From: Deltaproteobacteria bacterium
GTDB taxonomy: Bacteria; Desulfobacterota; Dissulfuribacteria; Dissulfuribacterales; QOAL01
Length of the DNA: 52,132 nucleotides
Assembly (NCBI GenBank): GCA_026986785.1
Contig: JALSNW010000010.1
Span: forward strand, 1 to 52,132
Direction: 5' to 3'
Shown: piece by piece, positions 1 through 52,132 of the stretch
How positions within the stretch are numbered: position 1 is the stretch's first letter
Layout: every line of letters begins with the position of its first letter
Made by a program: the position numbers and the translations under genes
The notes under the pieces: generated by a model
Told to the model about the DNA's origin: nothing
What the model saw: only the letters and a program-made list of their open reading frames with translations
Database searches by the model: none

Positions 1-2735
1 CCATTTGCATAATATAGAGGGGGAATGTTCTCGTTGTCATATACTGGATCAAAGGTTATGGGCACCCCTTCTTCCTGGTATTGCTTCATATTGAACTGGT
101 AGAGAAACTTCCAGAAGTCAAAGTTTGGATTGGTAGGCATACCATTGACCAAGCGTCCAGGATCCGATGAGGCATTGAGGTTGAAATACTCCACCATCTG
201 GCTCACAAAGTCCATAGGTACTATATTCCCTGTACCATCTGCATCTATGTGTTGAGATACCATATGGAAGTGAGGTATGCCATATCCAGGAGAGACACCA
301 TATACTGGAGAGAGCTCATATTCTGCAGGAAATGCCATGAGAGACCAGTCACCTCCTGGCAACAGGTTGTAACCAAACCTGTTGTCGAAGTTGCTGTAAT
401 AGCCCAAGGTGTCGTCAAAGGTTCGAAAACGCCATGTCCTCCTATAAGGTACGTGACATGCCTCACACTCTATGGTTGCAAGATGCCTCCCTGTAGTCTC
501 TCCGAACTTCTCCTCGTGGGCATTGGTGGGATCAGGTGCATCTGGATGGCCCCCTGCAAGATGACAGTATTCACATGTCTTTGGCTTCGGGTTGTTGTCC
601 AGGTCATTTCTGACCATATGGGCAGTATCCGTTCCCTTCAGAAAGTTGTGCTTGGCCTCAAGATCGCCTTTTTCCCTCAGATGGCAGGTACCACACCCCA
701 TTTTCCCCGAGGAAAGGTGGACCTCAAAACCAGGTTCTTCTGGATTGTCGGTGAGGTTTACATAGCGGCCATTCTTGACCCAGTCTGCATCCATGCCCAG
801 GTTATACGTCCTGGCACGGGTCCAGTTGCTATTGCCATGGTCCTTGGTCATGGCGTGACACTGCCCACATATCTTCACCCACTTAGGTGAAGATACATCT
901 GAGACCCCACCGAAAAGATCTATGTGTAAGGCACCGTCGCCGAGATCGGCCACATTGTAATAGGCCTTTGCCTGCCAATCGTCACCAGATCTTACTATCT
1001 GGATATACGTAAGAGGTGCCCCGTCTCCATTTATATCAAGCCCCATCAGATTCGCCGTAGGCATGTAGTTAAAAAAGCCTGGAATATATTGACGAAGGGC
1101 TACGGATATCTGGTCCATGGGGATGGTACCATTTTCCATGTCTATGAAGACCTTTGCGATATCAGGGCTGCCATCGGGCTTCATATAGGCAGGATTACCA
1201 TGCATGTATTGCCCTATGGCATACATCATGGCCCCAACACCACGGCCAGTATATCCTGAATAGGCAATCCCCTGCCCTTCCATAAGGGGGGCACGCATGT
1301 AATCCCTGACCGAGCCATTGGCATTGTCCCAATCCGTGTAGAAGGCACCTGGCTGATATCCCCTAAGTCCAAAGGGTATCTGGCAGAGTTGTCCAGATGG
1401 CCACTTGATCCTGTAGGCATAGATGAAATCGTTGAAAAACATGGACATCATATCCTCCATACCTGCATCTGGTGGCAAGAACCCATGTTCCTTCATATAT
1501 TGTAAGAAACCAGCGAACATCGTATCCAAGGCGGGTTTTGAGGCAGCAAGCCGTGCCATCTCGTCTTCAGGACCAGCAGGATTTGCACAATACGCATCGA
1601 GTATACCATTCGGCCCCCAGATAGACGGCACCACTTCTGGGGGGGCATAAAGGGCATAGGGTAGCTGTATACCTTGGGCTTCCATCTCTTTCAGCCCATC
1701 GGTCCACATCTGCATCATTTCGCCTATGTTTTCTGCTGGGAGTTGCATGAGTGCCATCTTGTTAGTTGGTCTCGAGATACGTTGGGCAGCATTGGTATAA
1801 TTGAGTACGCTCTGGCTCTTGAGGCCTGGCTCCAATGCCATCCCAAGAGAGATCTTCTGTACCTCTCCGTCTTGACGCTCAGCAAATATCATCATCCTTG
1901 GCCGAAAGGTCTGTACCCTTAGCCCATCGGCAGCCCTATACTGATACTGCCCCTGGGGGTCCAGATGACACAACAAGCAGTCTGCCTCCATGATACCCGA
2001 CCTGTGCCAATCCACAGGCTTTGGATCTCCTATTTGGGAGATGGTCTCATCAATGCTCTTGCCACTGTTGAGCACATGGGTCATTGCATCAGGACCGTAT
2101 GTATAAAAATCACGGTCATAACTATGAACCGGGGCCAGGGAAGGATCGTCATATGGGATAACTGTCCCGTCCGACTGGACAATCCCTTCGGCAGGCCCTC
2201 CACCTGGGTGACAGGAATAACAAGTACCTATCTGGTCATAGGTGGACTGATCGAAAAAATAAGGCTTCCCCTCTGTAGAGAACGGGTTATCCTGGCTTCC
2301 CCTTACGCTTTTGGCCGCCAACTGGCGGTAAGAAGGAGGTCACCATGCACCGTACTGACCCGGTGACAGAAGATGTCCATAGGCGTTTGCAAGGTACTTG
2401 TACAAGGTACCATCGTTGTTCTCATCGCTCCAGGTATCACTCATGATCTCTGCCTTTGGCCCAACCCCTTCACGGAAGTGATAGGCCCTGGTGACAGCCT
2501 GGTAATCGTGACACTTGCCACAGGTTGCCTTGGGGCTGTAGGCTGGGCCTGCCACATATACAGAGCCATTTGCAGCCTTGATCTGATCTGTATCATCCAG
2601 CTGAGAGACTATGGGCTGGCCATCCCTATCGAGTAACTGGATAGCTGGATGGGCCCAGAGCGTGGGGGCGAATGCCAATCCACTGAACAGGATGGACCAC
2701 ATGAAAGTGGAAATTATATTCATCTTTTTTGACAT
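1..2735 (-). CDS. Secreted large multiheme cytochrome c with in-frame UGA (probable selenoprotein), 3' end outside window
   Basis: ATG at 2735 is preceded by AGGAGG at 8 nt. Residues 1-28 form a signal peptide ending near LWA|HPA. The frame is open from 2735 to the left edge (about 911 residues) except for one TGA at 2342-2340, codon 132. Seven CxxCH heme motifs lie in this single frame, starting at residues 72 (CGKCH), 172 (CYSCH), 253 (CLLCH), 623 (CGQCH), 681 (CGTCH), 721 (CEYCH) and 757 (CEACH). A heme-free, Met-rich stretch spans about 258-622. The part after the TGA has no signal peptide of its own and could not make a functional exported cytochrome alone. With the adjacent hairpin this argues for selenocysteine insertion (…YGAW-U-PPSYRQ…) rather than termination. 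Its place after a porin and a heme lipoprotein gene suggests the extracellular terminal part of an electron conduit. Substrate unknown. A nonsense mutation or sequencing error remains possible. Confidence 0.8.
2299..2342 (-). promoter_or_regulatory. Candidate bacterial SECIS element directly after an in-frame UGA
   Basis: Read on the minus strand, the UGA (2342-2340) is followed after 16 nt by a 4-nt loop closed by a perfect 5-bp GC stem, CCGCC-AGUU-GGCGG (2328-2315). A second outer helix can form between CUCCUU (2338-2333) and AAGGGG (2304-2299), with one U-G pair. Bacterial SECIS elements lie immediately 3' of the UGA inside the coding region, have an apical loop roughly 16-37 nt from it, and carry a G in the first two loop positions. 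Loop AGUU meets this. The fit is visual; no folding energy was computed. Confidence 0.6.
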
Positions 2736-2793
2736 ATCTAAGACCTCCTGAAGTATATAAACTTTCCCATTTCCTTGTCACTTCCTCTCATAT

Positions 2794-3705
2794 CTATCTC
2801 TTGTGTCTGAGTATTATATTCTGATGACACTCGTTGCAGTCAGATGTGGAGTGACAGACATTACAACTCCTGAAGTTGTGCCTTGCAGCTTCTGCATGAC
2901 CATTTTCCTTGGTATAGGCCATCCAATCAGCCCTGGCATGGGATACAGGTTTCTGGCTCCTGTGGCAATCCGAGCAATAGGAGGCTGGATGACACACTGC
3001 ACAGAGCCTACGATCATGGGTGGCATCCTGCCCATGCTGGGTAGTCTTCCAATTGAAAATATGATCCCTGGGTTTTTTGGTCTGGTGACAGTCTTGGCAA
3101 AAGGCCTTGCTATCATGACAATACAGACACGTCTTGTCGAACCGGCTATCAAAACCGTGATGTTCAGCCCAATCACCATGATGGCTGGCAGGGGGCACAT
3201 CCTTCCTGAGACGCCTGTGACAGGTCTCACATTCACTTGGGGCCTCATCTCCATTGTGGCATTGTCTGCATGTGGTCATCTCGGGCCACTTTATGTCATT
3301 GAGACTTTCATCTTCGTTCAGCCCTTCGTGACAGGTATCACATTCCACCCCCTCATGGACATCATGGGTAAAGATCACATCTTCATAGCTCTTTGGCTTT
3401 TCAACCATAGCCTCTTCCACTGAATAATCATTTTGTGCGCTCTTGAGAGAATGGCACTGCAAACAGTCCTCGGATGGATGATCCAGGTCGATATCGTGAC
3501 ACTCTGAGCACTTGTCCATGGTGGGATCTTGCATCTTCCCGTCATCCGCAATCTCGTGGCAATCACTGCATGCCATCTCGTTTTCCATCACGTGCAATCT
3601 ATGATTGAACTTCAGGGCACCTTCTTCCCTCTTACAACCTGAGAATAGGATACTGATCAGGGCTGTAAGAAGGAGTGCCAGGAATATTGAAATATTCTTT
3701 TTCAT
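2794..3705 (-). CDS. Dodecaheme c-type cytochrome lipoprotein
   Basis: A compact cytochrome of about 303 residues with twelve CxxCH motifs: CSDCH, CSECH, CLQCH, CDTCH, CRQCH, CETCH, CLYCH, CQDCH, CAVCH, CSDCH, CNVCH and CNECH, roughly one heme per 25 residues. The N-terminus MKKNISIF… is a lipoprotein signal ending in the lipobox LFSGC. A mature lipid-anchored Cys would place it on the outer membrane. I chose ATG 3705 (AGAGGA at 7 nt) because it gives a normal short n-region. A GTG at 3726 with AAGGAG at 7 nt is an equally well-supported start adding 7 residues, and its ribosome site overlaps the porin stop, implying translational coupling. Density, lipidation and gene order match the periplasm-facing heme wire of porin-cytochrome conduits of the Geobacter Omc/Ext type. 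That role is inferred. Confidence 0.9.
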   Translation of the reverse strand: MKKNISIFLALLLTALISILFSGCKREEGALKFNHRLHVMENEMACSDCHEIADDGKMQDPTMDKCSECHDIDLDHPSEDCLQCHSLKSAQNDYSVEEAMVEKPKSYEDVIFTHDVHEGVECDTCHEGLNEDESLNDIKWPEMTTCRQCHNGDEAPSECETCHRRLRKDVPPASHHGDWAEHHGFDSRFDKTCLYCHDSKAFCQDCHQTKKPRDHIFNWKTTQHGQDATHDRRLCAVCHPASYCSDCHRSQKPVSHARADWMAYTKENGHAEAARHNFRSCNVCHSTSDCNECHQNIILRHKR

Positions 3706-3738
3706 ATTCTTATCCTCTGATTTCACACCCTAACTCCT

Positions 3739-5148
3739 TCAAAATCTTATGGAGACAGTACAGGTAAGGCCATTTAGATCACTAATGCCGAATTCCTTGT
3801 AATAGTCATCCCGTTCGTATTCATATTTGAGTTCAGCCCATCTATTCTCGTTCATAAAATAGCGTACCGCTGCGTAGTAATTGTTTGCAGCCTCGTTCTC
3901 TATCATGCTGTTTACATCTTCACTCTTGTAGTAGTAACCACCAGATATCTCCCAATTGTTGAAGAGGTGCTGACTCAAGTCTGCAAAAAAAGATATTGAA
4001 TCTGCCTCGTAAAACTTATCTCTACTTTCCCACCAACGCGTTACCCCTATAGAACAGTGAAATCCCTCCAGATGGAGCCAGTGGTCTATGGTTATGCCAC
4101 CGGTCCAACTGGTGAAATCCGTGTTGTATAGGTCTTCGTCACTGATAGATGCAAGCTTTCTGAAAGAGAACCTCGTGAAGAAGGCAAGTCCTTCTTGCTT
4201 AGGGATCTGCTGACTCAAGGATAGGGTGACCTGATAGTATGCCTGCTCTCTGGCCAGGTACAGGTCCTTTATATCCTTGCCGAGATCTTTCTCAGGAGAT
4301 TGCCAGTCGAATATGAAATCCGAGGGATATTCGTTCTCAAAGTTGCGATATACCTTGATACCAATGGTAGTTCCTGTCTTTTCTATATCACCTACTGCAT
4401 CGAAATACGCGTATCTTGCATGGTTGTTGATAAATGCCCCATGGGCATCCATTTTGAGATTTGGATAGGGTCGCCAGTCTCCGTAGACCTCCCATGAATT
4501 TTCCTTGTAAAAGGAGGTATCTGCATGGAGTATGAGGTTTCGTATAGGATAGAATTCCAGGTTGAATCCGCCTATGCCATCTTTTCTGAGATTTGCATAG
4601 GGCTGAGAAGGCATTCCTCCATAGGCCTCGAAACTGAACCAGTCCAGGCCCAATACCCGATCTCCCCTGAGCCAAAGGCCATCGAGCTGCACACTCTCCA
4701 CGCCATAAACATACTGCCGCCCTATTCTTATGTCGTAGTTGGGTATCATCTCCTGAAAGTCCAGGTAACCATAATAGACGTTGACCTCCTGTCTCTCATC
4801 TCCACAGGCGTCTATATAGTCCTGAAACACTGACCCCTCGGGAGTGCCATCCAGGTCCTTACGGTACCTGCCAAGAAAATTTAGGCTCACCCCCTTCTCC
4901 TGCCAATTCCAGTCGAGTCCCACCTGCTCCTCAAAGTCCTGATCACTGGAATCATTCGGCACCATCTGCCTATCTGGTGGATTTGACCACTGAACTCTAT
5001 ACTTGGTTCTGGTCCTGATCTGTAATTCGCCTATTGGGGTATTGATCTGCGCCAATGCCGAGGCTGAAAAGATCAACAACAGGCACACAAGAAACAAACA
5101 CCCCTGCCCCTGCCTCAAACTGTTGATGAAACATCTGTCTTTTTTCAT
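3739..5148 (-). CDS. Outer-membrane beta-barrel porin of a porin-cytochrome conduit
   Basis: About 469 residues. ATG 5148 (MKKDRCFIN…) is chosen over the upstream ATG 5241 because it starts a classic signal peptide with hydrophobic core CLFLVCLLLIFSASALA and cleavage before QINTPI. The mature part has no cytoplasmic-type domain. It is rich in alternating aromatic/polar strands (for example YYGYLDF, DIRIGRQYVYG, GGYYYKSED) and ends …LTCTVSIRF with the C-terminal Phe typical of outer-membrane barrels. The next two genes on the strand encode a 12-heme lipoprotein and a secreted multiheme cytochrome, the composition of known extracellular electron conduits, in which the porin sheathes the heme wire. 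Which porin family it belongs to cannot be told by eye. Confidence 0.82.
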   Translation of the reverse strand: MKKDRCFINSLRQGQGCLFLVCLLLIFSASALAQINTPIGELQIRTRTKYRVQWSNPPDRQMVPNDSSDQDFEEQVGLDWNWQEKGVSLNFLGRYRKDLDGTPEGSVFQDYIDACGDERQEVNVYYGYLDFQEMIPNYDIRIGRQYVYGVESVQLDGLWLRGDRVLGLDWFSFEAYGGMPSQPYANLRKDGIGGFNLEFYPIRNLILHADTSFYKENSWEVYGDWRPYPNLKMDAHGAFINNHARYAYFDAVGDIEKTGTTIGIKVYRNFENEYPSDFIFDWQSPEKDLGKDIKDLYLAREQAYYQVTLSLSQQIPKQEGLAFFTRFSFRKLASISDEDLYNTDFTSWTGGITIDHWLHLEGFHCSIGVTRWWESRDKFYEADSISFFADLSQHLFNNWEISGGYYYKSEDVNSMIENEAANNYYAAVRYFMNENRWAELKYEYERDDYYKEFGISDLNGLTCTVSIRF

Positions 5149-5829
5149 GGTTCCCCATTCCACCCATCTTCCCCAATTTCCCCTGGCCCAGGCCAGAAAA
5201 AAGGGGAAACAATGTCTCGATCCAGATGGCACATCCCTCAAGACACAGAGGACAAAACAGTATTGACTCCTGAGTTGAGATGAAAATATAGAGTTTTCGA
5301 AAGTGTATTCAGTTCAGATGCAGATCTGCTAATTGTCCCAAGACGTCTTAACCGAAAGTAGTTGAACAGATGCCAGCAATCCACTAAGCAAACCCTACCA
5401 ACCCGAGTGCAATGACTGAGGACGTCCCTGCTCGATCTATCTGGCGTCTATTACCAGCCAGGGCGCTGCCAAGTCTGGACCCTAACAACAAATAATCAGG
5501 CATTATAAACCCTATCCATGATAGTGAACCTTTATTCACTATTCTTTTCTTAGCGGTATTTCTTTGTTGTGTCAAAGGTTTTTTTGATATATTTTAGTTA
5601 GTTAGAGCTATATTATAATCATTCGTTTAATTTTTACAGACTAATAATCAAACAAGAAAACATCTTCTTCTTTTAATCGACACAACTTACCAGAATGATA
5701 AATACTTTTTTCATATATTTTGGCCCTATTACTTATTGGGATATTCTGGTATCTTGTAAAGAGTAAGAATCAATTAGTGAATATTTTCTCAAATTTACTA
5801 AAGGCTTGAAGGCCTTTGTTGCATATTAT
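5149..5829. other. Long non-coding region upstream of the porin-cytochrome operon
   Basis: No convincing gene is seen. The short open frames here lack ribosome sites and recognisable features. The part from about 5580 to 5829 is strongly AT-rich. I looked for a GEMM (cyclic dinucleotide) riboswitch because such elements precede some cytochrome genes in related bacteria, but found no match to its core. The inverted repeat at 5521-5542 and a weak promoter candidate are the only structure noted. Confidence 0.5.
5521..5542. promoter_or_regulatory. Perfect 8-bp inverted repeat upstream of the conduit operon
   Basis: ATAGTGAA-CCTTTA-TTCACTAT is a perfect inverted repeat about 370 bp upstream of the porin start. 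It sits next to a possible minus-strand -35/-10 pair (TTGACA at 5575-5570, 17-nt spacer, TAAGAA at 5552-5547), so it would overlap the start of that transcript. It could be an operator or an RNA hairpin. There is no T-run, which weakens a terminator reading. The promoter is a weak visual match only. Confidence 0.35.
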
Positions 5830-6084
5830 CCTGGATTATAGCTTGTAAATTTGCCAAAGATCTAAAGCAGAGGACTTGTGAAATACTTTGATACTTCAAT
5901 TGTCTGGCAACAAAGCAGATTCGGTAAGATTGCGAGCCCCCTTGCGGCTTCAAATGTCTGAATTTTTAGAGCAGAAAAATTTGCACCTTTTGGGTAAAGG
6001 TATATTTATCCGAACAACATAGATAACAATTTGATTTTTTTATAAAAAATCTTTACCCAGGCATTTGAAATTGCACAATCTGGG
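5830..6084. repeat. 255-bp MITE-like repeat, copy 1
   Basis: This stretch is clearly homologous along its length to 37659-37913, with the same length of 255 bp. Shared blocks include GCGAGCCCCCTTGCG, ATTTTTAGA, TTGATTTTTT and ACCCAGGCATTT. The ends are inverted copies: left CCTGGATTATAGC and right GCACAATCTGGG (the reverse complement begins CCCAGATTGTGC), decayed compared with copy 2. Inside, GGGTAAAG (5992-5999) pairs with CTTTACCC (6051-6058). It has no open frame of note. It lies just beyond the 3' end of the hybrid kinase gene. Confidence 0.75.
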
Positions 6085-6104
6085 TTCAACTGCATAGTCA
6101 GGGT

Positions 6105-8258
6105 TCAATCAGAAAGCCTTGCCCTGATAATAGGCAAGATCTCGGAAAACCTGAAAGGCTTGTGTACAAAATCCTCCACGTCGAGTTGTTGAATCTTTGA
6201 GATTGTCTCTTCGTCAAGATAACCAGTACAGATTATGACCTTGATATCTGGCCTTTGCTCCTTCAACTTTTCAAGGCACCTAAACCCCCCCATACCAGGC
6301 ATATTGAGGTCGAGAAGGACAAGATTGATGGCATCTGGCTCCCTTGAAAATATCTGCAAGGCCTCCTCACCACTCGAGGCCAAGATGACATTGAAGCCAA
6401 CCTTCTCCAGCATGTTTTTCCCTATGTCTCTTATCTGCTCCTCGTCATCTACCAAGAGAATCGTCTCTGAAGAGCTGACACCGTAGTCCCTCGAGACCAT
6501 CACATGATCCACCCTTTCCTCGTCTTCTGTGCATGCAGGGAAAAACACTGAGAAAACAGTACCTTTGCCTGGTTCGCTCTCACAGGTTATCCAACCACCA
6601 TGGCGCTTCACAATCCCATACACTATTGCCAGACCAAGGCCAGTGCCCCGTCCATCATCTTTAGTGGTGAAAAAGGGATCGAAGATCCGCTCACGGACCT
6701 CAGGAGGCATACCGGTTCCCGTATCCGAGACCTGGATCCTCAAAAAATCTTTCCCGTTGTCCTTGCTGTCTTCCTGGCCTGCCATAGAGATGAGGCCCCA
6801 ATCACTCTTGATCCTGTTGGTTGCTATCACCAGTTCGCCACCTTCTGGCATGGCATCCCTGGCGTTTAGGGCCAGATTCATAAGTACCTGCTCAAGCTGA
6901 ATAGGATCGGCAAGGATGGAGCCAGCATCTGCCGAGAGCCTGAGATCTATCCTTATCATCTTTGGGATGAGCCTTTGGAGCAACCTGCTGAGGGACACTA
7001 TCTGTTCATTCACATCGATTATTTCCTTCTTTCCCTCCTCCTTCCTGCTGAATACCAACAGTTGCCTTGTGACAAGAGAGGCCCTTTCGACGACCTTTTC
7101 TATCTGGCCAAGGAAGTACTTTATCTTTGCAGGGTTGTTGTAGGCTTCCAGGCTCATCTGGACATACCCGGCAATGATCTGAAAGATATTGTTCAGATCA
7201 TGGGCAACTCCGCTGGCAAGGGTCCCTATGGCCTCCATTTTCTGGGCCTGTATGAGTTCATGTTCCAGGATCCTCTTTGCTGTCACGTCCCGTATGAAGA
7301 ACAGGCCTGCTGGCTCGGACTTCCAGATCACCGGCACTGCCATCACCTCGAGCCATTTTTTGTCATCGGCACCACATTCGATCTCAAGGGTATCCAACAC
7401 ACAGTTTTCCTCTCCCTCCACGGGTCCACTACATACCTTTTGGATAATTTCAGCCCTATCGTCAGGCATCAATTCCAAGAAGTTGACCCTTTCAAGGGAG
7501 GAAACCCCTGAGCAGTTGAAGAGCCTTTCAGCTTCAGGGTTCCAAAAAACAACAGCAGAATCTTTTACAACAATTATCCCTTCCCTGGCATTGTTGACCA
7601 CTGTGGCATATTTGGACTCTGATTCCTCAACAGAATCTTCGAGCCTACGGGCATATTCCTTCAACTTTTCTTCTGCAGCCTTAAGGCCCTTTCTCGCCAC
7701 AAATTCCTCAAAGCGCTTACGGTAATTGAAATAGGAGGCAACGAGCAAAACCCCCAAGCTGGACACCAGATATATGTTGTTCACAAGAAACAGATTGGTA
7801 AACCCACCGCTGCCTGAATAAAAAACCACCATCAAATACAAAAGATAGAGAATAACAGTATGGATGAGATGGTTCTTGAAGTCAAAGGGGATGAAAGTGA
7901 GAAATGCAATGAACAAAAGTAGAAGACCCGCATAATAGGGGGTGCCAAATCCATTGACCTCCTTGATCATCGAGAGGATGCATAGACCGATGACGTAAAA
8001 GCCAATGATAGCAATGGCTCGGGAGGTGAACAGATCTGCACTCTTCTGATTCAGGATGAATAAAAGCAGGGCAATAGCTGCTGTTATCAGCCTGTATACA
8101 AGAAATGTCCTGAAGTGTTCTGGGTAAAACAGGTAATCAATCCAGGCCAAGGCCGGCAGCATGAAGGCGGCAAGCAACAGGGCAAAATTCACCCGGAACC
8201 TCAGTACTGGAAAAAGCTCTGCTTGGAACTCCTCTAAGAGTTTAGATTCCTTTTCCAA
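6105..8258 (-). CDS. Membrane hybrid histidine kinase (PAS-HisKA-HATPase-REC)
   Basis: A 717-residue sensor. Residues about 20-180 hold six or so hydrophobic membrane segments, followed by a short coiled coil (185-215) and a PAS domain (about 216-330). The HisKA dimerisation helix has phospho-acceptor H353 (ASGVAHDLNN). The HATPase_c domain has the N-box at N465 (LALNARDAM) and glycine boxes DTGTGMP and GTGLGLAI. A C-terminal receiver carries acidic DDEE at about 604 and phospho-acceptor D650 (VLLDLNMPG). All catalytic residues are present. Its start lies 20 nt after the stop of the cNMP/methyltransferase gene, so the two are probably one operon. That pairing recalls phc-type quorum-sensing loci, where a signal-forming methyltransferase sits with sensor kinases. 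The ligand is unknown. Confidence 0.93.
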   Translation of the reverse strand: MEKESKLLEEFQAELFPVLRFRVNFALLLAAFMLPALAWIDYLFYPEHFRTFLVYRLITAAIALLLFILNQKSADLFTSRAIAIIGFYVIGLCILSMIKEVNGFGTPYYAGLLLLFIAFLTFIPFDFKNHLIHTVILYLLYLMVVFYSGSGGFTNLFLVNNIYLVSSLGVLLVASYFNYRKRFEEFVARKGLKAAEEKLKEYARRLEDSVEESESKYATVVNNAREGIIVVKDSAVVFWNPEAERLFNCSGVSSLERVNFLELMPDDRAEIIQKVCSGPVEGEENCVLDTLEIECGADDKKWLEVMAVPVIWKSEPAGLFFIRDVTAKRILEHELIQAQKMEAIGTLASGVAHDLNNIFQIIAGYVQMSLEAYNNPAKIKYFLGQIEKVVERASLVTRQLLVFSRKEEGKKEIIDVNEQIVSLSRLLQRLIPKMIRIDLRLSADAGSILADPIQLEQVLMNLALNARDAMPEGGELVIATNRIKSDWGLISMAGQEDSKDNGKDFLRIQVSDTGTGMPPEVRERIFDPFFTTKDDGRGTGLGLAIVYGIVKRHGGWITCESEPGKGTVFSVFFPACTEDEERVDHVMVSRDYGVSSSETILLVDDEEQIRDIGKNMLEKVGFNVILASSGEEALQIFSREPDAINLVLLDLNMPGMGGFRCLEKLKEQRPDIKVIICTGYLDEETISKIQQLDVEDFVHKPFRFSEILPIIRARLSD

Positions 8259-8278
8259 AATCTGCTTTTTTTATGAGC

Positions 8279-9874
8279 CTATGTCCTTTTTCTGGCAATG
8301 GCGAACAGATTCACGCCCTCTGGTTCTGAAAGAACCTCTATATCCCTCCCAAAAGGGGTCTTGTCAAATATTGACTTTAGATCGTTCTCGTCCCTGTGGA
8401 TCAACTTCCACTGAAATATATGATCCATCCAGGCCTTGTTGGGATTGGCCTTTGAAAAATTGCTCAATATCAATATGCCACCTGGTTTCAGATAGTCCCA
8501 AGCTCGTGTAGCAAGGGCTGCAAAAAGCCTGTCGTCCAGGTAATCGGTGAGGCCGGCAGAATAAATAATATCCCTCATCTGAAAATTATGACGTACTCGT
8601 CCCAAGGCCCATTTTAACACATTTTCCTGCATTAGTGTTATCTTTGCCCTATGCTCGAATACATCCACGTATTTGGAGGTGTATTCAAGGGCCTCGGGAT
8701 CGGCATCGATACAGAGACAGTCGAGCTTTTCACTATGCGGAAATCTGGCTATGAAATCGAAAAGTTCTCTGTTCGAACCACAGGCCAGGTTCATTATACC
8801 TATTGTATCACTCCCATCCATGAATTGTTTGACATGTTTTTCAAGGAGTTCTGAAAGGAGGCGTCTCCTCCCCCTGACGGCCCTGGGCGGAGGTGCATCG
8901 AGACAGTACCTATCCAACATGATGCCTAGGAGGCCATCCCCATCTGGGATGTTTCTGTAAATCGCCTCCATCATCAAAAAGTCACCAGCATAACCTTTGG
9001 GCTTGAAATATGCCCTTTCTGCAAAACGGCTCCTCATGAAATATGGAAAGATCTCTTTGAAGATATAGCCCCATATATATTCAGAGATACCCTTTTGGGC
9101 ATCCAGTTTTTGGGCCAATACCTCAAGATAGCCATCAAAGGCATCCATGGTCTCCTTCAGATAGAGGTATAATTGTTCATCTATCTCTGTACTGTTGGAG
9201 GCCTGGACACTCGACGCTATCTCATACATATGTGCCTTGAATCGCTCTACATGCCCAGTCACTTCTTTCCAGATATGGGTCTCGAATATATTTGCTGGTA
9301 CTGGCCGTGGCTTTGAGAAAAGAGGCCGCCTTCCTGAAGAGAGGCTGGCTGTATAACCAGCCAGATTCTGGGTATCTGCAACGACCTTCCTGAATTTTTT
9401 GCATATCGACATGGCCACAAGGGCGAGAAAATCAGCATAAAGCCTGGGGTTTTCAAGGCGAAGCCGGGAGGCCGAAACCGCATCCATTATGGAGAGCATG
9501 GAATTTTCCGAGGCCTTTATCTTCCTGACCCTGGTCAGGCCATCGAAAAAGCCGATTTCCCCAAAAAATTCGTCTTCTCCAATCAAGGCCAGGACGATCC
9601 TGGTGCCACCTGAATCGTATGAGACCTCCACCCCGCCCTTCTTCACATAGTATAGACAATTGCCTTCATGTCTGGAAAGGTCGATATCCTGACCCCTTAA
9701 GCAGTGCTCATTCTGGAAATACGGCTCCACGGATGCCAATATTTCTCGTCTGGGCAAAAATAAGAAATGAGAAATACTATCTTCTATTATCTCCTTGAAA
9801 AGTAGATTCATGCCACCTCCTTCTTTGTGTACCAAGTCTACCAACAGTAATTTAGGTATCTTGTTTTCAGACAT
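8279..9874 (-). CDS. Cyclic-nucleotide-binding domain fused to PhcB-like SAM methyltransferase
   Basis: 531 residues. Residues about 40-165 form a Crp-type cyclic-nucleotide-binding domain (FGEIGFFDGLTRVRKIKA at 104-121). A helical linker follows, then a class I SAM-dependent methyltransferase with motif I NLACGSNRE at 362-370 and the acidic loop CIDADPEAL at 388-396. The segment KGYAGDFLMMEAIYR (about 293-307) is typical of proteins annotated as extracellular factor (3-hydroxypalmitate methyl ester) synthases such as PhcB. No helix-turn-helix is evident, so the cNMP domain probably regulates the enzyme rather than DNA binding. ATG 9874 has GGGGAT upstream. It is divergent from valS, and the next gene is a hybrid kinase. 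Making a methyl-ester signal is an inference from family resemblance. Confidence 0.75.
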   Translation of the reverse strand: MSENKIPKLLLVDLVHKEGGGMNLLFKEIIEDSISHFLFLPRREILASVEPYFQNEHCLRGQDIDLSRHEGNCLYYVKKGGVEVSYDSGGTRIVLALIGEDEFFGEIGFFDGLTRVRKIKASENSMLSIMDAVSASRLRLENPRLYADFLALVAMSICKKFRKVVADTQNLAGYTASLSSGRRPLFSKPRPVPANIFETHIWKEVTGHVERFKAHMYEIASSVQASNSTEIDEQLYLYLKETMDAFDGYLEVLAQKLDAQKGISEYIWGYIFKEIFPYFMRSRFAERAYFKPKGYAGDFLMMEAIYRNIPDGDGLLGIMLDRYCLDAPPPRAVRGRRRLLSELLEKHVKQFMDGSDTIGIMNLACGSNRELFDFIARFPHSEKLDCLCIDADPEALEYTSKYVDVFEHRAKITLMQENVLKWALGRVRHNFQMRDIIYSAGLTDYLDDRLFAALATRAWDYLKPGGILILSNFSKANPNKAWMDHIFQWKLIHRDENDLKSIFDKTPFGRDIEVLSEPEGVNLFAIARKRT

Positions 9875-10031
9875 TTTTTATCCCCAACATCATTATATAC
9901 TATACTTATAAAAGTTATCGGTCTCATCAACTACTTTCCTTAAGCCTTTGCATTTCAAAAAGTATTGAAATATGTTAGCGTCTGCTGAAATCATAGATCT
10001 CAATTCCCTTGTATATAAGGAGATTACTGAT

Positions 10032-12719
10032 ATGCCTCTCAAGGCCGAGGAACAACTTTTACCTAAGGCTTACGACTTCAAGGATGTGGAAACACACTGG
10101 TATGAGCAGTGGATCAAGGAAGGACTCTTCATTGCCACAATGGATGAGGGGAAACCGAATTTTTCAATGGTCATCCCTCCACCCAATGTTACAGGGGTAC
10201 TCCATATAGGCCATGCCCTCAACAACACCCTTCAGGACATACTCGTCAGATATAAAAGGATGGATGGATATAACACCTTGTGGGTGCCAGGCACTGACCA
10301 TGCAGGTATCGCTACCCAGAACGTGGTCGAAAGACAGCTTGCGCAACAAGGACTTACGAGACATGACACAGGAAGAGAAAAATTTATCGAACAGGTATGG
10401 AAATGGAAGGCCAAAAGCGGTGGCAGGATAATAGAACAGTTGAAGAGGCTTGGTTGTTCATGTGATTGGACAAGGGAAAGGTTCACCATGGACGAAGGCC
10501 TCTCGCTGGCAGTACGGGAGGTATTCGTCCGTCTCTATGAAGAAGGACTTATCTACCGGGGCGCTTACATAATCAATTGGTGCCCGAGGTGCCATACTGC
10601 ACTTGCGGACATAGAAGTGGAGCATGATCTCGGGAAAGGGAGTCTTTGGTATATCCGTTATCCTGTGGCAGAAGAAGACAGGGACGAAAACACCCCAGAT
10701 TATGTTGTGGTCGCCACTACCAGACCTGAAACCATGTTGGGTGATACGGCTGTAGCAGTAAATCCCGAAGACGAACGTTACAAGGCCCTTATTGGAAAAC
10801 ATCTGGTTCTTCCCCTTCTTGGACGAAAGATTGAAGTGATTGCCGACGAACACGTAGACCCTGAATTCGGGACCGGCGCTGTCAAAGTCACTCCAGCCCA
10901 CGACTTCAACGACTTTGAAATAGCCAAGAGACATGACCTGGCCTTTATCAACATCTTTGACAAAAATGCCAGGCTGACCAAAGAGGCAGGCCAGTATGAG
11001 GGATTGGACAGATTAGAGGCCAGGAATAAGGTCCTCAAGGATCTTGAAGCAGGAGGCTTCCTGGAAAAGGAGGAAGAATACGACCTTGCAGCAGGCAAAT
11101 GTTACAGATGCAAAACAATAGTAGAACCCAGGCTTTCAAAGCAATGGTTCGTAAAGATCAAGCCTTTGGCCAAGCCGGCCCTTGAGGCCGTAAGGGATGG
11201 CAGGACCCAGATCGTACCCCCTGGCTGGATACGTACGTACGAGGAATGGATGACGAATATAAGGGACTGGTGCATATCCAGACAGATATGGTGGGGGCAC
11301 AGGATCCCTGCATGGACATGTCAGGAATGTGGCCATGTAATAGTTGCCAGGACAACACCCGATAGGTGCCCAAAGTGTAGCTCCACCAGGCTTGTCCAGG
11401 AATCAGACGTGCTCGATACCTGGTTCAGCTCGGCCCTTTGGCCATTTTCCACCCTTGGCTGGCCAGAAGAGACCAAAGAACTTGAATTTTTTTATCCCAC
11501 CTCAGTGCTCATCACGAGCTTCGACATCCTCTTCTTCTGGGTAGCCAGGATGATGATGATGGGTCTTCATTTCATGAAGGATGTGCCATTTCATTATGTA
11601 TATCTTCATGCCCTGGTAAGGGATGCCCAGGGACAAAAGATGAGCAAATCCAAAGGAAATGTCATAGACCCCCTGACAATAATGGATAAATATGGCACGG
11701 ATGCGGTTAGATTCACCCTTGCTGCCTTTGCTGCACAAGGAAGGGACATAAAGCTGTCTGAGGAACGGATAGAAGGATACCGTCACTTTGTCAACAAGAT
11801 ATGGAATGCAGCAAGGCTCGTACTAATGCATGGGGCAAAACTCAGGGATTATACGTCTGTGCTTGAGAAAGCCAAACTGAACACATCGGAGAAGTGGATT
11901 CTCTCGAGACTCAACAAGATCATTGCCCAGACCAGACAGGCCCTCGATGCTTTCAACTTCGATCTTGCGGCCAAGGGCTTATATAAATTTTTCTGGCATG
12001 AGTACTGTGACTGGTATCTGGAACTTTCAAAAAACGATCTCTCAGGCCAGACCCCTGAGCGAGCAGATATCTCCAGGGCAGTAGCACTGTGGGTATTGGA
12101 CAACACGCTTCGCCTGTTGCATCCGTTCATGCCATTTGTAACCGAGGAACTGTGGCATCATCTGCCTGGAAGAGACAGCTACATAATGGTGAGCGACTTT
12201 CCACGACCCAACGACGAACATCTGTTTGCAGAGGCAGAAAAAGAGATAGAGCTGTTGAAGACAGTAATCACAGGCATCAGGAACATCCGGGCAGAGGTTG
12301 GCATCCATCCCGGGACAGAGATCAATGTCGTATTGCTTGCCCATAGCCCTTTTTCCAACTCAGTAATAGAGGCACATAGAGATGAAATCTCACGGCTGGC
12401 CAGGGTGTCCAGGATAGAAAAGATTACCACTGAAGTCGAGAAACCTAAAGGGGCTGCATCCTTCATAACAGAGGAAGTCGAGATCTTTGTCCCCCTGGCA
12501 GGTCTGGTAGACATATCTCAAGAACTCAAAAAACTCGAAAAAGAGGTGGCCAAGGTGAAAAAAGAACTCAAGAGGGTAGAGGGAAAACTATCCAATGAAA
12601 ATTTCCTGAAAAAGGCACCTGCCGAGATAGTGAAAAAGGAAGAGGACAAAAAGGAAACCCTATTGGCAAGACTTGAAAAGATCAGCAGACATCAGGAGAT
12701 GCTCAGGCAGGTAGGCTGA
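10032..12719 (+). CDS. valS: Valyl-tRNA synthetase
   Basis: Charges tRNA-Val in the cytoplasm. Class I synthetase signatures are intact: HIGH motif in PPPNVTGVLHIGHAL, KMSKS in GQKMSKSKGNVIDP, the editing domain TTRPETMLGDTAVAV, and the C-terminal coiled coil LKKLEKEVAKVKKELKRVEGKL. Two zinc-type Cys clusters are visible (CPRC… and CQECGHV…CPKC). ATG 10032 is preferred because AAGGAG lies 9 nt upstream; an in-frame ATG at 9972 would add 20 residues with no ribosome site or family similarity. At 895 residues it is normal length. The stop overlaps the nadC start by one base, so they are co-transcribed. Confidence 0.98.
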   Translation: MPLKAEEQLLPKAYDFKDVETHWYEQWIKEGLFIATMDEGKPNFSMVIPPPNVTGVLHIGHALNNTLQDILVRYKRMDGYNTLWVPGTDHAGIATQNVVERQLAQQGLTRHDTGREKFIEQVWKWKAKSGGRIIEQLKRLGCSCDWTRERFTMDEGLSLAVREVFVRLYEEGLIYRGAYIINWCPRCHTALADIEVEHDLGKGSLWYIRYPVAEEDRDENTPDYVVVATTRPETMLGDTAVAVNPEDERYKALIGKHLVLPLLGRKIEVIADEHVDPEFGTGAVKVTPAHDFNDFEIAKRHDLAFINIFDKNARLTKEAGQYEGLDRLEARNKVLKDLEAGGFLEKEEEYDLAAGKCYRCKTIVEPRLSKQWFVKIKPLAKPALEAVRDGRTQIVPPGWIRTYEEWMTNIRDWCISRQIWWGHRIPAWTCQECGHVIVARTTPDRCPKCSSTRLVQESDVLDTWFSSALWPFSTLGWPEETKELEFFYPTSVLITSFDILFFWVARMMMMGLHFMKDVPFHYVYLHALVRDAQGQKMSKSKGNVIDPLTIMDKYGTDAVRFTLAAFAAQGRDIKLSEERIEGYRHFVNKIWNAARLVLMHGAKLRDYTSVLEKAKLNTSEKWILSRLNKIIAQTRQALDAFNFDLAAKGLYKFFWHEYCDWYLELSKNDLSGQTPERADISRAVALWVLDNTLRLLHPFMPFVTEELWHHLPGRDSYIMVSDFPRPNDEHLFAEAEKEIELLKTVITGIRNIRAEVGIHPGTEINVVLLAHSPFSNSVIEAHRDEISRLARVSRIEKITTEVEKPKGAASFITEEVEIFVPLAGLVDISQELKKLEKEVAKVKKELKRVEGKLSNENFLKKAPAEIVKKEEDKKETLLARLEKISRHQEMLRQVG

Positions 12720-13597
12720 TGACCTTCAAACAAGTGGATCCATCTGGCTTTGTCCCACCACGGCTGCTTTATAGAGATATCGTCAGGTCGACGCTCTTGG
12801 AAGACATGGGCCACGGCGACATAACCACTTCCTGTACCGTGGACCCAAACACCCACGCATTGGCAGATATCCTGGCCAAAGAAGAAGGCATACTCGCGGG
12901 CCTCTTTGTGGCCATGGAGGCCTTCTCTCAAGTGGATCAGGCTCTGGAATTTTCCAATCTCATGAAAGAGGGGACCCTCTTCCACAAGGGTGACGTACTC
13001 TTGTCCATAAGTGGCAGGGCATCTTCCATACTCATGGCAGAACGAACTGCCCTCAATTTTCTTCAGAGGCTATGTGGGATTGCCTCACTTTCATGGAAAT
13101 ACTGCCAGAAGATCCAAGGGACAAACTGTCGAGTGGTCGGCACCAGAAAAACCACACCAAACCTTCGCATCCTGGAAAAATATGCGGTAAGGGCAGGCGG
13201 GGGTTTCAACCATCGATTCAGCCTATCCGATGGAATACTCATAAAAGACAATCATATAGCAGCCTGCCAGGGCATTTCACAAGCAGTAAAGGCAGCCAGG
13301 GCAAAGGCCCCTCATGGGCTGAAGATAGAGGTGGAGGTGACAGACATAGATCAGATGAAAGAGGCCATCTGGGCCGGAGCAGACGCAGTGCTCCTGGACA
13401 ACATGACACCTTCGGAGATAGGCCGGGCAGTTGGTATTGGAAAGGGATTGAAGCCAGATCTCATTATCGAGGCCTCAGGAGGCATCACCCTTGAGAACAT
13501 AGACAGATTTGCAGCCACGGGGGTGGATATAATATCCAGTGGTGCCCTGACACATTCCTTCAAATCTATTGACCTCACCCTAAAAATCAAACTATAA
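12719..13597 (+). CDS. nadC: Nicotinate-nucleotide pyrophosphorylase (quinolinate phosphoribosyltransferase)
   Basis: Converts quinolinate and PRPP to nicotinate mononucleotide, CO2 and PPi in de novo NAD synthesis. The 292-residue protein has family hallmarks: EDMGHGDITT near the N-terminus, TRKTTPNLR for PRPP/quinolinate binding, NHRFSLSDGILIKDNH, and the C-terminal phosphate loop IEASGGIT. The start codon shares its A with the valS TGA. All catalytic basic residues appear present. Pairing with valS is a local arrangement with no known functional meaning. Confidence 0.97.
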   Translation: MTFKQVDPSGFVPPRLLYRDIVRSTLLEDMGHGDITTSCTVDPNTHALADILAKEEGILAGLFVAMEAFSQVDQALEFSNLMKEGTLFHKGDVLLSISGRASSILMAERTALNFLQRLCGIASLSWKYCQKIQGTNCRVVGTRKTTPNLRILEKYAVRAGGGFNHRFSLSDGILIKDNHIAACQGISQAVKAARAKAPHGLKIEVEVTDIDQMKEAIWAGADAVLLDNMTPSEIGRAVGIGKGLKPDLIIEASGGITLENIDRFAATGVDIISSGALTHSFKSIDLTLKIKL

Positions 13598-13604
13598 TCA
13601 TCAT

Positions 13605-14348
13605 ATGTTTCCCATCCAGGATAGCATCCCTCGTAAGTGCCCTGCGCTCATGAACTGGACCATAATGGGCATTTGTATTGTAATCTTTCTCTTTGAGACA
13701 GCGCTACCACCAAAACTACTCGAGCATCTCACTTATCTCTATGGCGTGGTCCCAGCAAGATATACCCATCCTGACTGGGCAGTGGCCATGGGGCTCACGC
13801 CCAGACCCATCCTCCCCCTTTTCACCTGTATGTTCCTCCATGGAAGCTGGATCCATATCATTGGCAATATGTGGACGCTGTGGATATTTGGAGACAATGT
13901 GGAAGACGAGATGGGCCCCTGGAGGTTTCTCATTTTCTATATCATGTGTGGACTCGTGGCATCGATGGTCCACATCTATACCAACCCTGATTCGACCATA
14001 CCCACCATAGGTGCCTCCGGTGCCATTGCAGGTGTCATGGGCGCCTACTATGTACTCTTTCCAAAGGCCAGGATCATTATCATGATCCCAATCTTTTTCT
14101 TCCCGTTTTTCTTTGACGTCCCGGCCGTATTCTTCTTGGCCTTCTGGTTCCTGGAACAACTCTTCACTGGTACCTTCTCCATCCTGAGTCCTCAGATGAC
14201 TGGCGGAGTGGCTTGGTGGGCCCATATTGGTGGCTTTTTATGCGGTATGCTCACATACAAGGTCTTCCTCAACCACCATTATTGTAGAAGGCGTTTCCCA
14301 GATCAGAGCATACCCTGGGGTTTGCTTGAACCAAGGGATAGGCTATAA
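13605..14348 (+). CDS. Rhomboid-family intramembrane serine protease
   Basis: A 247-residue, six-to-seven-helix membrane protein that cleaves transmembrane substrates. The catalytic dyad is visible: S138 in GASGAIAG and H207 in WWAHIGGF. The L1-loop/TM2 hallmark HGSWIHIIGNMWTLWIFG (about 79-96) carries the conserved His and Asn of the oxyanion region. A C-terminal cytoplasmic tail is rich in Arg and His. It starts 8 nt after nadC and continues the same transcription unit. No strong ribosome site is seen before ATG 13605. The following gene is another membrane-associated protease, so the two may act in membrane protein turnover (inference). Confidence 0.95.
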   Translation: MFPIQDSIPRKCPALMNWTIMGICIVIFLFETALPPKLLEHLTYLYGVVPARYTHPDWAVAMGLTPRPILPLFTCMFLHGSWIHIIGNMWTLWIFGDNVEDEMGPWRFLIFYIMCGLVASMVHIYTNPDSTIPTIGASGAIAGVMGAYYVLFPKARIIIMIPIFFFPFFFDVPAVFFLAFWFLEQLFTGTFSILSPQMTGGVAWWAHIGGFLCGMLTYKVFLNHHYCRRRFPDQSIPWGLLEPRDRL

Positions 14349-14391
14349 TTTTTTGATTTTCACTGAAACAGACTAATTGAGAGGTGACACC

Positions 14392-15231
14392 ATGACTCCA
14401 ATGGATATCTTCTGGATATTCTTTATGATGACTGCCCTGCAGCCCGTACTTAAACAAAAGATGCTGGAGGCTGCAAGACAGCGTACCATTGCAAAGATAG
14501 AAAAAGAACGTGGCTCCAGGGTCATACTCTTGGTACACCGCCAGGAGACAATGAGCCTTTTGGGCTTTCCAGTGATGAAATTCATAGACATCAATGATTC
14601 CGAGCAGGTCATCAGGGCCATTCACATGACAGACTCGACTGTACCTATAGATATCGTCCTACACACACCTGGGGGCCTGGTGCTTGCAGCATTGCAGATA
14701 GCAAGGGCGGTAAAGGATCACAAGGCCAAGGTGACAGCCTTTGTACCCCACTATGCCATGAGTGGTGGCACACTCATAGCCCTTGCAGCCGATGAGATAG
14801 TCATGGACAAGCACGCAGTCCTTGGACCAGTAGACCCCCAGATGGGCCAAAGCCCTGCCGCTTCCCTCCTCAAGGTATTGGAGAAAAAGCCTATAGAAAA
14901 GGTGGAAGACCACTCCATCGTCATGGCAGACATTGCAGAAAAGGCCCTCAGGCAGATGAAACTCAATGTCACGGATCTCTTGGCAGACAATATGGGAAGG
15001 GAAAAGGCAGAGAAATTGGCCCAACTACTTTCACAGGGCACCTGGACCCATGACCATCCCATATCCTGGAACGAGGCAAAGGCCATGGGGCTTCCCATCA
15101 AGACAGACATGCCTCCAATCTTCTATGAGCTAATGAGCCTCTTTCCCCAACCAATAAAGAGGGAACCAACCGTGGAATTCCTGCCGATCCCCAGAAGGAG
15201 TAGCGACAATCCTGGGAAAGGCCAGCCATAG
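14392..15231 (+). CDS. SDH/ClpP-class membrane-anchored serine protease
   Basis: 279 residues belonging to the serine dehydrogenase proteinase family (ClpP/crotonase fold). A single N-terminal hydrophobic segment (IFWIFFMMTALQ) anchors it. Residues VDIVLHTPGG-type (here PIDIVLHTPGGLVLAA, 85-100) give the oxyanion strand, and the nucleophile is S124 in YAMSGGTLIA. A downstream GPVDPQMGQ segment matches the family's substrate-site loop. ATG 14392 has GAGAGG upstream; the TTG 15 nt before it is unlikely. It follows the rhomboid gene by 43 nt and ends just before a terminator hairpin. Substrates are unknown. Confidence 0.9.
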   Translation: MTPMDIFWIFFMMTALQPVLKQKMLEAARQRTIAKIEKERGSRVILLVHRQETMSLLGFPVMKFIDINDSEQVIRAIHMTDSTVPIDIVLHTPGGLVLAALQIARAVKDHKAKVTAFVPHYAMSGGTLIALAADEIVMDKHAVLGPVDPQMGQSPAASLLKVLEKKPIEKVEDHSIVMADIAEKALRQMKLNVTDLLADNMGREKAEKLAQLLSQGTWTHDHPISWNEAKAMGLPIKTDMPPIFYELMSLFPQPIKREPTVEFLPIPRRSSDNPGKGQP

Positions 15232-15249
15232 AGGAACCTAAAACCTTGA

Positions 15250-15278
15250 GGCAGTAATGGGCAGGGCCTATTACTGCC
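15250..15278. terminator. Bidirectional terminator hairpin between convergent genes
   Basis: GGCAGTAAT and ATTACTGCC form a perfect 9-bp stem with an 11-nt loop. It sits between the convergent ends of the SDH protease gene (15231) and folE2 (15291). T-runs on both sides are poor, so efficiency is uncertain. Confidence 0.6.
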
Positions 15279-15290
15279 GTGATCTACTTG

Positions 15291-16091
15291 TCATATCCCC
15301 TGTCTGTCTTGCATCACTGCATATGCATATGCAGAGTGGTTGTGGATAGATTCAAAATTTTCTGCCTCCACGGCAAACCATGTGATTTCTGGCATTCTCT
15401 CAAGACCCTGGTAGACGCATCTGACCAGATCCTCTACAAACATGGGGTGGTCGTAGGCATATTCCGTCACATATTTTTCATCAGGTCTTTTCAGCATGGA
15501 ATAGACCTCTGAAGAAGCACTTTGCTCCACCACCTGTATCACGTCTTCCAGCCAGATGAATTTGTCAAATCTCACCCAGACCCTGACCTCGCCGCGTTGA
15601 TTATGGGCACCATAGTTCGATATCTCCTTTGAACAAGGGCACACTGTTGTAACAGGCACCCTTGCTATCAACATCATGTCCAATTGTTCGGTCATGCTGC
15701 CATATAGACCACAACCATATTCCATGAGACCTTTTGTCCCGGTCACAGGTGCGCTTTTCTCTATGAAATAGGGGAAATCTATCTCAAGATGGGCCTCCTG
15801 GGCATCCAACCTCTCCTTCATGGCAGAAAGTATCATCTCAAAGGTACGAACATTGATCTCCTGCCGGTATTCATTCAATATCTCTACAAACCTGCTCATA
15901 TGCGTGCCCTTGAATTGGTGAGGCAGGTTTACATACATATTGATACTGGCTACAGTCTGCTGCCTGCCCTTTGCCTTGTCCAAGACGGTTATGGGATAGC
16001 GTATGTTTTTGATCCCCACCCTGTTAAGGGGGATTCTCCTATCGTCAGCCATGCTCTGGACATCGGCCAGTCCCATGTATTCCCTATTCAT
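15291..16091 (-). CDS. folE2: GTP cyclohydrolase FolE2
   Basis: 266 residues of the type IB GTP cyclohydrolase family (FolE2/MptA), which converts GTP to 7,8-dihydroneopterin triphosphate at the head of folate (or methanopterin-type) synthesis. Diagnostic features are the catalytic Cys in VTTVCPCSKEISNYGAHNQRG and the terminal HNHSAYA segment. ATG 16091 is chosen because it overlaps the cooC stop as ATGA; the frame extends upstream to 16232 only through cooC. FolE2 works with various metals and often replaces zinc-dependent FolE. Its neighbour encodes a nickel-handling ATPase, which may or may not be meaningful. Confidence 0.95.
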   Translation of the reverse strand: MNREYMGLADVQSMADDRRIPLNRVGIKNIRYPITVLDKAKGRQQTVASINMYVNLPHQFKGTHMSRFVEILNEYRQEINVRTFEMILSAMKERLDAQEAHLEIDFPYFIEKSAPVTGTKGLMEYGCGLYGSMTEQLDMMLIARVPVTTVCPCSKEISNYGAHNQRGEVRVWVRFDKFIWLEDVIQVVEQSASSEVYSMLKRPDEKYVTEYAYDHPMFVEDLVRCVYQGLERMPEITWFAVEAENFESIHNHSAYAYAVMQDRQGI

Positions 16092-16837
16092 AAAGAAGGC
16101 CCCAGAGTGTCTATCATGCTCTGTGCTGCATCGAGTAATACCTCGTCTGCAGCCGCTATGGGCATTGCCTCCCGCTCTGCCTTTCGGGCCAGGGGCGAAA
16201 AAGGAAATACGCCCACAGGCTCCACCCCGCACATATCCCTTATAAAATCTACGTCTGTCTCATCCTGTACGTTGTTAGCAACTACGTGAAGGCTTTTTAT
16301 CTTGAGATCCTTTGCGAGTTTTTCTATCTTTCCTGCCGTTTCTATGCTCCCCCTATAGGGCTGGACAACTATGATGATATGATCTACCGATGCGATGGTA
16401 CCCCGGCCAAGATGCTCCACGCCTGCCTCCATATCCAAGACTATGTCCTCGCCTTTTGAAACCAGGAGACAGTTCAGGAGATTTCTGAGCACTGCATTTT
16501 CTGCGCAGGCACATCCAGCTCCTCCCTGGGGGATTGCACCGAGGACCATGAGGCTGAGCCTGCCATGCCTTTTCATGAACTTTTCAGGCAGATCTCCAAC
16601 CCGTGGATTCATGTTGTAAAATGGCCCATTTCGTTCAGAGCGTTCCTGGAGGAGATTCTTCATGGCAGCAATGGGGGTTACGTTTTCCTGACTAATCCCC
16701 AAAAGCCTGGCCAGGTGCGGGCTTGGATCGGCATCAATGGCAAGCACTGTCCTTTCCCTGTCCAAGAGCGCCTGGACGACAAGGGCACTTATAGTGCTCT
16801 TACCAACTCCGCCTTTTCCACAAACTGCTATTTTCAT
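16088..16837 (-). CDS. cooC: CooC-type nickel-insertion ATPase
   Basis: A 249-residue MinD/NifH-like P-loop ATPase. The deviant Walker A is GKGGVGKST (7-15) and IDADPSPHL supplies the switch region. The C-x-C at 109-111 (GCACAEN) is the dimer-interface metal ligand that marks CooC proteins, which load nickel into carbon monoxide dehydrogenase. No CODH gene is in the window, but a RACo-like activator at 34444-36324 also points to CO/acetyl-CoA chemistry. It lies 26 nt after ggt and overlaps folE2 by 4 nt, so all three appear to be one operon. A role with another metalloenzyme cannot be excluded. Confidence 0.85.
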   Translation of the reverse strand: MKIAVCGKGGVGKSTISALVVQALLDRERTVLAIDADPSPHLARLLGISQENVTPIAAMKNLLQERSERNGPFYNMNPRVGDLPEKFMKRHGRLSLMVLGAIPQGGAGCACAENAVLRNLLNCLLVSKGEDIVLDMEAGVEHLGRGTIASVDHIIIVVQPYRGSIETAGKIEKLAKDLKIKSLHVVANNVQDETDVDFIRDMCGVEPVGVFPFSPLARKAEREAMPIAAADEVLLDAAQSMIDTLGPSL

Positions 16838-16863
16838 TTATCACAACCCCTTTCAAACTGATA

Positions 16864-18393
16864 TCACAACACCACAGAGGCCCCACCCCTTCTCGGGTCA
16901 CCTGCAGCATCCCCAATCAAGGTATCAACTACGTGGACACCGCCAAAATAGACATCTATCTCCTGCCAAACATTGGCTGGAAACCTCTTGGTGAATGACT
17001 CCAGGCTATCCTTTGGGAAACCTGGCTCTACCTGAAACAGCTCCCCATCCCAGTGTATTCTCGGCCTTTCCACCGCCTCCTTGAGGGATAGACCAAAGCA
17101 GATGCAGTTGATCACCACCTGAGTCAGAGCAGTCCTGATCCTCTTACTACCACCACTGCCCAATACGAATCTGGGCCTGCCACCTGTCTCGATGATGGAT
17201 GGGGACATCATAGAGCCCACCCTTATTCCAGGAGGTGAAGAATGAAAGCCACCAGGATGAAGATCATCTTCACCCATCATATTGTTGAGCATAATACCTG
17301 TTCCAGGGACGAAATATCCAGAGCCTTCACCATTGGAAGTGGTCATACTGGCCACATTGCCTTCTCGGTCACATACGCTTACATGGGTAGTGCCTCTGGA
17401 GAAACAAGGCCTGACACCCTGACATGCCTTATGGAACCATTGTTTCTCAGGCCAATCCAACCTGAACCCACTCTGTCTTCTATAGGCCTCCACCTCTTGC
17501 ATGGCTCTTGCAAGCATACATAGATGCCTTTCGTCTCCCCAGGAGCATGTCCCTACCAAGGCCAGTTCTTCCAAGAGCTCAAGGGTGATTGCTACATAAA
17601 AACCACCAAAAGAAGGTGGTGGGTTGGTGATCAATTCATGGTTACAAAAAACCACCCTGAGGGGCCTACGCTCCTTGACCCTATACGTGGCCAGATCCTC
17701 AGTGGTCAAAAGGCCACCTCCAGAGGCCATGTCCTGGACAATCTGCTTGGCGATAGAACCTGAATAGAAGTCTTCAATGATCCCTCCATCAGTGCGACCT
17801 ATCTCTTCCAGAAAGTCTGCCAGGTATGGATTTTTGAGGGTCTGGCCTTGGCAGACATATCTACCATCATCTTTCAAGAAGATATCTTTCCCCGTATCTG
17901 AAAAGAGCATTATGGGCCGCAGAAGTGAAAGGAAATAGGCCTGGTGTTTATTCAACCTCACACCTTGCCGTGCATAGGTTGCTGCTGGAGCTACGATCTT
18001 GGACAGGTGCAGGCGTCCAAGCAAGGAATGTACATGGAGAAAGCCCTTGAGATTACCTGGTACAGCCACGGAAGCAAGGCCGATATTGAAATCCTGACTG
18101 GAACCTGGAAATTTCACTGTCACGGGAAAAAAATGGGGCTCTTGATTCTTGTCCTCCAGGCCCTTGCCAGGCGTATCCACAAAAAAATCAAAAAGGACAT
18201 CTTCTCCTTCTTTCGGCCTAGCCAGCAGAAATCCGCCTCCACCAAGAGATGAAAGGGCCGGTTCTACTACTGCTGCGGCAAAACCTGCGGCAACAGCTGC
18301 ATCGAAGGCATTTCCCCCTGTTGAAAGTACCTGAGAGGCTGCCTCAGTGACCAATGGATGCCCAGAAGCAACACCTGCTCTATACTCAGCCAA
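16864..18393 (-). CDS. ggt: Gamma-glutamyltransferase-family Ntn hydrolase
   Basis: 509 residues of the GGT family, which transfers or hydrolyses gamma-glutamyl groups of glutathione-like compounds after autocleavage. The cleavage site and new N-terminal nucleophile are T335 in RGTTHVSVCDREGN. The oxyanion GSGGSKRIRTA segment and the N-terminal SLGGGGFLL substrate loop are present. No signal peptide is seen, unlike classical periplasmic GGTs, so a cytoplasmic enzyme is likely. The start is TTG 18393, supported by GAGGAG 7 nt upstream. The operon continues into cooC and folE2. Substrate unknown. Confidence 0.9.
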   Translation of the reverse strand: MAEYRAGVASGHPLVTEAASQVLSTGGNAFDAAVAAGFAAAVVEPALSSLGGGGFLLARPKEGEDVLFDFFVDTPGKGLEDKNQEPHFFPVTVKFPGSSQDFNIGLASVAVPGNLKGFLHVHSLLGRLHLSKIVAPAATYARQGVRLNKHQAYFLSLLRPIMLFSDTGKDIFLKDDGRYVCQGQTLKNPYLADFLEEIGRTDGGIIEDFYSGSIAKQIVQDMASGGGLLTTEDLATYRVKERRPLRVVFCNHELITNPPPSFGGFYVAITLELLEELALVGTCSWGDERHLCMLARAMQEVEAYRRQSGFRLDWPEKQWFHKACQGVRPCFSRGTTHVSVCDREGNVASMTTSNGEGSGYFVPGTGIMLNNMMGEDDLHPGGFHSSPPGIRVGSMMSPSIIETGGRPRFVLGSGGSKRIRTALTQVVINCICFGLSLKEAVERPRIHWDGELFQVEPGFPKDSLESFTKRFPANVWQEIDVYFGGVHVVDTLIGDAAGDPRRGGASVVL

Positions 18394-18513
18394 TATTTCA
18401 CTCCTCTACTTATCTGATATAAGGTCAAACAGACTATACCGGCTTACATCTTTTGGCAAGAAACCCCTCTGATCCAGGCATCAACTTACAAGGTGAAAAG
18501 TCCCTTTCCCATG

Positions 18514-18570
18514 ATGCCAAAAGGCATTAATATCAAATAGCGAGATGGTAACTATTTTAAAGTGCACTTT
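18514..18570. promoter_or_regulatory. Two palindromes in the ggt / zinc-ribbon divergent promoter region
   Basis: ATGCC-AAAA-GGCAT (18514-18527) and the 12-bp perfect palindrome AAAGTGCACTTT (18559-18570) both lie between the divergent starts at 18393 and 18586. The second ends 15 nt before the zinc-ribbon start codon, a usual place for a repressor site. The regulator is unknown, and chance occurrence is possible. Confidence 0.35.
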
Positions 18571-18585
18571 GAACAGGGATATGTC

Positions 18586-19287
18586 ATGAAATGTCCAGGA
18601 CAAGACAGCAGGTACTGGAAACCTGGCGCCATCTTCGAGGTCAAATGCCCGAACTGCGGAGAGCTAATAGAATTTTTCAAAGATGATACCAGGAGAAAAT
18701 GCCCGGGCTGCGGCCAGGAGGTGCCAAACCCAGAAATGGATTTTGGCTGTGCTGCATATTGCCCTTATGCAGAACAGTGCCTCGGAGGCCTTGGAACCAC
18801 CATTGGCGGAGAGGGCAAGATAAAAATCCTCAAGGGAAAGATGCTCAGGCAGATACACCAGTTGTATCAAGATCAGAGCAAGAAGGTAGCTAAGGCCACA
18901 AACTTTCTCGAACTGTGTGAAGAACTCGGCAAAAAGGAAGGGGCTGAACTTGGCCTCATACTCCTTGCAGGCCTTGCGACCTTGTTCTGCCAAATGGAGT
19001 CCGGGGCAAAGGATCTATCTCCAAAGGAATTGAAAAGGGTAGAAGAAAGACTCTTGGAGACAGGGGCTGATGAAACACAGGCCACAGATGCGATAAAACT
19101 TGTTGAAAAGGGCATGGCTGGACAGATAGAGGATGCAAAAGACATCAAAAATTTCAATGTAATAAGGGATGCCTCGGCCATAGCCGATTTCGAGGCCAAG
19201 GCAGGCAGGCAGTGGCAGAGCCTTTACGAAACCCTCTTGACTGACAGTGGAAGACAACTCGTAAAGAATAAGGCTGCGCTGGCTTAG
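18586..19287 (+). CDS. Cys-rich zinc-ribbon protein of unknown function
   Basis: 233 residues. The N-terminal 70 residues hold a zinc ribbon (CPNC at 21-24 and CPGC at 39-42) and three more cysteines (55, 59 and 65 in CAAYCPYAEQC) that could bind a second metal or Fe-S cluster. The rest is a soluble helical domain, EELGKKEGAELGLILLAGLATLF onward, without a catalytic motif I recognise. ATG 18586 is preferred over GTG 18562, which lies within a palindrome. The gene is convergent with hcp and near two siroheme genes, so a link to nitrogen-oxide or sulfur chemistry is possible but unproven. Confidence 0.8.
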   Translation: MKCPGQDSRYWKPGAIFEVKCPNCGELIEFFKDDTRRKCPGCGQEVPNPEMDFGCAAYCPYAEQCLGGLGTTIGGEGKIKILKGKMLRQIHQLYQDQSKKVAKATNFLELCEELGKKEGAELGLILLAGLATLFCQMESGAKDLSPKELKRVEERLLETGADETQATDAIKLVEKGMAGQIEDAKDIKNFNVIRDASAIADFEAKAGRQWQSLYETLLTDSGRQLVKNKAALA

Positions 19288-19373
19288 GTTGAGAAATCTC
19301 TCTTTTACAGGCGTTTGCAGTGCATGATCTTGGATTATCTTCATTACAGTCTTTCGTTGGACAGACAAGACAA

Positions 19374-19408
19374 AGGGCTGACCCCTCATCTGGGTGCCAG
19401 CCCTCTTT
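19374..19408. terminator. Hairpin between convergent zinc-ribbon gene and hcp
   Basis: AGGGCTG (19374-19380) pairs with CAGCCCT (19398-19404), flanked by AAA/TTT pairs with one bulge. It lies between the convergent gene ends at 19287 and 19469. Weak T-rich tails on both sides suggest a bidirectional terminator. Confidence 0.5.
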
Positions 19409-19468
19409 CAGATAATATTGATTGTAACTCCGGTTGTTTTTTTACCACGAGAGCGTGACAAATATATC

Positions 19469-21097
19469 TCAACCGAGTATTGCCTTCAGGTCCTCGTCCG
19501 GTGTCTTGATAGGCATGATGTTGTAGTTTTGAACAAGCACATCTAGCACATTGGGGGTTATGAATGCCGGCAGGCTTGGCCCCAATCTTATGTCCTTTAT
19601 CCCAAGGGCGAACAGGGTCAGAAGTATTGCGACCGCCTTCTGTTCATACCAGGAAAGGATCATGGAAAGGGGAAGCTCGTTTACACTACAATTGAAGGCA
19701 TCTGCCAAGGCTGAGGCTATCATTATGGCAGAATAGGCATCATTACACTGGCCTATATCAATAAGCCGTGGAATGCCTTCGATGTCCCCGAGTTTTTTGT
19801 CAAAGAAGCGAAATTTGCCACAAGCAAGGGTGAGTACGATACAATCTTCAGGTACCTTCTCCACAAACTCCGTGTAATAGTTCCTTCCTGGCTTTGCCCC
19901 ATCACAACCTGCCACCAAAAAGAAGTGCCTTATCTTTCCTGTCTTGACTGCCTCAATGATCTTTTCCGCTACCGAGAGGACAGCATTTCTGCCAAAGCCC
20001 ACCATGACCGTGCCCTTGTCCGTGTCCTCTTTGAAACCGTCTGACTCCAAGGCCTTTTCTATGGCCGGGGTAAAATCCTTGTCTTTTATATGGGTGACCC
20101 CTGGCCAGCCCACTAGCCCCGTGGTAAAGATCCTGTCGAAATAGGATTCCCTTGGCTTCTGGATACAGTTTGTGGTCATGACGATGGAGCCTGGAAACTC
20201 TGCAAACTCCTTGATCTGATTCTGCCACGCTGTACCATAATGACCATAGAAATGGGGATATTTCTTGAGCTCGGGATATCCGTGGCATGGAAGCATCTCA
20301 CCGTGGGTATATACGTTTATCCCCTTGCCTTCTGTCTGCTTGAGAATCAATTCCAGGTCCCTGAGATCGTGGCCTGACACCAGTATGGCCTTTCCTTTTT
20401 TTGCTCCAAGAGGCACTTCTGTAGGGACAGGGTGGCCATAACGACCAGTATTTGCTGCATCCAGGAGCTCCATGGCCTTTAGATTCGCCTTGCCACACTC
20501 GAGTACCAACTCTATCCATTCACCAAGGGCCATGTCCTTGTTTAGACTCGAGGCCAATGCCTTGTGGATGAAACCATAGAGCTCATCATCCTCCTGGCCA
20601 AGTATCTGTGCATGGTCTGCGTAGGCAGCCACTCCCTTGAGGCCATAGATCAAGGTCTCTCTGAGGGAACGCCTGTCTTCATCCAATTCTCCGTTTGACA
20701 ATACCCCATGCATTTCACCCTGCCTTATCATCTCTTCCCTGTTGGAGCCCAGATCGAAGGTAGCGGGTCCGTCTGGATACTCCTCTGTACCACCAGCAGC
20801 CTTTACTTTATCCTTTAGCTGATCTCTCAATTCCACACAGCGCCTTAGAAGCTCCACGAATCTATCTGGATCAAAATCCACGTTTGTCAAGGTTGAAAAT
20901 ATTGCCTCACAGGTAAAAACATTTACATCTCTATCATTTACGTCTACTTTCCTGCCTTCTACAGCTACCTGTGAAAGCCCTTTTAGGGTATAGATCAAAA
21001 GATCCTGCAATGCCGCAACATCCGGTTTTTTTCCACATACACCAATCTTGGTGCAGCCGGTTCCCTTTGCCGTCTGTTCACACTGAAAACAAAACAT
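19469..21097 (-). CDS. hcp: Hydroxylamine reductase (hybrid cluster protein)
   Basis: 542 residues. The N-terminal motif CFQC-x11-C-x5-C (CFQCEQTAKGTGC…) ligates the [4Fe-4S] cluster of the class I Hcp found in strict anaerobes. Ligands of the hybrid 4Fe-2S-2O cluster are visible in VSGHDLRDLE, TNCIQKP, VAGCDGAKPGRNYY and LACGKFRF. Hcp reduces NO (and hydroxylamine in vitro) and mediates protein S-nitrosylation in other bacteria. GAGGTG upstream of ATG 21097 supports the start. Only 15 nt separate it from the siroheme gene upstream, so the two are co-transcribed from the promoter near 21950. Confidence 0.97.
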   Translation of the reverse strand: MFCFQCEQTAKGTGCTKIGVCGKKPDVAALQDLLIYTLKGLSQVAVEGRKVDVNDRDVNVFTCEAIFSTLTNVDFDPDRFVELLRRCVELRDQLKDKVKAAGGTEEYPDGPATFDLGSNREEMIRQGEMHGVLSNGELDEDRRSLRETLIYGLKGVAAYADHAQILGQEDDELYGFIHKALASSLNKDMALGEWIELVLECGKANLKAMELLDAANTGRYGHPVPTEVPLGAKKGKAILVSGHDLRDLELILKQTEGKGINVYTHGEMLPCHGYPELKKYPHFYGHYGTAWQNQIKEFAEFPGSIVMTTNCIQKPRESYFDRIFTTGLVGWPGVTHIKDKDFTPAIEKALESDGFKEDTDKGTVMVGFGRNAVLSVAEKIIEAVKTGKIRHFFLVAGCDGAKPGRNYYTEFVEKVPEDCIVLTLACGKFRFFDKKLGDIEGIPRLIDIGQCNDAYSAIMIASALADAFNCSVNELPLSMILSWYEQKAVAILLTLFALGIKDIRLGPSLPAFITPNVLDVLVQNYNIMPIKTPDEDLKAILG

Positions 21098-21112
21098 AAT
21101 TTCACCTCTTCT

Positions 21113-21934
21113 TTATGTAATATCCCTTGAAGGGATGCCAATGAATTGATAGAGCGACTCCAGCCCTTTTCGCTTGACCAAGGAACCGAGTCGTTCACCA
21201 TTTTGGGAATTGCCCATGTAAAAACCAACGATCTTTTCCACAATGGCCAAGACTTCATCTTCTGAAAATATCCCTGGTAGCTCATGGGCAAGCTGGGGAT
21301 GCCGACCAAGCTTGCCCCCTACCAAGACCCTGAACCCTTCTCTTTCCTTGATGAGGACCGAAGACGGACAAACCGTTATGCACTTGCCACAACAAAGACA
21401 TCTTTCGCAATCGATCAGGGGGCCTGCATCTTCGACGAGCATGATTGCCCCCTCTTCGCATTCATCAATACAGGCGTTGCACCTATTGCACTCTTTGTCT
21501 GCAGCCCATGCAGGCCTGAGAGCCCCTATGATGCCAATGTCCACTATCTGCGGACGAGAACAGCTATTGGGACAAAAGGATACGGACACCCGAAATTCGT
21601 GATGCATCTTCAATGGGCCCGATACATTTTTCTGCAAAAAATCTCTCAGACCCTGTCGACCCAAAAACTCATCCAGTCTCTGCACGATTTCAGTAGGGCC
21701 AAAGACCCGATTGGAACAATCCTTGGCCCCAAAACAGGTCTCAAGTCGATACCCCTTGACATCTGGCTGTTGATCTTTCATGAATCTTTGCCTGCATTGC
21801 TCCAGATGGTCCGGCACCACGAGGTGCGATCCCTGCTGACGAGCAAACGCCTCCACCTTTTTTCTCACCATGTTCCTGATGAAAAAAGGCACGCGTTCCA
21901 TCTCATTCAAGGCATCGTCACTCCATCTCATCAT
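21113..21934 (-). CDS. Siroheme-[4Fe-4S] reductase-like protein with PCP_red and ferredoxin domains
   Basis: 273 residues in three parts. Residues 3-45 (WSDDALNEMERVPFFIR…) match the small PCP_red domain seen in dark-operative protochlorophyllide reductases and sulfite-reductase relatives. The middle carries the siroheme/[4Fe-4S] ligand pattern C-x5-C (CFGAKDC) and C-x3-C (CPNSC). The C-terminal third has two [4Fe-4S] ferredoxin motifs (CNRCNACIDEC and CERCLCCGKCITVC). It is far shorter than dissimilatory sulfite reductase subunits, and resembles anaerobic sulfite reductase C/nitrite reductase half-domains. It lies upstream of hcp in one operon, divergent from a second siroheme protein. Likely a sulfite, nitrite or nitrogen-oxide reductase; substrate unproven. 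Confidence 0.85.
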   Translation of the reverse strand: MMRWSDDALNEMERVPFFIRNMVRKKVEAFARQQGSHLVVPDHLEQCRQRFMKDQQPDVKGYRLETCFGAKDCSNRVFGPTEIVQRLDEFLGRQGLRDFLQKNVSGPLKMHHEFRVSVSFCPNSCSRPQIVDIGIIGALRPAWAADKECNRCNACIDECEEGAIMLVEDAGPLIDCERCLCCGKCITVCPSSVLIKEREGFRVLVGGKLGRHPQLAHELPGIFSEDEVLAIVEKIVGFYMGNSQNGERLGSLVKRKGLESLYQFIGIPSRDIT

Positions 21935-21982
21935 CCAGCTCCTTTATGGCATTAAAGATTAACAGGATAAAAAATATTAACA

Positions 21983-21996
21983 TTGACTTATGTCAA
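21983..21996. promoter_or_regulatory. Crp/Fnr-type palindromic operator (HcpR-like)
   Basis: TTGAC-TTAT-GTCAA is a perfect inverted repeat with the half-site length and 4-nt spacer of Crp/Fnr-family sites. It lies in the divergent promoter region, 48 nt from the start of the siroheme-hcp operon and 52 nt from the start of the plus-strand siroheme gene. HcpR, a Crp/Fnr-family regulator of hcp in sulfate reducers, is the obvious candidate. No regulator gene is in the window. Confidence 0.6.
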
Positions 21997-22048
21997 TGGC
22001 AGTGGAATTCTTATTGAAAAAGATCCAAATAGCGAGGACACACAAAAA

Positions 22049-22711
22049 ATGAGTGGACAAAAAACTATACCAGGGCTTGTACAAAAGGCAGACGGCTCTT
22101 TTGGGTTCACCGTTGAATGCCCAAATGGTCTCATCAACGAACAGATCCTCCTGGCTGCCCATGAGGTGTGTAAGAGATTCAACTGCCGCCTTCATATTAC
22201 AACGGCACAAAAGCTGATGTTTCTCGACCTGGATAAAGAAACTGGCCCCAAGGCCCTGAAGATCCTTGAGGATGCAGGTGCCAGCGTGCGAAAGGCGAGG
22301 GATCTCTCCCAGCCGAGGGTCTGTGTTGGTAAACCATATTGCAAATTTGGTGTCCAGGACTCCTTTATCCTTGGCCAGAGACTATACGATGAACTTGCAA
22401 GGATGCCTACCCCTCCCAAGTTGAAATATGCTGTCTCCGGATGTCTTGCCTGTTGTGCATGGTCGAACCTCATGGACCTTGGCTTTGCCGGTGTCAAAAG
22501 TGGCTACCGGGTCATAATCGGGGGCCATGGTGGATTCAGGCCGGTAGCAGGCATAGAGATAGGTAAGGTCACAAGCCATGATCAAGCAGTAGAAGTGCTC
22601 AAGAAAATGTCAGAGCTTTTTGCCAGTGAGATCGGCAAAAAGGGCCGCGTTGACAAAGTCATAAAAAAGATAGGCATAGAAGAGATAAAGTCCCAGATAG
22701 GCCTTGATTGA
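22049..22711 (+). CDS. Small siroheme-[4Fe-4S] sulfite/nitrite reductase-type protein
   Basis: 220 residues, close to the size of low-molecular-weight assimilatory-type sulfite reductases. The N-terminal half has the ferredoxin-like reductase repeat. Cluster and siroheme ligands are visible as C-x5-C (CVGKPYC) and C-x3-C (CLACC), with Arg and Lys residues nearby for siroheme and substrate. ATG 22049 is preferred; the earlier TTG at 21983 falls inside a palindromic operator and has no ribosome site. It is divergent from the other siroheme gene and hcp and probably shares regulation. It could reduce sulfite to sulfide or act on nitrite. Confidence 0.85.
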   Translation: MSGQKTIPGLVQKADGSFGFTVECPNGLINEQILLAAHEVCKRFNCRLHITTAQKLMFLDLDKETGPKALKILEDAGASVRKARDLSQPRVCVGKPYCKFGVQDSFILGQRLYDELARMPTPPKLKYAVSGCLACCAWSNLMDLGFAGVKSGYRVIIGGHGGFRPVAGIEIGKVTSHDQAVEVLKKMSELFASEIGKKGRVDKVIKKIGIEEIKSQIGLD

Positions 22712-22716
22712 AACAC

Positions 22717-23577
22717 TCAACCTGAACGAAGTATCATGAGGGCCATGCGCTTCACCTTCATGGAGCTGTCATCCAAAAATGGCAGGACATCTTCTGGATC
22801 GAGGCAATCGAGCTCGGCCAGTCGCTCCAAGGCCATGGCCCTGATCTCTGCACTATCGTCTGAGAGAAGCTGCCTGTAAAGCCCCTCGTTCTCTGGCCTG
22901 ATATCGAGTTGGCCAAGGAGCATCAGTATATCCAGACGCAGCACTCTGTCACCGGACTCCAGTTCGGCCTTATAGATGGAAGCCACCTCGTCCTCTTTAT
23001 CCTTGAAACGCCACAAGTTGAACAATATGGCCCTTTTTTGATCTAGAGAACAGCTCTTTATCCTGTCTGACAAAAGCCCCATGAGCCTACTGTCTTTCAG
23101 GTTGCACAGGGCACTTACTGCCAGCTCCTGGATCTCCATATCAGGCTCATAAATGCACTCTATCAAGGGTAAGACTGCAGTAAGATTACCTTCCCATCCA
23201 ATGGCCATGATAGCCCTGGCCTTCAGATCAGGCCCTCCGGTGGCTATGTCTGCAATGAGTTTTCTGTTAAGGGACTGGGGATCGTCCAAAAAAGGCCCTA
23301 TGACTGCAAGATGGATCGCTGCCTGGTCCCTGAACTCCTCAGGCTCTGTATCGTCTTTCATGATCTCGTACAGTGGCCAGAATATCTCTTCCTTTGCCAC
23401 GCTTCCAAGGAGCATTATGAGCTCCTTCCTCAGTTCCAGATCCCCTGCCTTAAGGGCCCGCAGAAGCAAGGAGACTGCCTTTTCTCTCTCCTTCAAGATA
23501 CGCCCTGGATTCTCTATATATTGTCTCGCCTGCTCGAGCAGGCGCTGATTGGAATCAAAAGGTATGACAGGACGCAT
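22717..23577 (-). CDS. HEAT-repeat protein linked to Hsp70-like gene
   Basis: 286 residues made of about seven to eight alpha-alpha repeats of the HEAT/PBS-lyase type (for example DLKARAIMAIGWEGN, MEIQELAVSALCNLKD, SAEIRAMALERLAELD, SMKVKRMALMILRS). There is no signal peptide or catalytic motif, so a scaffold or adaptor is likely. The ATG 23577 overlaps the Hsp70 TGA (TGATG), implying tight coupling, and suggests that it docks the Hsp70-like protein's clients or partners. That role is an inference from context. Confidence 0.85.
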   Translation of the reverse strand: MRPVIPFDSNQRLLEQARQYIENPGRILKEREKAVSLLLRALKAGDLELRKELIMLLGSVAKEEIFWPLYEIMKDDTEPEEFRDQAAIHLAVIGPFLDDPQSLNRKLIADIATGGPDLKARAIMAIGWEGNLTAVLPLIECIYEPDMEIQELAVSALCNLKDSRLMGLLSDRIKSCSLDQKRAILFNLWRFKDKEDEVASIYKAELESGDRVLRLDILMLLGQLDIRPENEGLYRQLLSDDSAEIRAMALERLAELDCLDPEDVLPFLDDSSMKVKRMALMILRSG

Positions 23578-25385
23578 CAACTTCTTACATCAAACTCCAG
23601 ATCGAACTTCAGATTTCTATCCTTTGATACAAGACTTATGGCCAGTGTACCTATCTCTGTAACCTTTGCCTGCAGTGTTACCGGGATAACGGTGCCCGGT
23701 TCTATGTCAGGGGCCTCCAAGACGGTCCTCAGGGTACTGACAGGCTCTATGGTCTCCTCCCATTGTTCTATGATGTCTCCTGGTTTGTCCTCTGGTCTCT
23801 CATTGGAGCCAAGAAACATGAACTCAACCTCTTGACCAACCACGAGGCCGAATTCCTTTTCTGGGATGTCCACTGTACTCCCCTCTTCAAGCCCCTTGGG
23901 CACTACACACAGGGCCTTTATCTGAGGCGGCATACCAGGGACTGCCAGGACTGCGGATTCAAGCCCTATATAATAGGACTTTGGTACTCCTCCTCGTATC
24001 TTGATACCCTCGCCCAATTGCACAAGACCGAAATGGGCAGCACCTCTGGACACGGCAAGATCGAGATCCGTACCCAGGAGCTCCACGGGTTTCTCTGCCC
24101 TGCCCTCTGCCCAGCTGGAGATCACAGCCATCACCCTCTCCATGAGTACCCTGGCCTTGAATACCCCGCCGTTGAAGAGTACGGCTGTAGGTATTACAGG
24201 CCCTTCCTCCTGGAGTGCAGCAGTAGCTGCCTCTGAGCCCAAAAACTTGGCCAGGTGTTTTGTGATTGCCGTATCTGCAGCATAGGGCAGTCCAAGCTCC
24301 TGGAGACCAGCCTTCTGCCTCTCCATTGGCATGTCAGAGATGGCACATTCTGGGAAAAATCCCTGAAGGATTATCTCCACGACCTGATCTCTAGTCAATT
24401 CGGTCCTGATGGTACCACCTACGAGGCCAGTTCCTCTGCCAGGTATGATCACAGGAACGGAATCGAGCTCTGGATCTTCCAGTAGTTTTTCCTTTGCGAG
24501 CCTGACATTATTCCATAGGGCCTGGAACTGGTGCTGGTCCAATTTCTGCCCCTTTGCCTTGAGCTGCTCGGACAGATGCCACGTAAGGGTGAGGTCCATG
24601 TTGTCACCGCCAAGAAGCAGATGCTCCCCTACGGCAAGCCTTTCGAGATATAGCTGGTTGTCCTTGCTGGATACCTGAATGAGGCTGAAGTCGCTGGTAC
24701 CACCTCCTATATCGACCACAAGGATGACATCTCCAGGTGTTACCTGTTTCTTCCATTCGTCTGCCTGGAGATGAAGCCAGGAATAAAAGGCTGCCTGAGG
24801 CTCTTCGAGAAGGACCACTTCGCCAAGGCCGGCCGAGGCAGCGGCCTTGACAGTAAGGTCTCTTGCCACAGCATCGAAAGAGGCAGGGATGGTAATATAG
24901 ACATCCTGGTCTTCAAGCATCTCACCTGTCTTCTTGCCAATACCATAGTTCCAAGCTGCCTTGAAATGCCTGAGGTATGTTGCAGTTGCCACAACCGGCG
25001 ACATCTTTTTGCAATCTTTTGCAGCATCGAGAGGCAGGATAGATGCCAGCCTATCCACCCCTTTGTGGCACAACCAGCTCTTGGCAGAGGAGACCAGCCG
25101 GCCAGGGACCTCGGCCCCCCGTATCCTGGCCCACCTGCCAACAACCCGCTCTCCAAAAGGGTCCCAGGGCATCTCCAGACCTCCACCTTCCCTTTCCTGT
25201 TGTGTTGGAAGATATATGAAAGATGGAAGCAAAGCGTGTTCTTTTACCTCACCAGGTGCCTCTATCTGGGGACATGGAAATATCTCTATCTTGTCAGACT
25301 CTGCTTGGGTATCTATATAGGAGAGTACACTGTTTGTTGTGCCAAGATCTATTCCTACGACAAAACGCGATTTTGGATCATTCAT
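23577..25385 (-). CDS. Hsp70-family (DnaK-like) chaperone, divergent
   Basis: 602 residues. The actin-fold ATPase is clear: phosphate-1 loop VGIDLGTTNSVLSY (9-22), phosphate-2 VVDIGGGTSDFSL, and adenosine-motif NGGVFKARVLME. The substrate domain is shorter and divergent from DnaK, without the canonical C-terminal EEVD-like or helical lid features that I can recognise. It belongs to the uncharacterised DnaK relatives found next to DUF2760 proteins. The gene starts 26 nt after the DUF2760 gene and overlaps the HEAT-repeat gene. No dnaJ or grpE is nearby, so it is not the housekeeping chaperone. Confidence 0.92.
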   Translation of the reverse strand: MNDPKSRFVVGIDLGTTNSVLSYIDTQAESDKIEIFPCPQIEAPGEVKEHALLPSFIYLPTQQEREGGGLEMPWDPFGERVVGRWARIRGAEVPGRLVSSAKSWLCHKGVDRLASILPLDAAKDCKKMSPVVATATYLRHFKAAWNYGIGKKTGEMLEDQDVYITIPASFDAVARDLTVKAAASAGLGEVVLLEEPQAAFYSWLHLQADEWKKQVTPGDVILVVDIGGGTSDFSLIQVSSKDNQLYLERLAVGEHLLLGGDNMDLTLTWHLSEQLKAKGQKLDQHQFQALWNNVRLAKEKLLEDPELDSVPVIIPGRGTGLVGGTIRTELTRDQVVEIILQGFFPECAISDMPMERQKAGLQELGLPYAADTAITKHLAKFLGSEAATAALQEEGPVIPTAVLFNGGVFKARVLMERVMAVISSWAEGRAEKPVELLGTDLDLAVSRGAAHFGLVQLGEGIKIRGGVPKSYYIGLESAVLAVPGMPPQIKALCVVPKGLEEGSTVDIPEKEFGLVVGQEVEFMFLGSNERPEDKPGDIIEQWEETIEPVSTLRTVLEAPDIEPGTVIPVTLQAKVTEIGTLAISLVSKDRNLKFDLEFDVRS

Positions 25386-25411
25386 ATCTTAAATCAAAAA
25401 ATTATAGTTTA

Positions 25412-26116
25412 TTACAGGATTTCCACTTCTGCTGGCGCAAGGACATCTGTCTTTTCCTTACCTGTCCATTTTGGGAGATTGATCCTGGTGAATCTCCATC
25501 CACTGTGACGGAGGATGCCCTTGAACGGAGGTTCACCATGGACATTTCCAATAAGCCGGATCTTTGTTGGATCAAAATCCTCTTCTATCTCAACTTCACT
25601 TCCCTCAGGCGCATCCAATACTGGCCTAAGCCCAAGGGCATCGTTGAGAGCGGCCTTGCAACCCCTGTGAACCTCTCTCACAGCAGCCCCTATCTGGGCA
25701 TCGTCGTATGGCTCTATGTCTTCTTGGAGAAAGTCCAGCAACCTGCCCTCTCTCTGCAAAAGCCCGAGGAGTTGAACCACGGCGATCTCCTTGGGATAAA
25801 GTCCCTCAAGATCCTTCTCCATTGGAGCAACTTCTTCTTCAAGCCCTTGGGCCTCTTCGGCCTCCCCTTCTCCGGCCTCTTCTCCTTCACCAGCCTCTTC
25901 CACACCCTGTGGGGCTTGCCTTACGAGGGCCGGGATGGTCAATGCAAATATGATCCATACAGCCATAGGCCCTGCCCCAAGGACCCAGCCCTCCCAGGCA
26001 TTCACGTTCCAAAATTCCCTGTGGAAATAGATCACCGCCCCTGTGGCACAATTTAGACACGCAAAGAAAAAAAAGGACGTCCAGATCACCCTGGACCTGA
26101 TAGTTTTCTCATCCAT
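25412..26116 (-). CDS. DUF2760 membrane-anchored protein
   Basis: 234 residues. Two N-terminal hydrophobic helices (VIWTSFFFFACLNCATGAVIYF and about 43-64) are followed by a very acidic Glu/Gly/Ala linker (about 70-95) and a conserved C-terminal domain (YPKEIAVVQLLGLLQREGRLLDFLQEDIEPYDDAQIGAAVR…) that defines DUF2760. Function is unknown. In other proteobacteria this domain sits beside a divergent Hsp70, exactly as here, so the two probably act together at the inner membrane. Confidence 0.85.
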   Translation of the reverse strand: MDEKTIRSRVIWTSFFFFACLNCATGAVIYFHREFWNVNAWEGWVLGAGPMAVWIIFALTIPALVRQAPQGVEEAGEGEEAGEGEAEEAQGLEEEVAPMEKDLEGLYPKEIAVVQLLGLLQREGRLLDFLQEDIEPYDDAQIGAAVREVHRGCKAALNDALGLRPVLDAPEGSEVEIEEDFDPTKIRLIGNVHGEPPFKGILRHSGWRFTRINLPKWTGKEKTDVLAPAEVEIL

Positions 26117-26166
26117 TTTATTGACCTACCGAATGTTTAGATTTTTTATCAAACTCTTATCTCGGG

Positions 26167-26191
26167 CCAAGGCGTGACTGCCATGCCTTGG
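26167..26191. promoter_or_regulatory. Hairpin upstream of the DUF2760-Hsp70-HEAT operon
   Basis: CCAAGGC and GCCTTGG form a perfect 7-bp stem around an 11-nt loop, 51 nt before the DUF2760 start. It could be an operator or a leader hairpin. It is not the CIRCE heat-shock element. Confidence 0.35.
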
Positions 26192-26338
26192 TGGAAAAAT
26201 CTGGGAGATATCGCTACGGTTCAAGAATACCCAACATAACAAGGCAGACAAACCTGAAAACACCTCCAAATCTTTCCAGGATAGCACCCAGGGAAAGCCT
26301 CGAGATGCCTGCCATGCCTATCCCATTGTTGGCTACTT

Positions 26339-27085
26339 CTATCTCCCTTTTTCATAAAGGATATCTGTGTTTCTTTTTAAATATCTCAATAATAAGTAAC
26401 TGATTAAACCAAAAATAAAAATTATCGCCCATTCTGCTTCTATTTTAAAATAACCCTCATCAAAAAAATCTTCTAAAAATTCGATTGCTGTAAATGCTGT
26501 AATAATAACAAAAAATCCAGTATATTCTCTCTTCAGGACATTTTTTATAGAAAAAGGCAAATCTGGTGGGATGTAATTATTGAATTTAGGAAAAAAGATA
26601 GGCGTATTTTGGGCCCATTCTAAAAATGCCCCCTGAAATTTCTTCTTTAAAAATTGTTCTTCTGCAAAGATAATTCGCTCGTAATAAATCCAAAAGATTA
26701 ACACGACCGTCAATGTTGCCCATAACGACTGTGTGAACATCACAATACCTAATATAATCAAAAAATTACCTAAATATAATGGGTTACGTGTAATTGAATA
26801 GATACCTGTAGTATTTAACCGGTCTGCCTTTTGTCTCTTGGTATTTCTACCAGAAGTCCCCTTAGGCACAAAAGCAACAGTAAAACATCGTATACCTAAG
26901 CCAACAATTGCAATAAGAAAGCATATAACTTCATATATATCTTCTACAGTATCTCCAGCAAGATGTTCCAATTGTTCAGGAGATCGCAAAGGCCAAATCA
27001 AGATAGGAACAACTATTAGAGGTAGATAACTACGCCATCTAAAAAGCCAATGGCCCTGTTTTTCCAATTCGTCGACAAATGCCAT
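26339..27085 (-). CDS. Isoprenylcysteine carboxyl methyltransferase-family membrane protein
   Basis: A 248-residue protein with about six to seven membrane helices. The core GIYSITRNPLYLGNFLIILG with downstream YYERIIFAEEQFLKKKF is the hallmark of the ICMT/PEMT/LmtA superfamily: the RNPxYxG motif and EE pair bind S-adenosylmethionine. Bacterial members methylate lipids (phosphatidylethanolamine, lipid A phosphate) or unknown targets; I cannot tell which. An extra C-terminal two-helix region (about 175-240) follows. The gene is noticeably more AT-rich than its neighbours, which may indicate transfer. Confidence 0.8.
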   Translation of the reverse strand: MAFVDELEKQGHWLFRWRSYLPLIVVPILIWPLRSPEQLEHLAGDTVEDIYEVICFLIAIVGLGIRCFTVAFVPKGTSGRNTKRQKADRLNTTGIYSITRNPLYLGNFLIILGIVMFTQSLWATLTVVLIFWIYYERIIFAEEQFLKKKFQGAFLEWAQNTPIFFPKFNNYIPPDLPFSIKNVLKREYTGFFVIITAFTAIEFLEDFFDEGYFKIEAEWAIIFIFGLISYLLLRYLKRNTDILYEKGR

Positions 27086-27380
27086 TTAGTAACCCCTAAG
27101 CTTTTCCATTTTAATATTATCCCGGATTATGGCTCCCCCTAAAAGTTGGCCTTTTGCCCAAGAGCTGTTGTTGCATTCAAAAAAACAATCCCTGACATAT
27201 CAACAAAATGTCTCCGCTTATTTTTCCCATGTGCCTTGTTCTTGGAAAAAACTTAGAGGCAGCCTTGAAGAAGGATAATCCCTAATCGAGGGATTGTCGA
27301 GATTGTGAAAAACACAACTTTTTCTTTGTGGTTGAACGCATCGGACAATGAGAAAACATCTCCATATATATCTCAATGTC

Positions 27381-28433
27381 TTAATCTTTTTTAACAGACT
27401 TTCCTGTCTTCTTGCTACCTGTGGCATCAACCTTTTTCTCCTTTTCAAAGGGATTTTCAACATCTTGCACCCAGCTGTAATCCACCTCGTATGCAAAACC
27501 GTTGGCCTTTACGAGACATCGCTTGCTACCCTTGAGACATCCACCTATCTCCACTTGTCTCAAAGGACCTGACTTCAACAGGCATGAAAAACTTTCAGGA
27601 GTCTTGTTGCTGCCACGGCCTCCCCATTTTTCACCCTCTGAAGGAGGTACCACATCCTTGGCCCTGAGAGGTATTAGCTTCGATAGATATTCCATCACCT
27701 GTTTGGATGTCTTCTCAGTAACCTGCCCCCCCTTCTTGAAACGCCAAGTATCGGGATTGCCCTTTGCCTTTCCGTCCTTTGTAATCCTGGAAAGGCTCCA
27801 GGACTTCTCACCCGCATCGAGAGAGCACATCTTTATCCCACTCGGGAAAACAGAAAGCACATCCAGATCCACCCAGGGCTCCAAGTCCAGCCCCTTTTCA
27901 GGCCTCTTGGACCATATGTCAAAAACAGACAATATATCCCTTGAGACAAGATAGACGGTGTCGGAAGAGCCAACTCTCAGGAAACTGGAGCCCCAGTCGG
28001 GTCCTTTGCTTCCAACTGTCACAGTAAGGACCTCTTTGGAACCATTTTTCAAGGTTATCTTGAGTCCCTCGCCCTTGTCCAGGCCGAAGGTGGAAAGGTA
28101 TTTTTTGCCCTTTGCCCTTGGCTCTCCCTGGAGGCCAGCCAGAAGGGACAGTAGCCTTTCTACCTTTGTCTTCTTGGCCCTGGCCCAAAATCTTTGGCCT
28201 TTCTTTGTGAGCCTAACCTTCCAGCCACCCTTTTGCCTAACCAGTTCAAGCCTTTCTTCCGGATGGGAAAGGACGATCGCCTCTATAGATTTAATGCTAT
28301 CTCTATCAAAATCTTTTGAGACACTCACATAGAGGCCCTTGACATTGGTCTTTTCAGGCATTTGTTCATAATACCAGAGGACAACCAGACCCAAAAATAC
28401 AATAGCAAGAGCGGTTAGGTGGCTCTTTTTCAT
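27381..28433 (-). CDS. DUF4340 protein of a Gld-type ABC system
   Basis: 350 residues with one N-terminal membrane anchor (LTALAIVFLGLVVLWYY) and a large exported domain of beta-rich DUF4340 repeats (WKVRLTKKGQRFWARAKKTKVERLLSLL…, LTVTVGSKGPDWGSSFLRVGSSDTVYLVS). The C-terminus is Lys-rich. Start ATG 28433 has AGGAGGG upstream. It follows the fused permease/GldG gene by 55 nt; this trio (ATPase, GldFG, DUF4340) is a common arrangement in non-gliding bacteria. Function unknown. Confidence 0.85.
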   Translation of the reverse strand: MKKSHLTALAIVFLGLVVLWYYEQMPEKTNVKGLYVSVSKDFDRDSIKSIEAIVLSHPEERLELVRQKGGWKVRLTKKGQRFWARAKKTKVERLLSLLAGLQGEPRAKGKKYLSTFGLDKGEGLKITLKNGSKEVLTVTVGSKGPDWGSSFLRVGSSDTVYLVSRDILSVFDIWSKRPEKGLDLEPWVDLDVLSVFPSGIKMCSLDAGEKSWSLSRITKDGKAKGNPDTWRFKKGGQVTEKTSKQVMEYLSKLIPLRAKDVVPPSEGEKWGGRGSNKTPESFSCLLKSGPLRQVEIGGCLKGSKRCLVKANGFAYEVDYSWVQDVENPFEKEKKVDATGSKKTGKSVKKD

Positions 28434-28488
28434 AGGATCAATCCCTCCTAAATAAGGCTTTTTGCATCATTTCTCAAAAGCGCGGATC

Positions 28489-30957
28489 TCAGACAGGGGT
28501 AGGGGCCTGACAAAGGGCCCTTTTCCTCTTCCTACGAACTGCCCTGGCTACCCCCAAGAGCACCCAGGCCATTGGGGCACCGAATATGGCAAAGAGCTTC
28601 CATAGCAGTTTTTGCCTTGGGCTCAGAGGAGATATGAAGCGCTGCATCTGCATTTTCGTCCTTATGTTTATGAGTTCTGGCCCAAGGCACAAGGCATCCA
28701 TGGTATTTAGGAAGAAAGTGGCATTGCTCAAGGCAGAAAGGGCTGTATCTGAAAACATCTCACTGCAGCCCACCACTACCAACCTGGCCTCTTTGCTGCT
28801 GCCTGTATTGGTCTTTTTCATTGACACCTTGGCTGGATTGGCCTTGGTCTTTTTGCCGTCCTTCCCTTTCTCCTTTTTGTCTTCTGGCCAGGGTGGCACC
28901 TCCTTGCCTGCTGCAGGATCTGGAAAATCTCCCTGTAGCATCAATGCCAGAGGATATTTCCTTAGGCCCTCTTTCGGCGGGCTCAGATCCTTGCTGGTTA
29001 ATGGGCCGAAATGATACGGCCTCGTCCAACTGCCAGGGCTCGAGGTAAAAAGCGTGGTGGCCTTCAGCCCGTTTTCCCCCAATAGCTTTTGATCAATGTC
29101 CAGACCACTTCCCCAAAGATATAGTAGTCCTGGTAGATTTCCTGTTATGGAGATGTCCTGGTTCATCTGTTCAGGAAAGACCTGGATCTGCATGGGAAAA
29201 TTGACGGGTGTCTGGACAACGGCAGTGAAAAAACCCATCTGCCTATTGCTCTCGATGGATAGAACGATATGCCTTTTGTCAAAAAGCATGTCCTTGTCTA
29301 TGCTAATCCCCAGGCCTGCGAGAAGTTTGGAGGCCTGAGTTTCCACCTTATCGGCCCTCACTTCAATGCCGTCAGGCCCTTCCTGATAATTGTACCTATA
29401 GGCCTGGGCAGCCAGAAAAACCGGCTTCCCAAGGTGCAGGAATCGTTTTATCTCGTAAACTTGCCTGTGGTTTAGGGCCTGAGGTGAAAGGATGACAAGG
29501 GCAGAGGCATCATCTGGTATAGGGGTATTCTTAGTGATCTGCTGGCGGACCACCCCATAGCCCTGGGACTCAAGAAGCCTGGTGAGCATCCTATATCTGT
29601 CCATGGCAGGTGGAACCGGTTGGCCCATTCTCTGGTATATCATGGCCATTTGGGGTGAAATCTGTTTCACAGGGGCTACCAGCACTATTTTTGGACGGGA
29701 AGGCAGGGTCAACCTATATATCTTCGATACTATCTCATACTCCAGGTTGCCTATGGAATCCGGGACAACCTGGGGGATAACCTCCACCTTCTTGTCCAGA
29801 TAGGAAAGGGCAATGGCCGAATATATACGTTTTATATTTACTGCATCCTTTTCAATGGTCTGGGTACTGAAGGGCATTATGCCCTGTTTTCTGAGTTCGT
29901 CCAGTTTCTCCCTTGGCAGGTCATCGGGATCTACCACCCTGAAAGAAAATCTTGGAGAAAGCCTTGAAAGCTCCTCCAAGATGTCAGAGACATCCCTTCT
30001 CATCTCCTTCATGACGGTTGGCATTTTGTCTTTAGATGAGCAGTAATAGGTTACCGTAATAGGGACTTCCAGCCTCTCAAGGACCTTCTTTGTCCCTGGA
30101 GAAAGGGTGTAGATCTTGTTCTGGGTAAGATCCATCCTTAAAGGCCTCATATTCGATATGGCAGCATTCAAGAAGACACCGATGCCAAGAAGAAGCAAAA
30201 TGCCTGGTACAAACCCCTTTGCCATCTTTCTCTTGATATTGGCCTCTATGGCCAGACCATTGATTATGAGAAATATGGCTGTCCATGACACAAAAAAGAG
30301 GATGTCACCCATATCGAGGACGCCTTTTTGAAACGAGGCAAAGTGGCTGCTCATCCCTATGGCCTCTATGAGGAAAGAACCTAGGCCAGGCACCCAACCG
30401 TCTAAAAAGGCTGAAGAGAATTGGGTTCCAGACAGAAAACAAAAAATACCTGCCACAAGGGTGAGGATAAAGGCGACCACCTGATCTGAGAAAAAGGCCG
30501 AGATGGCCATACCCATCGAGATCAAGAAGGCACTGACAAGTATGGTGCCCACATAGCCTCCAATTATGGGCCCTGGATCAGGGTTTCCCAGAAACGTGAG
30601 CATGAATGGGACTGTCAAGGTACTGACTATGGCCAAGACACAAAACAGAAAAGCAGAAAGGAACTTGCCTGTCACAAGCCTGCCACTGCTCATGGGAAGG
30701 CTTAAAAGGAGGCTTATAGTGCCGGTTTTTTTCTCTTCTGCCCAGAGGCGCATGGTAACAGCTGGGATGAAAACCACCAGTATCACAGGCAGGTTGTTGA
30801 AAAAGGCCCTCATGTCGCATATCCCCGCGACAAAAAAAGGCATCATGAAAAGCCCGGCTGTCACAAGCAGAAACACCACTATGAAACAATATGCCACTGG
30901 AGAATTGAAATAGGATGAAAGTTCTCGTCTGGAAATATTTAGGGATGAAGCCTGCAT
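28489..30957 (-). CDS. ABC-2 permease fused to GldG-type domain
   Basis: 822 residues. The N-terminal 250 residues form a six-helix ABC-2 permease like GldF (SRRELSSYFNSPVAYCFIV, LWAEEKKTGTISLLLSLP). The rest is a GldG-like exported domain (RMDLTQNKIYTLSPGTKKVLERL… at about 275, then a Rossmann-like ALVILSPQ region) with a C-terminal membrane helix and a basic tail. The fusion of GldF and GldG is frequent outside Bacteroidetes. The ATG at 30957 overlaps the TGA of the ATPase gene. Transported substrate unknown; gliding itself is not implied. Confidence 0.9.
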   Translation of the reverse strand: MQASSLNISRRELSSYFNSPVAYCFIVVFLLVTAGLFMMPFFVAGICDMRAFFNNLPVILVVFIPAVTMRLWAEEKKTGTISLLLSLPMSSGRLVTGKFLSAFLFCVLAIVSTLTVPFMLTFLGNPDPGPIIGGYVGTILVSAFLISMGMAISAFFSDQVVAFILTLVAGIFCFLSGTQFSSAFLDGWVPGLGSFLIEAIGMSSHFASFQKGVLDMGDILFFVSWTAIFLIINGLAIEANIKRKMAKGFVPGILLLLGIGVFLNAAISNMRPLRMDLTQNKIYTLSPGTKKVLERLEVPITVTYYCSSKDKMPTVMKEMRRDVSDILEELSRLSPRFSFRVVDPDDLPREKLDELRKQGIMPFSTQTIEKDAVNIKRIYSAIALSYLDKKVEVIPQVVPDSIGNLEYEIVSKIYRLTLPSRPKIVLVAPVKQISPQMAMIYQRMGQPVPPAMDRYRMLTRLLESQGYGVVRQQITKNTPIPDDASALVILSPQALNHRQVYEIKRFLHLGKPVFLAAQAYRYNYQEGPDGIEVRADKVETQASKLLAGLGISIDKDMLFDKRHIVLSIESNRQMGFFTAVVQTPVNFPMQIQVFPEQMNQDISITGNLPGLLYLWGSGLDIDQKLLGENGLKATTLFTSSPGSWTRPYHFGPLTSKDLSPPKEGLRKYPLALMLQGDFPDPAAGKEVPPWPEDKKEKGKDGKKTKANPAKVSMKKTNTGSSKEARLVVVGCSEMFSDTALSALSNATFFLNTMDALCLGPELINIRTKMQMQRFISPLSPRQKLLWKLFAIFGAPMAWVLLGVARAVRRKRKRALCQAPTPV

Positions 30958-31940
30958 CACTTTCTCTCCTCTATCAGCTTACGATCCTGCCCTATCTTGG
31001 CCCTTTCAGGATAGATGAGGGCGGAGAATACCTCTTCGAGGTCAGGTCGTTTCTCATATATTTCCACTATGTTCAGTCCCTTATCCTTGGCAAGATTGGC
31101 CAGGTCCTTCATAGCCTGTCCTGCATCGTTACAAGAGACGAGAAAGCATGAACCCCACATTGGCCTACAAGGATTCTTTTCCTTCACCACACTGGAGATG
31201 CTGACCAGGTCCCTTAGCTCCTGGTCTGATACATCCGCCTGTTCAAAACAAACAACGACTCTGTCTTGCGGAAAGGCCTTTTTGGATAGTTCTTCCAATG
31301 GGCCGTCTGCCATGATCCTGCCCTCATTTATCACGACCGCCCTGTGGGTCAGAGCTGTAATCTCTTGCAGGATGTGGGTACTGAAAAGGATTGCCTTGTC
31401 TGATGCCAAGGAACGTATGAGCCTTCTTATCTCCATGATCTGCAGAGGGTCCAGGCCAGAGGTTGGTTCATCCAGTATGAGCACGTGCGGATCATGGACA
31501 AGTGCCTGGGCAAGACCAACCCTTTGCTTGTAGCCCTTGGAGAGCTCACCAATGGGCCTGCACCACATGGAGGAAAGGCCACAGTTTTCAGCCACCCAAC
31601 CAAGGCGTCTCTTTCCATCACTTCCAGAAAGTCCCCTTGCAGCAGCCACGAAGGCAAGATATTCCCTCACCTCCATATCCTCATAGAGGGGGGCTTGTTC
31701 AGGAAGAAACCCCAAGCTTCTTCGAACCCCCAAGGGGTCTTCAGCTATATCAAAGCCATTCACCTTCGCAGTGCCCCTTGATGGTACTAATTGGGTGGAA
31801 AGGATCTTCATGACTGTGGTCTTGCCTGCCCCATTTGGTCCTACGAGGCCCACTATCTCTCCTTGTGCCACAGTAAAAGAACAGCCCGTAACAGCCCTAA
31901 CAGAACCATAATCCATGGAAATGTCCTGTGCCTCTATCAT
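30957..31940 (-). CDS. ABC transporter ATP-binding protein (GldA-like)
   Basis: 327 residues with a complete ABC ATPase: Walker A GPNGAGKTT, signature LSKGYKQRVGLAQAL, Walker B HVLILDEPTSGLDP, and switch His in LFSTHILQE. A C-terminal extension of about 100 residues is typical of ABC-2 export ATPases. ATG 31940 is preferred because GGAGG lies 5 nt upstream; the TTG at 31952 contains that ribosome site. It is the first gene of the ATPase, GldFG, DUF4340 operon. Confidence 0.95.
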   Translation of the reverse strand: MIEAQDISMDYGSVRAVTGCSFTVAQGEIVGLVGPNGAGKTTVMKILSTQLVPSRGTAKVNGFDIAEDPLGVRRSLGFLPEQAPLYEDMEVREYLAFVAAARGLSGSDGKRRLGWVAENCGLSSMWCRPIGELSKGYKQRVGLAQALVHDPHVLILDEPTSGLDPLQIMEIRRLIRSLASDKAILFSTHILQEITALTHRAVVINEGRIMADGPLEELSKKAFPQDRVVVCFEQADVSDQELRDLVSISSVVKEKNPCRPMWGSCFLVSCNDAGQAMKDLANLAKDKGLNIVEIYEKRPDLEEVFSALIYPERAKIGQDRKLIEERK

Positions 31941-31952
31941 CAGGTCCTCCAA

Positions 31953-32258
31953 GAATTGATTTTAAACAGGATTATGTTATTGAATCAGGATGCGTGGATG
32001 AAAAATTCTCACCAATAACAGGTGGCCCTTGATCCAGATGAAAAGGGTCCGTCCTGGTGAAAAAAGCGACTTGGAAATAATCTCTATTTGGAGAAAAATA
32101 AAAGATATACATGGGCAAAGAACCAAATAAAACCAGAACAGAGGAATTGGTTAGATATATTAAGCAGCTTTGGCATGTTGTCAATGTCCCCTGGTACTGA
32201 AAATATCCTCGGGTAATTTGCCCTTGGCATTTTCTACAAAAGGGGAAAGGGTGGACAG
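31953..32258. other. Divergent intergenic region
   Basis: About 305 bp between the divergent ABC ATPase and thioredoxin-like genes. It is AT-rich with no convincing open frame and presumably holds both promoters. I could not assign specific elements. Confidence 0.5.
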
Positions 32259-32729
32259 ATGGGCAATAAGATCATCGTAGGTGGAAAGAGCATCGGCCTT
32301 TTTGGCTTGGAAGCTGCCATTTCCACTACAAAACAACTCATGAAGGACAAGGGTCTGGACAAACATCAGGGTGCGGAAAGGGTCTTTGCGGCAATAGAGA
32401 AAAAGAACTATATCCCCCCTGGATCAAGGAAAGAGTATATTGATGCATTTGAAAAACTTCTGGATGGCCGGGAGGAGAAGGCTCAGGCAAAACCCATACG
32501 GATACTCGGACCTGGGTGTCCAGGCTGCAATCAGTTGGAGAAACTAGTACTCGAGGTACTGGCTGAACAAAATATCGCTGCAGATATCTTTCATGTCACT
32601 GAAAGGGATGAGATATGGCGCTATGGGGTCATCAGGACACCAGCCCTTCTTGTAGGGGACGAGGTCCTGAGTACTGGTACCATCCCTACGGCTGCCCAGA
32701 TCAAAAAATGGCTCTCTGAACGGTTATAG
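32259..32729 (+). CDS. Thioredoxin-like protein with CPGC redox site
   Basis: 156 residues. The C-terminal half (about 78-156) is a small thioredoxin-fold domain of the redox-active-disulfide/thioredoxin_3 type with active-site C87-P-G-C90 and cis-Pro RTPALLVGDEV. The N-terminal 70 residues form a short separate domain (IIVGGKSIGLFGLEAA…NYIPPGSRKEYIDAFEKLL) found in some sulfur-bacterial redox proteins. No signal peptide is seen. The next gene is 94 nt downstream on the same strand and encodes an unknown protein. Its partner is unknown. Confidence 0.85.
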   Translation: MGNKIIVGGKSIGLFGLEAAISTTKQLMKDKGLDKHQGAERVFAAIEKKNYIPPGSRKEYIDAFEKLLDGREEKAQAKPIRILGPGCPGCNQLEKLVLEVLAEQNIAADIFHVTERDEIWRYGVIRTPALLVGDEVLSTGTIPTAAQIKKWLSERL

Positions 32730-32823
32730 TAGGTCAAGGCCTGGGAGGGGATTCCCAATTGGGGAAAAGCCGGTTGGGTAAGGACCGGTCAAGAAGATAG
32801 ATTTGACACGAGGAGGCCTGAAA

Positions 32824-34434
32824 TTGGAAAGGGATTATCTAAGGACCTGTGTTCATCCATCGGGCAGGTTTATCGCTGGTGTACATAGGCCCTCTTATGA
32901 AGTTAGAAACAATAGGCTTTCCACCCACAGAATAGCACTTGGCAAGACAACTGATGGAAAGGTGGTCAGAAATGACGCCAACTTTCCAGAAGGAGATCTT
33001 CAGATCGAGGCAGCAGACTGGGTATACGAAGTACCAAATGCATTCCCCATGTGGGGAGTGACATATATCCTCGGAAGAGGAGCTGAAAAAAATGGCCAGG
33101 ACGGCCTGAAATTCTCATTTGAACCCAAGGGCCAGACCCACTTTTCAGGGATCCCAGGGCTGGAAAAGATTGATCTGGCAATGTTACCAAGGCCTATCCT
33201 CCTGGCCATTGCCCAGACATGCACCAATGATTCCCTACTGGAAAGGCTTCTTCCCCTTTGTGTCGGCTTGGAATACGACAACAAGGAAGAAAGATGGGTT
33301 ATAAGATTTCACAAGGACAAAGATGGAAATCTCGTACCTGAAATAAAAGATCACGACCTTTACGAGACCCTTGGCAACAACCCCTTCCTGACAGACGAGT
33401 TGAAGAGGTTATTGTTACTCAATCCTGGTATCCAGGGTTCAAATCCCATTGTAGGGGAGTACATCCACAAGGGCAAGACCCATATATGGGAATATCTCAG
33501 GGCCAATAGCTACATCCCCTGGGGCCATTTCGCTGCCAATATGGCCCAAGACTCCATAAGATATAGCGTTGACGAACTGGACATGGAGGATATCAAAGGG
33601 CTCAGACACCTCTACTATCAAAGGATCTATTGCAAACTGGCAGCCAACCTGAATATCAAACTGGGGGGAAAGGGCTTCTTTTCACCAAATGAGCTGGAAG
33701 ATATCAGGCTCTCCATCCTCCAAAGGCTGGACTCGATCCGCCAAAAAGGATCTACTCCCTTTTTCACCGGCACTCTTTGGGGCTGGAACTATGGCTATGA
33801 CTTCAGTCCTTCGGGCTTCAGGCTCCATGCCTCACATCAACAGATCCATCAGCAGTTCGCCCTCATCCCAGGTCAAGCGGAAGCCCTATTTGAAGGCAAG
33901 GAGCAATCCCCTTTCTTCTCATATGCCATAGGAGACAATATCTCCCATTTCATACATCACTATGAAAAAAGACATGGCACATCCTTCTTCGAAGCATATA
34001 TCCAGGCCATCAAGAACAACACTCGCCTCGATGGAGAAAAGTACCTTCCCAGAGACCTGATCATTACGGGCGATGAAGATGTCATCCTTTTTGTCCCAAA
34101 GGCACAGAGAAGCCAGGGAGAGATCCAGATCATCACATTAAGACCTTGTGGAAATATCCTGGAGGCAGGACAAGACATCAGACAAAGCCTGGACAGTCAC
34201 ATCCTTGTGGCTGTCAAGATCCTTTCCAGGCTTGGTGCCAAAATGATAACCTGTTTCGAGATGTCAAAGAGATTTAACCACACCTCAGACCAGAGGCTTA
34301 TGTACTGCTTTCTGCCCAAGCACCCCAGATCACCCGGGGCATTCAGCGAGCAGCAGGGCAGATGGATCACTGGGCATTTCCCCGAGGATTATGCCCAGTG
34401 CTGTAGAGACGTCCTGGAGGAGATCCAGATATAA
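32824..34434 (+). CDS. Unrecognised 536-residue protein with a His cluster
   Basis: I do not recognise this family with confidence. It is soluble, rich in aromatic residues, and has no signal peptide. A conserved-looking cluster H335-A-S-H338-Q-Q-I-H342-Q-Q follows TLWGWNYGYDFSPSGF and faintly recalls the HxHxQ active site of GalT/Ap4A-phosphorylase HIT-superfamily enzymes; this is a suggestion only. The start is TTG 32824, because GAGGAGG lies 7 nt upstream. The alternative TTG at 32803 has a poor site. It follows a thioredoxin-like gene and converges on the RACo-like gene, with 9 nt between them. Confidence 0.75.
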   Translation: MERDYLRTCVHPSGRFIAGVHRPSYEVRNNRLSTHRIALGKTTDGKVVRNDANFPEGDLQIEAADWVYEVPNAFPMWGVTYILGRGAEKNGQDGLKFSFEPKGQTHFSGIPGLEKIDLAMLPRPILLAIAQTCTNDSLLERLLPLCVGLEYDNKEERWVIRFHKDKDGNLVPEIKDHDLYETLGNNPFLTDELKRLLLLNPGIQGSNPIVGEYIHKGKTHIWEYLRANSYIPWGHFAANMAQDSIRYSVDELDMEDIKGLRHLYYQRIYCKLAANLNIKLGGKGFFSPNELEDIRLSILQRLDSIRQKGSTPFFTGTLWGWNYGYDFSPSGFRLHASHQQIHQQFALIPGQAEALFEGKEQSPFFSYAIGDNISHFIHHYEKRHGTSFFEAYIQAIKNNTRLDGEKYLPRDLIITGDEDVILFVPKAQRSQGEIQIITLRPCGNILEAGQDIRQSLDSHILVAVKILSRLGAKMITCFEMSKRFNHTSDQRLMYCFLPKHPRSPGAFSEQQGRWITGHFPEDYAQCCRDVLEEIQI

Positions 34435-34443
34435 TCCTCCTCC

Positions 34444-36324
34444 TCAAGCCTTCAGCGCCTCCTTCACTGTTGGAAACAGGCTCAAGTCCGTATGAGGCAG
34501 GAACAGACAGGAAACATAGTGATCCATGAATCTTGGATTGTCGCTGAGATCGAAATGGGTCATCATCTGGGAAACATGCTTCATCTCCTGAAATTTCGGC
34601 CAGGAAATGGCAGCGGCCCGAGCCCCTGTCAGAGAAGAATTGCCTGCAAAAAAGAATCTGTCTCTTGGTATATCTGGAAGAAGGCCTATGATGATGGCCT
34701 GATCCAGGTCCAGATAGCTCCCAAAATTTCCAGCCAGTATGACACGTTCCAGGTCCTCTATTGCCATGCCCACCGATTCTAAAAGGGTGAGATAGCCAGC
34801 AAACATGGCCCCTTTGGCCCGAATGAGATTCTCCACATCAGCCTCTGTGAAGACTATATCCTGACCGATGGATGTGGCCTCCTTCTCCACCACTACATAC
34901 TCCCAGCCCTCGCTGCCTTGCCTCACCCTTTTCGTGTCGAGATCTCTCCGAAATTTGCCCTGCCTGTCCAGGACACCGGTCATGAAGAGACCAGCCAACA
35001 GGCTTATTATGCCAGAGCCACAAATCCCCTTGGCCTTTTTCCCCCCTATCGTCAGGGCCATTGGCTCAAAGGTGACAGGATGGATGTGCACGACCTCCAC
35101 TGCCCCAACCGTGGCCCTCATGCCGAACTTTATCCCTCCACCCTCAAAGGCAGGGCCGGCAGAGCAGGCAGCACATGCCATCCAGTCCTGGTTGCCAAGC
35201 ACTATCTCTCCATTGGTCCCTATATCTATGAAAAGGGTGAGTTCCGGATGGTGATTAAGCCCAACACCCACGACCCCTGCCACTATGTCTCCGCCAACAT
35301 AGCTGGCCACACAGGGTGCCAGGAAGATCCGGACATGCTCAGGCAGGTCACATCCTATCTCACTGGCCCGAACGGGTGGAAACTGGTTCGCCACTGGGAT
35401 ATAGGGTTGTGCACGCAAGAATTTCGTCTCGAGACCCAACAAAAAATGTGTCATGACGGTATTGGCTGCAATACTTATAAAACTTATATCCTGTTTCGAG
35501 GCATTGGCCCCCTTGACCAGTTCCTCTATCAATTGATTGAGGCACTCTATGATCTTATCCTTCAGGATATCAAGGCCATCCACCTTGCGAGAGAACTCCA
35601 TCCTGGATATGACGTCTTCACCAAAGCTCACCTGTGGATTGTAATTTGAGGATTCATAAAGGACCTTCTGGTCCCTGAGATCAACCAACTGGGCAGAAAC
35701 AGTGGTGGTCCCTATGTCCACACATACTGCATAGTTCGCCCTGGTCTCATTGCCAGGCTGTACGCGAACCAGTCTCTTGTGATCAGACCTTGCAGTCTCC
35801 ATTATGCTTGCCGTAACCTGCCAATTACCCTCCCTGAGGGCGTAGGGCAGTCGGTAGAGCACCTGGCTGTCAACATCCAGATGAAAGGACTGGCCTACCT
35901 CGCGCCTAATCCTGCCCAGGTCGCTGATATTGTCGTGCAAGCTTGGTTCAGGCAGGTCTATGAGTTCTTTCGTGACGACAGGCTCTGTCTTGAGATCGAG
36001 ACTTTCTCCGTGGATCTTGATCCAAGATACGGCCTTACTGGCAAGGGGTCTAGCCAAGGCCTTCCTGTCCATCTCCGACTCCACGGGCACCCTGATCACC
36101 ACATCGGTGACAGGCACTGTATTGCAGGCCTTCCAACCCCCGTCTGGCAACTCTTCTCCCTTTACTTCTCCCTGCTCTATGAAGATACGACACTTATTGC
36201 AAACACCAGCGCCGCCACAACTGGCATTGATATGGACTCCTGCATCCATTGCAGCCTTCAACAGGTTTTCCTGATCTTCAAAATCTATCTGTTTATTCGA
36301 GGGGAGAAATGTGACCTTTGGCAT
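34444..36324 (-). CDS. RACo-like ATP-dependent corrinoid-protein activator
   Basis: 626 residues. The N-terminus is a plant-type [2Fe-2S] ferredoxin domain (C36, C42, C45, C67). A linker and middle domain lead to a large ASKHA ATPase domain (DUF4445 region) with phosphate motifs VDIGTTTVSAQ (about 204) and FIDIGTNGEIVLG, plus GGDIVAGVVG. This architecture matches reductive activators of corrinoid enzymes, which return Co(II) to Co(I) in the acetyl-CoA pathway or in methyltransferase systems. No corrinoid protein gene is in the window. Together with cooC it suggests CO/methyl metabolism in this organism. It may serve a methyltransferase other than the CFeSP. Confidence 0.88.
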   Translation of the reverse strand: MPKVTFLPSNKQIDFEDQENLLKAAMDAGVHINASCGGAGVCNKCRIFIEQGEVKGEELPDGGWKACNTVPVTDVVIRVPVESEMDRKALARPLASKAVSWIKIHGESLDLKTEPVVTKELIDLPEPSLHDNISDLGRIRREVGQSFHLDVDSQVLYRLPYALREGNWQVTASIMETARSDHKRLVRVQPGNETRANYAVCVDIGTTTVSAQLVDLRDQKVLYESSNYNPQVSFGEDVISRMEFSRKVDGLDILKDKIIECLNQLIEELVKGANASKQDISFISIAANTVMTHFLLGLETKFLRAQPYIPVANQFPPVRASEIGCDLPEHVRIFLAPCVASYVGGDIVAGVVGVGLNHHPELTLFIDIGTNGEIVLGNQDWMACAACSAGPAFEGGGIKFGMRATVGAVEVVHIHPVTFEPMALTIGGKKAKGICGSGIISLLAGLFMTGVLDRQGKFRRDLDTKRVRQGSEGWEYVVVEKEATSIGQDIVFTEADVENLIRAKGAMFAGYLTLLESVGMAIEDLERVILAGNFGSYLDLDQAIIIGLLPDIPRDRFFFAGNSSLTGARAAAISWPKFQEMKHVSQMMTHFDLSDNPRFMDHYVSCLFLPHTDLSLFPTVKEALKA

Positions 36325-36593
36325 CTGCGATCCTTTTTCAATCCATAGACCAGTATCGGGCCTGAAATAATCTCATCTTCAAATTCGAAGTTTCCTCTTA
36401 CCTAATAGTGGTAACACAAAAAAATAATTTACGCTGATATTATCCAGAGATTTCGTTGCAGTCCAGCCCTTAATCCATCTTGGAAAAACTCTCTCCCCTT
36501 CCTGTAAATCACGTACATGGATGATTGGCAAAAATGCATGGATAGGGAAAGGAATAGTTCTTGTTCTGCAATCTACGGCGCATGATCCATGCC

Positions 36594-37505
36594 TTAACGC
36601 CTCCTCCAGAATGCAGCAAGGATGGAGCCCGACAGGTTGTGCCATATGGAAAAAATGGCACCTGGCAAGGCAGCTGCAGAGGAAAAATATTGGATGGCAA
36701 GGGCTACCCCAAGACCAGAATTCTGCATCCCCACCTCTATTGCAATGGTCCGGCAAATACGCTCGTTCCAGCCAATAAGTCTTGCAACCCAATATCCCCC
36801 GGCAAGACCAGCCAGGTTATGAAGCATTACCGCCAAGGCTGCGCTCCAGCCAATGACTGAAAGATTCTGCCTATTAAGGGCGACTACTATGGCTATTATG
36901 AACACGATCGAAACCACTGAGACCAGTGGGAACAGAGGCCTCATCTTTTCAAAGTGCCGCCCCCAAAAAGTATTCAACAATACGCCCGTGCCCACTGGCA
37001 GAAGCACTATCTTAAAGATGGAGACAAGCATCTTCAAAACCGGCACAGGCACTGCCTGGCCTATGTAAAACCAGGTCAGAAGGGGTGTCAAAACCACGGC
37101 CAGGACTGTAGAACATGTGGTAAGGGTAATGGAAAGGGCAACATCTCCGCGTGCGAGATAACAAATGACGTTCGAGGCTGTCCCACCTGGACATGCCCCT
37201 ACGAGTACCAACCCCGTGGTCAAGGCCTGATCTAGATGGAGAAGGCCTGCAATGAGCCATCCCAAAAAAGGCATAAGGCTAAACTGGACAAAAATCCCCC
37301 CTGCCACTGGTCTCAAGGACTTGAGCACCTGGACAAAATTGTCCCAGGTAAGGGTAAGCCCCATGCCAAGCATAATCAGGCCGAGGAGAGGAATGATTGC
37401 CCCTTGTAAATCAACAAAGGGCTGGGGCCAAAAATATGACACTGCAAGACCCAAAAGTGCCCAAAGAGGAAACAAGGATGTCATACGCTCTGCCAAACGA
37501 TGCAT
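36594..37505 (-). CDS. Bile acid:sodium symporter (BASS) family transporter
   Basis: 303 residues with about nine to ten membrane helices. The family signature LVGACPGGTASNVICYLARGDVALS (first half of the inverted repeat) and the late segment IAIEVGMQNSGLGVALA match the two crossover helices that bind sodium in BASS/ASBT proteins. Start ATG 37505 has AAAGGG 9 nt upstream; GTG 37511 is too close to it. In bacteria these carry organic anions such as pantoate or 2-keto acids. Substrate unknown. No operon partner is evident. Confidence 0.9.
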   Translation of the reverse strand: MHRLAERMTSLFPLWALLGLAVSYFWPQPFVDLQGAIIPLLGLIMLGMGLTLTWDNFVQVLKSLRPVAGGIFVQFSLMPFLGWLIAGLLHLDQALTTGLVLVGACPGGTASNVICYLARGDVALSITLTTCSTVLAVVLTPLLTWFYIGQAVPVPVLKMLVSIFKIVLLPVGTGVLLNTFWGRHFEKMRPLFPLVSVVSIVFIIAIVVALNRQNLSVIGWSAALAVMLHNLAGLAGGYWVARLIGWNERICRTIAIEVGMQNSGLGVALAIQYFSSAAALPGAIFSIWHNLSGSILAAFWRRR

Positions 37506-37658
37506 TGCCACTTACCCTTTCACTCGATCCGATGGCTAAGGATAACACCATTGGGCCGATGGATATAGGTCTGGAGTTTACGCCTATTGGGTAAAGATTG
37601 AAAGAATACCAGAGTAGATAAAGCCTGTGAGTCAATGAACTCAGATTATAGACTTCGA

Positions 37659-37913
37659 CCCGGATTATGCAGCTCGCAAGTTTTCCAAAGATGCGCGGCT
37701 GAGGGCATGCAGACCTACTTTGGTACTTCAACTACCCAGCAACAGAGCAGATTAGGTAAAATTGCGAGCCCCCTTGCGACTTCAAGTGTTTGAATTTTTA
37801 GAACAAAAAAATTCACCCTTTGGGTGAAGGTATTCATCTGAAAAAAATGTAGATAACTATTTGATTTTTTATAAAAAACCTTTACCCAGGCATTTAAAGT
37901 GCATAATCTGGGT
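37659..37913. repeat. 255-bp MITE-like repeat, copy 2
   Basis: Homologous along its length to 5830-6084. Terminal inverted repeats are good here: left CCCGGATTATGCA and right TGCATAATCTGGG, 12 of 13 matching. The internal arms GGGTGAAGG (37822-37830) and CCTTTACCC (37879-37887) pair, with changes from copy 1 that keep base pairing (A-U to G-U, and G-U to G-C). No transposase is encoded. It lies upstream of the epimerase gene. Confidence 0.75.
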
Positions 37914-38174
37914 TCAACTGACGAACAAAACAATTTTTCTTATAACTGACTACACCTAAGCATATACCCGGGACCAGCTCTTTTCGCCTCATCTAAAAAC
38001 TTTTCACAAGCTGCATGATCTTGGATGAAATGGGATATCTGGCAACACGGAGACATAAATCCCTTGGATTAAAGATAGAGTCGTTGAGTTTTTCGTGCTT
38101 ATTGGTTTTACTGTGAGGCAACCGATTCGATGTGAAGCAAATCTGGGTTAACGGCTCAAGAATATGGAGGGCTT
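37914..38174. other. Leader region before the epimerase gene
   Basis: About 260 bp between the repeat and the epimerase start. AT-rich, with no gene seen. It should contain the promoter of the 38175 operon. Confidence 0.45.
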
Positions 38175-39125
38175 ATGAAGATACTTGTTACTGGTGGCGC
38201 TGGTTTTATCGGCTCTAATGTTGTCGACGCCTATATAGAAGAGGGCCACGAGGTAGTGGTAGTGGACAACCTCTATTCGGGTAAGATGGAGAACCTGAAT
38301 CCTCGGGCCAAGTTCTATCTCATGGATATAAGGGCCGATGAGATCAAAAAGGTGTTAGAGATAGAAGAACCAGAGATCATAAACCATCATGCAGCCCAGA
38401 TCTCTGTCCCCTTTTCTGTAGAAGATCCCCGCTTTGATGCAGATGTCAATATAAAAGGCTTTGTCAATCTATTAGAAGCCGCAAAGGATGCCGGAGTGAG
38501 AAAGGTCATCTTTATCTCTTCTGGGGGGGCTATCTATGGAGAGGCAGAAGAATACCCCACATCCGAAAACTATCCCCCTCAGCCCCTGTCTCCCTATGCC
38601 ATAGCAAAGGCAGTATCCGAGGACTTTCTCCATTTCTACAATCATCAGTACGGACTCGACTACACTGTATTGAGATATGCAAATATATATGGCCCCCGCC
38701 AGATCCCCCATGGAGAGGCAGGAGTCGTTGCCATATTCATGGACAGGCTCATTTCCGGCAAGGAGTGCACCCTCTTCCACTTCCCCGATGACCCGGCTGG
38801 AATGATCAGAGACTATTGTTTTGTCGAGGACATCAAAGATGCCAATGTGAAGGCCTTGGAAAAGGGTAGCTGTGGGGCGTATAACATCGGTACCGGAATA
38901 GAAACCAAGACCCTGGAGCTTTTCGACATGATATTCAAGATAATAGAAGAGAGAATCGATCTGCCAGAAGGGCTTGGCCAGATGAAAAGACAAGAAGCCA
39001 GGCCAGGGGATCTGAAGAAAAGCTGTCTCAACACAAAAAAAGCAGAGTCAGAGCTTGGCTGGAAGGCAAACTACGATCTGGAACAAGGACTGAGAAAGAC
39101 CCTGGAATGGAGGCTTTCGGTTTGA
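38175..39125 (+). CDS. NAD-dependent nucleotide-sugar epimerase/dehydratase (GalE-like)
   Basis: 316 residues of the extended short-chain dehydrogenase family. NAD-binding GGAGFIGSN (7-15), catalytic Y141-x3-K145 in SPYAIAKA, and SSGGAIYG with the active-site Ser/Thr equivalent are visible. The protein best resembles UDP-glucose 4-epimerases of the compact bacterial/archaeal type, so it probably supplies UDP-galactose or a related sugar for surface polysaccharide. GGAGGG precedes ATG 38175. Its stop overlaps the next gene, which carries a heptose nucleotidyltransferase domain, consistent with LPS sugar supply. Confidence 0.92.
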   Translation: MKILVTGGAGFIGSNVVDAYIEEGHEVVVVDNLYSGKMENLNPRAKFYLMDIRADEIKKVLEIEEPEIINHHAAQISVPFSVEDPRFDADVNIKGFVNLLEAAKDAGVRKVIFISSGGAIYGEAEEYPTSENYPPQPLSPYAIAKAVSEDFLHFYNHQYGLDYTVLRYANIYGPRQIPHGEAGVVAIFMDRLISGKECTLFHFPDDPAGMIRDYCFVEDIKDANVKALEKGSCGAYNIGTGIETKTLELFDMIFKIIEERIDLPEGLGQMKRQEARPGDLKKSCLNTKKAESELGWKANYDLEQGLRKTLEWRLSV

Positions 39126-40399
39126 CATTGAAGGTTGGCTTTTTCCAGTTCACCCCTCTGGATCTCATGCCTGAAAAAAATCTCCAGGTGGTCATTGATG
39201 GCCTGTTGGAGGGTGCAGAAATGGGGGCCAATCTCATTCTTCTACCAGAGCTCTGGTCTTGTGGCCTGCTCAGGACAAGAAAAGAGGCCCAGGCCCAGGC
39301 CCAAACCACAGAGGCCTTATTGAAAGAGATCAGCCCCTTGTGCCATGAAAGAGGGATGTTTGTAGCTGGCAGCCTTCCAGAATTGGAAGAGAATGGATCT
39401 ATATTCAATACCCTCTATGTTATAGGCCCTGATGGTTTTCTCGGAAGATACAGGAAGATCCACCTCTTTCCTCTGCTCGATGAAGAAAAGATATTTGAAC
39501 CAGGGACCAGGCCAAGGGATATCTGGATACACATCCAGGACCAAGAAGTGGGACTGGGCTGCCTGATATGTTTTGACTTGAGGTTTCCAGAGCTCTCGAG
39601 ACTTCTCACCTTCAGAGGGATCGACATACTCATCTGCCCTGCCCTGTGGCCAGAGGCAAGACGAGAACACTTCGAGACCTTATTGATGGCAAGGGCAATG
39701 GAAAACCAATGTTTCCTGATTGCGGCAAATACCTGCGGTAATGTCTCTGGCGTGACATTTGCCGGGTCATCCTCCGTTATTGCCCCTGACGGAGAGGTAT
39801 TGGCACATCTGGCCACAGAACCAGGTATTGCAGTGACGGAAATAGACCTTGGAAAGAAGGCCAAGGCAAGAAAGACCTTTTTTACAGCACGACCTACCTC
39901 GGGATGGGCCTATCACATGGATGAAAAGATCATGTCCCTTGAAGAGCTCGTCACCGTTACAACGCGGCGTAAAAAGGCTGGCCAGAAGATGGTCTTTACA
40001 AACGGCTGCTTTGATATCCTGCACGCAGGCCATGTCTCCTATCTCAAAAAAGCGCGTCTTCAGGGGGATTTCCTCGTTGTGGGCCTCAATAGCGACTCAT
40101 CAATAAGGGCAATCAAGGGCAAGGAGCGCCCCATAAATCCTCAGTGGCAGCGGGCATCTTTGCTGTCGAGCCTGGAAGTCGTAGATTATGTAGTGATCTT
40201 TCACGAAAACGACCCCGAAAGATTGATAAGGGCCCTAAAACCAGACGTGCTCGTCAAGGGTGAAGACTGGGAAGAAGACCAGATAGTTGGGGCTGATTTT
40301 GTAAAATCGACAGGCGGCGAGGTAAAAAGGGTGAGATTCGATGTAGCTATATCCACCACGGAAATCATAGAAAAGATCAGGTGGGGATCGAGCCATTGA
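39122..40399 (+). CDS. Nitrilase-family amidase fused to RfaE2-type nucleotidyltransferase
   Basis: About 425 residues. The N-terminal two thirds is a carbon-nitrogen hydrolase with triad Glu in LLPELW, Lys in YRKIHLF and Cys in CFDLRFPEL (omega-amidase/NIT2-like). The last 155 residues are an adenylyltransferase with FTNGCFDILHAGHVSYLKKAR, LNSDSSIR and VKGEDW, matching the HldE/RfaE2 domain that makes ADP-heptose. Start TTG 39122 forms TTGA with the epimerase stop and has GGAGG 8 nt upstream; ATG 39107 has no usable site. The two activities have no obvious common pathway. No second start is apparent at the domain boundary, so it seems a true fusion. Confidence 0.88.
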   Translation: MTLKVGFFQFTPLDLMPEKNLQVVIDGLLEGAEMGANLILLPELWSCGLLRTRKEAQAQAQTTEALLKEISPLCHERGMFVAGSLPELEENGSIFNTLYVIGPDGFLGRYRKIHLFPLLDEEKIFEPGTRPRDIWIHIQDQEVGLGCLICFDLRFPELSRLLTFRGIDILICPALWPEARREHFETLLMARAMENQCFLIAANTCGNVSGVTFAGSSSVIAPDGEVLAHLATEPGIAVTEIDLGKKAKARKTFFTARPTSGWAYHMDEKIMSLEELVTVTTRRKKAGQKMVFTNGCFDILHAGHVSYLKKARLQGDFLVVGLNSDSSIRAIKGKERPINPQWQRASLLSSLEVVDYVVIFHENDPERLIRALKPDVLVKGEDWEEDQIVGADFVKSTGGEVKRVRFDVAISTTEIIEKIRWGSSH

Positions 40400-40449
40400 T
40401 AAATCACACCAGGCCCTGTCTGTACTTCCGAGATGATGGGGGGTGGATT

Positions 40450-42192
40450 TCAGGATCCCTCGACTATCTCTTTTAGCCTCTGGCCGTATCTCTCTTTCAA
40501 CTCTTCGAGACACTTGGGATCGACTGGTCCTTTCCAGGACTTCACCTTGAAGAAACGCTTGGGTATCGTGATGGAGTCAGGATCGAAACCAGTGGCAAAA
40601 CGGGTCTTCCAGCGAAGTTTCCTGATGTAGAGGGCTACAGAATCCACATTGTCTGCCAATGCCTTGTATCCTACGGCATGGAGACACTCTGCCAGAACTT
40701 GAGGGGTATAGACGCCTCTGGCAAACAGGCAGGCCACCATGGAGGTGAGAAATGTCCGGGGGGCCTCATCGTCTATCAGGAACTCGACCATTTTTTCCAC
40801 GTCTCGTTCAGCATGTTTCTGCTCGTATGCATATGCACCAGTATCCAGATGAGAATGCCTGAAGCCTAAAGACTGGGCAGAGAAAAAAAGCTCTCCTGTT
40901 GCATAACCTGCCATCTCCTGCCCGAGTACACATGCAAATTCCTCTCCGCCATATCTTTCCGCAGCCCTGAGGGTGCCCTGTCCCAAGAGGGCATAAAAAT
41001 CATTTGCTGCAGTTCCAAGATAAAATGCAGCCTGTTTATAGGCCTCGGCATCCCCAAACTTCAAGGGGACTATGGTCTCGTCCGGGCCTATCAACCCCCT
41101 TTGGGTAGCCTCTGTAGCCCAGGCCAAGGCGACGCCAGCAGACATCACGTCCAGACCCACCTTTTCTATCACATCCATTATGGAAAGCACTGAAAAACAG
41201 CTGGTCACACCGAGCATGCTGCCTGTGGCAAATATTGGTTCATAATCGTATGCAACCTGGCGGTAAAAATACCGGTTGTCCTCCATGAATTTCTCCCGGA
41301 CAAACCCCACGTGTATACAACCTACGGGACAACCCGCACAGGCTATATTCCTGAGTAGGGCATCCCTTGCAAAACGCTCTCCCGAGATACCTTCGGCTGC
41401 TGGATCACTGCTCGCCTGGAGATTTCTCCACGGCAAGGACTCGAGCTTGTTGAGGCTCATTATATTGGCCGGGGTGCCGAGGTCATGATATTTTTTCATC
41501 ATCCCCTTGGCTGTCACCTGTTCGAATACCTTTTTATATAGCCCTGGATAATCCTTGGACCCGGGACGCTTGAGGATTTCATCTCCATTTATCACAATGG
41601 CCTTCAGATTCTTGGCACCCATGACAGCCCCACCACCAAGCCTCCCAAAGTGTCGGTATGTATCGGCATTGATGCCAGCCATTGCCAACTGATTCTCTCC
41701 AGCCTGTCCGATTCTGAGTATGCTCCTATGGCCACTTGCTGTCTTGAACATATTGCGCAGGATCTTGCCGGTCCTCAATACATCTGTTCCCCATAAAAAT
41801 CTTACTGGCCGGATCTCGAGACTCCTTGAGCCTACTGCAAGACAGCAAGGTTCAACAGCCCTCCCGGTTATCACCAGGGCATCAAATCCTGCAAAACACA
41901 GGGCCAGAGCAGAACGTCCCCCCGCATGACTCTCAGTGTACTGGTTGTGATAAGGCGATTTGAACGAACAAACGGTCTTGCTCATCAATGGAAAATATCC
42001 AGTAAGGGGGCCAATGGCAAAGATAAGGGGTTGTTCGGGATCATTCCAGGGGCTGTCAAAGAAACCAAATTTATTGAAAATAAGGGCTGCCAGCCCACTC
42101 CCGCCTGCGACTTCGTTCCGGCCCTCGAGTCTGATAACCGATGACTTGCCCTTGGCCAGGTCTACTTTCAATATCTTGAAATGATCTGTCAT
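40450..42192 (-). CDS. Aldehyde:ferredoxin oxidoreductase (tungsten-pterin)
   Basis: 580 residues of the AOR family, which oxidises aldehydes to acids (or the reverse) with a tungsto-bispterin and one [4Fe-4S] cluster. The pterin-binding segments AGENQLAMAGINAD and GRLGGGAVMGAKNLKAI, and the cluster ligands in CAGCPVGC with a distal Cys (…MVACLFARGVY), are present. It overlaps its upstream polyferredoxin gene by four bases (ATGA). The pair resembles the AOR subtype in which a dedicated ferredoxin-like subunit passes electrons. The aldehyde substrate cannot be set from sequence. Confidence 0.95.
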   Translation of the reverse strand: MTDHFKILKVDLAKGKSSVIRLEGRNEVAGGSGLAALIFNKFGFFDSPWNDPEQPLIFAIGPLTGYFPLMSKTVCSFKSPYHNQYTESHAGGRSALALCFAGFDALVITGRAVEPCCLAVGSRSLEIRPVRFLWGTDVLRTGKILRNMFKTASGHRSILRIGQAGENQLAMAGINADTYRHFGRLGGGAVMGAKNLKAIVINGDEILKRPGSKDYPGLYKKVFEQVTAKGMMKKYHDLGTPANIMSLNKLESLPWRNLQASSDPAAEGISGERFARDALLRNIACAGCPVGCIHVGFVREKFMEDNRYFYRQVAYDYEPIFATGSMLGVTSCFSVLSIMDVIEKVGLDVMSAGVALAWATEATQRGLIGPDETIVPLKFGDAEAYKQAAFYLGTAANDFYALLGQGTLRAAERYGGEEFACVLGQEMAGYATGELFFSAQSLGFRHSHLDTGAYAYEQKHAERDVEKMVEFLIDDEAPRTFLTSMVACLFARGVYTPQVLAECLHAVGYKALADNVDSVALYIRKLRWKTRFATGFDPDSITIPKRFFKVKSWKGPVDPKCLEELKERYGQRLKEIVEGS

Positions 42193-42638
42193 GACATGGC
42201 CTCTCCTTCATCCATAGATTCCTGCTCTCGGCTCATTTTTTTCTCTATCAATTCGAGACAATTATGAGGACAGAACCTTACACACCGGCCACAGTGGATA
42301 CAGACAAAAGGTGTGCCTGAAGAATCGACGAATATGGCATCTACAGGACAGGCCTCCGCACACTTCCCACACCTTATGCAGGCCTCTATCCTCACCTTGA
42401 CACCCCCACCTTTTCTTGGGACAAAGGCGTCGGTAGGGCAGACTTGGGCGCAAGGAGCTGGATCACAAGCAAGACAATGTGATGCCTCGAATCCTGTGGA
42501 AAGCCCCCCTGAGCTGTGAATCCTGATACCGGCAGTATCCCAGGAGGTCTTTTTATAGACCAACCGCGAACAGGCAAGAGAACATATATGACATCCTATG
42601 CAACGTTCTATTTTGGTGGCAACTAATACTTTCATCAT
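42189..42638 (-). CDS. Polyferredoxin electron-transfer subunit for AOR
   Basis: 149 residues with ligands for four [4Fe-4S] clusters: CIGCHICSLAC, CLACDPAPCAQVCP, CIRCGKCAEACP and CIHCGRCVRFCP. It matches the HycB/AOR-associated ferredoxin type. The 4-nt overlap with the AOR gene shows co-translation and argues for an AorAB-like complex. The distal partner (NADH, ferredoxin, quinone) is unknown. No NADH-binding subunit gene is adjacent. Confidence 0.93.
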   Translation of the reverse strand: MMKVLVATKIERCIGCHICSLACSRLVYKKTSWDTAGIRIHSSGGLSTGFEASHCLACDPAPCAQVCPTDAFVPRKGGGVKVRIEACIRCGKCAEACPVDAIFVDSSGTPFVCIHCGRCVRFCPHNCLELIEKKMSREQESMDEGEAMS

Positions 42639-43031
42639 CCGGGTCCATCAATCGAGACAAAGTTAAGATTCCTTCCCGCAATCTAATCTAAGGAATTGAT
42701 TTACTGACAATGATCACAAGTGTTTCAAGGCACGATCCCGAGCATTCAGATCTCCAATCTCCTGGATTGATCCTGAAGGAAGTTAACGGGATGGCAGAAT
42801 ATATTAATGCCACCAATACGGCTTGAAAAGCTGTTTTTCCTGTATTGGCGTCAATACCCTGGGGTGGAGGAGGCCTTACTCAAGATTCTGACGGTGGAAT
42901 CAAAGATAATCCAAAATATCAGGACCATGGAGACAAAAAAATTTATATCAATATGACCAAAACATGTTATCATAATCTATGGTTTTCGTTGTCGTCCAGG
43001 CTGATTTTGCCCAAAAAAGGGAAAAGGAATA
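42639..43031. other. Divergent intergenic region, no gene seen
   Basis: About 390 bp between the divergent ferredoxin and CDF genes. A short open frame at 42845-43039 lacks a ribosome site and recognisable content. No riboswitch was recognised. Confidence 0.5.
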
Positions 43032-44216
43032 GTGACTAACAGCCACCTTCAAGCCTCCTCCGAATTGAGACGTGCCAAGACCCAGGCTGCCATTTCTGTG
43101 GCCATCAATCTCTTTTTGGCGGGAATAAAAGGCTATTATGGTATCATGGCTGGAAGCCAGGCCCTATTGAGTGATGCCATCCATTCTGCCACGGATGTCG
43201 TCAGCTCTTTGGCTGCCCTCATAGGCATCTGGGTTGCCGGCAAGAAACACCCTTCCTTCCCCTACGGCCTCTACAAGGCTGAAACCCTTGCAACCCTCAT
43301 TAGTTCCACAGCTATCATCCTTGCCGGATATGAGATAGCAAGACGCGCCCTTTTAGGGCCGGTAACAGCCCCAGATGTGAATATCGCCCTGCCTGTAACA
43401 CTTTTTTGCCTGGCTGTCTCCCTTAGCTTCGGTCTCATCCAGGTAAGGGCCGGCAAGAGACTTGGCTCCCCAGCCTTGATTGCAGATGGTAAGGATTACC
43501 TGGCCGATAGTCTGTCAACAGGGATCGTAATGTTGGGCCTTGCTGCCAATTACATAGGCCTCAATGTGGATAGATGGGCTGCCATCGCAGTAGCCATTTT
43601 CGTCTTCCGTGCAGGAGGAGCCCTGCTGATCGATGCCATCCGAGAACTTCTCGATGCCTCCATAGATCGAGAGACAGAGAGGGAGATAATCAGGCTCGTG
43701 GAATCAGATCCAGGAGTCATCAAGGTAAGAAAGACCCTCAGCAGGACTGCTGGTGGACGTTTTATCGTGGACATGGACGTGGTACTTAAGACAAAATCAG
43801 ACAGGGTGGCAGACAAAGTTGCGGACAGGCTCGAGGCCGAGATTGTCAAGAGTTTTCCCCGGGTCGTCATGGCCAGGATAAGACCCCATTTCGAAGACTC
43901 AGGAGATTTTGTCAGGATTACACCAGTAACCGGACCAGATGGAACCATTGCCCAACACTTTGCAAAGGCCCCCTGGTTCCAGGTAGAACACCTGGACCCT
44001 GCCACCTGGAAGCTCCAGGAGCGCCAGCTAATAGAAAACCCCTATAAAGATGTAGACAGGAAAAGGGGATTTCTTGTGGGAAAATGGCTTCTTTCCTTCA
44101 AGCCCGATCAGGTAATAGTGGCCAAAACCCACGGAGGCACAGCAGAGGCCCTATTAAAAGAGGCTGGCGTACAGATCGTTTCTCCTGAGTACGACGACAA
44201 CAAAGAGGAGTCTTAA
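43032..44216 (+). CDS. Cation diffusion facilitator fused to NifX/dinitrogenase-cofactor domain
   Basis: 394 residues. The first 200 hold six membrane helices of a CDF metal exporter, with the metal site in HSATD of TM2 and DYLAD of TM5 (an HxxxD plus DxxxD pattern). A cytoplasmic CDF dimerisation domain follows (about 205-285). The last 100 residues (RITPVTGPDGTIAQHFAKAPWF…VIVAKTHGGTAEALLKEAGVQIV) match the NifB/NifX/NafY cofactor-binding fold. The start is GTG 43032 with AAGGAA upstream. CDF proteins export Zn, Fe, Mn or Co. The extra domain might sense Fe-S-type clusters or metal. Specificity is unproven. Confidence 0.88.
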   Translation: MTNSHLQASSELRRAKTQAAISVAINLFLAGIKGYYGIMAGSQALLSDAIHSATDVVSSLAALIGIWVAGKKHPSFPYGLYKAETLATLISSTAIILAGYEIARRALLGPVTAPDVNIALPVTLFCLAVSLSFGLIQVRAGKRLGSPALIADGKDYLADSLSTGIVMLGLAANYIGLNVDRWAAIAVAIFVFRAGGALLIDAIRELLDASIDRETEREIIRLVESDPGVIKVRKTLSRTAGGRFIVDMDVVLKTKSDRVADKVADRLEAEIVKSFPRVVMARIRPHFEDSGDFVRITPVTGPDGTIAQHFAKAPWFQVEHLDPATWKLQERQLIENPYKDVDRKRGFLVGKWLLSFKPDQVIVAKTHGGTAEALLKEAGVQIVSPEYDDNKEES

Positions 44217-44235
44217 CTCCAAAAAGAGAGGGGTC

Positions 44236-44709
44236 TTATTCAGTAAAGATCTCCAACACCTCATAGGTCTTCATGCCAGAGGGAGACTGAAATTCCACCT
44301 CGTCCCCTTCCTCCTTGCCAAGAAGCGCCTTGCCCAGAGGGGACATTATGGATATCTTACCCTGCTTGATATCCGATTCATCCGGGCCAACAAGCTGATA
44401 TACCACCTCTTCTCCAGTATCTACATTCTCAAGACGTACCTTGACCCCAAAGACTACCTTGTCGCATGACTGGGTCTTGCAATCTATGACCTCAGCCGAT
44501 GCCAGCTTACTGTTGAGATATTGAATCCTGGCCTCGAGTTGCCCCTGCCTTTCTTTGGCTGCATGATATTCTGCATTTTCAGACAGATCTCCATGGGCCC
44601 TTGCTTCCTCGATAGCCTTGATTACCTGATAACGTTCCACGCGTTCCAGATGTTCAAGTTCGCTTTTGAGCCGTTCGTACCCTTCCGGTGTAAAAGGTGT
44701 TCTCTCCAT
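44236..44709 (-). CDS. greA: Transcription elongation factor GreA
   Basis: 157 residues, normal length. The N-terminal coiled coil (LKSELEHLERVERYQVIKAIEEARAHGDLSENAEYHAAKE) contains the acidic tip D-L-S-E-N-A-E that rescues backtracked RNA polymerase. The C-terminal FKBP-like domain ends SPLGKALLGKEEGDEVEFQSPSG. It ends 19 nt from the convergent CDF gene. Confidence 0.97.
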   Translation of the reverse strand: MERTPFTPEGYERLKSELEHLERVERYQVIKAIEEARAHGDLSENAEYHAAKERQGQLEARIQYLNSKLASAEVIDCKTQSCDKVVFGVKVRLENVDTGEEVVYQLVGPDESDIKQGKISIMSPLGKALLGKEEGDEVEFQSPSGMKTYEVLEIFTE

Positions 44710-44744
44710 CCTAAATCCCTTAAACCTAGATTTAATTCATTAAA

Positions 44745-44777
44745 AAAGACCGCCATGGTAAAAAACTGGCAGTCTTT
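44745..44777 (-). terminator. Rho-independent terminator
   Basis: On the minus strand AAAGACTGCCA pairs with TGGCGGTCTTT (one mismatch in 11), followed by a T-run. It lies downstream of the OB-fold lipoprotein gene and just upstream of greA. Confidence 0.7.
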
Positions 44778-44925
44778 GATAAAGGTCTGACGATGGTAAA
44801 AAATAACAGAAACGTGGTAAATTTCAAGCCAAAGTTTCAAACAGATAGCCAGAGAAATGGCTTTTGGCTGAAAAGGATCACATATCAAACTCTAAACAAA
44901 TTTTAGGCAAACACTTACAAGGTTG

Positions 44926-45717
44926 TCATTTTGTAGCCGTTATTTTGGCATCTTCTATTATCACTGGGTAGAAGTAGCCTGCCCCTATGTCCTTGTCCTT
45001 GTGAAGCGTGCCCTCGATAGTCACAATGGCCCCAACCTGGGGGGCGGAGTGTGTCGTCACTGTGAGATCGAAATCCTTATCCTTCATGGAACCAGTACCG
45101 TCCTGGACATGGAGCCAGTTTTTGCCAAGTATATTCTTTGATATTTTTACCACCTGGGCCTTTAACACCACCTTCTTACCATCCAGCTCCTTTGCCTTCT
45201 TATATGCCATTTCCACTGTGATGGCATTTTCCCCCTTGGCCGGCGTCACATGGATGTCCCATTTGGCAAGCTTGGGGACACCTGCATGCCCCTCCTGAGA
45301 GGTCTGTGTGGCCTCAGTGCTTCCCATGCCTTGCCCAGAGGCGAGCCCACGGGAGAATATAATGGTATCGAAGGTCCTGTTGAGACTGTTGCTGTGGAAA
45401 TTTTTCATCGTGTCCCCTGGTAGCAACATGACCTCTTGCCCAACAGCGACCTTCATTTCAGGGACAGCCACCCAAAAATCCTTGCCTTCGAATTCAAGAA
45501 GCATATAGGTATAACCACCGCTATTCATGGTCTCTTTCACCTTGCCATATATGTAACCTGTATCTTCCCCCTCGGCACCACCAGTAGCTTGCTGTGTCTC
45601 ATGGCTCTTTACTGTTTTTTTATCCTCATGGACCTTATTTTGACAGCCCTGAAGAAAAAAAAGGCCTAAGAATAGACAAAAAAAGATGATAAGACGTATG
45701 TTTTTTTTGTTTCTCAT
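44926..45717 (-). CDS. Lipoprotein with two OB-fold-like domains
   Basis: 263 residues from ATG 45717 (MRNKKNIRL…), chosen because it starts a lipoprotein signal ending in FLQGC; the frame extends to 45759 without further support. Two similar exported domains follow: one around GYIYGKVKETMNSGGYTYMLLEFEG and one around VVLKAQVVKISKNILGKNWLHVQDGTG. Both look like small NrfJ/OB-fold modules, the type seen in periplasmic proteins near cytochrome systems. Function unknown. It does not contain heme motifs. Confidence 0.78.
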   Translation of the reverse strand: MRNKKNIRLIIFFCLFLGLFFLQGCQNKVHEDKKTVKSHETQQATGGAEGEDTGYIYGKVKETMNSGGYTYMLLEFEGKDFWVAVPEMKVAVGQEVMLLPGDTMKNFHSNSLNRTFDTIIFSRGLASGQGMGSTEATQTSQEGHAGVPKLAKWDIHVTPAKGENAITVEMAYKKAKELDGKKVVLKAQVVKISKNILGKNWLHVQDGTGSMKDKDFDLTVTTHSAPQVGAIVTIEGTLHKDKDIGAGYFYPVIIEDAKITATK

Positions 45718-45771
45718 AATTTTCTTTTCTCCAATACTATTAGAATAGTAATTTTTCATCCTTGATACACC

Positions 45772-46047
45772 TTACTTCAATTTAACAATGGTTGCTCCCC
45801 AGTGTCCAGCATCAGGACCTGCTATTTTGAATCCATCCACTATATCACACCGCCGAAGTATAGAGTGCACGGAATCCCTCAATATCCCCTTGCCTTTTCC
45901 ATGGATTATCCTGACATGTTTGATACCAGCTCTTCTGCAGGCCTCAAGGTATTCTGGAATGAGAGATTTTATCTCCTTTGGGCTGAAGGTATGCAAATCC
46001 AGTATGCCATTTATAGTTATTTCCACCGGGTTATCGATTGGTATCAT
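45772..46047 (-). CDS. Smr-domain protein
   Basis: 91 residues. The Smr (MutS2-related) motif is clear: LDLHTF and the nucleic-acid-binding loop IIHGKGKGILRDSV, ending with GHWGATIVKLK. ATG 46047 with GAAGGG upstream is the right start; the longer frame to 46272 runs into the divergent gene. Small Smr proteins act as nucleases or in ribosome quality control. The target is unknown. Confidence 0.88.
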   Translation of the reverse strand: MIPIDNPVEITINGILDLHTFSPKEIKSLIPEYLEACRRAGIKHVRIIHGKGKGILRDSVHSILRRCDIVDGFKIAGPDAGHWGATIVKLK

Positions 46048-46200
46048 GGACCCTTCTAAATTTTTCCGTGTATTTTTACAGATATTGTTCAAAAAGCAAT
46101 ATGGATTAATATAATGTCTACCCATTTTCGTGAGAAATGCTATTACCTGACTGGATTTTGGAGCTAATTGGAATAGAGAACAACATGAGGAGATAATTCT

Positions 46201-46533
46201 ATGAGGCAATATGTTGTGGACGAGCTCAGGAAGGGTGAACTCGACAGGGTGAAACAATATCTTGAAAAACAATGCGAGCCGGGGGGTGTAGATAGGCTTT
46301 ATTGGCTTGAAATTCCAGATGATCTGCTATCCGATATCCAGATTGATCACAGAGACTGTAGGCCTTTTTGTATTGGGATCGAAGTAACCGATGATTCCGT
46401 GGTATTTGAAATGCTCATCAGGAGCAGACAAAAATTGAGATGCAGTTGTATTGCCTATGCCTCGGAACAACAGAGGCAATTCATATTGAATTTTGCCGAC
46501 CGACTCGTAAAAGAGACCGAGATTGGATCTTAG
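46201..46533 (+). CDS. Small conserved-looking protein of unknown function
   Basis: 110 residues, soluble, with several Cys (C51, C55, C78, C80 approximately) and an N-terminal helix. GAGGAG sits 8 nt before ATG 46201, and the HAD-family gene follows after 13 nt, so it is a real, coupled gene. I recognise no family. Its Cys pattern DCRPFC and LRCSC might bind metal. Confidence 0.75.
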   Translation: MRQYVVDELRKGELDRVKQYLEKQCEPGGVDRLYWLEIPDDLLSDIQIDHRDCRPFCIGIEVTDDSVVFEMLIRSRQKLRCSCIAYASEQQRQFILNFADRLVKETEIGS

Positions 46534-46546
46534 GGGAGATACACAC

Positions 46547-47650
46547 ATGCTTCAGTTGAACATAGATTGTGAAGGTCCCATCACCCAGAATGACAATGCC
46601 TTTGAACTCTGTGAAAAATTTATTCCCAATGGAGACAGGTTTTTCTCGATTGTGAGCAAATATGACGATTTCCTCGCTGATGTGGAAAGGCGCAAGGGAT
46701 ACAAGGCCGGAGATACATTGAAATTGGTGCTTCCATTCTTGAAGGCCTATGGGGTCACAGACCATATCATGGAAGAATTTGCCCACGAGACCCTTTTGAT
46801 GCTTCCTGGTACTGAAATCATGTTGTCTGAGATCAACAAGATGCTGCCAAGCTTTATAATCAGCACAAGTTATAAACCCTATCTGGAGGCATTGTGTGAG
46901 GCCACGGGTTTCCCACTTGAGAATGTATATTGCACTGAAGTAAGCCTTGACAGTTACGAACTCACCCCCCAGGAAGGGCCCCATCTGAGAAAGATCGCAA
47001 AGGAAATCACCTCCATGCAAATGCTCTACTGGCCGGAAGATGTCAAAGGCAGAGAAGAATTGCCCCCCGAACACAAAGCCACCATAGAGCGCTTGGATCA
47101 GATATTCTGGCATGAGATCTCTGGCATGAAAATAGGTAGGATCCTTGAAGAGGTCAATCCAATAGGAGGGAAAGAAAAGGCAAAGGCAGTAAAGGAGAGC
47201 CTAACCCGCACAGGCCTTGGCATTGAAGACGTAGCTTATGCAGGGGATAGCATCACTGATGTCCAGGCCCTTGAGTTGGTAGACAAGGGAGGCGGCATTG
47301 CCATCTCCTTCAATGGCAACCGTTATGCCATAAAGGCTGCAAGATGGGCAGTACTATCACCAAATACCTTGGTGGTGGCTGGTCTGTGTAAACTGTTTAT
47401 CGAAAAAGGAAAGGACATCTTGGAAAGATTGCCCCTTGACGAGGCAGGCCGGATTGACAAAGAGGCATTGGGACAAGAGATCAAGGCACTCGGGATATCG
47501 ACAGATATCTCATCTGGGCTCCATGAGCTCTTGAACCGAGACGAATTTTGTATCTACAAGGTGAGTGCTTCAGAGGAAAAGGATCTCATAGACCGAAGTG
47601 AAAAGATGCGAAAGAGTGTCCGTGGCCACGGGATAGGAGATCTTGGCTGA
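46547..47650 (+). CDS. HAD-superfamily protein, EhaR-like
   Basis: 367 residues. ATG 46547 has AGGGGAGA upstream. A HAD motif I variant NIDCEGPITQND (D7 and E9) opens the protein, motif II is FIISTSYKPYL, and motif IV is YAGDSITDVQAL. It resembles the HAD proteins annotated as energy-converting hydrogenase A subunit R in methanogens. No hydrogenase genes are nearby, so that name should not be taken as function. A phosphatase role is plausible. It follows the 110-residue protein in one unit. Confidence 0.8.
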   Translation: MLQLNIDCEGPITQNDNAFELCEKFIPNGDRFFSIVSKYDDFLADVERRKGYKAGDTLKLVLPFLKAYGVTDHIMEEFAHETLLMLPGTEIMLSEINKMLPSFIISTSYKPYLEALCEATGFPLENVYCTEVSLDSYELTPQEGPHLRKIAKEITSMQMLYWPEDVKGREELPPEHKATIERLDQIFWHEISGMKIGRILEEVNPIGGKEKAKAVKESLTRTGLGIEDVAYAGDSITDVQALELVDKGGGIAISFNGNRYAIKAARWAVLSPNTLVVAGLCKLFIEKGKDILERLPLDEAGRIDKEALGQEIKALGISTDISSGLHELLNRDEFCIYKVSASEEKDLIDRSEKMRKSVRGHGIGDLG

Positions 47651-47667
47651 CCCTCCGTTTTGCCCCC

Positions 47668-47684
47668 CCTGCCCAAAAGGCAGG
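47668..47684. terminator. Hairpin between convergent HAD and MFS genes
   Basis: CCTGCC-CAAAA-GGCAGG is a perfect 6-bp stem between gene ends 47650 and 47719. It lacks a T-run, so termination is uncertain. Confidence 0.4.
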
Positions 47685-47718
47685 AGCACAATTTGGATAT
47701 CGAGGGTATCAATCAGGA

Positions 47719-48915
47719 TCAATGGCCACTTTTTCTCGACATGCTGCCAGGCAATCTGGCCACCAGAGGGACTGCCAAAACCCCCAGAGCCGAACTCAAG
47801 AAATAAACGCTTTCAAGGCCGAGATGATCTCCAATGAATCCAATCAGTACCACTACTGAAGAACGGGCCAGGAAGGCTGTCATCATGTAGATACCATTAG
47901 CCGCAGCAGGGCTTTTCTTCGCGTGTTCCTGCACCATGGCAAGCATGACGGGCGTGGTGGAAAGGAGCATGAAGCCCGTAACCAGCAGGGCCACAGATGC
48001 CTGGATGTGTGAAGCCGTCGTCCCAGGATCAGATGAGGCACTCATCACAAAGGCCAAGACCCCTGGAGGGGACGTGGCAAGAGAAATCAATAGCATACGG
48101 CGCCTGCCGATCCAGTCGCTAAGCCAGCCTGCTGTAAGGACCCCAGCAACCCCTGCGGCCTCGAACATGGCAAGGCCTATACCCCCAAGCCACAGACTTC
48201 CACCCTGTTCGTTGATGAATGTCGGAAGAAAAGCGGTCATGGATGCCTGCATGAAGCTTCTTGCAATGAGGATCAGTGCCAGAGGAACGAGCACATGCCT
48301 CATGTCCCTGGCAGTTGCAGCCAGAGACGTGGCGGATTCATCCTGATGAAAATCGATATCTGCCTTTCCGAAAAGGAAATAGAGCATCAGGGAGGCAGCA
48401 ATACCAGCTACCATAACCGGCCAAAATCCTTCAAGGCCCATGAGAGAAACAGCCCCTACTGCTATCACCGGTCCCAGGGTTCGCGCAAGCTCTCCACCAG
48501 TCATGAAAAGGCTCATTCCTGTACCCGTCCTATTACCAGAAAGGCGTGCAATAATCACAGGGGCTGGTACATGAAAAAGTGCCACACTTATGCCAGTCGT
48601 AAAGAGCAGTAGGGCCAAGACACCATAAGAAGGGGCGAGGCCTATGAGACTCATTGGGACTGCAGTAAGTGTGGGCGCCATTATCACAAAGAGACGCAGG
48701 CTCATACGGTCAGCAATCATGCCAATTAGTGGATTGAGTAATGCTGGGATCTGGATTATTGCAGCAAGGCTCCCGGCTTCAGCCAGGGAAAGAGAGAGTT
48801 TTTTGATGAGAAGAGGGAGCAGAGGGGAGAGGAAGGAGGAATAGATGTCATGGACAAAATGTGCGAAAGACAGGATGATTATCTCTGCCGTCTTGAAATG
48901 GGAATCTGATTTCAT
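47719..48915 (-). CDS. MFS exporter of the fosmidomycin-resistance type
   Basis: 398 residues with 12 predicted membrane helices. The N-terminus FAHFVHDIYSSFLSPLLPLLI is characteristic of Fsr-type transporters, and the loop-2 GMIADRMSLR matches the MFS signature. Drug or small-molecule efflux is likely; the native substrate is unknown. A membrane-protein gene ends 27 nt upstream on the same strand. Confidence 0.9.
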   Translation of the reverse strand: MKSDSHFKTAEIIILSFAHFVHDIYSSFLSPLLPLLIKKLSLSLAEAGSLAAIIQIPALLNPLIGMIADRMSLRLFVIMAPTLTAVPMSLIGLAPSYGVLALLLFTTGISVALFHVPAPVIIARLSGNRTGTGMSLFMTGGELARTLGPVIAVGAVSLMGLEGFWPVMVAGIAASLMLYFLFGKADIDFHQDESATSLAATARDMRHVLVPLALILIARSFMQASMTAFLPTFINEQGGSLWLGGIGLAMFEAAGVAGVLTAGWLSDWIGRRRMLLISLATSPPGVLAFVMSASSDPGTTASHIQASVALLVTGFMLLSTTPVMLAMVQEHAKKSPAAANGIYMMTAFLARSSVVVLIGFIGDHLGLESVYFLSSALGVLAVPLVARLPGSMSRKSGH

Positions 48916-48942
48916 ACTCTGTTTGGATTGGAAGATCTCCCA

Positions 48943-49581
48943 TTATCCAGAGTAAGGCCTGTTTTCCAATGTCCTATATCTCATACAGAGACGATAAAGA
49001 AATTCTTGGAAGAGATGCGTTGGTAGAGCCAAGAAGAAAAAAGCAATCAATATCCACCAGTTGGTAAATCCATGAAAATAGACTACCGATACGTCACATG
49101 CATTGAAGATGCAATTCATATCATATCCTTTTGGGGTAAACCATATAGTAGTAAAATATAGAAAACAGAGGTAAAAAAAGGCATATAGCAATGAAGTCCA
49201 GTTATTCTTTTCTCTAAAAGTAAAGGCAAGGGCAACAAAGGCAGTACCAAAATGCATCAACAGTGTGACAAACAACAAAAATGGAGTTTGACCAAAAAGA
49301 TAAATAGTAGTCCCTGTAACTTCTTTATTAAACAAGAGAATTGACATTAGGTCTATCAGGTAGACTACCTGGAGTAGGAACCCACTGCTTATGAGACCCT
49401 TGATGAGAGGTATATTTTTCGTGAAAAAACCAATAGCGAAAAACAGGGCTATATTGTCACAATAGTAGAAGAACAATATATGTTCTCCAAGTAGCTGATT
49501 TCTGGCAAATACAAGCCCTTGCACAATCAGAAAGTAGAAGGCCAGGATATTATATTTTCTAAACCAAGAGGCTCTTGACAT
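48943..49581 (-). CDS. Multi-pass membrane protein of unknown function
   Basis: 212 residues from ATG 49581 (MSRASWF…), with about seven hydrophobic helices. It is Phe/Tyr-rich and AT-rich compared with neighbours. There is a short His/Cys-containing loop (CIFNACDVSVVYFHGFTNWW). I recognise no family. It may be co-transcribed with the MFS gene. Confidence 0.65.
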   Translation of the reverse strand: MSRASWFRKYNILAFYFLIVQGLVFARNQLLGEHILFFYYCDNIALFFAIGFFTKNIPLIKGLISSGFLLQVVYLIDLMSILLFNKEVTGTTIYLFGQTPFLLFVTLLMHFGTAFVALAFTFREKNNWTSLLYAFFYLCFLYFTTIWFTPKGYDMNCIFNACDVSVVYFHGFTNWWILIAFFFLALPTHLFQEFLYRLCMRYRTLENRPYSG

Positions 49582-49939
49582 CTTTATCAACCCATTTTAT
49601 GCACTTCAAACGCCTGGGGAAAATAATCTCTTTGAATTATTGCATGGTCAGCATACATCATCTTATGTCTCCATTGTTTATTTCTTCTATATCAGAAACC
49701 GGATCATCAAGAAGCTGGATATAGAGTGCATCAACCTTTTTATCATAATCGATTTTCATTTCCACCCATTCCCTCTTTATATTTCGCTCTTCCATCCTTT
49801 TGAGGCCATGCTTGGAAAACTTGCAAGTTATCGTCATGTTGGCATATCCATTTGATTATCCAAGCCTCTGGTTCCTCACAAACTATGCCTGCACCCTTGC
49901 GACATCTGTCCATGTTCGGGATTTGTGTCCTGTTCACAT
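49582..49939. other. Intergenic stretch without a recognised gene
   Basis: About 360 bp, AT-rich. Short open frames on both strands lack ribosome sites and similarity that I can see. It separates the membrane protein gene from the decayed helicase. Confidence 0.45.
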
Positions 49940-50486
49940 TTACAGATACTTGCTCTTTCTGCCAAACCAGGTGACCAGCACCTCTTTCTTGGCCCTGGTG
50001 GCGGCCACATATAAAAGCGCCCTTTCGCGCTGTTCCGCCTCCTTTTTCTCTGCAAGGTCATGGCTTGCTGCATTGACGGCGTTTGAAAGGGGAAGAATCC
50101 CGTTGTTTGCACCTGCTATGATGATCCGCTCGAACAGGATTGGAAAGGGCAGAAAGAAAATCTGTTGTGTCGATGACACCCCTTGCCTTTTCTTCTTCCC
50201 CACGTTGTAATTCCCTAAGGGCCTCTTCATAGGAATAGCCGCTGGCCAGCATGTAGAGTGCCTCTGCTGCCTCCTGGGGAAAAAGATGCTCCCTTTTATC
50301 GAGATCCCTTTCATCTCTTATCTCCCTTACCAGACATAGCTGATCTTCAGGCACTCCGAGCCTCAAAAGTTGCCTGTCCCTGTAGTAGTGAAAGAAGCCT
50401 GCCCTGTGGGCCGCATCCTGGACAGAGTCTGAAATGGGTTGATGCGTTCCAGCATTCAGGCCAAGGGCATTGACTTTACGATAGTA
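49940..50486 (-). pseudogene. Remnant of a UvrD/Rep-type helicase (C-terminal part, frameshifted)
   Basis: Reading minus from 50486, one frame gives …FFHYYRDRQLLRLGVPEDQL… to about 50135, then coding sense continues in another frame with RIIIAGANNGILPLSNAVNAA and EQRERALLYVAATRAKK (helicase motif VI region), ending at the stop at 49940-49942. The motifs are typical of the C-terminal part of superfamily I helicases. A TGA at 50489-50487 blocks the frame upstream, and no N-terminal part with a Walker A is present. So the gene is truncated at its 5' end and broken by a frameshift near 50130-50150. Confidence 0.75.
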
Positions 50487-50527
50487 TCATATAAATTTAG
50501 AAAAATCTATTCGACAGAAGCGTAAAG

Positions 50528-51700
50528 ATGACAGATACCATTCTATACCGTTTCAACCCCTGGTGGGAATCATATATCTGGCCCGATTTTATCACAAGAG
50601 AAGGCTATCTTCAGGGTCTTTTGTCCCTCAAAGATACAAGAGACATAGTCCTTCTTACAGGACTGCGCAGAACAGGCAAGACCACCCTGATGAAGATGGT
50701 GATTCAGGCCCTCATAAGTGCTCATGGCATAAGACCTGACCGCATATTTTATGTGTCCCTGGATTTTTACGGCTTGGAACACCATTCTATCCTTGAAATC
50801 GTGGAGGAATTCTTCAAGCTCCAGGAGCTGTCTTTTTCTGAAAAGGCCTTCCTTTTTCTGGATGAAGTGGCCTACAAGGAAGGCTTCAGCCTGCAGCTCA
50901 AGAACCTCTACGATACGTTCAACGTCAAGGTTTACGCCTCCTCGTCTTCCGCCTCTGTTTTCAGGGATAATAAGGCGCTACTTACAGGAAGAGAGAGGGT
51001 GATCGAAGTCCTGCCCCTTGACTTCCAGGAATTCCTGAAATTCAAAGGTCTTTCCATCAAAAAGGCAGACAGTCACCTTCTTGAATCGGCATTTCTGAAA
51101 TACCTGGAGACAGGCGGGATGCCGGAATATGTCCTTACAGGTGACCCTGAATACATAAAGCAGTTGATTGATGACGTAATCTATAAGGACATAATCAGCC
51201 GCCACAACATCAAGGATGAGGTTGCTGTAAGGGACTTTTTCCGCCTTCTCATGGAAAGGGCAGGAAAGCAATTGACCCTCAACAAGATTTCCAAGATCCT
51301 GGGAATGAGCGTTGATACGGCCAGGAGATTTCTAAACTATTTCTCAAGCACCTACATTATTTATACCGTGGAAAGATGCGGTAAGCTGAACGAGCGGCTA
51401 AAATCCCCCAAGAAGGTCTATGCAGGCGACATTGGCATCCGCAATGCAGTAACAGGCATGAGAGACCTTGGTGCCATCTTCGAGAACCTGGTCTTTTTTG
51501 CCATAAAGCACAAAAGGCCGTGCTATCTTTTGAAAAACGGGGTCGAGATAGACTTTTTTACCGAGGACAAATGGCTGATTGAGGCAAAATACGGACAGAA
51601 GCTCACCCCTAAGCACGCCAGGCTCTTTGAGTCCATAGATGCAAAGGGGCGTCTTGTGGTTGACTCGCTGAAAGGGTTGCAAGCCCTATACAACCTTTAG
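50528..51700 (+). CDS. AAA-type ATPase with DUF4143 C-terminal domain
   Basis: 390 residues. Walker A GLRRTGKTTLM (about 43-53) and Walker B AFLFLDEVAY mark the ATPase (AAA_14 type). A winged-helix-like middle (LNKISKILGMSVDTARRFLNYF) leads to the DUF4143 C-terminus with the nuclease-like core YLLKNGVEIDFFTEDKWLIEAKYG. These proteins are common, often horizontally transferred and of unknown function. A possible promoter (TTGACT at 50470) overlaps the helicase remnant, suggesting that this gene inserted there. Confidence 0.92.
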   Translation: MTDTILYRFNPWWESYIWPDFITREGYLQGLLSLKDTRDIVLLTGLRRTGKTTLMKMVIQALISAHGIRPDRIFYVSLDFYGLEHHSILEIVEEFFKLQELSFSEKAFLFLDEVAYKEGFSLQLKNLYDTFNVKVYASSSSASVFRDNKALLTGRERVIEVLPLDFQEFLKFKGLSIKKADSHLLESAFLKYLETGGMPEYVLTGDPEYIKQLIDDVIYKDIISRHNIKDEVAVRDFFRLLMERAGKQLTLNKISKILGMSVDTARRFLNYFSSTYIIYTVERCGKLNERLKSPKKVYAGDIGIRNAVTGMRDLGAIFENLVFFAIKHKRPCYLLKNGVEIDFFTEDKWLIEAKYGQKLTPKHARLFESIDAKGRLVVDSLKGLQALYNL

Positions 51701-51703
51701 ACC

Positions 51704-52132
51704 ATGGTCTCATCTCCTGTGCACCTCAACCCATTTCCTACCCATCTCAACTTGCCCCTGAATTTCTTTATCCTTTCCTGCTTCTTCAGGCAGACCAAGG
51801 TCTTTAGTGCGAGTTTCACTGTCTCTTTTGGTTTTAAGACCTGTCAGCCCCAAGGCAGTGGACATCAAAACTTATCATCTATATCTATGTTTGTCCTCCT
51901 TCTGATCTCCATGTGTATAAAATTATAAAGCTATACAAATGATGACAACCGTAAGGCCTTAGGTCGAATATAAACCCAAAATGTATTACCTGTTTTTTCA
52001 AAGAATTTTTGGTAAAGCCCTGATCGACGTTCCATTATTCCAAATTATGCACTTAAAATGCCTTAAGAAAGTAATTCCTATTAATTTTTTGTGGTTCGTC
52101 TATTTCTTCCCAATGGGTCTTCGTCTGAAAGA
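51704..52132. other. Right-edge region, no gene recognised
   Basis: About 430 bp after the AAA ATPase. A 74-codon open frame at 51704-51928 has no ribosome site and an unconvincing composition. The end of the window is AT-rich. Confidence 0.45.

Follow-up and report, generated by a model that had tools for sequence, protein, structure and literature searches.

A selenocysteine-type octaheme cytochrome encoded in a conduit-like operon of a deltaproteobacterium, and its family resembling octaheme tetrathionate reductase

In the 52,132-nt stretch of deltaproteobacterial DNA analysed here (contig JALSNW010000010.1 of assembly GCA_026986785.1; referred to below as the window), a large multiheme c-type cytochrome is encoded by a gene with a single in-frame UGA. 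Our reading of the whole, to which we assign a probability of roughly two in three, is that the UGA is decoded as selenocysteine (Sec), that the product is a secreted octaheme cytochrome forming the outer part of an electron conduit, and that Sec132 is catalytic at a second heme similar to that of octaheme tetrathionate reductase (OTR).

The frame running from position 2735 to position 1 on the minus strand contained a single stop codon, the TGA at 2340-2342 (codon 132), and was otherwise open. Translation with the UGA read as one residue gave 911 amino acids with seven CxxCH motifs in the window, confirming what the first-pass annotation of this DNA had described. The gene is split over two contigs in the assembly (2.59 Mb, 52 contigs, 99% complete): window positions 1-150 and G000:C29:1-148 overlap by about 150 bases, and the C29 continuation runs in frame to a TAG stop, giving a whole protein of about 1341 aa. 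An eighth CxxCH lies in this continuation. The earlier description as a multiheme cytochrome was retained with a corrected heme count, in which the seven hemes belong to the window part and the whole protein is octaheme. The part following the UGA, which starts with PPSYRQLAAK, was also said to lack its own signal peptide, and none was evident by eye. The features are as follows.

1..2735, minus strand: predicted Sec octaheme c-type cytochrome, residues 1-911 of about 1341, with UGA as Sec; leaves the window at the left edge
Contig G000:C29, bases 2-1441: remainder of the octaheme gene, with an exact 49-residue overlap with the window part
2508..2522, minus strand: heme motif 1, CGKCH, residues 72-76
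2340..2342, minus strand: in-frame UGA (putative Sec132) in SPGQYGAW-U-PPSYRQLAAK; TGA in 23/23 orthologues, Cys in distant homologues
2298..2342, minus strand: putative bSECIS, comprising the UGA, a 16-nt spacer, a 5-bp CCGCC/GGCGG stem, an AGUU loop and a lower helix
2315..2328, minus strand: apical stem-loop of the putative SECIS, CCGCC AGUU GGCGG
2208..2222, minus strand: heme motif 2, CYSCH, residues 172-176; a catalytic role is proposed from the OTR analogy
1965..1979, minus strand: heme motif 3, CLLCH, residues 253-257
855..869, minus strand: heme motif 4, CGQCH, residues 623-627
768..785, minus strand: DWVKNG, residues 651-656; counterpart of OTR D150-x-x-K153-x-G155, with the proposed Lys ligand of heme 2
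681..695, minus strand: heme motif 5, CGTCH, residues 681-685
561..575, minus strand: heme motif 6, CEYCH, residues 721-725
453..467, minus strand: heme motif 7, CEACH, residues 757-761

Bacterial SECIS elements have been described as having a loop of 3-9 nt, a stem of 4-16 bp, G in the first two loop positions, a spacing of 16-37 nt, and an MFE of <= -7.5 (PMC13188914). The hairpin after codon 132 lies within these limits, with a 4-nt AGUU loop whose second base is G, a 5-bp stem, a 16-nt spacing, and -14.5 to -15 kcal/mol. The stem and spacing fitted a bSECIS; the stability of the single sequence (about -15 kcal/mol, z = 0.60 against shuffles) was unexceptional. An Rfam search returned no SECIS match. 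As the single sequence is no more stable than shuffled versions of it, the case for Sec rests on comparison. When 407 segments of 14 codons each were compared along the gene in 23 orthologues, the least synonymous variation was found in those starting at codons 125-137, to which all of the twelve lowest belonged, and codons 136 (TAC), 137 (CGC), 138 (CAG), and 140 (GCG) were each identical in 23/23 orthologues. Such frozen synonymous codons after a UGA are the trace expected of an RNA element within a coding sequence. Furthermore, the apical stem was invariant in 20/20 distinct sequences, and the lower helix contained one covarying pair with C-G, U-A, U-G, and G-C forms; together with the agreement with the bSECIS limits, these results support the earlier view that the GC-rich AGUU stem-loop and its outer helix constitute a SECIS. 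Two Cys homologues, L054 and L055, have a decayed hairpin.

TGA occupied the position of codon 132 in all 23 of the orthologues aligned (58-84% identity to the window protein), and orthologues belonging to other families within the phylum have the same UGA. Since it is common to independent genomes, the UGA is not a sequencing error. UGA is also the commonest stop in the window, closing 19/33 long ORFs, and is not reassigned because it terminates valS and other genes there. Sequencing error, or reassignment of UGA to Trp or Gly, was rejected as having a negligible probability: nothing was found in its favour, the same UGA occurs in independent assemblies, and the residue aligned elsewhere is Cys rather than Trp or Gly. 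The frequent use of UGA as a stop would also suit a true stop at codon 132, leaving a pseudogene or two separate proteins. This is very improbable, as the frame and the UGA are conserved in dozens of genomes of several families, the codons over the SECIS are frozen, the Cys homologues continue uninterrupted across the position, and the Sec machinery is complete; the pseudogene version was rejected on the conserved UGA and frame and on the frozen synonymous codons.

All four components of that machinery, for which a genome search had been proposed, were found in the source genome: tRNA-Sec (selC) with the anticodon UCA, SelA (603 bits), SelB (350 bits), and SelD (367 bits), the last with one in-frame UGA of its own. 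The SelD gene (L162, G000:C28:10066-10989) probably itself encodes a selenoprotein. SelB did not separate Sec from Cys forms and is not discriminating, because genomes with Cys forms also have it. In G034, a 90% complete genome carrying a UGA form, no SelB was found above the cut-off. Taken together, the comparative sequence evidence indicates that UGA132 is almost certainly decoded as Sec. The decoding would be carried out by SelA, SelB, SelC, and SelD of this genome, directed by the bSECIS hairpin 16 nt downstream, and the product would be a single secreted c-type cytochrome with eight hemes and about 1341 aa.

Homologues were detected in 31 of 60 relatives and in 90 of 395 phylum genomes searched, with the family consensus YSPxxTCGxCH...YHFxxG...SPGxxGxW-[U/C]-P...RQLA...CxxCHPGGG. 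The Sec/Cys column was invariant over 20 aligned homologues. Among the 81 family members placed in a tree, 58 had Sec, 9 had Cys, and 14 had neither (Leu, Ser, His, Gln, and others); Sec or Cys at the aligned position, which the first-pass annotation had proposed to look for, was lost only in some divergent branches. The label Sec, Cys, or neither changed about eight times on this quick maximum-likelihood tree, which has some long branches. A D-x-x-K-x-G motif was kept in 64/67 Sec/Cys forms versus 3/13 forms with neither Sec nor Cys, a contrast between related sequences that is to be read as a pattern, its Fisher p not being a probability. The paralogues L041 and L053 retain the Lys motif with Leu replacing Sec.

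Several other members were observed in the course of this survey. A second Sec octaheme is encoded in the same genome (G000:C21, L070:7328-9778; 817 aa), with its UGA in GGRW-U-SPAP and with C-terminal hydrophobic helices. A gap of 16 nt separates the start of its gene from the RND efflux gene before it (L070:4135-7311), upstream of which lie a permease gene and genes for TolC-like and membrane-fusion-like proteins. L041, L053, L054, and L055 are giant paralogues (1540-2350 aa) in which Leu or Cys replaces Sec; some of them carry additional heme motifs. In genome G007, Sec, Cys, and Leu versions co-occur.

The relationship of this family to OTR (TIGR04315, PDB 1SP3) was examined by profile comparison. 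In an NCBIfam search with the window protein, no model passed; the score against TIGR04315 was 21.2 bits, below the curated cut-off of 375 bits, and shorter paralogues reached up to 49 bits against the same cut-off. In the profile comparison with OTR, hemes 3-7 were colinear (E = 6e-18) in the register ADCLLCH/VDCLVCH, DWKKKG/DGVKHG, and DVH/DVH. The register stayed when the heme motifs were masked, with E = 0.014. Because the masked match reached only this value, the claim was reduced from an OTR member to a likely relative; homology of the window family with OTR is probable on these profiles. PDB sequence searches with the family gave nothing meaningful, and an AlphaFold2 model from a four-sequence alignment was unusable (pLDDT 28.9).

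The two proteins are alike in having eight hemes, Sec or Cys between hemes 1 and 2, and D-x-x-K-x-G and DVH after heme 4. The window family has the D-x-x-K-x-G motif aligned with that of OTR, whose Lys after heme 4 is position 153 in the 1SP3 alignment, and ligation of heme 2 by the corresponding Lys of the window family is predicted. The Sec/Cys position and OTR Cys64 share the loop between hemes 1 and 2, without an exact column match in the profile alignment. On the other hand, the window protein is 2-3 times longer than OTR with large insertions, is without the NNF-C and HWTW context of OTR, and is encoded in a porin-cytochrome operon. Lys153 is reportedly the heme-2 ligand of OTR, and Cys64 reportedly lies in its active site (Mowat et al. 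2004). The second heme of OTR is catalytic and ligated by a conserved Lys (PMC11024163). Most true OTR members in these genomes of the phylum are themselves selenoproteins: of the seven scoring above the cut-off, six had one UGA, at NN(S)F-U; by alignment, this position corresponds to chain position 64 of 1SP3, a Cys. The OTR genes with a UGA at Cys64 of 1SP3 (L072-L077 and L079) then have a strong hairpin, e.g., CUGGUGC-AGGU-GCACCAG.

The first-pass annotation had regarded Sec in a multiheme cytochrome as unusual. The Sec reading stood, but it is not unprecedented, since ExtKL and the OTR type are known (PMC1914089, PMC5877670, PMC13188914). The proposal of Sec in such a protein dates from 2007 and was based on an in-frame UGA (PMC1914089); it was later taken up under the name ExtKL (PMC5877670), and an OTR-type Sec cytochrome has been listed as GenBank-annotated (PMC13188914). 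ExtKL (NF040886; Geobacter GSU2937-2936) is likewise a Sec-containing multiheme cytochrome; it differs in having five hemes N-terminal to its Sec and an unrelated C-terminal part, and the window protein had no match to the ExtKL model NF040886. Genome-wide, the only match to NF040886 was a weak one, L173 (G000:C13:22663-23457), which scored 57 bits, did not reach the cut-off, and contains no UGA. Short-form paralogues of the window family are remotely similar (E about 5e-13) to MmcA, the methanogen heptaheme cytochrome (TIGR04314), which is related to OTR (PMC11024163); MmcA is without the second heme motif and Lys of OTR (PMC11024163), whereas the window family has both motifs. A 2026 table of 119 prokaryotic selenoprotein families (PMC13188914) contains three multiheme/CXXCH entries, namely ExtKL, the GSU2204 barrel family, and the OTR family, and the present family is missing from it. 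No report of this family was found in the literature searched. As judged from its sequences, it is a broad and uncatalogued Sec/Cys octaheme family resembling OTR; what is new is the family, its breadth, its pattern of Sec, Cys, and loss, and its place in a conduit operon.

In that operon, the octaheme gene is the third after two genes on the same strand.

3739..5241, minus strand: barrel-like (porin-like) protein, 500 aa, C-terminal Phe; probable start ATG near 5148
2794..3726, minus strand: 12-heme cytochrome, 310 aa, with a lipobox-like LFSGC near the N-terminus; likely periplasmic partner

The barrel assignment was made by inspection because the protein had no Pfam or NCBIfam match. A 12-heme ORF was located upstream of the octaheme gene in 25/27 loci, and barrel homologues (38-79% identity) preceded the 12-heme gene in nine octaheme loci; at three tested loci (L022, L171, and L172), a porin match was absent. 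The arrangement resembles MtrCAB, OmbB-OmaB-OmcB, and OetABI (PMC10553843), in which a barrel, a periplasmic multiheme cytochrome, and a larger secreted multiheme cytochrome are encoded together. It differs from them in that the barrel was matched by no family model and in its outer partner, an OTR-like Sec octaheme that lacks a lipobox. The conserved order of porin, 12-heme, and octaheme genes supports the electron conduit that had been proposed earlier, and it is this operon anatomy that points to a surface location; the octaheme is likely to be the outer component. Electrons would cross between the periplasm and the cell surface via the barrel and the 12-heme cytochrome, with the octaheme outermost. 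Adjoining the operon on the same strand (6105-9874) are genes for two possible regulators, a hybrid sensor kinase of 717 aa and a 531-aa cyclic-nucleotide-binding-like/methyltransferase-like protein.

Two roles had been suggested for the Sec, a catalytic residue and a heme ligand, of which the former is better supported. If Sec132 were an axial heme ligand or a tuner of heme potential, the selenoprotein would be a wire and not an enzyme; the conduit-like operon would suit such a role, and eight hemes could form a relay. However, Leu, Ser, His, Gln, and other residues take the place of Sec/Cys in branches that retain all eight hemes, so Sec/Cys is not needed for heme binding. Loss of Sec/Cys is also accompanied by loss of D-x-x-K-x-G, and the amount of protein per heme, about 18 kDa, is far above that of pure electron-transfer cytochromes. 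Multiheme proteins with >7 kDa per heme are catalytic (PMC7096707); the octaheme falls in that range, which counts for an enzyme, and we consider a wire role unlikely.

Sec132 could alternatively bind or detoxify metals, mercury, or selenite, or serve as an oxidant-sensing switch. The linkage of a paralogue in the same genome to an RND efflux gene set, which ends 16 nt ahead of it, would fit this idea, as would ExtKL, another Sec cytochrome, which has been tied to selenite reduction (PMC5877670). On the other side, the one Sec is not accompanied by a paired Cys motif, the operon with its porin and 12-heme genes suggests respiration, and it would be left unexplained why Sec/Cys and the Lys motif go together; such a role appears still more doubtful than that of a wire.

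A catalytic Sec at an OTR-like site is what we consider probable, by analogy with OTR. By this resemblance, a Lys probably ligates heme 2, which is probably also accessible to substrate. Sec132 lies between hemes 1 and 2, in the loop that holds Cys64 in OTR, and would probably be a redox-catalytic residue or nucleophile at heme 2 rather than a heme ligand or a structural thiol. Candidate substrates may be a sulfur oxyanion, polysulfide, S0, or a metal; a sulfur species is our guess, which would fit OTR chemistry, with metals as the alternative.

The recurrent Sec-or-Cys site probably marks a catalytic centre, as suggested by the aligned sequences. Tentatively, and with less than even odds, the family may be a large superfamily of Sec/Cys octaheme enzymes in which a Lys ligates the catalytic heme and Sec is adjacent to it; the member described here would be a surface selenium-dependent respiratory enzyme wired via the conduit, possibly for elemental sulfur or polysulfide. 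If the present reading is true, the gene would stand annotated as a truncated ORF and a headless ORF in many genomes of the phylum. The recurrent exchange of Sec and Cys, with the tendency to joint loss of the Lys motif, would provide a genetic handle on the role of the OTR cysteine. A Sec enzyme ending a conduit would mean that conduits may carry catalysis besides wiring, and it would become possible to test whether selenium supply is linked to extracellular respiration.
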